Positions 1-64,000 of a DNA stretch of 64,000 nucleotides are shown here, in pieces; within the stretch, counting starts at the first letter, position 1; every line of letters begins with the position of its first letter. The notes under the pieces are model-generated. The model worked only from the letters and a program-made list of their open reading frames with translations, was not told the DNA's origin and did not search any database. Position numbers and translations under genes: made by a program. Source of the stretch: Maridesulfovibrio sp. (GTDB taxonomy: Bacteria > Desulfobacterota > Desulfovibrionia > Desulfovibrionales > Desulfovibrionaceae); NCBI RefSeq assembly GCF_963677005.1, contig NZ_OY781616.1, forward strand, positions 1,185,501-1,249,500, written 5' to 3'.

Positions 1-1026
1 GGTTTTGCGGGTATGTACCTTAAGGATATGAGCACGCCCCTGCACATCCGGAGTGGGAACCACAACCTGACGGTCGAAACGTCCGGGACGCAGCAGCGCC
101 GGGTCAAGAACGTCCGGTCTGTTGGTAGCGGCAATAAGAATTACCCCTTCGTTGGACTCGAAACCGTCCATCTCAACCAGCAACTGGTTAAGGGTCTGTT
201 CGCGTTCATCGTGACCGCCTCCGAGACCGGCACCGCGCTGACGACCGACAGCGTCGATTTCGTCAATAAAAATCAGACACGGAGCATTCTTCTTGCCCTG
301 AGTAAACAGGTCACGCACACGTGCAGCACCGACACCGACAAACATTTCGACAAAGTCGGAACCGGATATGGAGAAGAACGGCACACCGGCCTCTCCTGCA
401 ACAGCCCTTGCGAGCAGGGTTTTACCTGTTCCGGGGGGGCCCACCAGCAGAACACCTTTGGGTATGCGGCCACCGAGACGGGTGAACTTACGAGGTTCGC
501 TGAGGAACTGGACAACTTCTTCAAGCTCGTCCTTGGCCTCATCAACACCGGCAACATCCTCGAAAGTGACGCGCGCGGTTTCCTCGTTGATCATGCGGGC
601 ACGGGACCGACCGAAAGACATGGCCCCGCCACGACCTCCGCCGCCTCCCTGCATCTGGCGCATAAAAAAGATCCAAACCCCGACAAGCAAAAGCATCGGG
701 AACCACGATATAAACAAAGTCATATACCACGGGGCCTCTTCTTCAGGCTCCGCAACGACTTCTATTTTCTTCTTGATCAGGTTCTGGACGAGAGTGGGAT
801 CATCCGGATTATAGGTCACAAACCGTTTGTCACCTACCATTACCCCACTGATTTTCTGCCCCTGCATCTTGACCTGTATAACCTCTCCTTCGTCCACCTT
901 CATGAGGAAATCGGTATAGGAGAGTTTAAGCTGGGATGCCTGCGGCTGGTTGAAAAGATTGAACAGGACAATCATAACCAGCATGATCGTTACCCAGACC
1001 AAGAGATTCTTGGCAAAACTATTCAA
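1..1026 (-). CDS. ftsH: FtsH ATP-dependent zinc metalloprotease, N-terminal part (cut by window edge)
   Basis: Membrane-anchored AAA+ protease that degrades misfolded membrane and short-lived cytosolic proteins. The 342 visible residues contain a first membrane segment (about 7-26), a periplasmic domain, a second membrane segment (about 108-128) and the AAA module. The AAA module shows Walker A GPPGTGKT, Walker B FIDEID and the second region of homology [20 protein letters not shown]. The zinc-protease domain lies beyond the left edge. I place the start at a TTG because AAGGAG sits 7 bases upstream and the following residues ([10 protein letters not shown]) begin a typical FtsH leader; no upstream ATG fits. 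Family assignment is very secure. The start codon is an inference. Confidence 0.96.
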
Positions 1027-1220
1027 ATTAAAACTCCTTGATATGTTTCCGGCTTACAAGTCGGATATATTCTCCGCCAGGCCCGGATTTAATTTACATC
1101 AGCAGCTAGTTTCAATCAGCTATTAATAAGGTTAATTCGGCAAAAGGCAAGCCATTTAGAGAAATATTATTAATGCTTGCCCTCGGTTCATAAAATTGGT
1201 AGCTGATTTTTCTCTCCAAT

Positions 1221-1314
1221 GGAAGTGTATCGTCACCGGTGTGGCGCCTGGACTTCAAATCCAGTGGACGGGTTAACCCTCGTCGGTAGGTTCGACTCCT
1301 ATACACTTCCGCCA
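1221..1314 (+). tRNA. selC: tRNA-Sec (anticodon TCA)
   Basis: Selenocysteine tRNA. The 94-nt sequence has the long acceptor and extra arms typical of selC. It begins GGAAGTGTAT and ends with the complementary ATACACTTCC plus G and encoded CCA. The anticodon stem CTGGA/TCCAG carries loop CTTCAAA with anticodon TCA, which reads UGA. Much of the D-arm, anticodon arm and T-arm matches the well-known E. coli selC. It shows that the organism decodes UGA as selenocysteine; no selenoprotein gene is evident in the window. Confidence 0.96.
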
Positions 1315-1438
1315 CCTCATAACAAATTCCTTCAAATATTCTCGGTTTTTCGACCCGTACTGCGTTTTATCTTGCCCTGACTGATCAATGCTGTATTATT
1401 TACATTGAATATTGTTCAAAAACAACAGGAGAGAGAGG

Positions 1439-1828
1439 ATGACAGACTACGATCTCCATACCGGGATAGGCATCTTAGACAGCCAGCACCAGACTTTCCT
1501 GACTATTCTGGAAAAAATAAAGAATTGCGACCGTACCGACTCTGAAAAACTCGCAACCCTGATTGATGAACTTCATCTGTACACCCTTTATCATTTTGAA
1601 ACAGAAGAAAAATTACTCAAGGAAAGCAAGGTTGAAAATTTTGAAGCTCATCAGAAAAAACACAATCTTCTTACAGAAAAGATTGAAGAATATCGGCTTG
1701 AAAATCTGACCGACAGCTGCCTGCTTGCACAGGGAATGTGCGACTTTCTTGAAAAATGGCTCTTCGAACACATATTGGAAACAGACATGGTTGATCTGGC
1801 AAAGGTAAAGGCCGGGGAAAACCACTGA
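1439..1828 (+). CDS. bacteriohemerythrin
   Basis: Single-domain, 129-residue O2-binding protein with a non-heme di-iron site. It is probably an oxygen scavenger or sensor in this anaerobe. All seven expected ligands are visible with canonical spacing: H17 (DSQHQ), H52 and E56 (HFETE), H71 and H75 (HQKKH), and H111 and D116 (HILETD). The ATG at 1439 is preceded by AGGAGAGAGAGG. An in-frame start nine codons upstream is possible but has no ribosome-binding site. There is no signal peptide, so it is cytoplasmic. It stands alone between tRNA-Sec and the convergent argH. Confidence 0.93.
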   Translation: MTDYDLHTGIGILDSQHQTFLTILEKIKNCDRTDSEKLATLIDELHLYTLYHFETEEKLLKESKVENFEAHQKKHNLLTEKIEEYRLENLTDSCLLAQGMCDFLEKWLFEHILETDMVDLAKVKAGENH

Positions 1829-1865
1829 CTGCAAAGTGGAATCCCCCGGTTGGAATACTCTTAAA

Positions 1866-3254
1866 TTATGATTTGGGCTGAATCCATTCCCGGAGTTCGG
1901 CCAACTGTGCGGAAACCGATTCCGGACCGGTGCTCCCGGGAGAAACCCTGCGGCGGACCGCGGCATCGTACGAAAGGACCTCGAAAACGTCTTCTTCAAT
2001 CCTGTCGGAAAAAGTCTTCAGTTCGTCAAGGCTCATGTCCTCAAGTCCGCGACCTTCCTCTTCCGCCCGTGCAACAGCAGAGCCGGTAATGTGGTGCGCT
2101 TCACGGAAAGGAATACCCTTGCCCACAAGATAATCAGCAAGCTCGGTGGCATTAAGGAATCCCTTCTTCAGGGCATCACGCATATTTTCCGGCTTGAACT
2201 CCATTGCCGTCATCATATCAGCCATGATGGAAACCGAAGCCAGCACGGTCTTGTCGCAATCGAAAAAAGGTTCCTTGTCTTCCTGCATATCCCTGTTGTA
2301 GGCAAGCGGAAGTCCTTTACAGGTAGTCATCAGTGAAATGAGGTCACCGAAAACCCTTCCGGTTTTACCGCGCATCAGTTCGCACACATCCGGATTTTTC
2401 TTCTGCGGCATAATGGACGATCCGGTCGAAAACTCATCCGGCAGACGGACAAAACCGAAACAGGGGTTGGCCCAGATGATAAGTTCCTCGCAGATGCGGC
2501 TAAGATGGGTCATGATCAAGCTGCCGGTAAACATGGCTTCCATGACGAAATCGCGGTCGGAAACAGCATCAAGGCTGTTGCGGAAAGTTTCGCTCATGCC
2601 CAGGCTTTTTGCCGAAGACGAAGGATTCAGCGGATATGTGGTCCCGGCCAGAGCGGCAGCTCCCAGCGGACATACATCCGCCCTTCTCAGGCAATCTTCC
2701 ACCCGGCTGTAATCGCGCTTGAACATCCAAGCATAAGCCAGCATGTGATGAGCAAGGCTTACTGGCTGGGCAGGCTGCATATGTGTATATCCGGGCAAAA
2801 GCACATCCGTGTTTTCACCGGCCTTTTCCGCAAAACTTTTCACGAGTCTGACAAGAGCCTCTCTCCATGCTTCAAGGGAACGCAGGACATGCAGACGAAA
2901 ATCGGTCGCCACCTGATCGTTCCTACTGCGCCCGGTATGCAGCTTGCCGCCAACGGCACCGACTATTTCAGTCAGTCGGCTCTCAATATTCATATGGAGA
3001 TCTTCCATCTCCCTTTTCCATTCAAATTTACCGGACTCGATCTCCTGAAGAACCGTATCCAGCCCTTTGATGAGAGTTTCGGCCTCTTCGGAGGTCAGCA
3101 CTCCCTGCTCGGCCAGCATTTTTGCATGGGCCTGAGAACCTGCGATATCTTCACGATAAAGGTTCCGGTCATAACTTACGGATTCGGTATATTCCTCAAC
3201 AGATGCCGCGGTCTTGCGGGCGAATCTTCCACCCCAGAGTTTATTGTCAGCCAT
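1866..3254 (-). CDS. argH: argininosuccinate lyase
   Basis: Last enzyme of arginine synthesis: cleaves argininosuccinate to arginine and fumarate. It is 462 residues, the usual length. It carries the fumarase/lyase-superfamily signature [11 protein letters not shown] at about residue 280 with the catalytic serine loop, and the N-terminal LWGGRF typical of ArgH. The ATG follows AGAGGT. It lies downstream of argG on the same strand, but a 450-bp gap with an argG terminator and a repeat element separates them, so argH is probably transcribed separately. Confidence 0.98.
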
Positions 3255-3657
3255 TGCTACCTCTTTTTTACGTCCGGTACGACTAACGGCATGGTGCCGC
3301 TGTGTATGATTTCTATATTTGACGCTTTGATGCGCTGCGCGCTTTTAATATATTTGATTTCGCCGTCGGCTGCCTCGCAGGGCGCATCTCTGCTCTCAAC
3401 AGAGAGCTAAAACAAAAACATAGCTTTTTGTTTTAGCGACTGTAAGGCCTGCCGGGGCCTCAAACTCTTTTGCAAAAGGGCTTGAGAATCCCAAAACCTT
3501 CCGTTAAGGCTTTGCCACTTCATTTGGCAAAACATTACTTTCATAAAATATTCAAGTTATGCCTTCACAACCTGCTTTAATTATACCCAAAAACCGTAAT
3601 ACGGTTGATAAAATAAAAACCCTGCCGTCAGCTGAGTCAGCATGCCGGGCAGGATAG
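3255..3657. repeat. argG-argH intergenic region with a structured, degenerate repeat-like element
   Basis: No gene is supported here. The stretch is rich in inverted repeats. There is a perfect 13-bp stem GCTAAAACAAAAA/TTTTTGTTTTAGC at 3406-3418 and 3425-3437, a CTTTTGCAAAAG palindrome near 3466-3477, and TTTGCCA/TGGCAAA around 3511-3531. The mix of a CAAAAGGG motif with GGCAGCCGACGGCG-type segments resembles intergenic repeats I associate with Desulfovibrio genomes. That association is from memory and a genome-wide copy count was not possible. A shorter hairpin pair of similar style occurs at 36007-36027. Confidence 0.45.
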
Positions 3658-3662
3658 TGAAA

Positions 3663-3691
3663 ACCCGGACGGGCCTTGGGTCCGTCCGGGT
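3663..3691 (-). terminator. intrinsic terminator of argG
   Basis: A GC-rich stem, ACCCGGACGGGCC paired with GGTCCGTCCGGGT around a TTG loop, lies 12 bases after the argG stop. On the minus strand it is followed by TTTTC. Confidence 0.8.
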
Positions 3692-3703
3692 AAATAAACC
3701 ATA

Positions 3704-4933
3704 TTAATCTTCTACATCGGATTCTTTGATCCAATTGGAGCCCGAAGAGGTTTTGCCCTTGAGTCTCAGTCCTACCAGCTTGATGAAGCCTTCGGCATCC
3801 TTCTGGTTGTAGACTTCGTCTTCCTCAAAGGTTGCGAGGTCTTCACGGTACAGAGAGTACGGAGACTTGCGGCCTTCAGGGATAACATTACCCTTGTAAA
3901 GCTTTACACGAACCGTTCCGGTTATGGTCTTCTGGGTTTCATCGATCATGGCCTGAAGCGCAATGCGTTCCGGTGCATACCAGAATCCATTGTAAAGCAT
4001 TTCGGCATATCTGGGAATCAGGCTGTCGCGCAGGTGCATTACTTCACGGTCCATGCACAATCCTTCAAGGTCGCGATGGGCAGCGTGGATGATCGTTCCG
4101 CCGGGGGTCTCGTACACACCGCGAGATTTCATGCCGACGAACCGGTTTTCAACCATGTCCACACGACCGATACCGTGCTTGCCGCCTACTTCATTCAGCT
4201 TTTCCACAAGAGCAGCCGGAGAATACTTGATTCCGTTGATGGCAACGGGATCACCCTTTTCAAAATCAATGGTGATTATTTCAGGCTCATCCGGTGCTTT
4301 TTCAATGGGGGTGCAATAACGGTAGGATTCCGGGGACGGAGCGTTCCAGGGATCTTCCAGTTCAGCACCTTCAAAGCTCACGTGAAGCAGGTTGGCATCC
4401 ATGGACCAGGGTTTCTTGCGGTTTACCGGGATGGGAATACCGTTCTCCTCTGCAAAGGCCATGAGATCGGTACGGGACTTGAGGTCCCATTCACGCCAGG
4501 GAGCAATTGTCTTGAGTTTGGGGTCCATGCCCATGGCTCCCAGTTCAAACCGGACCTGGTCATTGCCCTTTCCGGTTGCACCGTGGGCAACGGCCTGTGC
4601 TCCTTCGCTTTCCGCAATCTCAACCAGTCTCTTGGCGATCAGCGGACGAGCGATGGAAGTTCCAAGCAGGTAACGGCCTTCATAAATAGCCCCGGCGCGA
4701 AACGCGGGAAAAATAAAATCGCGGGCGAACTCTTCCCTGAGGTCTTCAACATAGGCCTTGGTGGCACCGGTATTGAGGGCTTTTTCCTCAATGCCGTCCA
4801 GTTCTTCGCCCTGACCGAGGTCTGCGGTGAGAGTGATTACTTCGCAGTTATATTCCTTCTTGATCCATTTCAGGATGATGGAGGTATCAAGACCGCCGGA
4901 ATAAGCCAATACTACTTTTTCGATTTTGCTCAT
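3704..4933 (-). CDS. argG: argininosuccinate synthase
   Basis: Joins citrulline and aspartate with ATP to give argininosuccinate in arginine synthesis. It has 409 residues and the N-type ATP pyrophosphatase P-loop AYSGGLDTS at residues 9-17. Further hallmarks include the [14 protein letters not shown] block that binds citrulline/aspartate and [22 protein letters not shown] follows AGAGGA. It is 138 bp downstream of argF with no obvious terminator between them, so argF and argG may be co-transcribed. A strong terminator follows argG. Confidence 0.98.
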
Positions 4934-5071
4934 TTTAACAATCCTCTTGATTACAAATATCTCCGACCGGATCTCCGGGACTCAATTTCAGGTCAGCCCT
5001 GCCTACAAGCGAAATATCCGCATTCTGCGGCAGCGCCTGAAACAAACCGAAGCCGTCATTAATTACATCTA

Positions 5072-6049
5072 TTATTCAACAGTATGCATATGGGGAACGG
5101 CCTGTACCGGGCCAAGAACCCTGGATACGGCTTCCAGATCAACTTCAAGACCGTTTACAGCCCATTCGAGAATGGCTTTCTGCATATGCAGCCTGTTCTC
5201 GGCCTGATCATAAATAATGGAGTTTGGTCCATCCAGAACTTCAGCGGTCACTTCCTCTCCGCGATGGGCGGGCAGACAGTGCATGATCTTGCAATCCGGA
5301 TCAGCATGCTTGAGCAGTTCCGCATTGACCTGATAGCCGTCAAAAGCGATTTCACGCTTTTTCTGCTCTTCTTCCTGTCCCATGGAAGCGAACACGTCGG
5401 TGTTCACGTAATGTGCGCCCTTCACAGCTTCCACCGGATCATAGCTGAGGTTGATCTTCGCCCCCATGGACAGTGCCCGGGAAAGAATATCACGATCAGG
5501 CTCGTAACCTTTGGGGAAAGCCATGGTCAGGTAGAACGGGAAATAAATTGCCGCGTTTATCCATGAGTGGGCCATGTTGTTGCCGTCTCCCACCCAGGCC
5601 ACGTGCACCTTGTTAAGGTCCGGGGTCCGCTCATAGATGGTCAGCATATCGCTCAGCACCTGACAGGGATGATATCTGTCTGTAAGTGCGTTGATAACCG
5701 GAATGGAGGCATTATCCGCAAGGGTGCGCACCTTTTCCTGACCGAAAGTACGTACAACCAGGGCATCCGCATAGCGGGAAAGGACCTGCGCGGTATCTTC
5801 AAGCGGTTCACTTCTTCCAAGCTGGGATTCGGCTGGAGTCATAAAGACGGAGTGACCGCCGAGCTGCTCAATGGCAATATCAAAGGAAACCCTTGTACGG
5901 GTGGACGCCTTCTCAAAGATAAGAATAACGGTTTTCCCGGCAAGGGAATCATTTTGAATCTTGTTATCTTTCAGCTCTTTCGCCCGCAGCAGCAGCTGGC
6001 CGAGTTCTGAACGGGGAACATCGTTTATTTTCAGAAGATTTCTGATCAT
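5072..6049 (-). CDS. argF: ornithine carbamoyltransferase
   Basis: Transfers the carbamoyl group to ornithine, giving citrulline. It is 325 residues. The carbamoyl-phosphate site STRTRVSF, the ornithine-side HPCQVLSD and the C-terminal HCLPAHRGEE are all present, which separates it from aspartate carbamoyltransferase. ATG follows TTGGAG. It heads the minus-strand argF-argG series, followed by argH; the early arginine genes are not in the window. Confidence 0.97.
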   Translation of the reverse strand: MIRNLLKINDVPRSELGQLLLRAKELKDNKIQNDSLAGKTVILIFEKASTRTRVSFDIAIEQLGGHSVFMTPAESQLGRSEPLEDTAQVLSRYADALVVRTFGQEKVRTLADNASIPVINALTDRYHPCQVLSDMLTIYERTPDLNKVHVAWVGDGNNMAHSWINAAIYFPFYLTMAFPKGYEPDRDILSRALSMGAKINLSYDPVEAVKGAHYVNTDVFASMGQEEEQKKREIAFDGYQVNAELLKHADPDCKIMHCLPAHRGEEVTAEVLDGPNSIIYDQAENRLHMQKAILEWAVNGLEVDLEAVSRVLGPVQAVPHMHTVE

Positions 6050-6253
6050 CGTTAAACTCCAATAAATTCTTTAGGTGAGCCTGTTCCCGCCGCTTGAAAA
6101 CGGCAGTCGGGAATTATTGCGCAGAAGGCCCGCCGTTGTAAACAATAAAATAGTGTGATCACCAGTGAAAACACGGGACAGATAAGGTACTTTCCATAGG
6201 CAGCACATGGTCGGCTTAAGAAAAAACCGTGCTGCAGGATACGGGCTGGTTTC

Positions 6254-6712
6254 TTAAAAGAACCAACCCGGAATTCGCTGCCGGAATTCAGCGGAAACGG
6301 ATTCGACAGCGAGATCGGTAAGTGAATACATTTCAGTCCCGTGATCATACCCGGCAAGATGCAGCAGGGCATGAGCCAGCAGCCTTGAGGTATGCTCTTC
6401 CGGCAGTTGGCCGTAGAGCCGTGTTTCACGTGCAAGAGTATTGACTGACAAGACGATCTCTCCAAGAAATCTGTTTACATCCGGATCTGGATTTTCGGAA
6501 AAAGGAAAACTTAATACGTTGGTGGGCCCCACACAGCCCAGAAATTCTTCGTTGATAACGGAAATTGCCGAATCATCAACTATTTTAAGGTCAAAGTCAA
6601 AGCAGTCCAGACCGAGCACGTTCAGAAGCATTCCGGAAAGACGGACAAGCTCCTGCCTGCTCAAGGGGAATTCGGCCAGAGGCAGGCACTCCATACTGAG
6701 GTTCACGCCCAC
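6254..6712 (-). CDS. ybeY: endoribonuclease YbeY (16S rRNA maturation)
   Basis: Zinc-dependent single-strand RNase needed for 16S rRNA 3'-end maturation and ribosome quality control. The H3xH5xH metal motif is intact as HALLHLAGYDH, and GPTNVLSFPF is the usual upstream block. I favour the GTG at 6712, just after the phoH stop, because AGGAG lies 9 bases before it inside the phoH end. An ATG at 6730 would overlap phoH by 16 bases and add six residues. The tight phoH-ybeY pairing is conserved in many bacteria and implies translational coupling. Confidence 0.93.
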   Translation of the reverse strand: MGVNLSMECLPLAEFPLSRQELVRLSGMLLNVLGLDCFDFDLKIVDDSAISVINEEFLGCVGPTNVLSFPFSENPDPDVNRFLGEIVLSVNTLARETRLYGQLPEEHTSRLLAHALLHLAGYDHGTEMYSLTDLAVESVSAEFRQRIPGWFF

Positions 6713-6714
6713 TG

Positions 6715-7692
6715 CTACTTGCTCCTGCATTCATAGGAGTCGTAGGCCTTGACGATTCGAGCGACAAGGGGATGTCTTATGACATCCGTATCTTCGAAAT
6801 GTATAAAACTGACCCCGTAGACATCGCGCAGAATGTTGCAGGCATCCACAAGCCCCGAAGGTTCGTTGCCGGGCAGGTCTATCTGGGTGATATCCCCGGT
6901 GATGACCGCTCTGGACCCGAATCCCAGCCGGGTGATGAACATTTTCATCTGCTCGCGGGTTGTATTCTGCGCTTCGTCCAGAATAACGAACGCGTTCGAA
7001 AGAGTCCGGCCGCGCATGAATGCCAGCGGTGCTATCTCAATGATGTTTTCCTCAATCATCTCCTGCACGCGGTTGAAATCGAGCATATCGTACAGGGCAT
7101 CATAAAGCGGGCGCATATACGGGTTGACCTTATCCACAAGATCACCGGGCAGAAAACCCAGCTTTTCACCGGCTTCCACAGCGGGGCGGGTAAGAATTAT
7201 CTTTTTTACTTCCTTGCGCTGCAACGCATAAACGGCCATGGCCACGGCAATATAGGTCTTTCCGGTTCCGGCCGGACCTACGGAAAAGACCATATCGTTT
7301 TCACGGATGGCGGAAAAATACGCCCTTTGTGTTAGCGTACGCGGAGTAAGCGTTTTCTTGGGGGAAACGGCAAAGAGCTCATCCCGGAAAATCTTGATCA
7401 GATCTGCGGAAGGATCGCGGCAAAGGATTCTGTAGGCCGCTTCCACATCCTGCGGAAAAACTTCCTTGCCGGATTTGAGAAGTGAATAGAGCTGAGTGAA
7501 GGACTTGGCTACGGGATCAATCAGTTCCTCGTTTTCAGCGATAAGCATGATCGAATTGCCGCGACTTTCTATCCTGACCCCGGAATGACGTGACAGAAGC
7601 TCAAGATTGGAATTCTGCGCACCGAAAAGAACGCTTGCCAGCCCGCCGTCTTCGAATTCAAGTTTGACCCGTACTTTATCTTTATCCGCCAT
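6715..7692 (-). CDS. PhoH-like ATPase (YbeZ family)
   Basis: P-loop ATPase of the PhoH/YbeZ family, usually encoded next to ybeY and thought to work with it in RNA metabolism. It is 325 residues. An N-terminal region of about 90 residues precedes the PhoH domain, which contains Walker A GPAGTGKT, TRPAVEAGEKLGFLPGDL, Walker B VILDEAQN and the GDITQIDLP switch motif. The precise biochemical role of the family is unsettled. The gene leads the phoH-ybeY pair. Confidence 0.93.
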   Translation of the reverse strand: MADKDKVRVKLEFEDGGLASVLFGAQNSNLELLSRHSGVRIESRGNSIMLIAENEELIDPVAKSFTQLYSLLKSGKEVFPQDVEAAYRILCRDPSADLIKIFRDELFAVSPKKTLTPRTLTQRAYFSAIRENDMVFSVGPAGTGKTYIAVAMAVYALQRKEVKKIILTRPAVEAGEKLGFLPGDLVDKVNPYMRPLYDALYDMLDFNRVQEMIEENIIEIAPLAFMRGRTLSNAFVILDEAQNTTREQMKMFITRLGFGSRAVITGDITQIDLPGNEPSGLVDACNILRDVYGVSFIHFEDTDVIRHPLVARIVKAYDSYECRSK

Positions 7693-7779
7693 TAATTTTT
7701 AACCTGCATATTTTTTTGAGCAAGAAATAAGGCAGGAACAAATATTATGCAACAGATCAAAAGGTAAAAAAAAGATTAA

Positions 7780-8147
7780 CTAGTGCTCAAGCAGATCATC
7801 CACAGCATCAAGAATGGCTTTGGAGTTGAAAGGCTTCGTGAAAGTATACTTTACTCCGAACATTTTTATCCAGTCCAGCGAATCATAGTTGGCCGAGGAA
7901 CTGCCTCCGGAAACAGCTATTATCTTCACCTTCGGATTTTCCTTCATCAGTTCCCGCACGGTCTGCACGCCTTCTTTTTCCGGCATGAAAATATCGGTAA
8001 TGACCAGATCAATCAAACTGCTGTCGTAATTACGGACGGCTTTTGCGCCGTCCTCCGCCTCAGAAACCTGATGGCCTTCCTTTTCAGCATTGCCCTGAGA
8101 ACCTGGCGAGAAATCGGATCATCATCTACGACGAGAATCCTGGGCAT
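7780..8147 (-). pseudogene. CheY-like receiver protein interrupted by a single-base frameshift
   Basis: Stand-alone response-regulator receiver domain. The first reading frame starts at ATG 8147 after AAGGAG and gives MPRILVVDDDPISRQVLRAML, the beta1 acidic cluster, then runs to a stop after 44 codons. A second frame resumes from about position 8080 with EGHQVSEAEDGAKAV, the phosphoacceptor block LVITDIFMPEKEG and the late lysine block FTKPFNSK. Restoring one A in the AAAA run at 8081-8084 (minus-strand sense) rejoins them into a normal 122-residue receiver. It is either a true mutation or a sequencing undercall; the output partner is unknown. Confidence 0.85.
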
Positions 8148-8267
8148 ATCCAAACTCCTTTAAACAAACAATCATGAACATTACTATACCTACCTGTGAG
8201 CCCGGACGAGGCTTTATTATAGCAACTAACTTCATTGAAATTTAATTTCAAGGGTTATGTGAAAAAG

Positions 8268-9434
8268 TTACCCTCTTCCCCTGGCACTACCTTTGAATAT
8301 TTCGTACTCCAACAGCCTGCACTCTATCTTGGCATTGAAAAAAACCAGCCTGCGTGATGCCCGGAGTCCTATGAACTTGGCAAGGTCCAGATTCCCGGTA
8401 AAAATGTAGCCCCTGTAGCCCTGACATTTATTCTTTAGAAAATCACCAATGCCGGCATAGATTTTTTCAAGTTTTGTAACGTTTCCGAGCCGCTCTCCGT
8501 ATTCAGGGTTCATCATCACTATACCGCCGCCATCGGGAATATCCGTATCCCTGAAGTCACATACATCAAACCGGATGTGATGTTCAACACCGGCAGCGCG
8601 GGCATTCTTGCGGGCGGCCTCCACTGCTTCAGAATCAATATCGGTCGCAATTATCTGCCCTTTCAGGGAAGTCCGCTCACGATCTTCGGCCTCAATGCAG
8701 AGATTTTCCCAGTATTCGGGATTGAATCCCGGAATCTTCATGAAAGCGAATTCCTCACGCATAAGCCCCGGAGCGCCGTTCAGCGCGATGAGAGCAGCTT
8801 CTATGGCCAATGTACCGCTTCCGCACATGGGTGATATGAAATTGCCCTGCCCGTGCCAGCCGGATGCGCGGATCAAAGTGGCGGCAAGAGTCTCCTGAAG
8901 CGGTGCCTTGTGGGGCAGCTTACGATACCCTCTGCGGGAAAGGGGAATACCGGACGTATCAAGATAGACCGTGCATTCGTCATCACGCCAGTGCAGAAAA
9001 ACAATCGTACCGGACATATCCGGCCCGGATGAAGGCCGACGCCCGCTTTTTTCCCGAATGCGGTCTACAATGGCATCCTTGACCCTGACATTGGCAAACC
9101 GGGAATCGTTGACTGTTTCCGTTCTAACCGAAGAAGTCACGGTAAGGTATCCGTCCGGCTCGATTATGCGCTCCCAGACCATCTCTCTGACCTGTTCATA
9201 CAATTGGTCAGGCGTTGCCGCGGTAAAACGCTTGAGCTGATACAGAATCCGATGCCCGCAACGTACCCAGAGGTTGAGACGCATGCAGTCGTTGAGCGAG
9301 CCCTTTATCTCCACACCGGCCGGGAGCTCGGCCCTTACTTTGAATCCAAGACGGCCTATTTCATCGGCAAGATAAGGGGTGAAACCTTTGGGGCAGGTTG
9401 CAAGCACAACACTTTTACGTTCAAAATCAAGCAT
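8268..9434 (-). CDS. THUMP-domain class I SAM RNA methyltransferase (RlmL N-domain/YpsC type)
   Basis: Predicted 23S rRNA guanine-N2 methyltransferase related to the N-terminal half of E. coli RlmKL. Order: an N-terminal ferredoxin-like/THUMP region (about 1-165, with the DSRFANVRVKDAIVDRIREK block), then a Rossmann methyltransferase with PMCGSGTLAIEAALIA (SAM-binding) and ATDIDSEAVEAARKNA. The catalytic motif reads NPEYGERLG rather than the common NPPYGERLG. Length is 388 residues; the RlmK half is absent. ATG follows AGAGGT. The exact target guanine is not provable from sequence. Confidence 0.88.
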   Translation of the reverse strand: MLDFERKSVVLATCPKGFTPYLADEIGRLGFKVRAELPAGVEIKGSLNDCMRLNLWVRCGHRILYQLKRFTAATPDQLYEQVREMVWERIIEPDGYLTVTSSVRTETVNDSRFANVRVKDAIVDRIREKSGRRPSSGPDMSGTIVFLHWRDDECTVYLDTSGIPLSRRGYRKLPHKAPLQETLAATLIRASGWHGQGNFISPMCGSGTLAIEAALIALNGAPGLMREEFAFMKIPGFNPEYWENLCIEAEDRERTSLKGQIIATDIDSEAVEAARKNARAAGVEHHIRFDVCDFRDTDIPDGGGIVMMNPEYGERLGNVTKLEKIYAGIGDFLKNKCQGYRGYIFTGNLDLAKFIGLRASRRLVFFNAKIECRLLEYEIFKGSARGRG

Positions 9435-9560
9435 ATATACCTCTTAAACAATTTGGCTGGAAGCGTGAAATATCTCTAAAACACGAGCTCAATGAGCTTA
9501 GTTCTTTTACAATTCAATTTCGCCGCAGGCATAATCCGACACTACATGGTTCGGCCGCAT

Positions 9561-9594
9561 AAAAAAAGGCCCTGCCGCAAGAGAGCAGAGCCTT
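9561..9594 (-). terminator. intrinsic terminator of putP
   Basis: The stem AAGGCTCTGC/GCAGGGCCTT (one mismatch) on the minus strand is followed by a run of T, 30 bases after the putP stop. Confidence 0.85.
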
Positions 9595-9623
9595 ATAAAC
9601 TCCATGCCGAGAAACCTCAACCC

Positions 9624-11096
9624 TTACTCTTTCAAAAGAGACTTCATTGCGTCATAATCAGCGAGGACCTGTTCATCCTTCTGCGGACATACCATATTCA
9701 CAACAAATATAGTCAGGAAGTTGGCCGCAAAACCGGGTACTATTTCGTACATCTCCGCTCCGAGTCCGGCATCCTTCCAGAAAATAAGAACCAGAGTTCC
9801 GACCACCATACCGCCAAGGGCGGAAAGCCATGTCGTTCTGCGGCTGAACAGAGCAAAAAGAACCACGGGACCGAACGCAGCGCCGAACCCGCCCCAGGCA
9901 TAGGCCACCAGTCCAAGAATGGTATTCCCCGGAGTGAGGGCCATGCTCATGGCGATGATTGAAATGACCAACACACAAAGTCTTCCGACAAGCACCAGTT
10001 CCTTGTCGGAAGCTTCACGCCGCAGGATTTTTTTATAGAAATCCTCGGTAAGGGCCGAAGAAGAGACCAGAAGCTGAGAATCGATAGTGGACATTATCGC
10101 TGAAAGGATGGCCGCAAGGAGCACACCGCCGATCCAGGGATTAAAAAGAATTCCGATCATGTAAATGAAGACCTTTTCCTGATCCCCACCCTTGAGACCG
10201 TCAAACATGGGTATGGCCACCATCCCGGTGATCACCGCCCCGGCGAGAGAAATGATTACCCAGACAAGCGCCACTACAGTTGCCTTGGGCAGCTCCCGGA
10301 CGGAACGGATGCCCATGAACCGGGTAAGAATATGCGGCTGACCGAAATATCCCAGCCCCCAGGCCATGGTGGAAATTATTGCAAGTCCGGACAGGGCCTG
10401 CCCGGTCCCGCTATGAAACAGGCTGGTTGAAATATGTTTCGCGATCATCCCTGATTCCACAGCGGAAATTCCTCCGCAATGAACGGTTGCCAGGCCCGGC
10501 ACCAGGACAATGGCGAAGAACATGAGCGCTCCCTGGAAGAAATCAGTCCAGCAGACGGCCATAAAACCGCCGAGAAAAGTATAGGCAACAATAACTACTG
10601 CCCCGGATATTACTGCCACGCTGTAATCGATGTTGAACATGGACTCGAAGAGTTTTCCGGCGGCAACCAGTCCCGAAGATGAATATATGGTGAAAAAGAT
10701 GAGTATGATTACAGCGGAACCGACCCGTAACAGGCTTGTGGGGTCGTTGAACCTCTTTTCGAAAAAGGACGAGATGGTCAGGGTCCCGGTAAGCTGTGTG
10801 TAGACCCGCAGGCGGGAGGAAACAAAAATCCAGTTCAACGCGGTCCCCAGGAACAATCCGATGGCAATCCATGCCGACGGCAGTCCGTTAAGATAGACCG
10901 CACCGGGAAGCCCCATCAGCAGCCAGCCGGACATATCGCTTGCCTGTGCGGAAAGAGCGGTAACCCAGCCACCGAGCCCTCTTCCTCCAAGAATATATCC
11001 CTCAATATCCGTAGTGCGTTTGTAAAAATACCAGCCCACGGCAAGCAGAAAAACAAGATATACGGCAAAAGTAATCAAAGTTTCGATCTGAATCAC
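9624..11096 (-). CDS. putP: sodium/proline symporter
   Basis: Sodium:solute symporter of the SSS family, closest in sequence pattern to PutP. It takes up proline, probably as nutrient or osmoprotectant. About 13 hydrophobic segments run through 490 residues (E. coli PutP has 502). Diagnostic stretches are YILGGRGLGGWVTALSAQAS, DMSGWLLMGLPGA, GYFGQPHILTRFMGI and AILSAIMSTIDSQLLVSSSA. I start at the GTG at 11096, six bases after AAGGAT, where the first transmembrane helix begins; a longer frame upstream adds an unlikely 31-residue extension. No putA is adjacent. Confidence 0.93.
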   Translation of the reverse strand: MIQIETLITFAVYLVFLLAVGWYFYKRTTDIEGYILGGRGLGGWVTALSAQASDMSGWLLMGLPGAVYLNGLPSAWIAIGLFLGTALNWIFVSSRLRVYTQLTGTLTISSFFEKRFNDPTSLLRVGSAVIILIFFTIYSSSGLVAAGKLFESMFNIDYSVAVISGAVVIVAYTFLGGFMAVCWTDFFQGALMFFAIVLVPGLATVHCGGISAVESGMIAKHISTSLFHSGTGQALSGLAIISTMAWGLGYFGQPHILTRFMGIRSVRELPKATVVALVWVIISLAGAVITGMVAIPMFDGLKGGDQEKVFIYMIGILFNPWIGGVLLAAILSAIMSTIDSQLLVSSSALTEDFYKKILRREASDKELVLVGRLCVLVISIIAMSMALTPGNTILGLVAYAWGGFGAAFGPVVLFALFSRRTTWLSALGGMVVGTLVLIFWKDAGLGAEMYEIVPGFAANFLTIFVVNMVCPQKDEQVLADYDAMKSLLKE

Positions 11097-11460
11097 AATA
11101 AATCCTTTTTGCAAAAGTAAACAACTCGTCAATTCCCCAAACAGTAAAAAAACGGAGTAGCATTTAACCACACAGACACTTTTGCACAAGAAATTTATTT
11201 TCAGCGTATATCATACGAAATACATACACCATAAAACAGAATGTTCGAAAACGCGCCGCACAAACAAAATAATCAGCTTACATATCTCATCATAAGAAAC
11301 ATGAACCAATTCTGCATGATTTCCGGCGAACAGACCAGAGAAGTGGATTGAGCAGTACAAACTGTTCTAAAGGCTTGAACGGAGTTGACAGCAGGACGCG
11401 GATATATTCAGACTGAACGGCATAAGACTGCCGAAACGGATTACACTAAAGGAGAACCGG
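11097..11460. other. putP/small-membrane-protein divergent intergenic region
   Basis: This is 364 bp of AT-rich spacer that should hold the divergent promoters of putP and the next gene. A TTGACA is present near 11386 but no well-spaced -10 hexamer follows it. I see no convincing gene, RNA or repeat. Confidence 0.5.
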
Positions 11461-11826
11461 ATGCTGCCACTTATTCTTGCGGGAATGACACTTCTCGCCA
11501 TCATAGGAATTTCAATTTACGCCCGTAGAAAGGGTCAGAGCGGATTCGGGGTTTTCTTTCTGCTCTACAGCGTAATTTCAATAATCGTGCACTTTGTGAC
11601 TGCCGATGCCGCAACCAGATACGATTTTATGAAAATACTTCCGCAGATAGGAGTAATAATATCTTCCGGCGGGGCCATATTCGCCCAATCGAAAGGGAAA
11701 AATAAAATTGTCTACGCACTGCCGGGACTGTTTATACTTGGGGCGGCGATTATGCTTAATATTCCGCCGCATGGACCGGAAACCGATATTGCAGTGCAGA
11801 CGGCAAACCAGACGATTGCAAAGTAA
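11461..11826 (+). CDS. small integral membrane protein of unknown function
   Basis: Not recognised. The 121-residue product is mostly hydrophobic, with four candidate membrane helices at about 1-20, 29-47, 60-78 and 85-102. A short polar loop carries Arg/Lys after helix 1 (YARRKGQSG), and the C-terminus is polar. AAAGGAGAACCGG precedes the ATG, an excellent ribosome-binding site, so it is very probably expressed. It is monocistronic, and the convergent neighbour is an 11872-12105 hypothetical gene. Confidence 0.75.
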   Translation: MLPLILAGMTLLAIIGISIYARRKGQSGFGVFFLLYSVISIIVHFVTADAATRYDFMKILPQIGVIISSGGAIFAQSKGKNKIVYALPGLFILGAAIMLNIPPHGPETDIAVQTANQTIAK

Positions 11827-11871
11827 TTTATCGAGCTAAAATAAAATTAACCCCGTAGAAAAACTAATTTC

Positions 11872-12105
11872 CTATTGCAGCACCCTGCGCTTCGGGTCCA
11901 TTTTTTCAATGACGGCGTAAATCATATCCGCGAACTGTTCCAGTCTTCCTGCATACTCGGAACCTTCCATTTCCGAGGCATCCTGTCCGGCCAGAACAGC
12001 CACAGCCTGCAGTTCAATAACCGCCTGCGCCATGGACAGCTTTCCGCTTTTCATTTCGTCAATTATCAGCTGAACCTGATCGGCATATCCTTTGAGGCTG
12101 TTCAT
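11872..12105 (-). CDS. small hypothetical cytoplasmic protein
   Basis: Not recognised. About 77 residues, acidic and mostly alpha-helical in character (for example QVQLIIDEMKSGKLSMAQAV and EQFADMIYAVIEKM), with no membrane segment or signal. ATG 12105 has GGGA seven bases upstream; ATG 12111 and a TTG at 12120 are alternatives. It is downstream of metG but separated from it by a strong terminator, so it probably has its own promoter. Confidence 0.6.
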   Translation of the reverse strand: MNSLKGYADQVQLIIDEMKSGKLSMAQAVIELQAVAVLAGQDASEMEGSEYAGRLEQFADMIYAVIEKMDPKRRVLQ

Positions 12106-12140
12106 ATTCATTTCCCACAACTTTTCAAAAAAAACTTCAT

Positions 12141-12175
12141 AAAAAGACCCCGCCTTTTATCCAAAAAGCGGGGTC
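12141..12175 (-). terminator. intrinsic terminator of metG
   Basis: The perfect stem GACCCCGC/GCGGGGTC is followed by TTTTT on the minus strand, 40 bases after the metG stop. Confidence 0.92.
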
Positions 12176-12213
12176 AGGAACAACTTTCATAAACGGGATT
12201 AGGAATCAGGCAA

Positions 12214-14151
12214 TTATGAAACCTTGCACCCGTTGGCAACCTGAGCGCTTACAGTCAGCAACTGCATGTCTTCGCCGTTGCGTACAGCCAGAATCATGCC
12301 CTGTGAAGTCTCTCCACGCAGTTTGCGGGGCTTCAGATTCACCACAACCACCACCTGACGTCCCTCAAGTTCTTCAGGCTTGAAGAATTCGGCCAGTCCG
12401 GCAACCACCTGACGGGGCTCATCATCTCCGGTATCGATCTTCACCAGAAGCAGCTTATCCGCATCAGGATGCCTTGTTGCGGAAAGGACGGTCCCCACGC
12501 GCATATCAACTTTCTGAAAATCGGGGAATTCAATAACGCCGGGAATCTCGGCAGCAACCTCTCCTTTCTTCTTTGAAGGTTTGGCTTTCTTTTTGACCGG
12601 GGCGGGATCATCCTTGGGCATTTCAACCCGAGGAAACAGGTTGGAGCGGGATGCCACTTCAGTACCGGACTCAAGAAGGCCCCACACGTCTATCTCACCC
12701 TGAAGATTTATTTTATCGGGAATAAATTTGATGCCGAGCTGCTCAAGCATCTTTTCGCCTGCTTCCGGCATTACCGGCCAGAGGTGCACCGCGATCTTGC
12801 GCATGTTCTCCAGCAGCACATACATTACAGTACCAAGACGGGAAGTATTGCCCTCTTTGAAAAGAGCCCAGGGCTGAGTTGTATCGATATACTTGTTCAG
12901 CCCTCTGACAAGTTCCCAGAGTCCCTCAAGACCGCGTGAAAATTTGGCATCAAGAAAATTGTTCTGGAAATCCGCCATGGCTTTGCGGCCAAGGCTCTTG
13001 ATTTCACAATCTTCATCTCCTTCCTCGCCGGGAACAGGGACCTTGCCTTCGAAATATTTGTGGGTCATGGACAGGGTCCGGCTGAACAGGTTGCCAAGGT
13101 CGTTGGCAAGGTCTGCGTTCAGTCGTCCGACAAGCGCTTCTTCGGAAAAACTGGAATCGTTTCCGAAAACCATCTCGCGCAGCAGGAAATAGCGAAAAGC
13201 GTTGACGCCGTAGCGCTCCGCCATATCAAGAGGGGCGACCACGTTCCCAAGAGATTTGGACATCTTGGTGTCCTTGATGAGCCAATATCCGTGCACGTTG
13301 AGATGTTTATAGGGCTCAATTCCGGCAGCCTTGAGCATTGTAGGCCAGAAAACAGCATGGGGTTTCAGTATGTCCTTGGCGACAAGATGATTTACACCGG
13401 GCCAGAATTTGGTAAATTTTTCTCCCTCAGGATAATTCAGAGCCGTGATATAGTTGATAAGGGCGTCAAACCAGACGTAGGTAACGAATTCCTTGTCAAA
13501 AGGCAGTTCTATGCCCCACTCCAACCGGCTTTTCGGGCGGGATATGCACAGGTCTTCAAGCGCTCCGGATTTGAGCAGGCTCAGGACCTCGTTTTTGTAT
13601 CTTTCAGGACGGATAAAATCGGGATTTTCATTGATGTGCGCAATCAACCAATCCTGATACTTGGACATTTTGAAAAAATAGTTTTTCTCGGCAATGTACT
13701 CCGGCACGGTTTCATGCTGAGGGCATTTTCCGTCCACCAGTTCTTTTTCCGTATAAAATCTTTCACACCCGAAGCAGTAGTGCCCGCCATATTCGCCGAA
13801 ATAGATATCACCGTTTTCGTATACCTGCTGCAGAACCTGCTGAACGCATTTAATATGCCGTTCTTCAGTGGTCCGAATGAAATCATCATTTTCAATCTGA
13901 AGTCCCGGCCACAGGTTGCTGAACATGGAACTGATCTCGTCTACATATTCACGAGGTGTCTGACCGCCCTTTTCCGCAGCCTGAACAATCTTGTCTCCAT
14001 GCTCGTCAGTTCCGGTGAGAAAAAAGGTTTCTTCTCCCAGAAGCTTATGAAAACGATTCATGGCATCGGCGACAATTGTCGTGTATGCGTGTCCCAGATG
14101 GGGTTTGGCATTAACATAGTAGATGGGAGTCGTAATATAAAACGGATCCAA
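12214..14151 (-). CDS. metG: methionyl-tRNA synthetase
   Basis: Charges tRNA-Met with methionine. 645 residues: a class I catalytic core with the HIGH-equivalent PHLGH near residue 19, a zinc knuckle (CFGCERF ... GKCPQH, about 148-165), and KMSKS in DTKMSKSLGN near 296. An anticodon-binding helical domain follows, then a Lys-rich linker around 525-545 and a C-terminal EMAP-II-like tRNA-binding domain (VDMRVGTVLSATRHPDADKL). The start is TTG, with AGGAG nine bases upstream; no ATG is available near the conserved N-terminus. It lies 213 bp downstream of the PSP1 gene, a neighbour it often has. Confidence 0.98.
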   Translation of the reverse strand: MDPFYITTPIYYVNAKPHLGHAYTTIVADAMNRFHKLLGEETFFLTGTDEHGDKIVQAAEKGGQTPREYVDEISSMFSNLWPGLQIENDDFIRTTEERHIKCVQQVLQQVYENGDIYFGEYGGHYCFGCERFYTEKELVDGKCPQHETVPEYIAEKNYFFKMSKYQDWLIAHINENPDFIRPERYKNEVLSLLKSGALEDLCISRPKSRLEWGIELPFDKEFVTYVWFDALINYITALNYPEGEKFTKFWPGVNHLVAKDILKPHAVFWPTMLKAAGIEPYKHLNVHGYWLIKDTKMSKSLGNVVAPLDMAERYGVNAFRYFLLREMVFGNDSSFSEEALVGRLNADLANDLGNLFSRTLSMTHKYFEGKVPVPGEEGDEDCEIKSLGRKAMADFQNNFLDAKFSRGLEGLWELVRGLNKYIDTTQPWALFKEGNTSRLGTVMYVLLENMRKIAVHLWPVMPEAGEKMLEQLGIKFIPDKINLQGEIDVWGLLESGTEVASRSNLFPRVEMPKDDPAPVKKKAKPSKKKGEVAAEIPGVIEFPDFQKVDMRVGTVLSATRHPDADKLLLVKIDTGDDEPRQVVAGLAEFFKPEELEGRQVVVVVNLKPRKLRGETSQGMILAVRNGEDMQLLTVSAQVANGCKVS

Positions 14152-14364
14152 AATCAGTTACTCCTGTTACGGTGATAACAATCGGATTTCAAATAGGTTA
14201 GAAAAACAAACGGTGCTGTTTCACCGGTATAAATCCGAACTTTTTTAGCAGTATAAAAAACCATACAGCCGGGTGAGAGAAGTTACATCTTCATCCGGCC
14301 GCAGGACTGACCACTGTCGCGGGCAGTCAGCCATATAGCGGACAACCCGAATATAAGCAAATTT

Positions 14365-15582
14365 TTAATTCTTACGCGATCCTGAAGGTTTCCTTTTACG
14401 TCTGCGCCTTGTCGGACGGCGGGTTTTGGCCCCTTTGGCCTCCCTGGCCGGCCCGGGTCTGCCACCTTTTTTCTGGGCATCACCATCTTTTACTGCTGCA
14501 CCTGTTTTCTGATCAGCACTTGCGGTTACGTCCGCCTTGTCTGCCGGGCCTGATTTTTCCACCGGACTTACCGAATCAGTACCGGCCCCTTCTTCTGCGG
14601 ATACATCGACACTACGGTTCTCCGGCACGGATTGGGCAGTTGCCTTGCCACGGGAAGATTGATTATCTCTCCCCGGAACAACTTTCGCTTTATTGCCCAT
14701 ATTGGTGCGGGAACTGCGGCTGTTCTCTTCCGGCTCCTGTTCAGCGCTATCCCCCCGACCTCCGCGAGCAGGTGCCTGCTGACGAAGAATATCCGGCCAC
14801 TCATCAAGGGAAATCTCTATTTCCTCACCTTCTTCAGGCAGTACGGTAAGGGCATTGCGAAAAAAGTTTGATCGGGTAACCCGCACACTGCCGTGAACAG
14901 TATTATACCGTTTCCCTATTTTCGGGCATTTGCGATGGAAATCTTCATAGTTGTCCTGCTCAAAAGACAGGCAGCACAAAAGGCGTCCGCAGATGCCGGA
15001 AATTTTGGTCGGGTTAAGGAAAAGGTTCTGTTCCTTGGCCATTCTGATGGTCACGGGCATGAACTTGCGCATAAACCTTCTGCAGCAGCAGATCTGTCCG
15101 CAATTGCCTATGGCACCCAGCATCTGGGTTTCATGCCGCACTCCGATCTGACGCAGTTCTATGCGGGTTCTGTATTCCTTGACCAGTTCCTTGACCAGTT
15201 CCCTGAAATCTATCCGCCCCGGTGCGGTAAAATAAAAAATCATTTTGCTGCGATCGAAAAAGACCTCTACATCGACCAGCTTCATGTCCAGCTTCTGCCT
15301 GTCTATACAGTCCTTGCAGAACCTGTGCGCAACACGTGAAAGGTCACGATTTTCAGCCTCGGATTCCAGATCTTCATCCCCGGCCAGCCTGTATATGGTC
15401 TTCAGGGATTCTTCGGACACATCCTCAGGCAGATCCTGCTGAACTACAAAGACTTTACCGAGCCCCATTCCCTGCTCGGTCTTGACTATGACGGAATGTC
15501 CTTCGCAAACTACGAACGGACCGGACGAAAAGTAATATATCTGTCCGAAATCATTAAACTTAACACCTAAAACTTGAGACAT
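14365..15582 (-). CDS. PSP1 domain (RicT/YaaT-like) protein
   Basis: PSP1-family protein. The B. subtilis relative RicT (YaaT) works with RicA/RicF in mRNA processing and binds Fe-S clusters. The conserved domain covers about residues 1-260 with the cysteine cluster CGQICCCRRF and FLNPTKISGICGRLLCCLSFE. The remaining 145 residues are low-complexity, first Ala/Ser/Asp-rich and ending in a strongly basic RRPTRRRRKRKPSGSRKN tail that may bind nucleic acid. The ATG at 15582 precedes the conserved SQVLGVKFNDFG; a longer frame upstream is unlikely. No RicA/RicF partner is in the window. Confidence 0.88.
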   Translation of the reverse strand: MSQVLGVKFNDFGQIYYFSSGPFVVCEGHSVIVKTEQGMGLGKVFVVQQDLPEDVSEESLKTIYRLAGDEDLESEAENRDLSRVAHRFCKDCIDRQKLDMKLVDVEVFFDRSKMIFYFTAPGRIDFRELVKELVKEYRTRIELRQIGVRHETQMLGAIGNCGQICCCRRFMRKFMPVTIRMAKEQNLFLNPTKISGICGRLLCCLSFEQDNYEDFHRKCPKIGKRYNTVHGSVRVTRSNFFRNALTVLPEEGEEIEISLDEWPDILRQQAPARGGRGDSAEQEPEENSRSSRTNMGNKAKVVPGRDNQSSRGKATAQSVPENRSVDVSAEEGAGTDSVSPVEKSGPADKADVTASADQKTGAAVKDGDAQKKGGRPGPAREAKGAKTRRPTRRRRKRKPSGSRKN

Positions 15583-15722
15583 TACAAAGACCTTATATAA
15601 AACCGCCCTTGCAGGCGGATAAAACTTGATATGAAGGACTGACAATAAACCACTTCATGATGAACTTCAATTGTGTTTTTTTATTCTAACGGGCTTGAAT
15701 AATACAAAATAAAATAATACTC

Positions 15723-15753
15723 AAAAAAAATCCGCGGCAAATGCCGCGGATTT
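15723..15753 (-). terminator. intrinsic terminator of the 15830-16228 receiver gene
   Basis: A perfect 11-bp stem (AAATCCGCGGC/GCCGCGGATTT) with an AAAT loop is followed by a T-run on the minus strand. Confidence 0.9.
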
Positions 15754-15829
15754 GTTCCCTGTTTTAAGAAAAATTCTCTATTTAGAACCTGAAATTACCA
15801 AATCCTTAAAATTCAAAGCCAGGACAGTT

Positions 15830-16228
15830 CTACAGGCTGAACCCCAGATTGTTCAACTCCTTAAGGAGCTTGGTCTCTTCAATCGGTTTAACAAGATAGG
15901 AAGTGGCTCCTCCGAGAAAAAATGCATCGTGGGTCTCTTTCCGGTCATCAAGCATTGTTGTAACGATGACCTTCACTTCATCCTGTTCAGCTATGTCGAA
16001 GTCTTTTTCGATGGAACGCATTTCCCGCAAAGCCTGCTGGCCGTCCATCTCAGGCATAACAAGGTCGAGACAGACAAGGTCATACCGCCTGCCGTCCTCA
16101 AGGCCCTTTTTAAATGCGAAAACAGCCTCCTCCCCGTTCACTGCGATATCGCACCGGGCGTAGGGCTTCATGATTTCATGCAACATGTTGCGGCAGTAAA
16201 AATCATCATCGACAATCAGCACTCGCAT
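15830..16228 (-). CDS. single-domain response regulator (CheY-like)
   Basis: 132-residue receiver domain without an output domain, so it signals by protein contact. The acidic pair D8/D9 (LIVDDD), phosphoacceptor D55 (CLDLVMPEMDG), switch Thr in VIVTTM and Lys in YLVKPI are all in place. GGAGGT lies eight bases before the ATG. No kinase is adjacent; the nearest encoded kinase is the PocR-domain protein at 23878, and any link is speculative. Confidence 0.92.
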   Translation of the reverse strand: MRVLIVDDDFYCRNMLHEIMKPYARCDIAVNGEEAVFAFKKGLEDGRRYDLVCLDLVMPEMDGQQALREMRSIEKDFDIAEQDEVKVIVTTMLDDRKETHDAFFLGGATSYLVKPIEETKLLKELNNLGFSL

Positions 16229-16351
16229 GCAGTCAGACCTCCGTACTAATTAACTACACAATAAAACACTCCACTGCGGGATACATTGTCACTTTTACCA
16301 CGTAAAATCAAGTTCACCTGTGTATATGATTATAGATTAAAAAACGACTGT

Positions 16352-18754
16352 TCACGGCTTACGCTTCAATTCCCCGTCCGGTCCCCAGACAACAGTTATC
16401 ATGCCGCAATCCGCAGTGGTAAAAAGAGGAATATCCCTTGCTTCCAGCTCTTTTCGCACCTTTTCGGCAACGAAATTGAAACGGTTGAGCATTCCGCAGG
16501 CTGCAAGCACAAATTCAGGGTCAACCTGATCGTAAAAACGCGGGGAAAATCCGCCGGCACTTCCGTGATGCGGAAGAATCAATACCTGCGAACGCAGATC
16601 AAGCCCGCTGCCCAGCACTGATTTGATTCCCTTACGGTCCAGATCACCGGAGATACCCAGCAGAGAACGTCCGTTCCATACCAGCCTCAAACAAAGAGAA
16701 CGGTCATTTGTGCTGCCCTTGAACCCTTCAGAAGGATGCAGAACTTCAAGCACCAGTCCCGGTTCCAGTTCTATCCTGTCCCCTCGGTGTATAACAGACG
16801 GAATTATTCCATCTGATTCAAAAACACGGTTGAACCTTTCCCCCAGTTTACCGACCGGAATGTCTCCATTGGTAAAAAACCGGCCCACTCGAAACTTTTC
16901 CAGCAGGAAGGCCAGACCACCGGCATGATCGCGGTCTCCATGAGTCATCAGTACATTATCAACTTCCGGAAGCCGACCGGAACAGAGCCACGGGCCGACC
17001 ACAGCCCGCCCCATATCGAAAGAGCCGAAACCGCCGCCGCCATCCACAACAGTGCGTGTTCCCCGAGGACCGGTTATGACAACACACTGGGACTGCCCGG
17101 TATCAAGCAGGTCAACCCTTACACCGGGATGATCCATGCATGGATATAACCGCAACACCAGCAGCACCAGCAATGGAAAAACAAAATACCCCGCCTGCCT
17201 GAATCTTCTGCTTAAAACAAAAAGCAAGCCTCCGAGCACAAGGTAATACCCTATCATTCCCTCCCAGAGCGGCCTGTAGAAAGCGTACTCCGGTAGAAAG
17301 CCGTTTTGCGCCGCAGAACGAATAAGTGACAATAGATTTTCTTGCAGTGTGCTCCCGGCACTGAAAAACCATTGAGCAGCCTCGGGCATGATGTATGCTG
17401 CGGCAAGTCCTCCGAAACCGCACACCGGCACAACAAATAATCCCAGCAGCGGGACAACTATCACATTGAAAAGGAAATTCGGTGAGACCGTCCCGAAATT
17501 CCAGAGCAGAACCGGCAGCAAAGCAAGATTTGCACAGAGACTGACATAGATCACACCAAGAACAAAACGTAACACCCTGTATGCGGGATTGCCCCCCGGA
17601 GGCATCAGTCTGCGGAAAAAGGGAAAGAGCAGACCGATACCGGTCACAGCAAGCACGGAAAGCTGAAACCCCAGATCGAAAACGCTCAGCGGAGCAAACA
17701 GCAGAATCAGGAACACAGCCAGAAACAGGCCGTCCATCAGAATACGGCCCCGATCAAGCAGCAGGAGCAGCCCCCAGAAACCGAACATGCAGGCTGCACG
17801 CAACAGCGATGGAGTAAACTGCCCAAGCCAGAGATAAAAAAGCACAAAAGGGACAGCCAGAATCACTCCCAGCTTAAGTCTTGAAATAAGCAAAAACAAT
17901 CGCGGAAAGACAAATCCGGCCAGCCAGGCCAGCGCAAATCCGATGGAGGCGACAAAACCTACATGTAACCCGGAAAGAGCCAACACATGAGACACTCCGG
18001 CCCGGCGGACCAGCTCCACTGTATCTTTTGACAGATAGAAACGCTCACCGGCCAGCAGCGCGGGAAAGAACGCGCCACCCTGATCAGCCGGAGCGTTATC
18101 GATGATATGTCTGCGCAGGGAAATCCGTATCCGCTGTAACAGATTCGGAAGAAACGGCTTCAGTGCCCAGTTTTCAAGGTGGCCGCGAGAATATGCCCGG
18201 TAAAAAATATTTCGGCTCTGATTGTAGAATCCGTAATCCCATAATCCGCTGTTTCTAAAACCTATGGTCGGCTTCACCCTGCCAACGAATTCCACCTGCT
18301 GGCCGGGCAGGGGAAATTTATCCGGCATGGCCCATGTCCAGTTGAGATACCCTTCAAGCCGGGTAACACCTTCGGTTGAATTGCAATGAACATCCTGCAG
18401 CAGAATTTTTAAGGTATTGCCCGGGACAGCCCGGACTGAACTGACCCGGCCGCTGACCAGCACTTTTTCCCGTGCAGCCATCCAGGCAGGCATTTCAGCA
18501 GGTCTGACCGGCAGTGAAAAATTGCCGTACCAGAAGCCGAGACCGAAAAACAGGCAAAGGACCGGAACAGTCCATTTGCCGGAACGAAAGCAGATATGCA
18601 GAAAAAGATAGATAAGAAAAGCAGTACAGGAAGGAATGAACCACTTGATGGCAAGGAGACCGAATACAAGTGCCGGTAACGGTTTTTGCCAGGAAAGCAG
18701 GCCCGCAGGTGCGGACCTGCCTTTGAAATCAAAGTCAGAATCGGTCGCTGACAT
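16352..18754 (-). CDS. comEC: ComEC/Rec2 family DNA-uptake channel protein
   Basis: Polytopic inner-membrane protein that in competent bacteria moves single-stranded DNA into the cytoplasm. Full length at 800 residues. Order: N-terminal hydrophobic segments and an OB-like DUF4131 region (about 30-190), the Competence domain with the signature GVSHVLALSGLHVGFVAS (about 250), multiple membrane helices to about 540, and a C-terminal metallo-beta-lactamase-like domain with THGDRDHAGG near 615. It starts 15 bp after the murA stop. Whether this organism is naturally competent is not shown here. Confidence 0.95.
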   Translation of the reverse strand: MSATDSDFDFKGRSAPAGLLSWQKPLPALVFGLLAIKWFIPSCTAFLIYLFLHICFRSGKWTVPVLCLFFGLGFWYGNFSLPVRPAEMPAWMAAREKVLVSGRVSSVRAVPGNTLKILLQDVHCNSTEGVTRLEGYLNWTWAMPDKFPLPGQQVEFVGRVKPTIGFRNSGLWDYGFYNQSRNIFYRAYSRGHLENWALKPFLPNLLQRIRISLRRHIIDNAPADQGGAFFPALLAGERFYLSKDTVELVRRAGVSHVLALSGLHVGFVASIGFALAWLAGFVFPRLFLLISRLKLGVILAVPFVLFYLWLGQFTPSLLRAACMFGFWGLLLLLDRGRILMDGLFLAVFLILLFAPLSVFDLGFQLSVLAVTGIGLLFPFFRRLMPPGGNPAYRVLRFVLGVIYVSLCANLALLPVLLWNFGTVSPNFLFNVIVVPLLGLFVVPVCGFGGLAAAYIMPEAAQWFFSAGSTLQENLLSLIRSAAQNGFLPEYAFYRPLWEGMIGYYLVLGGLLFVLSRRFRQAGYFVFPLLVLLVLRLYPCMDHPGVRVDLLDTGQSQCVVITGPRGTRTVVDGGGGFGSFDMGRAVVGPWLCSGRLPEVDNVLMTHGDRDHAGGLAFLLEKFRVGRFFTNGDIPVGKLGERFNRVFESDGIIPSVIHRGDRIELEPGLVLEVLHPSEGFKGSTNDRSLCLRLVWNGRSLLGISGDLDRKGIKSVLGSGLDLRSQVLILPHHGSAGGFSPRFYDQVDPEFVLAACGMLNRFNFVAEKVRKELEARDIPLFTTADCGMITVVWGPDGELKRKP

Positions 18755-18769
18755 GGTCAGAAACGGCGC

Positions 18770-20023
18770 CTACTCTTTTTCACGCCAGATGCGCGCCCCC
18801 ACGGCGGAAAGCTTTTCTTCCAGTCGCTCGTATCCACGGTCCAGATGGTATATCCGCTGGATATCGGTCCGTCCGGAAGCGGCAAGACCGGCCACAACAA
18901 GCGAAGCACTGGCCCGCAGGTCGGATGCCATTACCGGGGCTCCGGTTAACTTTTCCACCCCCCGAATCATTGCGGTACGTCCTTTGAGCTTGATGTTTGC
19001 TCCCATACGCACCAGTTCGGAAACGTGCATAAACCGGTTTTCGAAAATCTTTTCCTCTATAGTCCCGGCCCCCTGAGCCAAAGACATCAGGGTCATCAGC
19101 TGAGCCTGCATATCCGTAGGGAATCCGGGGAAAGGCTGCGTGGTGATATCTACACCGGAAATTATCCCGTTATCACGGCGCACGCGGACTCCCTGATCAT
19201 CCTCTTCCAGCCAGATGCCCATACGGCGCAGCTTGTACACCACGGCATCAAGCTCCTGAAAAGGACAATCTTCTATGATCAGTTCACCGTCCGTCATGGC
19301 GGCGGCAACCATGTACGTCCCGGCTTCTATGCGGTCCGGCATGATACGGTAATCGCAGCCGTGCAGAGAGGAAACGCCCTCGACCTTTATTATACTCGTG
19401 CCCTGCCCGCTGATTTTGGCCCCGCAGGCGTTGAGAAAATCAGCAAGATCGACAACTTCAGGTTCGCGGGCCGCATTCTCGATGATAGTATCACCTTCGG
19501 CAATGGAAGCGGCCATGAGTACGTTTTCCGTTCCGCCGACAGTAGGAAAATCAAAATGGATATCAGTGCCCTTGAGACCGTCACAACGGCCATGAATATA
19601 ACCGGATTCAAGGTCAAAAGTAGCGCCCATCTGCTCAAAGGCGGTCAGGTGCAGGTCCACGGGACGCGCTCCGATTGCACACCCTCCGGGAAGAGCAACC
19701 TTGGCCTCTCCTTTCAACGCCAGCAGCGGTCCCAGACACAGCACCGAAGCCCGCATGGTTTTGACCAGATCGTAAGGGGCCTCAATTTTAAGATCACAGA
19801 CCCGGCTCTTGACATTATTTCCGTCAAAAGATGTTTCGCACCCCAGAATATCCAGCAGTTTCAGAGTGGTATGAATATCCCTCAACCGGGGAACATTACC
19901 GAGATTGACTTCGCCCTGCGGAAGAATACAAGCAAGCAGAATGGGCAGGGCCGCATTTTTGGAGCCGCTGACCCTGATGGGACCATTGAGCGGGACTCCG
20001 CCTTCAATTACTAATTTATCCAT
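18770..20023 (-). CDS. murA: UDP-N-acetylglucosamine 1-carboxyvinyltransferase
   Basis: First committed step of peptidoglycan synthesis: adds enolpyruvate to UDP-GlcNAc. 417 residues. The catalytic, fosfomycin-reactive cysteine is C115 in [13 protein letters not shown], and the N-terminal substrate loop [12 protein letters not shown] is intact. AAGGAC precedes the ATG. It is probably the first gene of a murA-comEC transcript. Confidence 0.98.
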
Positions 20024-20260
20024 TATCAGTCCTTAATACCTTGGCACTCTCAGGCCTGGACTCTGCCGGTGGCCGGATTGCCTTACTGTTCAATCCAAAT
20101 ACAGAAACTTGAAGTTAGATGGCACAATTTACCGGATTAGTGAATAAGGTGCTTAGGTCATTCCTTGAGAAACATCAAATGCAAATACCGAACGACGCGG
20201 TATTGTTGCCGATATCAGACAAAATGTTGCCGCTGAATTTCAGATTTTTATAAAAAACTC

Positions 20261-20289
20261 TTGACCATATGCCCCGGCTTGGTTAAACA
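20261..20289 (+). promoter_or_regulatory. candidate sigma-70 promoter for the tRNA-His genes
   Basis: TTGACC (-35) and TAAACA (-10) are separated by 17 bases and end 15 bases before the first tRNA-His. Confidence 0.5.
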
Positions 20290-20303
20290 CCCTTCTCACA
20301 CAC

Positions 20304-20380
20304 GGTGGGTGTAGCTCAGTTGGTAGAGCACTTGGTTGTGGCCCAAGTGGCCGAGGGTTCAAGTCCCTTCACTCACCCCA
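20304..20380 (+). tRNA. tRNA-His (anticodon GTG), copy 1
   Basis: 77 nt with the extra 5' G(-1) opposite discriminator C73 that marks tRNA-His, anticodon loop TTGTGGC, and encoded CCA. The acceptor GTGGGTG pairs with CACTCAC with one G-T wobble. Confidence 0.97.
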
Positions 20381-20388
20381 GACAGTCC

Positions 20389-20419
20389 AAAGGGATCAGT
20401 TTCAACTGATCCCTTTTTT
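20389..20419 (+). terminator. hairpin between the two tRNA-His genes
   Basis: An AAGGGATCAGTT/AACTGATCCCTT stem followed by TTTTT lies between the two tRNA copies. It looks like a full intrinsic terminator, so copy 2 depends on read-through or a hidden promoter. Confidence 0.8.
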
Positions 20420-20421
20420 AA

Positions 20422-20498
20422 GGTGGGTGTAGCTCAGTTGGTAGAGCACTTGGTTGTGGCCCAAGTGGCCGAGGGTTCAAGTCCCTTCACTCACCCCA
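20422..20498 (+). tRNA. tRNA-His (anticodon GTG), copy 2
   Basis: Base-for-base identical to the copy at 20304-20380, including the encoded CCA, which points to a recent tandem duplication or gene conversion. Confidence 0.97.
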
Positions 20499-20530
20499 TA
20501 AATTTGAAGACCGGCAGACCGGTTCTTGCA

Positions 20531-20572
20531 AAAAACAAAATCCCCGCATTTTTGCGGGGATTTTGTTTTTTT
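20531..20572 (+). terminator. terminator after tRNA-His copy 2
   Basis: A long stem built on AAAATCCCCGC/GCGGGGATTTT is flanked by A-run and T-run. It can act in both directions and sits just before the IS element. Confidence 0.9.
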
Positions 20573-20591
20573 GTGTAAAGAAGACATTTCG

Positions 20592-20614
20592 GGGTCTACA
20601 CCAAAGAAAGGGGC
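20592..20614 (+). repeat. IS left terminal inverted repeat
   Basis: The 23-bp end begins GGGTCTACACCAAAG and differs from the right end at positions 3, 9 and 10. Confidence 0.92.
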
Positions 20615-20659
20615 ACAAGCCCGAATGATCAAATTTCCAACCGTTGATTTTCTTCTCGA

Positions 20660-21835
20660 CTACCCGCACAAAACCCGTACACGCAGCCGATAGTTTTCGA
20701 AATTTCTAAATCCGTATGCCCGCCTCTGGATAAGTTTCATCTTCCGATGAAATCCTTCGGTTGTTCCGTTGCTTTTACCGTAACGAAACATCCGGGCCAC
20801 TTCCTCTTTCCAGCTATTCAGAGTTCTGCCCAGCGTTCGAAGCGGAGCAAAAGGACTCTGCTGAAGTTGCTTGATTTTATCAAGCAGTTCGAAAATGTAT
20901 TTTTTGCAGCTACGGCCATTTTGTGCCCTAACTCTGAGCAGATCGTTCAGTTCATGGCAGAAGTGGTAAAGACTTTCGATTGCCGGTTGCGCCTCAAAAT
21001 ATTTAGATAAAAGCTCTTTCCTTTTGTCTGACAAACGGTCCTGCCGACACAGCATGGCCCGCAAAATTCCACCCCGACCATACGAAATATTTTCTTCATC
21101 GATCAGCTTGCAGGTCTTGCTGAAATGCTGGTTCACCAGCCGAATTACGTGAAAGCGATCCGAAACAATCCGGGCGTTCGGAAACCAGGTTTTGACCATA
21201 TGCCTATAAGCAGAATTCATATCTATACAAACTACTTTTACCTTACTCCGCCCTTTAAGAGTCCTGAGAAAGGGAAGTAATTCAGCGGCACTGCGGCCCA
21301 TGGCTATGTCAAAAATTTTATTGTTTGCAAGGTCGCAAAACGTGGTTGCAAACCCCACTTTGCGTGTGAAACGATGCTCATCAATTCCGAGATACCGAGG
21401 ACACTTCCAGTTGCTGCGCTGTCGGACTTTTAGATTGATGACCTGATGATAAAATCGCTCCACGCTGGAAACTCCGATTCCGTTTTCACTGGCAATGGTC
21501 TTGTTACATGATCCGTTGTTGTACTGCCGAAAAACTTCGCGCTTTAAAATTTCGGTAGAGCGGCTCCACTTCTTAATCCCGTCCATACGGGTGTTGAAAT
21601 ATCGACCACAATCCTTGCAGTGATACTTGTGGCACTTTACCCGCAAAATCGATGCGCGCCCGTTATGCGGAATGCTCTTGATAAATCGCCTGAACGTATC
21701 CTTGATCCGAAATGAAGAACTTCGGCACCGAGGACAAATTGGCTTGCCTGTCCACTCTACCTCAAGAATTATCGGAAAATACGACACCACATTTTTGATT
21801 GCAAAATCGGGCAGGCCGATTAAGATTCGATCCAT
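20660..21835 (-). CDS. ISL3-family transposase
   Basis: 391-residue DDE transposase. The N-terminal zinc-finger region has CPRC (about 35-38) and a second pair CKDC (about 73-76), followed by an HTH region near 110-130. The catalytic residues fit YLGIDEHRF (first Asp), VVCIDMNSAYR (second Asp) and SNGTTEGFHRKMK (Glu). ATG has AAAGGAG eight bases upstream. Its length is slightly short for the family but both ends look natural, so the enzyme is probably active. Confidence 0.94.
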   Translation of the reverse strand: MDRILIGLPDFAIKNVVSYFPIILEVEWTGKPICPRCRSSSFRIKDTFRRFIKSIPHNGRASILRVKCHKYHCKDCGRYFNTRMDGIKKWSRSTEILKREVFRQYNNGSCNKTIASENGIGVSSVERFYHQVINLKVRQRSNWKCPRYLGIDEHRFTRKVGFATTFCDLANNKIFDIAMGRSAAELLPFLRTLKGRSKVKVVCIDMNSAYRHMVKTWFPNARIVSDRFHVIRLVNQHFSKTCKLIDEENISYGRGGILRAMLCRQDRLSDKRKELLSKYFEAQPAIESLYHFCHELNDLLRVRAQNGRSCKKYIFELLDKIKQLQQSPFAPLRTLGRTLNSWKEEVARMFRYGKSNGTTEGFHRKMKLIQRRAYGFRNFENYRLRVRVLCG

Positions 21836-21930
21836 AAATTGATCTCCTTTCTTTGGTCGGAAATTTGATCAATTTATAGGGCATATCGAGTCGGTTCGGT
21901 ATGCCTTTCTTTTTATCGGATTAAGTCATC

Positions 21931-21953
21931 GCCCCTTTCTTTGAGGTAGAGCC
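21931..21953 (-). repeat. IS right terminal inverted repeat
   Basis: The outer end read inward is GGCTCTACCTCAAAG, continuing into the shared AAAGAAAGGGGC. A further subterminal inverted pair (TGATCAAATTTCC, 20626-20642 and 21855-21871) lies inside the element. Confidence 0.92.
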
Positions 21954-21999
21954 ACATTTCGACAAGGCAAAATAAAGGCGAAAAAACACAAAAACACAA

Positions 22000-22048
22000 A
22001 AACACCCCCTTACACGGCCATTCAAAAACCGTTGTAAGGGGGTGTTTT
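22000..22048 (-). terminator. terminator of tRNA-Leu
   Basis: The stem AACACCCCCTTACA/TGTAAGGGGGTGTT with an internal loop is followed by TTTTTGTGTTTTTG on the minus strand, ten bases past the tRNA 3' end. Confidence 0.88.
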
Positions 22049-22057
22049 CATTTACAT

Positions 22058-22141
22058 TGGTGCGAAAGGAGAGACTCGAACTCTCACGGCTATGCCGCTG
22101 GATCCTAAATCCAGTGCGTCTACCAATTCCGCCACTCTCGC
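22058..22141 (-). tRNA. tRNA-Leu (anticodon TAG)
   Basis: 84-nt class II tRNA with a variable arm. The acceptor GCGAGAG pairs with CTTTCGC, the anticodon stem CTGGA/TCCAG holds loop TTTAGGA (TAG, reading CUA), and CCA is encoded. Confidence 0.95.
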
Positions 22142-22220
22142 AACCTGTTAACGAGGCTATAGCCCGAGCAGAGCTCAATAATCAAGATGAACCGACTCAA
22201 GTAGCTACAGCAAAGATGGG

Positions 22221-22249
22221 TTAATATAGACAGTACCACTGCTTGTCAA
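22221..22249 (-). promoter_or_regulatory. sigma-70 promoter of tRNA-Leu
   Basis: On the minus strand a perfect TTGACA is followed after 17 bases by TATTAA (with an overlapping TATATT). It lies about 80 bases upstream of the tRNA 5' end. Confidence 0.6.
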
Positions 22250-22289
22250 CAGGAAATTAACGTTTTTGTCCATTAATACAGTGCGATAC

Positions 22290-23654
22290 TTATACGTTCT
22301 CCAAGGCATTAATTATTTTCACCAACTTCTCTTCAAGTTCGGTGAAATTCCTTGCAAAAAGACGAAGCTGCGGGACTTTTCCCTTCGCGCCGGAATCGCA
22401 GACAACATCCACCATCTCCGGTTCCGGATGCTCCGACATTGCCTTGCAGACGCCCCATTCAACCGTTGTTTCTTCATTTATACGGAATTCAGCGGTTTCA
22501 TCCTCGCGGTCAAACCAGGCTTCGACAAATCCGCATGCAACCATGGCAGCAAGGATTTCGGCATCATAGCGCAGGTTGATCGCACAGCTTAATTCCGGAT
22601 TGGACTTGCCTGCACAGATAAGTGCACGAGCCAGCATCTTCGACATTCCGAAACCCGGATAACCGCAGGGTAGAATCTCGCCGTTCCGGGCAGCGGCTAT
22701 GCCGCCGGAAAAAGCCGCCACATCATTTATATCTCCGGCATACGGAAGAGACGCGGCAACATTCATGCGTACTTCCGGCACCAGTTTAGAAAAACCATCC
22801 ATGCCGGAAAGCAGAAGACCGAAATCGTGAAGATCGGTTATTACCCCCTGCTTGCTCCTTTCTCTCAGCATGGGAGCCAGATGATTCGGCGGCCCGCTTC
22901 CCTCTCCGAGATCAAAACCGGCCCGCAAGGCCAGATTAAGGTACTCCTGAGCCTTGCGCACAGCCGTTACCATGTCGCAGCCAAGAGCCAGATACGATGC
23001 GATCGAGGCAGACAGGGTACACCCGGTCCCGTGGCTGTTTTTTGTTTTTACCCGCTGCTGCATAAGCGGGATCGGCTGCTGACCGCTTATGCCCAGCCAG
23101 TCCGTCGAGGCCACGGAATCAAGATGCCCGCCTTTGATCAGAACCGCCTTCGGCCCCATTTCGAGCAGCACTTCTATGGCTGCAAAAATATCTTCGCGGG
23201 ATTTTATTTCCATGCCGCTGAACAATTCAGCCTCCGGGATATTCGGAGTAAGCAGCTCAGCCAGCGGAAAAAGCTCCTTCATGGCTTCCACGGCATCGTC
23301 CTTGAGAAGCTTTGCCCCGCTGGTTGCAACGCAGACGGGATCGATCACCAGCGGAAAATCCTTCCCCTGTAATGCGGCTGCGACAGCTCTGATGATGGGT
23401 GCTGAAAACAGCATTCCCGTCTTGGCCGCACTGACCTTTATATCACTGCAAACCGTTTCTATCTGCAACGCTGCAAATTCAGAAGAAACCGCTTCAATCC
23501 CGGCGACCCCCACAGTATTCTGGGCGGTAATCGCTGTGATAGCGCTGGCACCGTAACATCCGGCCATGGATATGGCCTTGAGATCGGCCTGAATACCTGC
23601 TCCGCCGCCGGAATCGGACCCGGCAATTGTCAAAACGCATGGAAGCGGCTTCAT
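22290..23654 (-). CDS. thiDN: ThiD-ThiN fusion: HMP(-P) kinase / thiamine-phosphate synthase
   Basis: Bifunctional thiamine-synthesis enzyme. Residues 1 to about 265 form the ThiD kinase, which phosphorylates hydroxymethylpyrimidine and its monophosphate. It shows TIAGSDSGGGAGIQAD, DPVCVATSG and the anion-hole/catalytic segment KNSHGTGCTLSASIA. Residues about 275-454 form a ThiN domain (VPEVRMNVAASLPYA, DVAAFSGGIAAA, CGYPGFGMSKMLARAL), the alternative to ThiE for joining the two halves of thiamine. 454 residues. TATAAGGAGACTTC precedes the ATG. No TPP riboswitch is visible upstream. Confidence 0.93.
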   Translation of the reverse strand: MKPLPCVLTIAGSDSGGGAGIQADLKAISMAGCYGASAITAITAQNTVGVAGIEAVSSEFAALQIETVCSDIKVSAAKTGMLFSAPIIRAVAAALQGKDFPLVIDPVCVATSGAKLLKDDAVEAMKELFPLAELLTPNIPEAELFSGMEIKSREDIFAAIEVLLEMGPKAVLIKGGHLDSVASTDWLGISGQQPIPLMQQRVKTKNSHGTGCTLSASIASYLALGCDMVTAVRKAQEYLNLALRAGFDLGEGSGPPNHLAPMLRERSKQGVITDLHDFGLLLSGMDGFSKLVPEVRMNVAASLPYAGDINDVAAFSGGIAAARNGEILPCGYPGFGMSKMLARALICAGKSNPELSCAINLRYDAEILAAMVACGFVEAWFDREDETAEFRINEETTVEWGVCKAMSEHPEPEMVDVVCDSGAKGKVPQLRLFARNFTELEEKLVKIINALENV

Positions 23655-23877
23655 GAAGTCTCCTTATATCTCTTTGATTACTGGAATATCATTTTTATAA
23701 GCGCCCACAATTCTACCCTTGCATGAAGGACCGGTCAACCGCACCTGAACGTCAAACCAATTAAAGGTAATGGCAATGGTCTGCTTTCTGAACTATACTT
23801 ATTTTATATAATTCCTTAAAATCAGAAATGAAGTAGAATGAAGCCCTCTATACGACCTCTGCATACGGGAGACAACC

Positions 23878-25647
23878 ATGCTTTCATCTCTTAAAAAACC
23901 GCAAACATTCAATTCCGAATTCGATACCCTGCTGCTCAAGGACGTAATAGAAGTAAAGGAACTCCAAAGTATGCTTGAGGTAAGTTATACGGCCACAGGG
24001 ATGCCTTCGGGTATAATTGATGCCAATTCCGGAGAAATATATGCCGGAGCAGGCTGGCAGAAGATCTGCCTGAACTTCCACCGTATCCATCCGAAAACAA
24101 ATGCTCGTTGTATAGCAAGCGACACGGCAATTACCAACAAGATAAAAGAAGGCTCGCACTACGCGTACAAGTGCGGCAACGGACTCTGGGACATAGGCAT
24201 TCCCATCATGTGCCATGGACGGCACATTGCAACCTTTTTTCTGGGACAATTCTTTTATGAAGATGAAATGCCGGAAAAGGAATTCTTTATCAGGCAGGCT
24301 GCCGAATTCGGGTTTGACAAAGACAAATATATATCTGCGCTTGCCGAAGTCCCTCGATTCAGCAGGGAAAAAGTTGAAGCAACACTTAAATACAACATTG
24401 CAATTGTTGCATTTCTTTCGGACCTGGCAACTAAAAACACTACCCTGCTGTTTGAAATAGAACAGCGCAAAGAGGCAGAACAGGAAATAACAACCCTGCG
24501 CAACTACCTTGTAAACATAATAGATTCGATGCCATCCATAATTATAGGGGTTGATCCTGACGGATTGGTCACCCAGTGGAATAAAGGTGCCGAAGAAGCA
24601 ACCGGACTTAAATCCTCCGATGCTTTAGGACACCCTCTGCAAAAGATTCTGCCTGAAATGACTCATGATTTTCACAGGATAACCAATGCGATAGTCAACC
24701 AGACAAAGCATAAATACGAAATTATCACCACAGACAAATCCTGTTCCAAAGTATATCGGGAAGTTACAATATATCCGCTCATTGCAGGACAGACACCAGG
24801 GGCGGTCATCCGGGTTGACGATGTAACCGAACGCAAAAATTTCGAACAGATGATAATGCACAATGAAAAGATGACCTCCATAGGCGGTCTGGCTGCCGGA
24901 ATGGCGCATGAAATAAACAACCCTCTGGCCGGAATAATAGGTACATCCGCCAATATTCATAAAAGAATTTACGATGATACTCCGGCCAATAAGGCGGCGG
25001 CGGAAAAATGTTCAACCCGGCTGGAAACTATCCGTGCCTATCTGAATGAAAGGGAAATTCCAAGAATGCTGGATGGCATAAAAACCGCCGGGACCCGGGC
25101 GGCATCAATTGTCAGCAATATGCTTAGTTTTGCCCGTAAGAGTGAGGGTGTTTTTTCTCCCTGGCAGCTTGGGGAGCTGCTGGACCGGACAGTTGAACTG
25201 GCGGGAAATGATTACAACCCGCAAAACAAGCATGACTTCAAACAGATTAAAATAGAAAAAAATTATCAGCCGGGGATGAGACCGGTTTTCTGTGCCGGAA
25301 ACGAAATACAGCAGGTACTCCTGAATATATTCAAAAACGGTGCACAAGCCATGGCGGAAAAAGAGTATACGGATTCGCAACCGACCTTTACCTGCAGCAC
25401 TTACGAGCAGGGAGAGATGGCGGTTATGGAAATCATGGACAACGGTCCCGGCATTGACGAATCGACACGCAGACGTATCTTCGAACCTTTTTTCACCACC
25501 AAGGAAGTCGGCCACGGGACGGGACTGGGGCTGTCCATTTCCTACTTCATAATAACAGACCAGCACAACGGACAGCTTGATGTTGATTCGGAACCGGGGC
25601 AAGGCACCAGGTTCACTATAAAACTTCCTTTTGAGCGGCAAAGATAG
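23878..25647 (+). CDS. PocR-domain sensor histidine kinase
   Basis: Cytoplasmic sensor kinase, 589 residues. The N-terminal PocR ligand-binding domain (about 15-190) has VSYTATGMPSGIIDANSG and a Cys-rich stretch (ICLNFHR, ARCIASD, YKCGNGLWDIGIPI), which could bind a small organic ligand. A PAS domain (about 210-320) and short coiled coil follow. The kinase core has H-box GMAHEINNPLAGI, N-box NIFKNGAQAM, G1 DNGPGID and FEPFFTTKEVGHGTGLGL. There are no membrane helices and no receiver domain. GGGAGAC precedes the ATG. No cognate regulator gene is adjacent. Confidence 0.92.
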   Translation: MLSSLKKPQTFNSEFDTLLLKDVIEVKELQSMLEVSYTATGMPSGIIDANSGEIYAGAGWQKICLNFHRIHPKTNARCIASDTAITNKIKEGSHYAYKCGNGLWDIGIPIMCHGRHIATFFLGQFFYEDEMPEKEFFIRQAAEFGFDKDKYISALAEVPRFSREKVEATLKYNIAIVAFLSDLATKNTTLLFEIEQRKEAEQEITTLRNYLVNIIDSMPSIIIGVDPDGLVTQWNKGAEEATGLKSSDALGHPLQKILPEMTHDFHRITNAIVNQTKHKYEIITTDKSCSKVYREVTIYPLIAGQTPGAVIRVDDVTERKNFEQMIMHNEKMTSIGGLAAGMAHEINNPLAGIIGTSANIHKRIYDDTPANKAAAEKCSTRLETIRAYLNEREIPRMLDGIKTAGTRAASIVSNMLSFARKSEGVFSPWQLGELLDRTVELAGNDYNPQNKHDFKQIKIEKNYQPGMRPVFCAGNEIQQVLLNIFKNGAQAMAEKEYTDSQPTFTCSTYEQGEMAVMEIMDNGPGIDESTRRRIFEPFFTTKEVGHGTGLGLSISYFIITDQHNGQLDVDSEPGQGTRFTIKLPFERQR

Positions 25648-25675
25648 ATTCTTGCCAGCCTCTGTGTTCGGCTAT

Positions 25676-27592
25676 ATGCTCCGCCACATGAAACAAAGCA
25701 TCATAGCCGAAAAAAGATCCCAACCTAAATTTCTGCCCATGTCCAGACAGGAAATGGACAAGCTGGGCTGGGACAGGCCGGACATATTACTCATCTCGGG
25801 AGATAGTTACATAGACCATCCCAGCTTCGGAATCCCGCTGCTAGGCAGGGTACTGTCAGCCCATGGATTCAAGGTGGCTCTTGTCTGCCAGCCTTCTCAG
25901 GACGACCTCAAGAAAATCGAATCAATGGGTCCGCCGAGACTTTACTCCGGAGTTTCCGCCGGAGCGCTTGATTCCATGGTGGCGCACTACACAGCCTTTC
26001 GCAAAAAAAGAAGCGATGACGCCTACACACCCGGCGGGAAATCCGGAGCCCGTCCGAACAGAGCCGTAATAGTATACACAAACATGCTCAGGCAGGCTTT
26101 CAAGGGTGTTCCCGTAATAATCGGAGGCATTGAAGCATCCCTGCGCCGAATCTCCCATTATGATTTCTGGACGGATAAAGTACGCAAACCGATCCTCATG
26201 GACAGCAAGGCGGACCTGCTTGTTTACGGCATGGGAGAACGCGCTATGCTGGAGGCGGCTGTTCGTCTGGCAGATGAGAATTATCCCGCAGACCGGGCAC
26301 TGAAGGGAATTCGCGGAACAGCGTTCATGGGTTCCGATGAAGATATTCCGGAGACAGCTGAAAGAGTGCAGCTCCCCTCGCATGCAGACATTCTGGCAGA
26401 CCCGCGGCAATTGATGGAAGCGACCATAGCTCTGGAAGAACAGGTCCACCACGGAACGGCCTGGGCGACACAGCAGGTTGACAACAGACAGGTCATAATC
26501 ACCCCGCCAGCGGATTATCTGGAAACGGATGAACTTGACTGGCTGTACTCCCTGCCCTACGCGCGCATGCCCCACCCTTCCTACAAGGATAGGATTCCGG
26601 CCGCAGACATGATCGAATTCAGCATCACATCCCACCGGGGCTGCGGTGGAGGATGCTCTTTCTGCTCTATCGCCATGCATCAGGGCCGGCACATTCGCTC
26701 AAGGAGCAGAAAATCCATTCTTGCGGAAATTAAACGCATGAATAACCATCCTGAATTCAAAGGGTCAATTTCAGATATCGGCGGACCGAGCGCAAACATG
26801 TGGAATGCGCAGTGCACTCTGCAGCGCGGAAAATGCAAACGCAAAAGCTGCCTGGTTCCGGGAGTCTGTCCCAATTTCAAATACAATCAGAAAGCAAATC
26901 TGGACCTGCTGCGAGAAGCGGACAGACAGGAAGGGGTAAAACACGTCCGGGTGGCAAGCGGTGTACGCTACGATCTCGGCCAGAAGGACCCTGCAAGCTT
27001 AAAAGCCATTTTCAAAGAATTTGTGGGCGGTCAACTCAAAGTGGCTCCGGAGCACATTTCTCCATCGGTGCTTAAACATATGCGTAAGCCGCAACTGCAT
27101 ATTTTCGAAAGCTTTCTGGAAATGTTTGCGGAAGAATCGCGTAAGGCAGGCAAGGAGCAGTATGTCATTCCTTATCTCATGAGCGCGTTTCCCGGATGCA
27201 CGGATCAGGATATGCGCATGCTCTCCTCCTGGCTGGCTGCGCGTGGCTGGAGACCCCGCCAGGTGCAATGCTTCATCCCTACACCCGGAACAATAGCCAC
27301 GGCCATGTTCCACTGCGGTAAAGATCCGGACGGCAACAGTATCTTCGTTGCCAAAACAGACGCCATGCGCCTCAAGCAGCATCGTATCTTGATCCCTGAT
27401 CCGGGAAAGGACCCAAGGGCGGGAGGGAAGAACAGGCCTGCCAAAAAATCCCCAAAAAAAGCGGGCAGTCATAAAAATCAGGAAGACAAATCGACTCCCA
27501 AAACAGGCGGTTCAAAACAGACCGCCGGAAATAAAAATTTAAACCGCAACAAAACAAAAAAAAGCTTCACAAAGAAGAAAAAAATAAAGTAA
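25676..27592 (+). CDS. YgiQ family radical SAM protein
   Basis: Radical SAM protein of the YgiQ family, whose substrate is unknown. About 639 residues. The N-terminal region has FLPMSRQEMDKLGWDRPDIL and GDSYIDHPSFG, family hallmarks. The Fe-S/SAM motif is CGGGCSFC (Cx3Cx2C) in ITSHRGCGGGCSFCSIA near residue 330, followed by the second half with DIGGPSANMW. The last 70 residues are Lys-rich and disordered. The start is uncertain: ATG 25676 or 25688 are best, but neither has a strong ribosome-binding site, and an in-frame TTG at 25631 overlaps the kinase gene. Co-transcription with the kinase is likely. Confidence 0.92.
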   Translation: MLRHMKQSIIAEKRSQPKFLPMSRQEMDKLGWDRPDILLISGDSYIDHPSFGIPLLGRVLSAHGFKVALVCQPSQDDLKKIESMGPPRLYSGVSAGALDSMVAHYTAFRKKRSDDAYTPGGKSGARPNRAVIVYTNMLRQAFKGVPVIIGGIEASLRRISHYDFWTDKVRKPILMDSKADLLVYGMGERAMLEAAVRLADENYPADRALKGIRGTAFMGSDEDIPETAERVQLPSHADILADPRQLMEATIALEEQVHHGTAWATQQVDNRQVIITPPADYLETDELDWLYSLPYARMPHPSYKDRIPAADMIEFSITSHRGCGGGCSFCSIAMHQGRHIRSRSRKSILAEIKRMNNHPEFKGSISDIGGPSANMWNAQCTLQRGKCKRKSCLVPGVCPNFKYNQKANLDLLREADRQEGVKHVRVASGVRYDLGQKDPASLKAIFKEFVGGQLKVAPEHISPSVLKHMRKPQLHIFESFLEMFAEESRKAGKEQYVIPYLMSAFPGCTDQDMRMLSSWLAARGWRPRQVQCFIPTPGTIATAMFHCGKDPDGNSIFVAKTDAMRLKQHRILIPDPGKDPRAGGKNRPAKKSPKKAGSHKNQEDKSTPKTGGSKQTAGNKNLNRNKTKKSFTKKKKIK

Positions 27593-27621
27593 TTATTTAA
27601 AAAAAATGAACAAGGGCGTTT

Positions 27622-27671
27622 TTGCAGGTTCCAAAGAAATTACCGATGCGTAAATTACATAAAACCTGCAA
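27622..27671 (+). terminator. possible terminator or stem-loop after the ygiQ-like gene
   Basis: TTGCAGGTT and AACCTGCAA form a 9-bp stem with a large loop, then GCTCTTTTC. Weak, because the loop is long. Confidence 0.35.
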
Positions 27672-27816
27672 GCTCTTTTCATTATCCCAGCAAACGGATT
27701 AGAGGAGGCTGCATAGCAGCCGTACATATAACGGACACCTGTTTACTGCTCTGGTATGTATTTTCATAAATCTAAAACAGAACTGCATCACCTACTAAAA
27801 TAGATCCGGGTATGAT

Positions 27817-29247
27817 ATGAGTTCAGAATCTTTTGCCAATTTATGTATTTTTCACATAATGGACGGGCTGCGGGACGGGCTTTCACACTTTTCAGGAGCC
27901 AGCAGGGCGGCACTTGTTTATGCCGTCAATCCCGAGGACCCGTTACACATATACGATCCGCAGGACCTCCTCAGGGAACACGAGCCTAAGCTTCAGGAGT
28001 ACTACTTCGAATCAAACGAATGGCGGGCAGGTTCTGCCCATGATGACAGCACCCGTCTTATCGAAGTAATTCCGTCACGGGACCTGGCCCTGGCGGGGTT
28101 GATAACATGCAGTGCCCGGTCAAGCAGCATATTCTACCAGTGCTGGTTCACGGAACAGCACCCGGACATGTGTTCGACCGGCCCGACAGAAAGCTGGATG
28201 GAATATGCAGCCATGCTCCTCTCACAGGATTTTGCAACCCAGAACATACTGCGTATAGACAGTTCCGGACATCTGCTGCGGGAATATTCCACGCATGCGG
28301 TACGTGATTTCATAGTGGACCAGCGTAACCGGATCATGGGCTGGGACACCCAGTTGAGGGTCTACCCTATACTTGATGCTGTACTTGGAATTTCCAAAAC
28401 CCGCGAAGAAGGAGCCTGGGCCAAAGGAGACCTTATATTCATTGAACCCTCGGAACTGGATTCAATAAAATACATGGCCAAATTCCCCGAAAATGAGCGC
28501 CCTTCTCTCAAAAACCATAAACACGTGCGCAAACTTCTTCAGTCAGTGGAAAACTCAAGCCGCAAACTGGTATCGGACGGCAGATGTGTTGTCGGCATAG
28601 CTTCCATCGGGCCGACAAACAACTCCATCTCGGCATTTTTCAAAGGAGACTGGGGCCTGCTCTACCTTGGCGGAGACCCTGTATGCAGTTTTGCGGACGC
28701 CAAATTTTCCTCCACCAATTACAAGCCGAACCTTGTTCAGCTTGAAGAGTTCCTGCTTGAAATAGACCTGACGGCTGAAGCCCGCCATAAACTTTTTCAA
28801 CTGATCATCAGAATCATCGCCAGCGCCAACCACCGCAGACACGGCTGCACGCTGGTACTGGACTTTAATGACACCCCGGTGGAAATCGCCGGGCAGACCC
28901 TTGAAGAACCGCTTGATCTGAATCAACCCGAAATTCGTGGTCTGGCCAGGTCCCTCACCAAACTGGACGGCGCTGTGCATATATGCAAGGATCTCAAACT
29001 GCACGGCTTTGCCTGCCTGCTGGACGGCAAGGCGGTCACCGGCGAAAACAGAGCCAGAGGAGCAAGATTCAATTCAGCTCTGCGCTTTACCGCCAAGTAT
29101 GACAACCTCATCGTGATTGTTGTTTCTTCCGACAAACCGGTATCAATAATCCAGCACGGAGTGGAACTGACCGCACATTGCGAATGGAAACAGATGTTCT
29201 CCTGCGTCAGAACCCCGCCCCTTCTTGAAACCTGGCTGCAAGGATAG
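27817..29247 (+). CDS. divergent diadenylate-cyclase-like (DAC/DisA_N) protein with N-terminal sensor region
   Basis: 476 residues, no membrane helices. The last 150 residues align by eye with the DAC domain that makes c-di-AMP: HGCTLVLDF (like GAIISFE), LDGAVHICKDLKLHGFACLL (the DGA catalytic motif), GARFNSALRFTAKYDNLI (in place of GTRHRAAI) and VIVVSSDKPVSIIQHG. The catalytic Asp and the Arg of the second motif are kept, but the usual His is Phe. Residues 1-310 are not recognised and may be a sensor. Seven bases downstream starts an exported-protein gene, so the two probably form an operon. Activity is an inference. Confidence 0.72.
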   Translation: MSSESFANLCIFHIMDGLRDGLSHFSGASRAALVYAVNPEDPLHIYDPQDLLREHEPKLQEYYFESNEWRAGSAHDDSTRLIEVIPSRDLALAGLITCSARSSSIFYQCWFTEQHPDMCSTGPTESWMEYAAMLLSQDFATQNILRIDSSGHLLREYSTHAVRDFIVDQRNRIMGWDTQLRVYPILDAVLGISKTREEGAWAKGDLIFIEPSELDSIKYMAKFPENERPSLKNHKHVRKLLQSVENSSRKLVSDGRCVVGIASIGPTNNSISAFFKGDWGLLYLGGDPVCSFADAKFSSTNYKPNLVQLEEFLLEIDLTAEARHKLFQLIIRIIASANHRRHGCTLVLDFNDTPVEIAGQTLEEPLDLNQPEIRGLARSLTKLDGAVHICKDLKLHGFACLLDGKAVTGENRARGARFNSALRFTAKYDNLIVIVVSSDKPVSIIQHGVELTAHCEWKQMFSCVRTPPLLETWLQG

Positions 29248-29253
29248 ATAGAA

Positions 29254-29841
29254 ATGAAAAAGTTTTTTTACGTTATGATCTTATTGCTGGTCTGCTCATT
29301 GCCGATATCTGCCAGCGCATCAGACACTCAACAAGTGCTCGCAACTTATTCCTTCAATTCCAAAAAGGTTCCGGCGCAATGGTCAACCGGAAAGACCTTT
29401 GTCATAGGTGAAAACCGGACATTGGGACTTTTCAATGACCGCAACAAACGTTACCGGAAATCAACAGTTCTGACCATAGACGGGATACCGGAAGGCAGAG
29501 AGGTTGAAGTAAAATTCGACCTGATCTTCGTCGGCACCTGGGACAGCGGAGGCAAGCTGGCCGATCGTTTCACTATTTCTGAAGTTGATGGAAACCAGTT
29601 ACTGGAAATGACCGAATTCCCGTGCGCGCTCATTGATGGGGATGAATCACGCCCGCTGGACAACAACGGTTTCGTAAGGGTCGGAGAAAGGGAGCGGGCC
29701 TATTGGATACAGCCGCTGGCCATGAACATTCCCCTGTCCGGGATCAAGAACGGCAAGACGGCCATCGAGTTCAGGGGATATCTGACCGGTCGTAAAACGG
29801 AATTCTGGGCGCTGGATAACGTTAAAATAATTCTGCAGTAG
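29254..29841 (+). CDS. exported protein of unknown function, linked to the DAC-like gene
   Basis: 195 residues. A clear signal peptide (MKKFFYVMILLLVCSLPISASAS) leads a beta-rich mature domain with EVKFDLIFVGTWDSGG and a closing WALDNVKI strand. The pattern recalls jelly-roll/lectin-like folds that bind sugars, but no family is recognised. AAGGA lies nine bases before the ATG, at the end of the preceding gene. Location is periplasmic or secreted. The seven-base spacing to the DAC-like gene suggests co-expression. Confidence 0.75.
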   Translation: MKKFFYVMILLLVCSLPISASASDTQQVLATYSFNSKKVPAQWSTGKTFVIGENRTLGLFNDRNKRYRKSTVLTIDGIPEGREVEVKFDLIFVGTWDSGGKLADRFTISEVDGNQLLEMTEFPCALIDGDESRPLDNNGFVRVGERERAYWIQPLAMNIPLSGIKNGKTAIEFRGYLTGRKTEFWALDNVKIILQ

Positions 29842-29861
29842 CAACAGCAACCCACAAAAAG

Positions 29862-29887
29862 AAAAAAGGCGCGGTTACCCGCGCCTT
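29862..29887 (-). terminator. terminator shared by panD and the exported-protein gene
   Basis: The stem AAGGCGCGG/CCGCGCCTT is followed by TTTTTCTTTTTG on the minus strand. It serves panD and could also stop the convergent transcript. Confidence 0.88.
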
Positions 29888-29902
29888 CTTGGCTTTCAGC
29901 TA

Positions 29903-30253
29903 TCAAGCTTTTTTAACCTTGTTCCCGTCCCCCAGCAAAACGACCTTGGGCCTGTGCAGAGCCAGTTCGTCTTCATCCAGCCAGGTATAAGAACAGATAA
30001 TGATTTTTTGTCCGACCTCACCCTTGTGTGCGGCCGCACCGTTAAGACAAAACTCACCCGGACCGCCTTCAATGGCGTATGTGGTAAGCCTTTCACCGTT
30101 GTCGACGTTCAGAACATCGACTCGCTCGTAGGGAAGAATTCCCGCTTTTTCCAACAGATCAACATCGATGGAAATTGAGCCTTCATAATCAATATTTGCA
30201 TCGGTTATGGTGGCTCGATGAATTTTTGAATTCAAGAGGCAACGATTGCCCAT
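29903..30253 (-). CDS. panD: aspartate 1-decarboxylase proenzyme
   Basis: Makes beta-alanine for pantothenate/CoA by decarboxylating aspartate. 116 residues. The proenzyme self-cleaves between G25 and S26 (NIDYEGSISID) to form the pyruvoyl cofactor. NGAAAHKGEVGQKIII is the other hallmark. I start at ATG 30253 because AAGGAGG lies six bases upstream; an earlier frame adds seven residues without support. It is monocistronic, and panB/panC are not here. Confidence 0.97.
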   Translation of the reverse strand: MGNRCLLNSKIHRATITDANIDYEGSISIDVDLLEKAGILPYERVDVLNVDNGERLTTYAIEGGPGEFCLNGAAAHKGEVGQKIIICSYTWLDEDELALHRPKVVLLGDGNKVKKA

Positions 30254-30378
30254 ACTTTCCTCCTTCAGGAGCATTCCTGTTCTCCTGAAGCAATGCCGAT
30301 ATCATGCAATCTGCAAGTTAGCAATCATCTATAGGTTGATTATAAAATCAGGAATAAACCAGCCGCTGCGTCCATATA

Positions 30379-30404
30379 AAGAAAGGGCCGAAAAATCGGC
30401 CCTT
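30379..30404 (-). terminator. terminator of the 30427-30939 gene
   Basis: The stem AAGGGCCGA/TCGGCCCTT with a short A-rich loop lies 23 bases after the stop; the T-run is short. Confidence 0.75.
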
Positions 30405-30426
30405 CCGTGAATTCGTAATGAAGTAA

Positions 30427-30939
30427 TTAAGCTCTGCGAAACTTGCGGCGAAACAACGCCACCAGCGACAATCCTCCGCCGAAGAGTAGAACAGCTCCGG
30501 GGATAGGAGTCGGAGTCCGGTCTATCTCACCAGACGTAAAAGTCCACTTCTTGTTCTTGTAGAAATTTGTCCCGGTCAAGGTTGTCTGCTCGCTGACCTC
30601 AGCCCAATCAACAGAGAAGTTGGTAAACTTGTCCGGCTTGGGGCTGTCAAACTGAATATGTGTATACAGAGTCTTGAAGTCCGCTTCAGGACCGCTGAAA
30701 ACAGCGCTTGTCTTGGTATCATCAGTATAACGCCAACTCCACCCGGAAGAGGACTGACCGCTATTAATCTTTACGTCCTTGATTGAAACACCGGGGTCGT
30801 TAACCCATATCTGCATGGCATAAACATTGGAATTTTCATTATACCAGCCATTGGCATTAATGGTAGAAGCAAACGCCGAAGCAGCGGTAAAAACCAGCAA
30901 TGCAATCAGCAGTGTAAATACACCTGAAAAGAACCTCAT
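30427..30939 (-). CDS. exported protein with VPLPA-CTERM-like sorting signal (paralogue 1)
   Basis: 170 residues. N-terminal signal peptide ending at AFAS, a beta-rich middle domain, then TPTPIPGAVLLFGGGLSL and the basic end RRKFRRA. That tail, with a Pro-rich motif, one hydrophobic helix and a basic cluster, is the architecture recognised by exosortase-type sorting (VPLPA-CTERM variant). It shares about 45% residues by eye with the gene at 31615-32115, including TLTGTNxYxNKxW. GGAGG precedes the ATG. It starts 15 bases after the MoaD-like gene. No exosortase is in the window. Confidence 0.8.
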   Translation of the reverse strand: MRFFSGVFTLLIALLVFTAASAFASTINANGWYNENSNVYAMQIWVNDPGVSIKDVKINSGQSSSGWSWRYTDDTKTSAVFSGPEADFKTLYTHIQFDSPKPDKFTNFSVDWAEVSEQTTLTGTNFYKNKKWTFTSGEIDRTPTPIPGAVLLFGGGLSLVALFRRKFRRA

Positions 30940-30954
30940 TATCCACCTCCATTA

Positions 30955-31182
30955 TCAACCACCGCCGACAGCGGGGAAAACACCGACCCTGTCCCCATCT
31001 GCAAGCACTTTGTCAAACGCCGAAGAAACGCCGTTAATGAACACAATTTTTACTTCTTCAATCGGAATGCCGACTCTCTCAAGAACATCGCTGACAGTTT
31101 CACCATCATTTATCGGATAGTTTTCAGAATTCTCAGGGGCTTTTTCAGAAAAAGTTGCGTAACAGAGTAAAGTAATATTCAT
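30955..31182 (-). CDS. MoaD/ThiS-family ubiquitin-like sulfur-carrier protein
   Basis: 75 residues with a beta-grasp pattern ending in PAVGGG, the C-terminal di-glycine that becomes a thiocarboxylate after adenylation. ETVSDVLERVGIP and VFINGVSSAFDKVLADGDRVGVF fit the MoaD fold. It could supply sulfur for molybdopterin/tungstopterin or another pathway. No moaE, moeB or thiF is nearby. Instead it is directly upstream of an exported sorting-signal protein on the same strand. AGGAT precedes the ATG. Confidence 0.85.
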   Translation of the reverse strand: MNITLLCYATFSEKAPENSENYPINDGETVSDVLERVGIPIEEVKIVFINGVSSAFDKVLADGDRVGVFPAVGGG

Positions 31183-31507
31183 ATATCCTGCTAAAAGCTT
31201 TATACTGAAAGAACGGCATTGTATTCAGTAAGTAAGTATAAATTTAAAAAAATCAATAACCGACACCAAACATTTAGAAAGTTATGCAACAAAAAGGACA
31301 AAATCAAGCTTTCTCAACAATTATTTCCAAAAAATAAAACAAGCTTCTCCTTGATTATTAATGAAATGATTCAATAAAACCTGATTTCAAGGAGTTGGCT
31401 CATTAAATAATTCGTTTTTGCCAGCAACATCCGGAAGAAACAATTCCCTCTGGAATAAGCCGGATAATCATCGGCCGTTATTTAAAGCATAGATTCTGCT
31501 AACCAAA
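31183..31507. other. AT-rich intergenic region upstream of the MoaD-like gene
   Basis: 325 bp, strongly A+T-rich, probably holding the promoter of the MoaD-like/exported-protein pair. I see no gene or stable structure. Confidence 0.45.
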
Positions 31508-31536
31508 CAAAAAAGGCTGTTTACAAAAACAGCCTT
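31508..31536 (-). terminator. terminator of the 31615-32115 gene
   Basis: The perfect 10-bp stem AAGGCTGTTT/AAACAGCCTT is followed by TTTTTTG on the minus strand. Confidence 0.92.
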
Positions 31537-31614
31537 ACAATTTTTTACGTTAGAATGTTGTTGCCGGGATACAGCTTAAAAAAAACTAAACCGGATAGAC
31601 ATAAATTCAAACAG

Positions 31615-32115
31615 CTATGTCCTTAACTTTCTACGAATAACAGCAAGAAGAGAAATCCCTCCGCCAAACAGAATGACCGCCGCCGGAATGGGGGTCGGAG
31701 TATTGGAAATCTCCCCCTGAGTATAGGTCCACTCCTTATTGCTGTAATAATTTGTCCCCGTCAGGGTCGTATCTGTACTGACTTCAGCCCATTCCACACT
31801 GAAATCATAAAACGGATTGGGTGAATCAAATTTCAAAGACACAACCAGATCACCTGCAGAAGACGTTTCGGACCCGCTGAGGATTACACTGGTATGGGAG
31901 TCGTCAGCGTAAGTCCAGGACCAGCCGGATAAGGAATCCTTGCTGAAATCAACACTTGTTATGGAGATGGCTGAATCAGTTGTCCACAACTGGACGGTGT
32001 ACACTCCACTGCTCTCAGTTCCCCAGCCCTTGGCTGAAATGGTGGAAGCCTGTGCTCCCCCTGAAACAAATAAAATCAGCAAAACAAATATACAGGCAAG
32101 ATAACGCTTAAACAT
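31615..32115 (-). CDS. exported protein with VPLPA-CTERM-like sorting signal (paralogue 2)
   Basis: 166 residues. It is a paralogue of the 30427-30939 product with the same order: signal peptide (cleavage near GAQAS), a Trp-rich beta domain with SGWSWTYADDSHTSVILSG, TLTGTNYYSNKEW, and a C-terminal TPTPIPAAVILFGGGISL helix with the basic end RRKLRT. ATG 32115 follows GGAGGGGAGT; a frame starting 12 codons upstream is not supported. Expected to be processed and surface-bound or released by an exosortase-like enzyme. Function unknown. Confidence 0.8.
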   Translation of the reverse strand: MFKRYLACIFVLLILFVSGGAQASTISAKGWGTESSGVYTVQLWTTDSAISITSVDFSKDSLSGWSWTYADDSHTSVILSGSETSSAGDLVVSLKFDSPNPFYDFSVEWAEVSTDTTLTGTNYYSNKEWTYTQGEISNTPTPIPAAVILFGGGISLLAVIRRKLRT

Positions 32116-32209
32116 ACTCCCCTCCATTGCGTCATGAAATGTTATATACATACCAAAACGACATTGTCGGGAGCCAGATAAGAATAACTAAGTTGCCTAA
32201 AGAAGGTGC

Positions 32210-32244
32210 AAAAAAAAAGTCCGGCAGAGCTAACTCTACCGGAC
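32210..32244 (-). terminator. terminator of ppaC
   Basis: The stem GTCCGGTAGAG/CTCTGCCGGAC is followed by nine T on the minus strand, 25 bases past the stop. Confidence 0.92.
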
Positions 32245-32268
32245 CCTTTAATGCAGTGTGAACTTAAC

Positions 32269-33189
32269 TTATGCGGAGAAAGCTTTCTCGAAGTTAGGAA
32301 CAACCTGTTTTTTACGGGACATTACGCCTTCAAGGTATACTTTGGTACCTTCGGGAGCAACGCCGAAAGCTTTTTCGACAACGGAAGGATCATCGGAAAC
32401 GATGAGCATTTCGGAACCTTCTTTCATGATGTCGGTAAGCAGCAGGAAGCAGCTGTGACGGCCGTCAGCTTTAACTTTTTCAAGTTCAGCGTAAAGATCA
32501 GCCTTAATGTTGTCGAATACGGACAGATCAACAACTTCGAGCTGGCCGATGCCGACTTTATTGCCGGACATGTCGAAGTCCTTGTAGTCACGGAAAATCA
32601 GTTCGCTCATGGTTGCACCGGCAACAGCGGACTTAACGTTGAACATTTCCATTCCGAGAGCCATAACGTCTGCAACGCCGGCAATCTTGGCCAGTTCTTC
32701 AACAGCAGCCTTGTCAGCATCGGTGCAGGTTACGGACTTGAACATTACGGTATCGGAGAGGATGGCACAGAGCAGGATACCGGCAATGTTTTTGGGAATT
32801 TCAACATTGTAGAACTTGTACATGGAGTTGATTACGGTACCGGTGCAGCCAACAGGCCATACCCACATTTCGAGGGGGTTGGGGGTGGTTACATCACCGA
32901 GTTTGTGGTGGTCGACAACGGCAACAACTTCACCCTTGCCGAGGTTGTCCATGCTCTGAGCCAGGTCGGAGTGGTCAACGAGGATCACTTTCTGATCGGT
33001 GGCGTCAGTTACGATTTCGGGAGCAGCGCAACCGAATTTTTCCAGTACGAAAGCGGTTTCAGGAGCAACTTCACCCTGAGCAACAGCTTTGGTTTCTTCT
33101 TTGACCTTGGACCACAGGTCTGCGATAGCAATTGCGGAAGCAATGGTATCGGTATCGGGGTTTTTGTGTCCAACAGCAATAATAGCCAT
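32269..33189 (-). CDS. ppaC: manganese-dependent inorganic pyrophosphatase (family II)
   Basis: Hydrolyses pyrophosphate, which drives sulfate activation (ATP sulfurylase) and biosynthesis. 306 residues. DHH-superfamily motifs: GHKNPDTDTIASAIA, VDHSD, VDHHKLGD, and the C-terminal DHHA2 domain with SRKKQVVPN. There are no CBS/DRTGG regulatory insertions. GGAGGAATTTAATT precedes the ATG at 33189. Codon use is strongly biased to C-ending codons, as in highly expressed genes, fitting a sulfate reducer. Confidence 0.97.
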   Translation of the reverse strand: MAIIAVGHKNPDTDTIASAIAIADLWSKVKEETKAVAQGEVAPETAFVLEKFGCAAPEIVTDATDQKVILVDHSDLAQSMDNLGKGEVVAVVDHHKLGDVTTPNPLEMWVWPVGCTGTVINSMYKFYNVEIPKNIAGILLCAILSDTVMFKSVTCTDADKAAVEELAKIAGVADVMALGMEMFNVKSAVAGATMSELIFRDYKDFDMSGNKVGIGQLEVVDLSVFDNIKADLYAELEKVKADGRHSCFLLLTDIMKEGSEMLIVSDDPSVVEKAFGVAPEGTKVYLEGVMSRKKQVVPNFEKAFSA

Positions 33190-33265
33190 AATTAAATTCC
33201 TCCTCAAAATATGGTAGCTTAAACAAGCTTGTGTCTTCTATCACAATCTTTTTTGCCTGCCAAGC

Positions 33266-33981
33266 CTATACGATGCCGGCAAGGACAATAAAGCCGAGCA
33301 AAACCACTCCGAAGACAAAAGCGGCGTAAGCTTTACGCAATCTCAGGGCTAAAAGGCCTCCGAGACTGGCGGCAATCCACAAAAAAGACCACTTCATATC
33401 CACTCCGGCGACCAACGGTCCCCATTTGTGAAAAAATATACGAAGTATGTAATGAAGGATCAAGGTACTTGTCCAGAAAAAAAGCCAAGAAGTCACAAAT
33501 GTTCTTAAAATAGACTGAAAGACCAGTTTTCCGGGCAGTTCTTCACCTGCTTTTCCCCTTCTGGCCCAGTTTAAGAGCCGGTTATGACCGCGGTTGTGCC
33601 AGCGTCGAAGCGAATAATCCAGCCAGGACCCGAAACGGGCCAGGGGAAGGCACGCAAGAATAATGATCATAACCTGACGGGCCTCGGTAAAAGCAAAGGA
33701 GGTTGTCAGAGTGAGAGCACTGAAGGTGGGGGCGAGAATGTGAGGAGGAATGTAAGTTCCGGCCGGGATATTATCCAGCCAGAATAACTCAAAAAAAACT
33801 GCAATCCGCATACTGGTGAGGACATCCCCGGTCACAGCGCCCCAAAGAGCACCGACAACCAGAGGCCGCTCCAGCAGGCCTGGATTTATGGTAAAACGGA
33901 AAAGGGAAAAAAGCGCAAAAAAAAACCGATTACCGCAACCCATGCGGGAAAAGGCAGAGCAAGTCCTTGCAGAAAACTCAT
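33266..33981 (-). CDS. PTS sorbose/mannose-type EIIC component, frameshifted near the start
   Basis: Membrane transport component of a sorbose-family PTS. Translation should start at 33981, where ATGA overlaps the EIIB stop, giving SFLQGLALPFPAWVAVIGFF. That frame reaches a nine-T run (33917-33925, minus-strand sense) and ends soon after. The following frame continues with FALFSLFRFTINPGLLERPLVVGALWGAVTGD and several membrane helices to the normal C-terminus. One extra T would give a 239-residue protein. Whether this is a mutation, a base-call error or slippage control is open. No EIID gene follows. Confidence 0.8.
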
Positions 33982-34442
33982 GCGAACCTCACCTGAACAG
34001 GATCATTTGGTACACAGCGGAAATCCAACTCTATCCCACGGCCTTTGAAATAATGCAGACAGGACTCATCATCGGAACTGAGCGCAACACTGGGAGAAAT
34101 CTGCTTTTTGCCGGGGCCGTAATGAATATTTCCTATATTGACGGAATTGAAACTGAAACCGGCTTCAAGTGCGCGACGCACGTCGGCACAGGATGAAAAA
34201 AGAATGATCATGCTCCCGCGCTGTTCACAGGGAACAGCCATGAGTCTGGCGTTGAGATCCTCGACTCTGGAGAACGAACAGGTCACTGATTGTGGAATGG
34301 CAAGGGACATTATCTGTTGCTGCAGGCTGTCATCGGCCACGGAATCATCCACCACGATAATGTGTCTGGCGTGGGTGTACGGTAACCATGTTTCAATAAT
34401 CTGCCCGTGAACAAGCCTGTTATCAATTCGCACCCACTGCAT
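33978..34442 (-). CDS. PTS sorbose/mannose-type EIIB component
   Basis: Cytoplasmic phosphocarrier, 154 residues. It accepts phosphate from EIIA on H12 (VRIDNRLVHGQIIETW). The rest fits the Sor-type EIIB fold (HIIVVDDSVADD; VNIGNIHYGPG). It begins two bases after the EIIA stop and overlaps EIIC by four bases, so the three genes are translationally coupled. With no sugar-specific EIID in sight, a regulatory role is plausible. Confidence 0.9.
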   Translation of the reverse strand: MQWVRIDNRLVHGQIIETWLPYTHARHIIVVDDSVADDSLQQQIMSLAIPQSVTCSFSRVEDLNARLMAVPCEQRGSMIILFSSCADVRRALEAGFSFNSVNIGNIHYGPGKKQISPSVALSSDDESCLHYFKGRGIELDFRCVPNDPVQVRFA

Positions 34443-34444
34443 GA

Positions 34445-34873
34445 CTACCCCTTCGAAGTTCGTTTTCGCAGCATTTCACCGGCAATGACAATCCCTTTTA
34501 CTCCGGCCTTGCTGACCTCATCGGCCAGCGTCTGCAATGATTCATTCCGTTTCTGCAATGCCTTGAGCAGCATGGGCAGGCTGACACCGGTAACAACCTC
34601 GATCTTTTCACCCTGCAGCATGGAAAGACTCAGGTTGGTAGGAGTACCGCCGAACATGTCTGTAAGGACCAGCACTCCGACACCGTTAGAAACTTCCGCA
34701 ACCGTTTTCTTGAGAAAATCCATGGCAGCGTCAATCCCCTGAGAAACGTCAACGCTTACCGAGCTGACGTAATCCTGCGGACCGACAATAAGTTCAGCCG
34801 CATCAACCAGCGACTTTCCGAAGTTACCATGAGTAACAAGGACAATTCCTATTTTGCTTGATTCAGTGCCCAT
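34445..34873 (-). CDS. PTS mannose-type EIIA component
   Basis: 142-residue phosphocarrier of the EIIA-Man family. Phosphoacceptor H15 in IVLVTHGNFGKSL, and VLTDMFGGTPTNLSL is the second hallmark. It lies 40 bp downstream of rapZ. In many Proteobacteria PTS genes here regulate rather than transport, together with PtsN. No HPr or EI gene is in the window. Confidence 0.92.
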   Translation of the reverse strand: MGTESSKIGIVLVTHGNFGKSLVDAAELIVGPQDYVSSVSVDVSQGIDAAMDFLKKTVAEVSNGVGVLVLTDMFGGTPTNLSLSMLQGEKIEVVTGVSLPMLLKALQKRNESLQTLADEVSKAGVKGIVIAGEMLRKRTSKG

Positions 34874-34913
34874 TAAAATTCCCGATTAGAACAGACGGAC
34901 AGACCGTCTCCTG

Positions 34914-35795
34914 TTATTTCAGGTGGATATGCTTATGTTCCAAAGAAACAAGATACCCTTTATCTTTGAGAGTTGCAAATATCCTTTCGGCGGTTGCCAC
35001 GGACCTGTGCCTGCCGCCGGTGCACCCCACGGCTATGGTCAGCCGGTACCGCCCTTCAGCCTCGTAAAGAGGAAGCACATATTGAAGGAAATCGAGATAT
35101 TTCTCAATAAAAACCGACCCCGGCTCCGTGCCGAGGACGTAATCCGAAATGGCCTTGTCCTTCCCTGAAAGAGGCCTGAGATTCAAATCAAAATACGGAT
35201 TGGGCAGAAAGCGCAGGTCCATGACCATATCTGCAGCAGTCGGGACATCATGCTTGAACCCGAAAGACATGACATGCACCCGCAGTCCGGATGACTTTTC
35301 GGTCAGTTCCGACCATTTTTCCTGAATGCTGCGACGCAGGTCGTGAATGGAATAAGTAGTTGTATCGATAACAAGATCAGCCTGTTCTCGAAGGGGGGAA
35401 AGAATCTCCTTTTCCTCTTCAAGAGCCTGCTCCAGGCCTATGTTACAGGCCTCAAGGGGGTGAGGACGGCGGGTTGTGGCGTACCGGCGGACAAGTTCAG
35501 GCAGGCGCGCTTCCAGAAAGAGCAGGCTTGGGCGAAACCCTTCACCCGCCAGTTCAGCGCGGGTATTCTCCCACTCGTCAATAAAATCATGCTGCCTAAG
35601 GTCCATTCCCAGCACCAGCCCGCGGTACATCCGGTCCTGTCCTGTAAACAGCTTGACCATTCTCGGCAGCATGCCGGCCGGCATTCCGTCCACACAGAAA
35701 AACCTAAGGTCTTCAAAGACCTTGAGCACCGTAGACTTGCCGGCCCCGGACAGTCCGCTTACCACAATAACCGGGAATGATTCAGACCCTTCCAT
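34914..35795 (-). CDS. rapZ: RapZ/YvcJ family nucleotide-binding RNase adaptor
   Basis: 293-residue P-loop protein. In E. coli RapZ guides RNase E to the GlmZ small RNA, controlling glucosamine-6-phosphate synthesis; the role here is inferred. Walker A VSGLSGAGKST is at residues 12-22. The C-terminal RNA-binding domain carries SFGFKHDVPTAADMVMDLRFLPNPY and GCTGGRHRSV. It sits downstream of ptsN as in the E. coli rpoN locus, after a 314-bp gap with the ptsN terminator, so it probably has its own promoter. Confidence 0.95.
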   Translation of the reverse strand: MEGSESFPVIVVSGLSGAGKSTVLKVFEDLRFFCVDGMPAGMLPRMVKLFTGQDRMYRGLVLGMDLRQHDFIDEWENTRAELAGEGFRPSLLFLEARLPELVRRYATTRRPHPLEACNIGLEQALEEEKEILSPLREQADLVIDTTTYSIHDLRRSIQEKWSELTEKSSGLRVHVMSFGFKHDVPTAADMVMDLRFLPNPYFDLNLRPLSGKDKAISDYVLGTEPGSVFIEKYLDFLQYVLPLYEAEGRYRLTIAVGCTGGRHRSVATAERIFATLKDKGYLVSLEHKHIHLK

Positions 35796-36040
35796 TCCGA
35801 CTTCCCCCCTTTACTTTTGTCCTGGTAACCAACCGGACCGCAGTATGCATACTTTGCGAGGAGGATAGTCATTCACCAGACCGCATCGGACAGGCCGGGC
35901 GCAAGAATCCGCCATCGCGTAAACCGGATATTATTTGTGCTGTACGCCCTTGAATCAGGAATGCCCTGAGAGCTTTTGCATGGATTTTCTTCCGCTGGCG
36001 GCAGTTTTCTTTTGCCGCACAAAAGAAATAGCCACATAAA
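35796..36040. other. rapZ upstream region with stem-loop
   Basis: No gene seen. It contains a perfect 8-bp stem TTCTTTTG/CAAAAGAA (36007-36027) in a context (GCTGGCGGCAG, CAAAAGAAATAGCC) like the repeat between argG and argH. It probably holds the rapZ promoter. Confidence 0.4.
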
Positions 36041-36074
36041 CAAAAATTAGCAATGGCCTGGACTCATTGCTAAT
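36041..36074 (-). terminator. terminator of ptsN
   Basis: The perfect 10-bp stem ATTAGCAATG/CATTGCTAAT with a nine-base loop is followed by TTTTGTTT on the minus strand. Confidence 0.85.
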
Positions 36075-36109
36075 CTCGTTGCAAATTCAATTTTAAATAT
36101 TCTGATTGA

Positions 36110-36559
36110 TCAGCCTACACCGAGGAGCTTAAACAGTTCCTGCTCATCCTCAGTATCTATGAAGGCCTGCCGGTAGGCGGGGTCTTTCAGTTGCCGGGAA
36201 ATCTGCGCCAGAACCTTGAGATGGGCACCGGCCCCTTTTTCAGGGGCCAGGACCATAAAAAAGATTCGGCACGGCTGCATATCAAGCGCTTCAAAATCCA
36301 CGCCCTCGCCGGACCTGCCGACGATAACCACGATTTCTTCCAGGCAATCAAGTTTACCGTGGGGGATGGCTATGCCATCCCCTATACCGGTTGTTCCGAG
36401 TTTTTCACGATCATTAAGAACCTTGATGGCGTTGTCCACATCCACATCCAGCCCTGCGGCAGGAAGGGTGGAGACCATTTCCCTCAAAACCCCGCTTTTG
36501 TCGGAGCTTTCCAATTCATATATAACAAGGTTCTTCGCCAGATTATCACTTATATTCAT
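36110..36559 (-). CDS. ptsN: nitrogen-PTS EIIA component (PtsN)
   Basis: 149-residue EIIA-Ntr. H67 in GDGIAIPHGKL is the phosphorylation site, and LGTTGIGDG is the usual lead-in. It links PEP/nitrogen status to regulators such as sensor kinases and ion transporters in other bacteria. It starts three bases after hpf, giving an rpoN-hpf-ptsN run followed by a terminator. Confidence 0.95.
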   Translation of the reverse strand: MNISDNLAKNLVIYELESSDKSGVLREMVSTLPAAGLDVDVDNAIKVLNDREKLGTTGIGDGIAIPHGKLDCLEEIVVIVGRSGEGVDFEALDMQPCRIFFMVLAPEKGAGAHLKVLAQISRQLKDPAYRQAFIDTEDEQELFKLLGVG

Positions 36560-36562
36560 CAG

Positions 36563-37108
36563 TTAGTATCCCGGGTCAATCAAACCGAAGTCGCCGTTGT
36601 TGCGGCGGTAAATCACGTTGATTGCTTCATTATCAGCATTGCGGAATACGAGGAATTCGTGCCCCATGGTCTGAAGCTGCTCTGCGGCCTCATCCACACT
36701 CATGGGCTTGGGAACAAAGGAATCGGACTCTACGATCACAGGTTCCCTATAGGTTTCCTCGTCAGCATAGCTGATTATATCCATATGTGCTGAACCGGCA
36801 CCCGCATCCTTGCGCCGACGGCTTATCACCTTTTCGCGGGCACGGCGCAGCTGTGCTTCGAGCTTGTCAAGAACCATGTCCACAGTGGAATACATGTCTT
36901 CTGACACTTCATATGCGCTTATGTGCATATAATCGGAGCTTAAAACCACCTCAGCCACATGCCTGAACTTGTCCACCGACAGGTTTACCTGCATTTCGGT
37001 GTTTTCAGGATTGGTCACATACTTCTCAAGCTTGGAGAAACGGCTATTTGCATATTCCTTCAGATGTTCAGATGCATCAAAATTCTTAAAGGTGAATGCT
37101 ACGTTCAT
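36563..37108 (-). CDS. hpf: long-form ribosome hibernation promoting factor
   Basis: 181 residues. An N-terminal S30AE/YfiA domain (about 1-100; AFTFKNFDASEHLKEYA, STVDMVLDKLEAQLRR) binds the 30S subunit. After a flexible linker, a C-terminal dimerisation domain (KPMSVDEAAEQLQTMGHEF, VIYRRNNGDFGLIDP) pairs ribosomes into 100S particles. This two-domain long form differs from the short E. coli Hpf. AAGGAGG precedes the ATG. Second gene after rpoN. Confidence 0.96.
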   Translation of the reverse strand: MNVAFTFKNFDASEHLKEYANSRFSKLEKYVTNPENTEMQVNLSVDKFRHVAEVVLSSDYMHISAYEVSEDMYSTVDMVLDKLEAQLRRAREKVISRRRKDAGAGSAHMDIISYADEETYREPVIVESDSFVPKPMSVDEAAEQLQTMGHEFLVFRNADNEAINVIYRRNNGDFGLIDPGY

Positions 37109-37158
37109 AGAGCCTCCTTCGTAATAGGTGAATATGCTTTTTTCTCCGGACTTACATT

Positions 37159-38574
37159 TTAAAATACCTTCTTGCGTTTTGACGAGGAAGGAATTCCCAA
37201 TGCAGTCCTATACTTGGCTACAGTCCTTCTCGCAATGTTGACCTCAAGACTTTCCTTCAGTATTTCGGCTATTTTTTCATCGCTCAGCGGCTTCTTGCCA
37301 TCCTCCTCGCCGACAAGCTTCTTGATCATTGCCTTTACGGATTCGGAACCGACCTGAGATCCATCATCCAACCCGAGAGCACTGTTAAAGAAAAATTTCA
37401 ATTCATAAATCCCATGCGGAGTGGATACATACTTGTTGGTCGTTATCCTGCTCACTGTGGATTCATGCATTTCAATATCTTCAGCGACCTCCTTCAGAAT
37501 AAGCGGTTTCAACTTGGTAACCCCGTGGGCGAAAAAGTCACGCTGAAACCTCACGATTGATTCAAGAACCTTGTAAAGAGTCCGCTGCCGCTGATACAGG
37601 CTTTTCATCAGCCATTGGGCGGAGCGCATCTTGTCCTGAAAATATTCCTTGTCTTCCCCCTTGGTAGAAGCCAGAGTTTCGACATAAAAAGCGTTCATCT
37701 GCAGCTTGGGCAACCCGTCCTCATTCAGAACAATGACAAAATCTCCGTCATATTCATAAACATAAGCATCCGGGCTTATATAGAAAGAGTCTCCGCTTGA
37801 AAAACTTGCTCCCGGCAAAGGGTCGAGCGTCTGCATCAGGTCCAGATAACTCTTCAGGTCCTCCATGCTGAGCTTGAATTTTCTGGCCAGCGGCTTATAC
37901 CGCTTTTTTTCCAGATCATCCAGATGATCCCTTACAAGCGAGACAAGAATCGGATCATCGTCCAGCTTCAATGTCTCCAACTGAATCATCAAACATTCCT
38001 GTGGAGTGCGGGCTGCAACCCCTACAGGGTCGAACCTCTGTATCCTGTACAGCACTCTTTCCACGTCTGCGATTTCAGTATAGCATGTTTCGGCGACCTC
38101 TTCCAAGTCAATCCGTAAAAAACCTCCGGAGCTAAGGTTCCCGATAATGCACTCTCCGATTTCGATTTCCTTTTCACTGAAATCGGAAAGAGACAGTTGC
38201 CAGTGCAGGTGCCCTTCAAGCGAGGTTGACTTTGTAAGCCGTGCCTCGAAGGACATACCGTCTTCAAGAGACTCAGCCTCGCGGGAGGCTGACTGCTTGG
38301 AAGTGCTGGAAAATTCACCAAGGTAATTTTCCCACTCCGCTTCCCTGGACATCTGGACCTCTTCGGCAGATGCGGTACCGGCGTCAGAATCAGGAGAATC
38401 GGTCCTTTCCTGAGAATCGGCTTCCTCAAGAATAGGATTTTCCATCAGCTCCTGATGTACTGAATCCACCAGCTCCAAACGCGAGAGCTGCAATAATTTA
38501 ATTGCCTGCTGCAACTGGGGAGTCATCACCAGTTGCTGCGTAAGCTTTAATTGCTGTCTAAGTTCCAACCCCAT
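37159..38574 (-). CDS. rpoN: RNA polymerase sigma-54 factor
   Basis: 471 residues. N-terminal region I is rich in Gln/Leu (LRQQLKLTQQLVMTPQLQQAIKLLQ), where enhancer-binding ATPases act. An acidic region II follows (about 60-110), then the core-binding domain, an HTH-containing DNA-binding region, and the C-terminal RpoN box ARRTVAKYR near 450 that reads the -24 element. Matching -24/-12 promoters occur in this window upstream of glnN and a chemoreceptor. It lies in the conserved lptB-rpoN-hpf-ptsN order. Confidence 0.97.
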   Translation of the reverse strand: MGLELRQQLKLTQQLVMTPQLQQAIKLLQLSRLELVDSVHQELMENPILEEADSQERTDSPDSDAGTASAEEVQMSREAEWENYLGEFSSTSKQSASREAESLEDGMSFEARLTKSTSLEGHLHWQLSLSDFSEKEIEIGECIIGNLSSGGFLRIDLEEVAETCYTEIADVERVLYRIQRFDPVGVAARTPQECLMIQLETLKLDDDPILVSLVRDHLDDLEKKRYKPLARKFKLSMEDLKSYLDLMQTLDPLPGASFSSGDSFYISPDAYVYEYDGDFVIVLNEDGLPKLQMNAFYVETLASTKGEDKEYFQDKMRSAQWLMKSLYQRQRTLYKVLESIVRFQRDFFAHGVTKLKPLILKEVAEDIEMHESTVSRITTNKYVSTPHGIYELKFFFNSALGLDDGSQVGSESVKAMIKKLVGEEDGKKPLSDEKIAEILKESLEVNIARRTVAKYRTALGIPSSSKRKKVF

Positions 38575-39060
38575 AGACTTACGCCACCTTCGTGATCATA
38601 CAAGAATAACCAATCTGAATTGTTTTCGGCATTTCGCAAGAAACAGAAACATTTTTTCCCATTCTGCTCCCAGCGTGATTAAACAATGCCATACTCCACT
38701 ATATTTTGCAACACGCATCTAAAATTAATCTGAAATTTCAATATGTTTTAGGGAGTATGGAGGCTTATGAAAAAAGTGTACCAATGTTCTTGCAGACTGT
38801 AAATCCACACGGGCCAAATTAATTAAACTTAGGCTAAATATCCTGAAATGGACAAAAGGAAGAATTATCGTACGCAAACAGATACAGGACAAAACAAAAA
38901 CAATAGCTCTTAGCAAAAAAACGCAAAAAATCCCGAAACAACGGCATGTCAGCAGCCTTTTATCCCGGGATTTTATTAGCAGCGCGATATCTTGATTTTT
39001 CGAAATTGGCGAGAATCCTACCTCATCTTCCGACTTTGAAATAATCGCTTATGAAAAAGA
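38575..39060. other. lptB-rpoN intergenic region
   Basis: 486 bp with no supported gene. It holds the lptB terminator (38916-38973) and should contain the rpoN promoter, since nothing else separates the two genes. The middle is A-rich. A GGAGG followed too closely by a ten-codon open frame at 38767 (+) was not accepted as a gene. Confidence 0.5.
38916..38973 (-). terminator. probable terminator of lptB
   Basis: The stem AAATCCCG/CGGGATTT encloses a 30-base loop and is followed on the minus strand by TTTTGCGTTTTTTT. The long loop lowers confidence. Confidence 0.55.
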
Positions 39061-39783
39061 TTACAAACTGAAGGAGTCACCGAGATAAAGCCTTCTGGCC
39101 TTGGTGTTCTTGACAATACTTTCCGGGGAACCGTTCAGAATAACGCGCCCTTCATAGACCAGATAGGCCCTGTCACATATGGATAGTGTTTCGCGCACGT
39201 TATGGTCGGAAATAAGAATTCCCAGCCCCATATCCTTGAGAGACGAGATAATGTCCTGAATATCAATTACAGCTATCGGATCTATGCCCGCAAACGGCTC
39301 ATCGAGCAGGATAAAACTGGGATTGTTGATCATGGCTCTGGCAATTTCCAGACGGCGGCGTTCACCTCCTGAAAGATACATGGCTTTCTGGTCGGCAAGA
39401 CGCAGAATATTAAGCTGGTCGAGAAGTTCATCTGCGCGCCGCCCCACGGCTTTACCGGAAATTCCGGTATGCTCGATGATGATTTCCAGATTCTTGCGCA
39501 CCGAAAGTTTTTTGAAGATGGAACTTTCCTGCGGAAGATAGCTGACCCCCATACGGGCCCGCTCGTGCAACGGAAGCCTGGTGATCAGTTTCTTGTCGAA
39601 ATAAACTTCACCGGAAGTAGGCTTTACAACCCCTACGAGCATGTAAAAAGTAGTGGTTTTCCCGGCGCCGTTAGGACCGAGCAAACCGACAACCTCGCCT
39701 TCGCGCACGGTCAGATTAATGCCCCGGACGACCTCCTTGGGGCCGTAGCACTTGACCAGTTTTCTGGCGACAATTGAAGACAT
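39061..39783 (-). CDS. lptB: LPS export ABC transporter ATP-binding protein
   Basis: 240-residue ATPase that with LptF/LptG extracts LPS from the inner membrane. Walker A GPNGAGKTT at about 36-44, signature YLSGGERRRLEIARA, Walker B FILLDEPFAGIDP and H-loop SDHNVRETL. ACAGGAGT precedes the ATG. It follows lptA by 56 bp in the kdsA-kdsC-lptC-lptA-lptB run. LptF/G are elsewhere. Confidence 0.97.
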   Translation of the reverse strand: MSSIVARKLVKCYGPKEVVRGINLTVREGEVVGLLGPNGAGKTTTFYMLVGVVKPTSGEVYFDKKLITRLPLHERARMGVSYLPQESSIFKKLSVRKNLEIIIEHTGISGKAVGRRADELLDQLNILRLADQKAMYLSGGERRRLEIARAMINNPSFILLDEPFAGIDPIAVIDIQDIISSLKDMGLGILISDHNVRETLSICDRAYLVYEGRVILNGSPESIVKNTKARRLYLGDSFSL

Positions 39784-39839
39784 GTGACTCCTGTCTGTTG
39801 ATCCGGAACGACATTATCAACGGCAGAGAGAGCCGTAGA

Positions 39840-41464
39840 CTAGTCGGTCAGCTTCTTCGGTGTGTAAAAAATTGCTTCAATGGGCTTGTTTCCGCCGACA
39901 ACTTCAGAGCGATTTTCCTTGAGATAAAACCGGATAACATTGCCCTGCACCAGATTGGCTCCGTCCTGAAGCCTCGCATCGCCTTCCATGAGTATAATCG
40001 AATCGGCGACTTTGTATGTCAGCTTTTTACAATTACCCTTGCGATTATTCATCACCACCCTGACGTTGCCGGAAGCGACAATCTCCCGAATCTTATCCTG
40101 AGTATCGGAAAGAGAATCTCCTTCCGGCCTCAGAAATGCGGTCAGTTTTTCGGAGGTAAGGGTTACATCAAGGCGGACAACCTTTACATTGCCGGAAAAG
40201 GTAATCCGGTTGCGGTTCTCGCTGAAGGTCATCTTCTCGGAAGTGATCTTGATGGGAACTTCATCGGCAGTGCCGGATTTTCTTTTCTGTGCAGGCTTCT
40301 CTGCCTTTTTCTCGGCAGGAGGATCGGCCTGAAGATAAGTGCCGTAGACATAACCGATCTTCTCGGCCTCCTTGCCTTCGGCAAGGCGGAAAACAGGATA
40401 CCATTTATTCTCAATCGCACCGACAGTAACGGATTCCCCGACTTCAAGTTTACCCACGATAAGCGACTTGGGATCTGGTTCGGAACGCACATTCAACACG
40501 GCCGAGGAGTACATGGTCTTTGTGGACACAGGAGTTTCCAGAATCTCCTGCATGGCCTGCTCCATAGCGTCAAGATTGTTCTGACGTTTTACTGCGGCCT
40601 GTTCTTTCTTCTTTTTTTCAGAAGCAATTTCAGCCTTGCGGGCATCGATACCGGCCATCTGAACTTTTTCGAGATTTTTCGGATAGGCAGCCAGGAAAGG
40701 CCCCAGGCATACCCCCATACGGGAGTATCCTTGTTCACAATAGTATCAATGCGGTAAAGGGCATACATTCCGCCTTTCTCTGCTCCGACCTGAGCTCTGT
40801 GCCCCGGACTAAGAATCCCTACCTCGGCTGATCCGGCCACCGGTTTTTCAATAACATTTATACGTCTTACTGCGTAACGGATACGGGCGTCGGCAACATC
40901 AATATCCACATCTTCCTTTTTTACAAACCCCAAGGCCTCGGATTCCGAGACAACTGCGGTGTCACCCTTGAATGCGGCGTACCAGCCGTCACGCAAAAAG
41001 CCTACCTTGATGCAGTCTCCGGTCTTGAAAACTCCACCGGTTGAAGATTTGACGGTTCTTTCGAGATGGTACTTGATGTCCCTGCCCAGATAACGGACAT
41101 CCCCCCAGTCCGCCTGCGGACTTTGAGGGGCGGCGGCAACAACAACCTTGGAAGAAACATAGCCCACAGGCAATTCGTTCTTCCCGGCCGATGCGGGAAA
41201 AACAGGATACCAACCGCCATCCAAGGCCCCTACCCTGAAACTCTGATCGGGAGAAAGAATCCAGACAACCGGAGCCTTCAATCCCGGTTCAGACCGGACG
41301 TTGGCAATTGATTTCGCAACCCTGAGCCCTTCAGGAGCTGCAGCGTGTGCAGGAAAGCTGAAAGCAAGGCTCAACAGGAACAAAAGACAGAGCAAGGCCG
41401 GAAAACAGTTTGCCGGGCTACTCCCTTTAAAACATAAATTTTTAAAATTGCTAGTCAAATGCAT
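39840..41464 (-). CDS. lptA: exported SH3-like/LptA (OstA) protein split by a one-base frameshift
   Basis: Periplasmic LPS-bridge protein with an unusual N-terminal extension. The first frame (to 40589) has a signal peptide (about 1-42) and three bacterial SH3-like repeats (NVRSEPGLKAPVV, DCIKVGFLRDGWY, NVIEKPVAGSAEVG). The second frame (40718 to 39840) continues with a helical KKKKEQ segment, another SH3-like repeat (VLNVRSEPDPKSLIVG) and the OstA/LptA beta-jellyroll (ITSEKMTFSENRNRITFSGN). The frames join at a GGGG run (40701-40704): one more G gives VWGYAWGPFLAAYP and a 541-residue protein. The total length of 1625 bp fits a single lost base. Confidence 0.82.
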
Positions 41465-41488
41465 GCTCGCTTCTGAAATTGGTCCCCA

Positions 41489-42079
41489 TTATTCGGGCAT
41501 AACCACCATAGCAGGTGATATCAGGGCTTCCATACCGTCTTCAATCATTATTTCGCGGGTGACAAGGTCAACTTTAACTTTCTTGGCGCTGATAAAAGTT
41601 GCAGGGCTGAACACCCTTACATTTCCTTCCAGAAAAAGGACATTTTCCTTGGGCACGAAATTCAGCCGCTCGGACTTGAGTTTCATATCGCCGTAATGCC
41701 CTTCAACGTTATCCCAGAGCCTCAACCCCTCGCCTTTCTGGCTGACCTCTCCGTGCTGAGCACGAACAAAAACTTCCTTGCGGTCTCTTCCCAGATAATA
41801 TGTAACCCGAGGCTTATCCGCTATAACAAGCCCCTTTTCCTGGTCATAATCAGCGCTGCCTGCCCGCAGAATCCACTCCACATCCCCACCGGTCCCCTGA
41901 ATCAATTCAATTTCCTCGGCAGAAACATCAGACTTGTTCTGGTCAGCCAAGACCGGACGTTTAACGGCCGAACGGACCATGTGAGGATACGATCCGTACT
42001 TTTTACCCAGCAAGGTCCCGGAAATAACCCCCAGCAGCAGGGCCAGGACTAAAAAAAATACGTAACGGCTTCGGCCCAT
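41489..42079 (-). CDS. lptC: LPS export system protein LptC
   Basis: 196 residues with one N-terminal membrane anchor (about 6-25) and a periplasmic OstA-like beta-jellyroll (KLKSERLNFVPKENVLFLEGNV). In the LptBFG-C-A bridge it hands LPS to LptA. The ATG directly abuts the kdsC stop, and its ribosome-binding site lies in the end of kdsC, so it is coupled. lptA follows after 24 bp. Confidence 0.92.
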   Translation of the reverse strand: MGRSRYVFFLVLALLLGVISGTLLGKKYGSYPHMVRSAVKRPVLADQNKSDVSAEEIELIQGTGGDVEWILRAGSADYDQEKGLVIADKPRVTYYLGRDRKEVFVRAQHGEVSQKGEGLRLWDNVEGHYGDMKLKSERLNFVPKENVLFLEGNVRVFSPATFISAKKVKVDLVTREIMIEDGMEALISPAMVVMPE

Positions 42080-42601
42080 TTAGCCTGCCCACTCCTGCCA
42101 GATGGAACCGAGTTTTCCCTGTGCGTCAAGAATGAAGGAGATAGCCTCGCGCACGGCCCCGTGTCCTCCGCTCCTTGAAGATATCCACCGGGCAAGACCG
42201 AAAATCTCAGGCTGAGCGTTCTTGACGGCCATGGGCAGCCCGACCCGGAGCATTACCGGAACGTCTATCCAGTCATCACCAACGTAGGCGACTTCTTCAT
42301 CAGTAAGACCTTTTTCACGCAACAGCTTTTCATAGAAAGGCAGCTTTTCCCTCTGGCCGGGATAATAATCGGTTATACCCAGTTCGGAAACCCGCTCCTT
42401 TACCGCACCGTGATCAAGACCGGTTATAACGGCAACCTCTATTCCAGCCTGCTGTGCGAATTTTATTCCAAGGCCGTCCTGCACGTTGAAACGCTTCATG
42501 ACGTTACCTTCGTGGTCATAATAAAGACCGCCGTCTGTGAGCACGCCATCCACATCCAGTATAAGCAGCCGAATTTTTGAAGCACGGTCCTTAGCAGACA
42601 T
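42080..42601 (-). CDS. kdsC: 3-deoxy-D-manno-octulosonate-8-phosphate phosphatase (HAD family)
   Basis: Removes phosphate from Kdo-8-P for LPS inner core synthesis. 173 residues, the small cap-less C0-type HAD fold of KdsC. Motif [14 protein letters not shown], motif II VITG, and motif [16 protein letters not shown] with the acidic pair. ATG 42601 follows GGAGCG and overlaps the kdsA end by 11 bases, so it is coupled to kdsA. Confidence 0.95.
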
Positions 42602-43403
42602 AATCAACGCTCCATCCGGCCATCAGATCGCGGATAAGATCCTCGGTCCGGTCAAGCGGCCAGCTGTTGGGTCCGTCGCAAAGGGCACAGTCAGGATCGG
42701 GGTGAACTTCCATGAACACACCGGACGCACCGGCTGCAACGGCAGCCCTCGACAGCACGGGAACAAACTCCCGCTGTCCTCCGGATTTTCCGTCCAGTCC
42801 TCCGGGAAGCTGCACGGAATGAGTGGCATCGAATACGACCGGGCAACCCAGTTGCCGCATCAGAAGAATGGAACGCATATCCACTACAAGATTGTTGTAA
42901 CCGAACGATGAACCGCGCTCGGTCAGCCAGATGCGGCTGTTTCCGGCCTCTTTCAGCTTACCTACAACATGACGCATATCATTGGGAGCCAGAAACTGGC
43001 CTTTTTTCACGTTTACAACCCGCCCGGTATCGGCGGCGGCGACCAGCAGATCGGTCTGGCGACACAGAAAAGCCGGAATCTGAACCACATCGGCAACTTC
43101 GCCGACAGGTGCGGCCTGATCCGGGGTATGGATATCAGTAACTACAGGGAGACCGATTTCATCCTTGACACGCTGCAGCCACTTGAGCCCCTCGTCCATT
43201 CCCGGACCACGAAAAGATGTGATGGAAGTACGGTTGGCCTTATCGAAAGAACTCTTGAAAACAACGGTCATACCCAGACGTTCAGCGATACCGGCCAGTT
43301 CTTCCGCAGCACGCAATGCCACATCCAGCGTCTCAAGCGCACATGGTCCGGCCAGAATAAAAGGTCCTTCCAGACTTTTCTGATATAATTCATCGGGAGT
43401 CAA
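42591..43403 (-). CDS. kdsA: 3-deoxy-8-phosphooctulonate synthase
   Basis: Condenses PEP with arabinose-5-phosphate to Kdo-8-P. About 270 residues. [31 protein letters not shown] and [12 protein letters not shown] are family blocks. The TTG at 43403 ([13 protein letters not shown]) follows GGAGG by ten bases; a GTG at 43445 would add an unlikely extension. First of the kds-lpt gene run, downstream of pyrG. Confidence 0.96.
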
Positions 43404-43427
43404 AAGGTCCGCCCTCCATATATGAAT

Positions 43428-43461
43428 CCGGCCGAAAGCGGACACGCCCGCTTTCGGCCGG
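43428..43461 (-). terminator. strong hairpin between pyrG and kdsA
   Basis: The perfect 14-bp stem CCGGCCGAAAGCGG/CCGCTTTCGGCCGG with a six-base loop lies 25 bases upstream of kdsA. It has no T-run, so it may be an attenuating or mRNA-stabilising structure rather than a full terminator. Confidence 0.5.
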
Positions 43462-43487
43462 ACTTTAATTAGCTTAAAGAGTCCCGC

Positions 43488-45200
<1,713 letters not shown>

Positions 45201-45405
45201 TCAGGGAAAAAACACAAAAAAGGACCGTCTCCCCGAACAATCTTAATTCAGGCGTATCCGACTACAAAAAAATGTGTTAGCGGTACGTCCTGAGGAATTT
45301 AGATTGTTGACGGGAAGCTGACCCGCAATTATGTTCCTCTCTTCTAAACATGGACTAGATAGTCTTTGAGCATTTCTATTGTCAACATCTGGAGGACAAA
45401 AATAT

Positions 45406-46215
45406 ATGGCCCGCGTAAAAGTTTTGGTCATTACCGGTTACGGAACCAACTGTGAACAGGAATCGGCACACGCCGCCCGCAAGGCCGGCGCAGACGAAGT
45501 GGATATAGCTTATTTTTCCGACCTCGCGGCAGGCAAGACAACTCTTGAAGGATATAATTTTCTCATTTTCCCGGGAGGATTTCTGGACGGAGACGACCTT
45601 GGAGCAGCCCAGGCTGCAGCCCTGCGCTGGAAACACGCCCAGACAGAAGACGGCAGCCCTCTGGTTGACCAGATCAAAAAATTCTTCGAAGACGGCGGAG
45701 TTATTCTCGGTATCTGCAACGGATTCCAGCTTCTGGTCAAGCTCGGTCTTCTTCCTGCGGTCGGCGGAGAATACTTCACCCGTCAGGTTTCGCTGAGCTA
45801 CAACGATTCAGCAAAATACGAAGACCGCTGGATTCACCTCAAGGCGAACCCGGATTCACCCTGTGTATTCACCAAAAAGATTGATACCCTCAACGTTCCC
45901 GTCCGTCACGGTGAAGGCAAGATTATTCCCGCAGACGATGCAATGCTTGAAAAAATTGTTGAAAACAACCTTCATGCCCTGCAGTACATCGATCCGGAAA
46001 CCGGGGAAGTAACCATGGAATACCCAGCCAACCCCAACGGCTCTCCGCTCGGCATAGCGGGACTGACCGACCCGAGCGGTCGCATTCTCGGCCTCATGCC
46101 GCACCCGGAAGCATATAACCACCCCACCAACCACCCCAAATGGACCCGCGGAAACCTCCCCACTCTGGGGCTGTCTCTGCTCGAAGGTGGCGTAAACTAC
46201 ATCAAATCCCTGTAG
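45406..46215 (+). CDS. purQ: phosphoribosylformylglycinamidine synthase glutaminase subunit (PurQ)
   Basis: Supplies ammonia from glutamine for the FGAM step of purine synthesis. 269 residues, longer than the ~225-residue Bacillus type. Catalytic C104 in ILGICNGFQLL, FPGGFLDGDD, and H/E in LMPHPEAYNHP. GGAGG lies 11 bases before ATG 45406. It is divergent from pyrG, and purL and other pur genes are not adjacent. Confidence 0.93.
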   Translation: MARVKVLVITGYGTNCEQESAHAARKAGADEVDIAYFSDLAAGKTTLEGYNFLIFPGGFLDGDDLGAAQAAALRWKHAQTEDGSPLVDQIKKFFEDGGVILGICNGFQLLVKLGLLPAVGGEYFTRQVSLSYNDSAKYEDRWIHLKANPDSPCVFTKKIDTLNVPVRHGEGKIIPADDAMLEKIVENNLHALQYIDPETGEVTMEYPANPNGSPLGIAGLTDPSGRILGLMPHPEAYNHPTNHPKWTRGNLPTLGLSLLEGGVNYIKSL

Positions 46216-46266
46216 TGCTCTGAGGCGGTAAGCCCTGTTTTATCGGACCGTAAGTGATTAATTCCG

Positions 46267-46297
46267 AGGGGAGAGTTCAGACTCTCCCCTTTTTTTG
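46267..46297 (+). terminator. terminator of purQ
   Basis: The perfect 10-bp stem AGGGGAGAGT/ACTCTCCCCT has a TCAG loop followed by seven T. Confidence 0.95.
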
Positions 46298-46401
46298 TTT
46301 TTGATGCTATTATGGCAGGAGTAGATCGCCCTGCGGATGTCATAGCAGGACGAAGACTTATGCTTATTCCGAAACCGGAAAGCCGGATAAAAAGAGAATA
46401 A

Positions 46402-46914
46402 ATGACCAATATCATTATCAAAGGCAATGCCCCGTCAAAACCGCCTGCCGGTCAGAGCTGGCGTTCGATGATGGACGTGGCAATCCGTGAGGCATTCAAG
46501 GCCCGCCGGGATGACGAGGTGCCGATCGGAGCAGCCCTGTTCGATGCTGACGGTAACCTGCTGGCGTGCGGCAGCAACAATCCCCTGACCACCAACGATC
46601 CCAGCGGACATGCTGAAATGAACTGTATTCGGGCGGCCTGCCGCAAAACGGGCAATTACCGACTTCCGCCGGACACGATCCTCGCAGTCACCCTTGAACC
46701 ATGCATAATGTGCCTTGGAGCTATCATCCATGCCCGTGTCGGAGGAGTGATATTCGGCGCTCCGGACCCCAAAGCCGGGGCTGTTGTGTCCAATATGGAC
46801 GGAACGGAACTTCCGTTCGCCAACCACAGGTTTTGGGCTATCGGAGGTGTGTCCGGCCAGGAATGCAAGGAAATACTGCAGAGTTTCTTTCTTCAGAAGC
46901 GCAGGAAGGACTGA
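46402..46914 (+). CDS. cytidine/deoxycytidylate-deaminase-fold zinc enzyme (TadA/guanine deaminase type)
   Basis: 170-residue nucleoside/tRNA deaminase fold. Zinc and catalytic residues: GHAEMNC (H and E) and LEPCIMCLGAIIHARV (two Cys). VPIGAALFDADGNLLACG and PDPKAGAV are shared with TadA, which makes inosine at tRNA-Arg position 34. The GSNNPLTTNDPSGHAEM arrangement also resembles guanine/cytosine-type deaminases of this superfamily, so the substrate is not fixed by sequence alone. Confidence 0.85.
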   Translation: MTNIIIKGNAPSKPPAGQSWRSMMDVAIREAFKARRDDEVPIGAALFDADGNLLACGSNNPLTTNDPSGHAEMNCIRAACRKTGNYRLPPDTILAVTLEPCIMCLGAIIHARVGGVIFGAPDPKAGAVVSNMDGTELPFANHRFWAIGGVSGQECKEILQSFFLQKRRKD

Positions 46915-47082
46915 TACGGAGACTGCGGTACGGACCTTCTCCGCAAACGGCATAAATCAACGTCCGCTGTCACATAAAATCGGACAGATTTAAAGGCGGT
47001 TATAATTTTCACGTGACAAATTATTTTTTTTCAATGTATGCACCATGAAAGCCACAAAAAATTTATCACAAGGGAGATTGTC

Positions 47083-47622
47083 ATGTTTAAAAAAACACTT
47101 ATGGCACTGTGTCTGGTAATTGCTCTTGCCGTTTCCGCATATGCCGAGTCACCGCTTACTTCAGACCAGGTGGAGAGAGTTTTTTCTGCGTTTGAAGCTC
47201 TCGAAACATATACGGACCAGATGGATCAGGAACGGGAACAGTCCGGTGAAATGGATGCGGACCCCTTCGATCCGGAAATGTTCAGCCGCGAATGCTCTCT
47301 CATGTTCGGCTATAACACCGAAACCAGAAAAATAATCGAAGATCATGGATTCACATACAAAACCTGGCCTGAAACTGCCGGACGCGTGATGAAGGCCATG
47401 GCCTATCTGGCAATGCAGTCGGAAGGAGAATCCGGGATGGAAGAAATGAAAGAGGCTCTTGCTCAGATCGAGGCTGACCCCAACATGTCTGCTGAGCAGA
47501 AAGCCGCCATGAAGCATCACCTCCAATCCGCAATGAGCACTGTCAACACAATGATGAAAGCGCCGGAAGAGGACGTCAAAGCTGTTCGGCCGTATTTTGA
47601 AAAATATGCCAACGAACAATAA
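47083..47622 (+). CDS. exported alpha-helical protein of unknown function
   Basis: 179 residues. The signal peptide MFKKTLMALCLVIALAVSAYA is cleaved before ESPLT. The mature part is acidic, Met-rich and helical (MEEMKEALAQIEADPNMSAEQKAAM), so probably periplasmic. No family is recognised with confidence. ATG 47083 has AAGGGAG five bases upstream; an in-frame start 15 codons earlier lacks one and would bury the signal. Monocistronic. Confidence 0.75.
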   Translation: MFKKTLMALCLVIALAVSAYAESPLTSDQVERVFSAFEALETYTDQMDQEREQSGEMDADPFDPEMFSRECSLMFGYNTETRKIIEDHGFTYKTWPETAGRVMKAMAYLAMQSEGESGMEEMKEALAQIEADPNMSAEQKAAMKHHLQSAMSTVNTMMKAPEEDVKAVRPYFEKYANEQ

Positions 47623-47823
47623 TTGAACAGCGGGGATGCAAAAAATCCCTGCCCATCAAATTAACACGTATCGTTTTGACGCACTTGTAACAGTATAATA
47701 TAATAGTATTTTTTTTAAATAATACATTTTTGATTCAAAAGATGTGTCCATTTGGCACATTTCTTAAAGACTGAGGCCCGACTCGCCGTTACTAACACAT
47801 TGAATTAATGGACCAAACATATC

Positions 47824-47839
47824 TGGCACCAATAATGCT
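47824..47839 (+). promoter_or_regulatory. sigma-54 (-24/-12) promoter of the chemoreceptor gene
   Basis: TGGCACCAATAATGCT has GG and GC separated by exactly ten bases and the TGGCAC core intact. The start of transcription would be near 47850, about 38 bases before the ATG. Confidence 0.65.
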
Positions 47840-47887
47840 CGATACCTGTTCAACCTGTTATTATGTTAACCGAGAGGGGGTTATGTT

Positions 47888-49420
47888 ATGACAAATCGTC
47901 TTTACGCCAGCATCGCCGCAATTGCTGTTCTGCTCGGTGCCAGTCTCTGTTTCATCCACGATCCGGCTGCCCTTGCCATTGTATCTGTTTCGATCATCGC
48001 ATTAATCGCGCTTGGCGTAACTGTTCAACGTAAACTGATCACTCCGGTAAACGTGCTGACAAAAGAGGTTCAGCGCATTGCCGACGGAGACTACAGCCCC
48101 ATTCCGCATCACAATTTCATGTCCGAACAAGGCATACTCGCCTCCAAAATCGAGGATCTCAACAACATCCTCAACAGCCGGGTCGGAATGAGCGAATCGA
48201 TGATCTCGAACATTATGACCCCCATGATTGTCGTAAACCCTGACGGAACAATTAAATGGTTGAATGAAAGCGTTATCCGGCTGGTTGAAGAGGAAGGAGA
48301 GCCGGATAAGTTCATAGGCATGGATTTTTCCATATTCTTTTATGGAGAAAAGATGGAAACGGTTTCGGAGACCTGCCTGAAGGAAAAGAAAAAAAAGTTT
48401 GTGAAAACACAGTTTGACGGCCGCAAGGGAAATACCAAGTATATTTCCGCCGCAGCCTCGCCGATTTTTGATTTCCGTGGCAACATGCTCGGCGCTTTTA
48501 CCACCATAATGGATTTCACAAACATAAAGACAAAAGAAGACCTCATAACCGCGCAGAACCAGCGGATAGCCAAGGGAGTCAATGAGGCCAGCAAAATTTC
48601 CGAACAATTGGCCGAAACATCGGAAGAAATCAATTCCGAAGTGAAAAACTCCAGTTCCGGAATACAGGAACAGAGAACCAGAACAGAAGAAGTGGCCACG
48701 GCCATGGAACAGATGAACTCCACCATACTTGAAGTTTCAAGAAGTTCCAGCGATGCGGCCCAAATGGCACGCGAAACCCAGAATACCGCTAAAAGCGGTT
48801 CCGGGCTGGTGGAAAACGTTATCGGCATGATGACGGAAGTGAATATGAAGGCAGGTAATCTCAAGGACGAAATGGGAACCCTGGAAAACCAGAGCAACGG
48901 CATCACCACCATTATGCAGGTCATTTCCGATATCGCGGACCAGACCAACCTGCTGGCACTCAATGCGGCCATTGAAGCGGCCCGCGCGGGAGAAGCCGGA
49001 CGCGGATTTTCCGTGGTTGCCGATGAAATACGCAAACTGGCCGAAAAGACAATGCACGCGACCAAAGAAGTCAGCGAATACATACAGGCCATCCAGACAA
49101 GCTCCAAGAAAAGCACAAGCGCAACCGAAGACACCCTGCAAAGCATACAAAACGCCACGGAAATGTGTAGCGAGGCAGGAGAAGCCCTGCAGCAGATACT
49201 TAACATTTCACAGCAGACCGCCGCTCAGGTTGAAGGCATCGCCGCTGCCGCTGAAGAACAGTCCGCAGCAAGTGAAGAGATAACCGGAGCCATAGACGCG
49301 GTAAACGAAATTGCCACGCACACTTCCGGTTCCATGAGTATGGTAGCCACATCCATAACAGAGTTGGCCTCCCTGGCCACGGAACTGGACCAGCTTATGA
49401 ACAAAATGCAGACCAACTAG
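47888..49420 (+). CDS. methyl-accepting chemotaxis protein with PAS domain
   Basis: 510 residues. Two N-terminal membrane helices (about 5-22 and 28-47) with almost no periplasmic loop, a HAMP-like linker, a cytoplasmic PAS domain (about 105-215, [15 protein letters not shown] ... FTTIMDF), then the signalling coiled coil with hairpin tip [20 protein letters not shown]. With no external sensor domain it probably reads an internal cue (redox or energy state). A sigma-54-type promoter lies upstream. No che genes are adjacent. Confidence 0.94.
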
Positions 49421-49433
49421 ATTTCCTTCCTCA

Positions 49434-49475
49434 GGAAGGGAGGCCCGCTAACGGTCATTCCGGGGCTTCCCTTCC
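49434..49475 (+). terminator. hairpin after the chemoreceptor gene
   Basis: GGAAGGGAGGCCC pairs imperfectly with GGGGCTTCCCTTCC around a 16-base loop. No clean T-run follows. Confidence 0.45.
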
Positions 49476-49576
49476 ACCAAAACTTTTCCATTAAATTTTT
49501 ACGAAACAGTCAGTACACTCCCTCCCCTCATCCTTCTTCCGGTATATTTTCCAATCTGCCATCCACTAAACAGAAC

Positions 49577-49604
49577 AAAAAAGCGCGCTCCGTGCGGAAC
49601 GCGC
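49577..49604 (-). terminator. terminator of the EF-hand protein gene
   Basis: The stem GCGCGTTCCG/CGGAGCGCGC (one mismatch) is followed by six T on the minus strand. Confidence 0.8.
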
Positions 49605-49719
49605 CTGATAAATTTTCCACTTCTGCTGACCTAGAAAAAATGTGGTCAGAGCAATTAATGGGCCTGCTGGACCGAAATTTTAACAGGCAAGGCCATGCCG
49701 GTTAGTTCGGGCAGACAAA

Positions 49720-50295
49720 CTATTTGTCTTTTTTCCAGTTGTCCCATTCTTCCTTGCTGAGCTTTCCATCCTTGTTCACATCAGCTTCACGCATAATCCG
49801 CTCGGCGTTGAGGGGGTAAACGTTGACAATTTCCGAGCGGATGATCGTCTTGCTTCCGTCTTTGTCTATGTCCACAAATGCACGGGAAAAACGAATTCTT
49901 TCCATCTGGTAATATATGGCCTTGGCCTTCCGTCCGTTTTCCAGATAATAAAGACTCATGGTCTGGGGTGAAGTCAGGGTTCCCTGAGTATATCCATCCT
50001 CATGTTCGGCCAGATAAAGACTGACTTTATCCGCCCCGATCACACCGGAAAAACCTTCAGTTATCGCATAATCGGATTTAGCGCCGAACCAGGCCTTGTA
50101 GCCGGCAAAAAGAGACCCATCCTGTTTATTTATTACAAATAGCGCCTTGGATGTTATTGTTGTTCCGTCTTTCTTCATCATCTTCACTGTACCGACCCAG
50201 GAACCGCGAATTTCGGGATAATCCGCGGCAAAAACGGCCGAACTCATCATCATGAGTACAATAAAAGCCAGGATGCAGCTGAATCCTTTTTTCAT
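49720..50295 (-). CDS. exported protein with EF-hand calcium-binding motif
   Basis: 191 residues. Signal peptide (about 1-24, cleaved after AVFA), a beta-rich middle with GSWVGTVKMMKKDG, then a perfect EF-hand loop DVNKDGKLSKEEW near the C-terminus. A degenerate partner DIDKDGSKTIIRSEI lies about 35 residues before it. Probably a periplasmic Ca-binding protein of unknown role. ATG 50295 follows TGGAG; a GTG three codons earlier is less likely. Monocistronic. Confidence 0.82.
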   Translation of the reverse strand: MKKGFSCILAFIVLMMMSSAVFAADYPEIRGSWVGTVKMMKKDGTTITSKALFVINKQDGSLFAGYKAWFGAKSDYAITEGFSGVIGADKVSLYLAEHEDGYTQGTLTSPQTMSLYYLENGRKAKAIYYQMERIRFSRAFVDIDKDGSKTIIRSEIVNVYPLNAERIMREADVNKDGKLSKEEWDNWKKDK

Positions 50296-50521
50296 TCCAT
50301 ACACTCCATAAGGTTGCAGATTTAAGATATTACTATTTTATTGGGTAAATATGAGGCCGCGTCAACCTCCAAAGGGGGAACCAAAGAAAAAAACGCGTCA
50401 CGAACACGGGAATGAGAAACAGGTCAGATCAAAATAATGAACATCAACCAATTCTAATAGGTCATTTCTGACATAAAAATGACACATGCAGCCTTTCGGG
50501 TGTCAAAATGCAGATTTTACA

Positions 50522-51325
50522 TCAACTGCCGAGAGAAAAAAATTCACGTTCAAGCTCACTGAGGCACGGACAAGGCCGGGGCGCGGTCTTATACAGATTG
50601 TACACCATGGCATGAAAGCTTATACGGCGCTCATTATCATCCGGTCTGTGCATGGTCATACGCCATTCACATTCATCCGGGGCTTCATCCATACTCTTCA
50701 GGTTGGGGTGCAGCATCAAAGCTTTTCTGGTCTGAACAACAACACTGCGGAAACAGCTTTCAGTCTTGTTGAAAACAATCAGTACGGCCTTGCATTCCGG
50801 GCAGGAGGCGGAGCGCAACATCGAATCGACCATATAACCTATTCCTTCCGGGCACTTCCATACAGCGCACTTGCCAACAAAAACATCCTTACCCTCGGTT
50901 TCCAGATAAAATCTGCTCTTACCCCTGTTATGAAAAAGTTCTTCCGACCCTTTTCCGGCAAAATTAACATTCAGATTGGATGTGACGATGTTCCGCAGTT
51001 CTTCGGCACTATGAAGATTGAATACACCGGGACTCTTCTCGAAGAGATTACCGGTCTTGCGCAGAACCTCAACAATACTCAGCATATCCCTATCGCATAT
51101 AACGGGAGGACGGTTAAGGACTTTACGATGGATTTCCGGCGGCGGATGCTGCGTTTTCTTCCTGATAGATACCGGGCGGACCATTACCTGATCACGTAAA
51201 ATTGACAATTTATTGTCACCGGCCACGCCCTTCTTTTTTTCAATCCTGTCCCCATCACGAATGTTTTGCCCGATTGCACTTAAATTACAATTGGTAAGGG
51301 GCTTGTCTCTGGAATGTTCTTTCAT
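50522..51325 (-). CDS. protein with a degenerate PD-(D/E)XK nuclease-like domain
   Basis: 267 residues, cytoplasmic. The C-terminal 160 residues match by eye a nuclease-like domain found in many bacterial proteins. In those I recall a GKTDI.I (Asp) strand and an AECKFW (E-x-K) strand followed by KAAILVFN, HPNF and HPDD. Here the equivalents are GKSRFYLETEG, VGKCAVWKC, CKAVLIVFNKTE, LHPNL and MHRPDDNERRISFHA, so the catalytic Asp and Glu/Lys are replaced. It may bind nucleic acid without cutting. The N-terminal 100 residues are not recognised. AGGAGT precedes ATG 51325. No neighbour explains it. Confidence 0.6.
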   Translation of the reverse strand: MKEHSRDKPLTNCNLSAIGQNIRDGDRIEKKKGVAGDNKLSILRDQVMVRPVSIRKKTQHPPPEIHRKVLNRPPVICDRDMLSIVEVLRKTGNLFEKSPGVFNLHSAEELRNIVTSNLNVNFAGKGSEELFHNRGKSRFYLETEGKDVFVGKCAVWKCPEGIGYMVDSMLRSASCPECKAVLIVFNKTESCFRSVVVQTRKALMLHPNLKSMDEAPDECEWRMTMHRPDDNERRISFHAMVYNLYKTAPRPCPCLSELEREFFSLGS

Positions 51326-51452
51326 GGTCACTCCTGCGGGAAGTCATATTTACTTCCGTTAGAGAAAACCATGCACTAATCATTCCGTAATCAAACAAGT
51401 GTTTAAACTCAGTATAGTCCCCCTCAGCACAGGAATTATCTACCATTAATTA

Positions 51453-52184
51453 TCAGATGTGAGAGACCACTTTGCTCAGAAAATCCTTCAGACGAGGATT
51501 CTTCGGATTGGCAAAAACAGCAGTCGGATCGCCCTCTTCCTGAATGATCCCCTGGTCGATAAAGATCAACCGGTCTGCAACTTCCTTCGCGAAACCCATC
51601 TCGTGAGTGACCACAACCATCGTCATGCCTTCGCGGGCGAGTTGCTGCATAACTTCAAGAACTTCTCCAACCAGTTCAGGGTCAAGAGCGGAAGTAGGTT
51701 CATCGAAAAGAATCACTTTGGGCTGCAGCGCCAAAGAACGGGCGATAGCCACGCGCTGCTTCTGTCCACCGGAAAGCTGGTCGGGATAATTCCTGGCCTT
51801 GCTCTTGAGGTCGACTTTGTCCAGAAGGGAAAGCCCGAGTTCATCGGCATCATTTTTGGACATCTTGCGGACCTTGACCGGCCCCAGGGTCACATTTTCA
51901 AGAATGGTCATGTGCGGAAACAGGTTGAACTGCTGGAAAACCATCCCGGCCTCGGCACGCACACTGTTAATGTCGGTACCGGAAGCCATTATGTCCTTTC
52001 CGTCCACGACAATGGTGCCGGAAGTAGGAACTTCAAGCTTGTTGATACAACGCAGAACAGTGGATTTTCCCGAACCGGAAGGACCGATGATACAGACGAC
52101 CTCTCCGGGCTTTACGTGCAGGTCAATACCTTTGATGACTTCAAGGTCTCCGAAACTTTTATGCAGATCTTTAATATGTATCAT
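51453..52184 (-). CDS. glnQ: polar amino acid (glutamine-type) ABC transporter ATPase
   Basis: 243 residues. Walker [10 protein letters not shown] (about 34-42), signature [15 protein letters not shown], Walker [14 protein letters not shown] and H-loop [12 protein letters not shown]-family ATPase that powers glutamine/polar amino acid uptake. It starts four bases after the permease stop, the last gene of glnH-glnP-glnQ. Substrate is inferred from family and from the divergent glutamine synthetase. Confidence 0.95.
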
Positions 52185-52188
52185 CTGA

Positions 52189-52860
52189 TTATCTCCGTCC
52201 GGTATTAAGCCTGTTTTCGATCAAGCGCATGGCGTAGGAAATGGAAAGGGTCATAACAAGGTAAACACAGGCCACGGACAGATAGACTTCAAATGCACGA
52301 AAATTGACAGAGGTGATTTCCTGCCCCGTACGCATGAGTTCCCCGACCCCTATGACCATGAGAAGTGAAGTATCCTTGAGGCTGATGATAAACTGGTTGC
52401 CGAGAGGCGGTATCATCCGCTTGAGCGCCTGAGGCCAGATAATGTATCGCATGGTCTGCATTCTGGTCAGTCCGATGGACCTTCCGGCCTCAACCTGCCC
52501 CGGATTAATCGACTGCACAGCCCCACGGACAATCTCCGCAATGTAGGCACCTGAATTCACGGCTATGATAATGATACCGGCCGTTATCGGCGGGATGCGC
52601 ATACCTATGGCCATGGGTACCCCGTAATATAAAAACATGGCCTGAACCAGCATGGGAGTCCCCCTGATGGCTTCCACATATACGCCTGCAACCTTGCGGA
52701 TCAGAAAAGAACGGGCAAGCTTCATCAACCCCGCAGCACTGCCGAGCAGAAACCCCAGAAACAATCCGCCGATTGTAATTTCTATGGTAAGCTTAAGCCC
52801 ACGCATGAGCATGGGAAAAGTATCCCAGAAAACCGTGTAGTCGAATTCAAAAGCCATCAC
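52189..52860 (-). CDS. glnP: polar amino acid ABC transporter permease
   Basis: 223 residues with about five membrane helices. The EAA-loop region [20 protein letters not shown] and [28 protein letters not shown] contact the ATPase. The His/Glu/Gln/Arg/opine permease signature is clear. It lies between the binding protein and ATPase genes. A hairpin separates it from glnH. Confidence 0.94.
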
Positions 52861-52882
52861 GACCCCTGTTTTGAAAAATAGT

Positions 52883-52906
52883 CAGGGCGACCTTGAGGCC
52901 GCCCTG
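52883..52906 (-). terminator. intercistronic hairpin between glnH and glnP
   Basis: CAGGGCG/CGCCCTG form a stem with a ten-base loop, then ACTATTTTTC on the minus strand. It probably causes partial termination or protects the upstream glnH message, so that binding protein outnumbers permease. Confidence 0.55.
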
Positions 52907-52938
52907 TTGTCAACTTAGATCAACTTCTTTAATAAAAG

Positions 52939-53682
52939 CTATTTAGGTTCGCTACCAAACCACTTGATGTAGAGTTCGCGATATTTGCCTTCGTCACGCA
53001 ATTCCTTGAGTGCCTTGTTAACCTTGGAAACAAGCTGGCTGCCTTTGGGGAAGGCAATGCCGTACTGCTGACCGTTGTAGAGAGGACCTACAACCTTGAC
53101 CTGTCCTTTACCTGCCTTACGCATGAAATCACCGATTACCGGAGAATCAAAGATAACGGCATCGGCACCGCCGGTCATCAGTTCCATGAACATGGCATCG
53201 CTGTTGGGATAGAGCTTTACATCACTTGCACCGGCCTTCTTGGCGAATTCAGCGGAAGTGGTATTCAGCTTGGTGGCAATAACCTTGCCCTTCAGATCCT
53301 CGATACCATTAACGGAATCGTTATCGGATTTGACCAGAATGAGCAGACCGGAATTGTAGTAGCCATCGGAAAAATCAACAACTTTTGCACGTTCGGGTTT
53401 GATGGTGATACCGGCGATACCCACATCAACCTGATTCGACTGCAGGCCGGGGATGATTCCGTTGAAATCCATGGGCTGCAGGTCGTACTCAAGACCTATT
53501 TTACCGGCGATAGCCTGCCACAGTTCAACATCAAACCCGGTATGTTTACCAGTTGCAGGGTCCTTGAACTCAAAGGGAGGGAAGCTGGTGTCGCAGGCAA
53601 CGGTAAGTTTACCGGCAAAAGCAGATCCGACCATAACCGCAGAGAGAAGTGCGGCGACAACAAGTATCAGCAATTTTTTCAT
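52939..53682 (-). CDS. glnH: polar amino acid (glutamine-type) periplasmic binding protein
   Basis: 247 residues. Signal peptide MKKLLILVVAALLSAVMVGS ending AFA, then the family 3 solute-binding fold (LTVACDTSFPPFEF, GFDVELWQAIA, VDVGIAGITIKPERAK, YNGQQYGIAFPKGS). GGAGGACTC precedes ATG 53682. First gene of the transporter operon, divergent from glnN. A -24/-12-like element lies upstream. Confidence 0.95.
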   Translation of the reverse strand: MKKLLILVVAALLSAVMVGSAFAGKLTVACDTSFPPFEFKDPATGKHTGFDVELWQAIAGKIGLEYDLQPMDFNGIIPGLQSNQVDVGIAGITIKPERAKVVDFSDGYYNSGLLILVKSDNDSVNGIEDLKGKVIATKLNTTSAEFAKKAGASDVKLYPNSDAMFMELMTGGADAVIFDSPVIGDFMRKAGKGQVKVVGPLYNGQQYGIAFPKGSQLVSKVNKALKELRDEGKYRELYIKWFGSEPK

Positions 53683-53794
53683 GAGTCCTCCAAGACTGTC
53701 ATCATTAATAATGTTAATCTTCAAAACACAGACATGAAGATTGGCTGCCAAACCGGCAAAAAACCGTCATATTATTTACAAAAGCAGATAAAAT

Positions 53795-53812
53795 TAGCAT
53801 TTTTTTCACCAA
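53795..53812 (-). promoter_or_regulatory. candidate sigma-54 promoter of glnHPQ
   Basis: On the minus strand TTGGTGAAAAAAATGCTA has GG and GC exactly ten bases apart, but the TGGCAC core is only partly kept. About 115 bases upstream of glnH. Confidence 0.4.
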
Positions 53813-54180
53813 ATTTCAATATACGCGCTTTTTACAAACGCACTTTTTTCAAATCCAGCACTTACATCCGAGTACCTTTATCACCGATTTAACTCTCTGC
53901 ACAATAACGCCTGAAAAATTACTATCTTGCCAAAAACTCCTTCAAAAAATGTTATAAATTTTCAAGTTTGTATCAAAGACTAAAACAGGAACGCGGAAAA
54001 AGGCAGAATCGGAACTTTCGGATAAAAATTTCAGCTTCAGAAATTTTTATCCATGACAAGCAGCCCGTTATCATGTAATAAGGCAGGCATATTTTTACGC
54101 GGGCAACAGATTAAAATCCGTTTTTTACAATTTAGTAAACACGTAACAGTTCAACAACGCAGAGATAAACAACTCTGCAC

Positions 54181-54286
54181 ACAAATTTGTAACCAAATAA
54201 AGAGCCGAGAACACATCTACCTGCGTGATCACAAAATTGTAATACCCGGCAAAGCCGACGAACAATCATTCTACATTTTTGTAACC
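54181..54286 (+). repeat. three spaced repeats upstream of the glnN promoter
   Basis: ACAAATTTGTAACC (54181), ACAAAATTGTAATACC (54231) and ACATTTTTGTAACC (54273) share ACAnnnTTGTAA. They lie about 65-170 bases before the -24 element, the usual place for enhancer-binding proteins. Confidence 0.5.
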
Positions 54287-54350
54287 TACTAACAAACAAG
54301 CACCTGCTTACACCTAAACAAGTAATTTAAATTACAATATATTTATTTTT

Positions 54351-54366
54351 TGGCACATCGACTGCT
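54351..54366 (+). promoter_or_regulatory. sigma-54 (-24/-12) promoter of glnN
   Basis: TGGCACATCGACTGCT matches the consensus closely, with GG and GC ten bases apart. Predicted start near 54376, giving a 75-base leader with a small hairpin. Confidence 0.75.
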
Positions 54367-54450
54367 AAAGATCTTTGCAGTTTTGTTGAGCCCATTACTC
54401 TCCGCCGGTAGCGGAGGCCACCATTAAATAGATCCAAGGAGTTTTTTCAC

Positions 54451-56637
<2,187 letters not shown>

Positions 56638-56670
56638 TACGGTACATCATTGATATACCACCGACATAAA

Positions 56671-56703
56671 AGAGGCCCCGCTGTTCACAGCGGGGCCTCT
56701 TTG
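56671..56703 (+). terminator. terminator of glnN
   Basis: The perfect 13-bp stem AGAGGCCCCGCTG/CAGCGGGGCCTCT with a TTCA loop is followed by TTTG. Confidence 0.93.
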
Positions 56704-56864
56704 CAGTTCCGAACCATCAAACAAGCTGTCCCGAAAATAAATGAGCACAGGCAATTCACTTAACGATTCCACTAAGCCTTGCAACAGGGTAAACAACAAT
56801 TATTGATTCCGGTGAAGATACATAGGCACTAACTCCCTGCGCAGCCATCACCTTAAATGACATA

Positions 56865-56897
56865 AGAAAAGGCGCAGACCTTATGCGGCCGCGCCTT
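56865..56897 (-). terminator. terminator of the FTR-like gene
   Basis: AAGGCGC/GCGCCTT close a stem with further partial pairing inside; TTTTC follows on the minus strand. Confidence 0.6.
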
Positions 56898-56922
56898 ACT
56901 CTGAAAGTTCAGGGCTGTTTTG

Positions 56923-57330
56923 CTATTCGGATTCTTTTTTGATCCTGCGCCACTTATCAGGGGCAGGGTCTGCGATCAGCCCGTAAGTAAGCCTTCCTTC
57001 GTGATCCTCGGGAAGGTGTTCCGTAACCGGCATTCCGCTCTCGGTAACAAAAAGCATACAGTGGCAATACTTGTAATGCTTCATGTCCGCACAGGGGCAG
57101 AGCCATTCACGTTCATCCACCGCAACCTGCTTGTCCGGATAAAAACGGCAAGGACAAAGCGGCCTTTTAAGCTGATCAAGATGCATGGCGAGGCCGGTTA
57201 TGACTGCTTCGGAAACATCTTCCATGGGGTGGAGTTGAAGCCCGGTACGGGCACAATTCTTCTTAACATAGTTGGTTATAAGAGCCAGGCTCTTTTCTGT
57301 AGGCTGAGACAACGCTTTCACCTTCGGCAT
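56923..57330 (-). CDS. ferredoxin:thioredoxin reductase catalytic (beta) subunit
   Basis: 135-residue [4Fe-4S] disulfide reductase that passes electrons from ferredoxin to thioredoxin. The diagnostic cysteines have exactly the plant/cyanobacterial spacing CPC-x16-CPC-x8-CHC (C59-C61, C78-C80, C89-C91). No variable (alpha) subunit, thioredoxin or partner is adjacent. In anaerobes such stand-alone catalytic subunits may use other partners. The assignment is strong; the physiological partner is unknown. Confidence 0.92.
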   Translation of the reverse strand: MPKVKALSQPTEKSLALITNYVKKNCARTGLQLHPMEDVSEAVITGLAMHLDQLKRPLCPCRFYPDKQVAVDEREWLCPCADMKHYKYCHCMLFVTESGMPVTEHLPEDHEGRLTYGLIADPAPDKWRRIKKESE

Positions 57331-57594
57331 TAAGGGGTTACCAATTACCCTGCAAAATCGGGATATTTTGATTCCACTGTGTCAAACAGCGGTTTTTTTA
57401 CCACTCATTGAAACCGATTGAAAGAATAAAACCGCAGTGGCGAATCTGCGCCTTCCGGCACATCGCCAGCCAACTTCGCAAAACTATTTTTCCTGCAACA
57501 AAACTTCTATCTATCTCGACACCACCATCCTGATCATGTATCCTGCCGTAATATCGGCAAGATGCCGTACACCTTAAACAAGATGGAGTTCAAT

Positions 57595-57972
57595 ATGGGA
57601 ATTTTGAACGGCCTGATGGGCAACGCCAGCGAAGTGGAAGTCGGAGAAGTTCAGGAAGAACTCGCTCCCATTCTCGGCGACAGCGAACAGGTAGAAAGAG
57701 CTTTCAAAGTCATTCGCGACATGTTCGTATTCACCGGCGCAAGACTGATACTCATAGACAAGCAGGGACTCACCGGAAAGAAAGTCGAATACCTTTCTAT
57801 TCCATACAAATCGATTACTACATTTTCAGTTGAAACCGCAGGTCATTTCGACATGGACTCGGAACTGACCCTCTGGATTTCCGGACGGCATGAACCGCTC
57901 AAGAAAGAACTCAAGAAAGGGACCGATGTTGTAGGCATACAGAAGCTGCTTGCAAACAAGATGTTTAAATAA
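57595..57972 (+). CDS. bacterial PH-domain protein
   Basis: 125 residues, soluble. The pattern matches the small bacterial PH-like family (bPH_1): VFTGARLILIDKQGLTGKKVEYLSIPYKSITTFSVETAGHFDMDSEL, ending with LKKGTDVVGIQKLLA. Function is unknown. GGAG lies six bases before ATG 57595, and an in-frame start 11 codons earlier is less supported. Stands alone between FTR and ubiD. Confidence 0.85.
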   Translation: MGILNGLMGNASEVEVGEVQEELAPILGDSEQVERAFKVIRDMFVFTGARLILIDKQGLTGKKVEYLSIPYKSITTFSVETAGHFDMDSELTLWISGRHEPLKKELKKGTDVVGIQKLLANKMFK

Positions 57973-58145
57973 ATTTCATTCAGTACGGCTCGTCCGGTCC
58001 GGCAATTCTGTCCGGACCGGACAAGAACCGCATAATTCCAGCCGCCTGTCCGTCTCGACAGGCTTTTTTGTACCCTAAACCCTTGATTCAATCGTCCTCT
58101 GCACCTAAACTGCCTGCGCATACCAGAAATTCAAAGGGATAATAC

Positions 58146-59987
58146 ATGGGATACAAAAATACGCAGGAGTGCATTGCCGCACTGGAAAGCCGCGGAGAGC
58201 TGCTCCGCATCAATCAGGAAATAGACCCGTACCTGGAAGCTGGAGCAATCCAGCGCAGAGTTTTCCAGGCCGGCGGCCCTGCCCTTCTGTTCACCAATAT
58301 CAAGGGCTGCCGATTCCCGATGCTTGCCAACCTGTTCGGAACAAAGGACAGATTGCACTTCCTGTTCCGCGATACCGTAGAGACCGTGGAACGGCTCATG
58401 AAATTAAAACTGAGCCCCATGGAAGCATTGAAACGGCCATGGAAATACATAAAAGCTCCCGTTACCGCCTACCACACCATGCCCCGGAAAACCGGTTCCG
58501 GACCGGTCATGGAAAACAACACTACTATTTCGGAGCTTCCGCAGGTAATCTCCTGGCCCAATGACGGCGGGGCTTTTATCACTCTGCCGCAGGTGTATTC
58601 GGAAAATCCGGAACAGCCGGGCTTTGCCGGATCGAATATGGGTATGTACCGTGTGCAGATATCAGGGAACGATTACACTCAGAATAAAGAAATCGGGCTG
58701 CACTATCAGATTCATCGCGGCATAGGAGCACACCATGCTCTTGCCATGAAAAACGGGCAGGAACTCAAGGTTAATATTTTCGTCGGCGGCCCCCCTTCCA
58801 TGTCTGTAGCGGCTGTAATGCCCCTGCCGGAAGGACTTGCCGAAATATTTTTCGCCGGAGCACTAGGCGGGCATCGCATTCCTGTTGTCACAGCCCCTAA
58901 CGGCCTGCCGATACCTGCTGAGGCCGATTTCTGCATCTGCGGAACCATCGGCGGCGAGCAGAAAAAAGAGGGACCTTTCGGGGATCATATCGGATACTAC
59001 AGTCTGGCCCACGATTTTCCGGTAATGAAGGTGGACGCGGTCTATCATCGTAACGATGCCGTCTGGCCGTTTACCACTGTCGGCCGTCCTCCGCAGGAGG
59101 ATACGATGTTCGGTGATTTTATCCATGAACTGACCGCCGAACTGGTGCCGTCGGTATTCACGGGGGTACGGGAAGTCCATGCAGTCGATGCTGCGGGTGT
59201 ACACCCCCTTCTGCTTGCTGTGGGCAGCGAACGCTACGTGCCGTATGCAGAAGAAAGGCAGCCGCAGGAACTCCTGACCAACGCCATGGCCCTGCTTGGG
59301 AACACCCAGACTGCTCTGGCCAAATACGTGCTGATAGGGGCACAGGAAGACCTTCCCGATTCCGTAAACTGCCATAACGTACCGGCATTCTTCAATCACT
59401 TACTTGAACGTGTCGACCTGACCAGAGATCTCCATTTCATAACCAGAACAACCATCGACACACTGGATTACTCCGGCAACAACCTGAATGAAGGTTCAAA
59501 GCTGATACTGGCCGCAGCCGGAAGACCGAAAAGGACGCTGTCCGGGCGTCCACCTTCCGGACTGAATCTACCTGACGGTTTCGGCGACATACGTATTCCC
59601 GCTGCAGGGATAATGGTCATACGCGGTCCCCAAAACAGTTCCGGACGTCTGGAACAGGACAGCAGACTGGAAAAACTTGGCGAATACCTGCACCATGTTC
59701 CGGGAATCGAGGGATTTCCCTTGATCGTGGTTGCGGATGACGCCAACTTTACGGCAAGAACATGGGAAAACTTCCTGTGGGTGACATTCACCCGTTCAGA
59801 CCCGGCAAAAGACATATACGGAGTCGGACTCAGGAATAATGCCAAGCACTGGGGGGCTGACAAGGCCGTCATCATCGACGCAAGGATCAAGCCTCACCAT
59901 GCCCCGGCATTGGAAGATGATCCGGAAGTGGAAAAACGGGTTGACGCACTGGCCGGCCCTGGCGGACCATTGCACGGTATTATTTAA
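58146..59987 (+). CDS. UbiD-family decarboxylase (probably menaquinone pathway)
   Basis: 613-residue prenyl-FMN-dependent decarboxylase. The UbiD core has GMYRVQISGNDYTQNKEIGLHYQIHRG, KVNIFVGGPPSMSVAAVMPLPEG, and the catalytic E/R region with EADFCICGTIGGEQKKEGPFGDHIGYY. Its length fits the long menaquinone-type UbiD rather than short ubiquinone enzymes, and sulfate reducers make menaquinone. AAGGGA precedes the ATG. psd follows on the same strand after 84 bp. Confidence 0.9.
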   Translation: MGYKNTQECIAALESRGELLRINQEIDPYLEAGAIQRRVFQAGGPALLFTNIKGCRFPMLANLFGTKDRLHFLFRDTVETVERLMKLKLSPMEALKRPWKYIKAPVTAYHTMPRKTGSGPVMENNTTISELPQVISWPNDGGAFITLPQVYSENPEQPGFAGSNMGMYRVQISGNDYTQNKEIGLHYQIHRGIGAHHALAMKNGQELKVNIFVGGPPSMSVAAVMPLPEGLAEIFFAGALGGHRIPVVTAPNGLPIPAEADFCICGTIGGEQKKEGPFGDHIGYYSLAHDFPVMKVDAVYHRNDAVWPFTTVGRPPQEDTMFGDFIHELTAELVPSVFTGVREVHAVDAAGVHPLLLAVGSERYVPYAEERQPQELLTNAMALLGNTQTALAKYVLIGAQEDLPDSVNCHNVPAFFNHLLERVDLTRDLHFITRTTIDTLDYSGNNLNEGSKLILAAAGRPKRTLSGRPPSGLNLPDGFGDIRIPAAGIMVIRGPQNSSGRLEQDSRLEKLGEYLHHVPGIEGFPLIVVADDANFTARTWENFLWVTFTRSDPAKDIYGVGLRNNAKHWGADKAVIIDARIKPHHAPALEDDPEVEKRVDALAGPGGPLHGII

Positions 59988-60071
59988 CGTAATTCCGGAA
60001 TACCGCGACTGGACTGCTGAATACCGGAATTTTTACAGACCTTACTACCAACCAAACTGGAACGGTAAATA

Positions 60072-60968
60072 ATGAAAGAAATTAAATACATGGATCGCAA
60101 AACCGGAAATGTGTTAAAAGAAAAAGTTCCCGGTGCAGGATGGCTTAAATGGCTTTATCACAATCCCGCCGGTAAGCTGGCTCTGGATATGCTGGTAAAA
60201 AGAAAATTCATTTCCCGCTGGTATGGCTGGCTGATGGATACCCCTTCATCCAGGAACCGCATCACCGAATTTGTCCGCGACCTTGATATAGACATGAATG
60301 AAATACTCAAGCCGCTTGACCAATTCAGCAGCTTCAATGACTTTTTTACGCGGGAATTGAAACCGGGCTGCCGCTCTGTCGACCTCAATAGTGAATCAAT
60401 TGTTTCACCAGCCGATGGCAAGATAACGGCTTTCGCAGACATGGACGCCCTGCACACTTTTTTCGTGAAAGGGCAGGAATTCTCTCTTGATTCATTTCTG
60501 CAGGACCGGATGCTGAGTAAAAAGTACGCAGGTGGAGCAATGATGATCATCAGGCTGGCTCCTGCAGATTATCACCGCTTCCACTTCCCGGCTGAAGGCA
60601 GAACCACACTCACCAGACAGATTGACGGGGATTACTGTTCTGTCTCACCGTATGCGGTGAAGGACAGGATGAGAATATATTGGGAAAACAAGCGGGAATA
60701 CAGCGAACTCCGCACAGAAACAGCCGGAGACATCCTCATGTGTGAAGTCGGGGCCACCATGGTCGGGTCCATCGTGCAGAAATATATACCGGACACCATA
60801 ACAGGCAAAGGGCAGCTGAAGGGTTGGTTCAAATTCGGCGGCTCAACGGTCATCCTGCTGTTTGAAAAAGACAAAATCCGAGTTGACGAGGACATAATCA
60901 GGAATACGATTTCCGGCTATGAAACAACCGTCAAAGTCGGAGAACGGATTGCGCTGGCTCTGGGCTGA
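60072..60968 (+). CDS. psd: phosphatidylserine decarboxylase proenzyme
   Basis: Makes phosphatidylethanolamine. 298 residues. SSFNDFFTRELKPG and SPADGKITAF in the beta part, HRFHFP with the active histidine, and the self-cleavage site FGGST near residue 265, with GGST in place of the more common LGST. The serine becomes the pyruvoyl group. Length and GGST motif fit the Clostridium-type subfamily. Membrane-associated. Confidence 0.94.
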   Translation: MKEIKYMDRKTGNVLKEKVPGAGWLKWLYHNPAGKLALDMLVKRKFISRWYGWLMDTPSSRNRITEFVRDLDIDMNEILKPLDQFSSFNDFFTRELKPGCRSVDLNSESIVSPADGKITAFADMDALHTFFVKGQEFSLDSFLQDRMLSKKYAGGAMMIIRLAPADYHRFHFPAEGRTTLTRQIDGDYCSVSPYAVKDRMRIYWENKREYSELRTETAGDILMCEVGATMVGSIVQKYIPDTITGKGQLKGWFKFGGSTVILLFEKDKIRVDEDIIRNTISGYETTVKVGERIALALG

Positions 60969-61138
60969 TCTTGGCGGGGTTAAGTTTTTAACCAAAGCTA
61001 TACCCCTTCCCCAAAACATAGCGACTGAGGCATAAAATCGCCAATATGCACATTTTGATGAATACATTGCTGTAAGGACTGAATAGGATTAGTAATATAA
61101 ATCCTTGAATTAGACCAGCTTAACAAGGACCCAATGTT

Positions 61139-62944
61139 ATGGCAAAAATATTATTTATTACTTTTCATGACTTTTATTGTGTAGGAATTCGGATAATTGC
61201 CTCGTATCTTGAAGAGCATGGTCATGATTGTATGCTTTTACTTCATGAATCTGAAAAAAAAGAAATTGATCTCTATCCGCTTGAACACCCAATCGGCTAC
61301 CAAACTATGATCAATGGAACCTTTTACGGCAGTGAAATTGACTTTAACCCAATTTCTGAAGACGAACAGCAAGCCATTCTGGACCAAATAGAAAAATTTT
61401 CTCCTGACTCCGTAGGAATAAGTACCCGTAGTTATCTAGATGATTTTTGTATTGCTTTTGCGGCTAAAATCAAAAAACGACTGCCCGATGTCCTGATAAT
61501 GGCCGGAGGTTTTGGTCCAACATTATCCTATGAAAAATACCTTGAAACCGTAGATGTTGTTGTGCGCGGAGAAGGAGAAGAAGCATCTCTTGAAATTGCA
61601 GATGCTCTGGACGCTGGAACATCATGGAAAGACATTGGTAACCTCGCCTACATGGAAAACGGTTCTGCCGTTTGCAACCCTATGAAAGCACCTGAACTAC
61701 AGCTATCCAAATACCCACACCCCATGTTCGGAACACCAAAAATTTTACACATGTCAGGTACAAAATTTAAAGTTGAAACTTTTGAAGCCTCAGAATTTTC
61801 ATCTTACACAACCAGATATAATCTTTTGTGGGGCAGAGGGTGCGTTGGCACATGCAGCTATTGTTCCGGAGGATATTGGCGTACTTTTTATAAAGAAAAC
61901 GGTAAGACTATGCCTGTCAGACGATTGCGAGACATTGACGATGTCATGGAAGAATTCCTAAAAGCAAAGAACGCAGGCTTTAAACTTATGGGGTTGATTG
62001 ATGAATTTCTAATTGCCCCCGAACATTTACTGCACGATTTTTTCACTAAATATAAGGAAAAAATCGGATTACCTTTTTCTGCATACGTTCATCCTCATAT
62101 TGTAAAAAATCATCCGGATATATTTAATTTAATGGTTGAAGCAGGACTCCATCACAGCACCGTGGGAATACAAAGCGGATCAAAAAACTTTTCCAAAAAT
62201 GTATATAATAGGAAATATTCTGCTGAAACCATAATGGCTCTTGCCAATGCATTATCGTCTGCCGGTGTCAGTCTTAAATACCACTTTATAGGCGCAAACC
62301 CACTTGAAACCGATGAAGACTTTGAAGAATCGCTACAACTTATAAAGAAACTTCCTTTCGATGTATTTAAAGATACTATTTGGTATTTTTATTTAGCAGT
62401 ATTTCCAAAATCACCAATGCTTGATAATTTTGGAAAGGAAGTGTTCCAAACAAGAGATGTTGACAAATGGCTCCGCCAGGGCGTTCTGGTTTATTTAAGA
62501 TTATTACTTAACGATGAGCAATTCTTCAGAATAAAGTCCCTTTCCTATGATGAATTACGTATGGAGACATATAAGATTCTTTTAAATCTGATTCTAAAAG
62601 GGCAAGTATTGGGAGAAGAGACCCTTAAGGGCAATTCGCTAAACAATCCGCCCAAAAGTTTTCTTGATTATGCTATTAATTATTTAAACGGGAAAAAAAT
62701 ATATATCTGGGGAACCGGAGGAGTTTATCAGAAAAGAAAACATCTACTCAAAAATGTTGAAATTATTTGCGCTTTTGACAACAGTATTAAAAAAGATGAA
62801 AAACTCCTTTTAGACGGCATTCCAGTGCTTAATCCCTGCCACTTACAAGAGATGGAACCTCTCCCAATATTTATTATGTCCAGTTATAAAAAGGAGATTT
62901 TCGAACAAGCTAAAAAACTGAACCCGGCTTGTCCTATTTTTTAG
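61139..62944 (+). CDS. B12-binding-fold radical SAM protein with C-terminal Rossmann-like domain
   Basis: 601 residues. The N-terminal domain (about 1-150) has the B12-binding-like fold (ILFITFHDFYCVGIRIIASYLEEHGHD, VVVRGEGEEASLEIADAL). The cobalamin His of DxHxxG is missing. The radical SAM core has GRGCVGTCSYCSGG (Cx3Cx2C, about 240). The last 100 residues have KKIYIWGTGGVYQKRK and ICAFDNSIKKDEKLLLDGIPVL, a nucleotide-binding Rossmann pattern seen appended to sugar-modifying enzymes. Base composition is much more AT-rich than its neighbours, and it ends next to tRNA-Ser, suggesting horizontal acquisition. Substrate unknown. Confidence 0.85.
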   Translation: MAKILFITFHDFYCVGIRIIASYLEEHGHDCMLLLHESEKKEIDLYPLEHPIGYQTMINGTFYGSEIDFNPISEDEQQAILDQIEKFSPDSVGISTRSYLDDFCIAFAAKIKKRLPDVLIMAGGFGPTLSYEKYLETVDVVVRGEGEEASLEIADALDAGTSWKDIGNLAYMENGSAVCNPMKAPELQLSKYPHPMFGTPKILHMSGTKFKVETFEASEFSSYTTRYNLLWGRGCVGTCSYCSGGYWRTFYKENGKTMPVRRLRDIDDVMEEFLKAKNAGFKLMGLIDEFLIAPEHLLHDFFTKYKEKIGLPFSAYVHPHIVKNHPDIFNLMVEAGLHHSTVGIQSGSKNFSKNVYNRKYSAETIMALANALSSAGVSLKYHFIGANPLETDEDFEESLQLIKKLPFDVFKDTIWYFYLAVFPKSPMLDNFGKEVFQTRDVDKWLRQGVLVYLRLLLNDEQFFRIKSLSYDELRMETYKILLNLILKGQVLGEETLKGNSLNNPPKSFLDYAINYLNGKKIYIWGTGGVYQKRKHLLKNVEIICAFDNSIKKDEKLLLDGIPVLNPCHLQEMEPLPIFIMSSYKKEIFEQAKKLNPACPIF

Positions 62945-63090
62945 CCTGGAGGCCATACACGAATATTTTTTCTTAAACCGGCAAATATGCACGCAAAGCA
63001 AACTCCATATGTAGGTTCGTCCTCCGAACATATTTTCTTGTGGCCGTAGACTATTTATTTCTAATATTGTTGCGTTAAAAAAATCCCTAC

Positions 63091-63132
63091 AAAACAGAAG
63101 CCCCACAAGGCAGTTGGAACCTTATGGGGCTT
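63091..63132 (-). terminator. terminator of tRNA-Ser
   Basis: The stem AAGCCCCATAAGG/CCTTGTGGGGCTT (one mismatch) with a nine-base loop is followed by CTGTTTTG on the minus strand. Confidence 0.7.
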
Positions 63133-63147
63133 GCTGGATTATTGGCG

Positions 63148-63243
63148 TGGCGGAAAGGGTGGGATTCGAACCCACGTACGGGCTATTAACCCGTAACTCG
63201 ATTTCGAGTCGAGCGCGTTACGGCCGGACTTCGCTACCTTTCC
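63148..63243 (-). tRNA. tRNA-Ser (anticodon CGA)
   Basis: 96-nt class II tRNA. The acceptor GGAAAGG pairs with CCTTTCC, the anticodon loop is CTCGAAA (CGA, reading UCG), there is a long variable arm, and CCA is encoded. Confidence 0.95.
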
Positions 63244-63289
63244 GCATAAAATCAGGCGGAGCTGACGCTTCCGAACCTGAGGAGAAGGA

Positions 63290-63318
63290 TTTATATACTT
63301 TCTTGAACAGCCACGCAA
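63290..63318 (-). promoter_or_regulatory. candidate sigma-70 promoter of tRNA-Ser
   Basis: On the minus strand TTGCGT and TATAAA are separated by 17 bases, about 47 bases upstream of the tRNA. Confidence 0.5.
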
Positions 63319-63464
63319 GCTTAAATAAATCATTTTATGCTTATTTAGTAAATACAGCCATGCAGAAACTTGCAACAAATTTAGCGAAACATTAAAAATT
63401 CAGAACGCCACTTGTAGAGACAAATCCGGTCCGGAGAACCAGAACCAAACCAATATTCCCAAAA
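63319..63464. other. spacer between tRNA-Ser promoter and lipoprotein terminator
   Basis: Together with flanking signals this makes a 356-bp gene-free stretch. Beyond the tRNA promoter and the terminator I see nothing in it. Confidence 0.4.
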
Positions 63465-63497
63465 ATCAAGGCCGCAATATCAGTTGATATTGCGGCC
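63465..63497 (-). terminator. terminator of the lipoprotein gene
   Basis: The perfect 12-bp stem GGCCGCAATATC/GATATTGCGGCC has an AACT loop (minus strand) followed by TTGATTTTT, about 100 bases past the stop. Confidence 0.8.
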
Positions 63498-63599
63498 GTC
63501 ACGCTTTCAGATGCTGAAAACGTAAAAAACTCTGATTCATTCCTGCAGAATCAAACCCGAAAACGAGTCCAATCACGCTGGAAAAAATTAAATAAAAAA

Positions 63600-63827
63600 C
63601 TACTCGTTGTTGCGAACGATTTCCTTTACGTCTTCACGTTTGATTACGACTTCCTGTCCGTCGAGATTTTCCAGTTTATACGTATTGGAATCCTTGGAAA
63701 ATTCCGGCTCTCCAACACTCACAACAGTCGACCCGTCCGCTTTGGTCACGGTGTAATGCTTGCTTCCGCATCCGGCAAAAACAAACAGCAGGCAACAAAG
63801 TACTGCAACAAAAAAAAGTCTTTTCAT
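63600..63827 (-). CDS. YgdI/YgdR-type small lipoprotein
   Basis: 75 residues. Lipoprotein signal peptide with lipobox FAGC, then the short YgdI/YgdR (DUF903) beta-barrel-like domain: YTVTKADGSTVVSVGEPEF and VIKREDVKEI. Expected to be lipid-anchored in the envelope; function unknown. AAGGAGTTTGAT precedes ATG 63827. Confidence 0.9.
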   Translation of the reverse strand: MKRLFFVAVLCCLLFVFAGCGSKHYTVTKADGSTVVSVGEPEFSKDSNTYKLENLDGQEVVIKREDVKEIVRNNE

Positions 63828-63883
63828 ATCAAACTCCTTTTCTGGTTTGTTCAAACCATAGCAAAGTACAGGTGTTATAACAA

Positions 63884-64000
63884 TTACTGAATATCCTTCA
63901 TTATCGATCCCAACTTGAGAGATTTCTCGCAGAAATCATCCTCCAGCCGTTTAATATCGCGCTCAATTATTCCACGGACATCTTCGGCCGAATATTTGGA
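63884..64000 (-). CDS. C-terminal end of an unidentified protein (cut by window edge)
   Basis: The last 38 codons of a minus-strand frame (SKYSAEDVRGIIERDIKRL and onward, ending MKDIQ) run open to the right window edge and end in TAA, 57 bp upstream of the lipoprotein gene. The segment is helical and charged. Too little is visible to name it. Confidence 0.55.
   Translation of the reverse strand, partial: SKYSAEDVRGIIERDIKRLEDDFCEKSLKLGSIMKDIQ

Follow-up and report, generated by a model that had tools for sequence, protein, structure and literature searches.

The gene at positions 27817 to 29247 of the window, by which we mean the whole 64,000-nucleotide stretch of Maridesulfovibrio sp. DNA analyzed here, probably encodes a stand-alone soluble sensor-cyclase of sulfate reducers, found beside the housekeeping diadenylate cyclase CdaA and accompanied by an accessory secreted protein. 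Judged by its domains, the product belongs to an already catalogued sensor-type family present in sulfate-reducing bacteria; a catalogue of architectures by Galperin (J Bacteriol, 2023) reportedly includes DACND-DACNH-DAC proteins. The cyclase gene and its domains are as follows.

27817 to 29247, plus strand: DACND-DACNH-DAC protein, predicted diadenylate cyclase, 476 aa (ORF list, Pfam, AlphaFold2 model)
27829 to 28344, plus strand: DACND, probable sensor domain, residues 5–176 (Pfam PF21749, 265.2 bits, E 2.5e-79)
28363 to 28659, plus strand: DACNH, probable sensor domain, residues 183–281 (Pfam PF21750, 112.3 bits, E 1.3e-32)
28822 to 29160, plus strand: DAC catalytic domain, residues 336–448 (Pfam PF02457, 52.6 bits; predicted CdaA fold, Z 16.3)

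The three domains occur in the family order within the 476-residue protein, and all score above the curated Pfam cut-off, which is 27 bits for each of them. All three are also present in 51/51 homologues scanned with Pfam, a count that includes the window protein; the scan took in 50 of the 80 relatives from named genomes. DACND and DACNH lie within the N-terminal 310 residues that a preliminary description of this DNA had left unrecognized and had taken for a novel sensor; both domains are already in Pfam, and their matches rule out a novel N-terminal domain. Thirty-six homologues from the same phylum are 45–86% identical to the window cyclase (tblastn). The NCBIfam model NF053872, which describes a DS-2 protein, gives a weak partial match to residues 185–445 (78.5 bits, where the cut-off is 630).

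PADLOC returned no match for the 476-residue protein, Pfam found no HhH DNA-binding domain in it, and phage records contained no relative of it at E 0.01. Searches of PDB sequences were uninformative, both with the window protein (phmmer; phage gp5/lysozyme matches, at E 0.22 or worse) and with a profile of 17 homologues (plexin at E 0.1 and the CdaA-like entry 2fb5 at E 0.26). A literature search on DACND, DACNH, and DACNV returned no relevant paper, as judged by title.

The AlphaFold2 model of the cyclase, built on 51 sequences, has a mean pLDDT of 86.6. Residues 317–453 of this predicted structure superimpose on CdaA (8c4n) with a Z of 16.3 and an rmsd of 2.3 over 129 residues, and on DisA (3c1y) with a Z of 13.4; CdaA and DisA structures overall give Z 12.8–16.3. 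Together with the Pfam score, the model indicates that the 476-residue protein has a real diadenylate cyclase domain, as the preliminary description had proposed from alignment by eye; that proposal was to be abandoned if no DAC fold was predicted or if the DGA motif was not conserved, and we find the fold predicted and the motif conserved. The region assigned to DACND is less distinctive: residues 1–142 of the model give middling and mixed structural matches (Z 6.5–7.9), to chains that we take to be GAF-like, longin-like, and roadblock-like folds. These matches are within the range expected of common arrangements, and we therefore assign no fold to DACND. Because they are middling and mixed, the sensing role suggested here rests on the Pfam names and on the layout of the protein.

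The domain order of the window cyclase is that of the DACND-DACNH-DAC proteins, which it matches over its full length and from which it differs in nothing essential; the window locus adds a downstream secreted gene, found in one genus only. The window cyclase shares the DAC fold and the DGA motif with CdaA, the housekeeping membrane diadenylate cyclase, but CdaA has the transmembrane CdaA_N, the GTRHRA motif, and a YbbR neighbor, while DACND-DACNH takes the place of CdaA_N in the window protein. It likewise shares the DAC fold with DisA; however, its DAC is C-terminal and no HhH was found, whereas DisA has a DNA-binding HhH domain.

A profile search detected DACND in 24/40 near genomes and in 17/17 of the genus, the genome of the window being included in both counts. 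Across a phylum sample of 198 genomes, which includes incomplete ones (158 are at least 90% complete), DACND occurs in 14, again counting our own, and 184 are without the protein; DACNH gives the same 14. A scan of named genomes yielded 487 candidates encoding a relative of the window cyclase, the best 80 of which are labelled as sulfate reducers, as other Deltaproteobacteria, or only as “Proteobacteria.” The cyclase is under strong purifying selection, with dN/dS of 0.001/0.156 and 0.013/0.431 in two close pairs, the only comparisons quoted because saturation affects most of the dS values computed against the window.

Two DAC matches occur in each of the 17 genomes of the genus. In the genome of the window the second is a CdaA (Pfam CdaA_N and DAC) that adjoins a YbbR gene and lies 2.2 kb to the left of the window. 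Among the relatives, one genome (G034, 94% complete) has a DACND-type DAC only, and no DAC match was found in another (G019, 89% complete). Putative DHH-DHHA1 genes, candidates for hydrolases, are also present in our genome. The Rfam search of the window brought only tRNAs (five matches) to the gathering score, and thus no c-di-AMP riboswitch was seen there. These tRNAs include a selenocysteine tRNA (1221–1310, plus strand, 83.3 bits) and three (20305–20377, 20423–20495, and 22061–22141) near an ISL3-family transposase (20660–21835, minus strand; Pfam DDE_Tnp_ISL3, 210.7 bits), of which two have equal scores and the third is on the other strand.

The catalytic domain of the window cyclase departs from the canonical pattern in one of its two signature motifs.

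28966 to 28974, plus strand: DGA motif, D384-G385-A386 (sequence, homologue alignment)
29056 to 29073, plus strand: R-G-A-R-F-N, residues 414–419, the clade counterpart of canonical G-T-R-H-R (alignment, homologue counts, tree)

The CdaA of the same genome, used as reference, reads I-G-T-R-H-R-A (GTRHRA) at the second motif. Relative to it, the window cyclase keeps the Arg (R417), has Phe in place of His (F418), as the preliminary description had read it, and has Asn in place of the next Arg (N419), so that the canonical RHR is replaced by R-F-N at residues 417–419; DGA is intact. Residues D384, G385, A386, R417, N419, S437, and D439 are invariant among 17 diverse homologues. The pattern RGAR[FY]N occurs in 108/108 distinct window-type sequences (RGARFN in 72, RGARYN in 36), drawn from 116 loci of which 36 were found by the DACND profile, blind to this motif, and the other 80 partly by motif pattern, which biases the motif count for those 80. 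The same set shows DGA in 104/108 sequences, DGS in one, and the pattern unmatched in three, and VS-x-D-x-P in 104/108. All 30 CdaA-type loci read GTRHRA.

An alignment of 20 rows places the change across the clade: in DACs of DACNH-type proteins, compared with canonical ones, GTRHRA becomes RG[AS]R[FYL]N, the PLH residues before DGA are gone and a conserved [LM]DG is added, and VSEE becomes VS-x-D. In the corresponding tree (20 rows from 22 proteins), the 13 DACs of DACNH-type proteins are split from the seven canonical ones by a branch with support of 100/100, in a bootstrap that had not settled. Two of these rows, from Citrobacter and Phycisphaera, are proteins with DACNG and DACNH in which the DAC part is assigned by alignment only, as neither has a Pfam DAC match at E 0.01. 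Seven plasmid-borne DACNG-DACNH or DACNH relatives read RGSRYN, RGARYN, or RGARFN, with one RGARLN; this last is in the DACNG-DACNH protein of a Phycisphaera plasmid (L222, 3492–5318), where, alone among the 13 DACNH-type rows, the position has neither Phe nor Tyr. Because the 108 homologues share the motif and the clade branch is fully supported, the alignments make the R[FY]N replacement an old, fixed feature of the DACNH clade, and a sporadic loss of the His is ruled out.

How such a site would work bears on three readings of the enzyme. The preferred one, an active cyclase, has to accommodate the fact that two of the three RHR residues differ here. In a DisA-type enzyme, changing RHR to AAA abolishes ATP binding and activity (PMC3328451). 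The window DAC, having lost the His and the second Arg of RHR, could accordingly be catalytically dead and act as a nucleotide-binding receptor or scaffold. We regard this as improbable, since the replacement motif is fixed throughout the homologues rather than decaying, including the loci that were picked blind to it. In addition, mutation of two predicted catalytic residues of the DS-2 DAC removed defence (PMC13092281), and the Citrobacter homologue of that DAC reads RGSRYN; an enzyme of this clade thus needs its active site. The term c-di-AMP is absent from the main text of PMC13092281.

The DAC might instead be active and, with its phosphate-binding motif rebuilt, make something other than standard 3',5'-c-di-AMP, such as a dinucleotide with another base or linkage, or a linear one. 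In favor of this are the joint changes across the clade, the full support of its branch, and the canonical CdaA already encoded in the genome, with which another enzyme making the same compound would overlap in part. DACNH-type DACs nevertheless retain the first Arg, a nearby acid, and DGA, which reads DGT in two of the plasmid relatives. Moreover, RHR is also altered in two plasmid DACs that the motif filter kept out of the tree (RHL in both, NGA in one), so that an altered motif is not by itself proof of a different product; a non-standard product is possible, if on balance unlikely. The likeliest reading is that the window cyclase has an active but altered catalytic site.

The second gene of the locus lies directly behind the cyclase.

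29254 to 29841, plus strand: secreted protein of 195 residues, beta jelly-roll according to a weak predicted model, companion found in this genus only (ORF list, profile searches, model)
29866 to 29887, plus strand: terminator-like hairpin after the second gene (hairpin scan; 4 found in the region against 3.2 expected, near chance)

Both reading frames were confirmed on the plus strand, and the ATG of the second gene begins at the seventh base after the cyclase stop, a gap of six bases, in agreement with the preliminary description. Also as described there, the N-terminus resembles a signal peptide by reading and the protein is predicted to be beta-rich, in a weak model (mean pLDDT 64). No Pfam family was found for it, and a PDB search with its family gave nothing at E 1. 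Structural matches of the weak model are to a MAM domain (Z 10.0), BcsB (9.5), and CBM27 (8.3), a generic jelly-roll likeness that makes sugar binding possible. The gene is under purifying selection, with dN/dS of 0.025/0.245 and 0.040/0.443 in two close pairs.

Next to the second gene, an aspartate decarboxylase gene is located at 29903–30274, and two similar secreted proteins are encoded on the minus strand (30427–30939 and 31615–32151), each with a PTPIP(G/A)A-hydrophobic-RRK tail that presumably resembles PEP-CTERM-type sorting signals. These three genes occupy the place that, in the other loci of the genus, is taken by genes that are presumably acetolactate-synthase-like.

The pair had been put forward as a possible signaling or defence-type module, and its arrangement invites this: the genes share a strand, the gap offers no space for a terminator between them, and wherever the exported gene is found within the genus it is directly downstream of the cyclase (11/11). 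The exported gene is present in 11/17 genus genomes (10/16 relatives plus our own), and the two genes are probably co-transcribed in this one genus. It was not found in the other 6/17, all of which retain the cyclase, nor in any of 20 cyclase loci outside the genus. Its profile matched our own genome alone in the phylum sample (none of the other 197), and its 11 matches across 119 fetched loci, one of them a duplicate, are all from this genus. On the cyclase tree its presence or absence changes six times, at least four of these changes being forced by well-supported branches, and the label clusters no more than shuffled labels do. This pattern fits a gene repeatedly lost, or gained and lost, while the cyclase stayed. 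The best reading is that the exported partner is an optional accessory gene, dispensable for the core role of the cyclase.

Neighborhoods elsewhere vary. A radical-SAM gene (Pfam Radical_SAM_N), presumably YgiQ-like, is upstream of the cyclase in 16/16 genus relatives. Among 88 resolved loci outside the genus (10 of 117 loci, with an unresolved ORF, were left out of the clustering), one broad neighbor cluster appears in 28, at scattered positions, and no other in more than seven; the window member of that cluster is a PAS histidine kinase. The neighbor survey covered 92 distinct of 98 loci, with ORFs of at least 90 aa taken from the earliest start, and gave 176 neighbors. Within 60 bp, a gene in the same orientation follows the cyclase in only 6/89 loci and precedes it in 13/87, so the cyclase is not always a lone transcript. 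With varied neighbors and the partner absent from the 20 outside loci and the other 197 phylum genomes, a gene pair conserved beyond the genus is ruled out; the cyclase has no constant partner across lineages. Random pairing of the neighbors was among the outcomes that the preliminary description had named as refuting its proposal, and on this point the two-gene module fails.

Ninety-eight of the 176 neighbor proteins were scanned with Pfam and PADLOC, and the top-ranked families, from the first 25 listed per scan, are two-component and metabolic. PADLOC matched 61 families, none with more than two members among the best 25 of the 61. The matches listed include three RtcR-type models, each with two members that may be the pair of sigma-54 activators seen by Pfam, and SspA, also with two; single matches listed are to the helicase models ZorD, DpdE, DrmD, and Brx, as well as to a DUF1848 model that is RT-associated. 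A SMODS-family CD-NTase is absent from our genome and present in 3/40 genomes. No CBASS phospholipase or CD-NTase was seen beside the cyclase, the ORFs of window positions 1–34000 having been read and two upstream genes scanned. Lacking both a SMODS CD-NTase in the genome and a recurrent PADLOC neighbor, the window gene has no defence neighborhood and shows no link to defence.

Relatives on plasmids differ in this respect. DACNG-DACNH-DAC genes on Citrobacter and Gluconobacter plasmids adjoin patatin and nucleotidyltransferase genes, and one Priestia DACNH-DAC gene is near a nucleotidyltransferase; stretches from Dyadobacter, Phycisphaera, and two other Priestia have no annotated patatin/nucleotidyltransferase pair. 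On a Priestia megaterium plasmid (L224, 2796–4310), the neighbors of a DACNH-DAC gene include genes for a cytosine methyltransferase, a restriction enzyme of the NgoFVII family, and very-short-patch repair; no nucleotidyltransferase is annotated there. The third gene of DS-2 (NF053872; DACNG-DACNH-DAC, CBASS-linked, anti-phage) resembles the window cyclase in having DACNH and a DAC of the same clade. However, its first domain is DACNG rather than DACND, the window protein scoring well below the model's cut-off, and the DS-2-type gene is plasmid-borne, whereas the window cyclase is chromosomal, genus-wide, and without nearby CBASS genes. The suggestion of defence has a remote footing in that this DAC clade includes DS-2 and CBASS-linked cyclases, but it finds no support in the surroundings of the window gene itself. 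The two plasmid genes that adjoin patatin and nucleotidyltransferase genes notwithstanding, a two-gene module of cyclase and exported protein, serving against envelope stress or phage, is very improbable, given the genomes that keep the cyclase alone, the scarcity of close downstream genes elsewhere, and the lack of recurrent defence families.

In the mechanism that we propose for the sensor-cyclase, for which we infer solubility, oligomeric state, sensing, catalysis, and product, DACND and DACNH would sense a cytosolic signal and control the C-terminal DAC. From two molecules of ATP the DAC would form a cyclic dinucleotide, with c-di-AMP as the most likely product, by means of an active site that appears to be the clade version, with DGA kept, RHR changed to R[FY]N, and VSEE to VS-x-D. 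The window cyclase may thereby supplement, in a conditional manner, the pool that CdaA supplies.

These results assign the gene to a family already catalogued and dispose of the proposals that its sensor is novel and that the pair is a new module. A broader and rather doubtful hypothesis is that all DACNH-linked DACs, the sulfate-reducer sensors and the CBASS-linked enzymes alike, share the rebuilt site and make a signal other than standard c-di-AMP; if so, a cell could run a DACNH-linked signal beside CdaA without cross-talk. What remains of value is a clade-wide, testable change in a catalytic motif that is common to an anti-phage cyclase, and the environmental chromosomal enzymes could serve as a convenient model for the chemistry of the clade.
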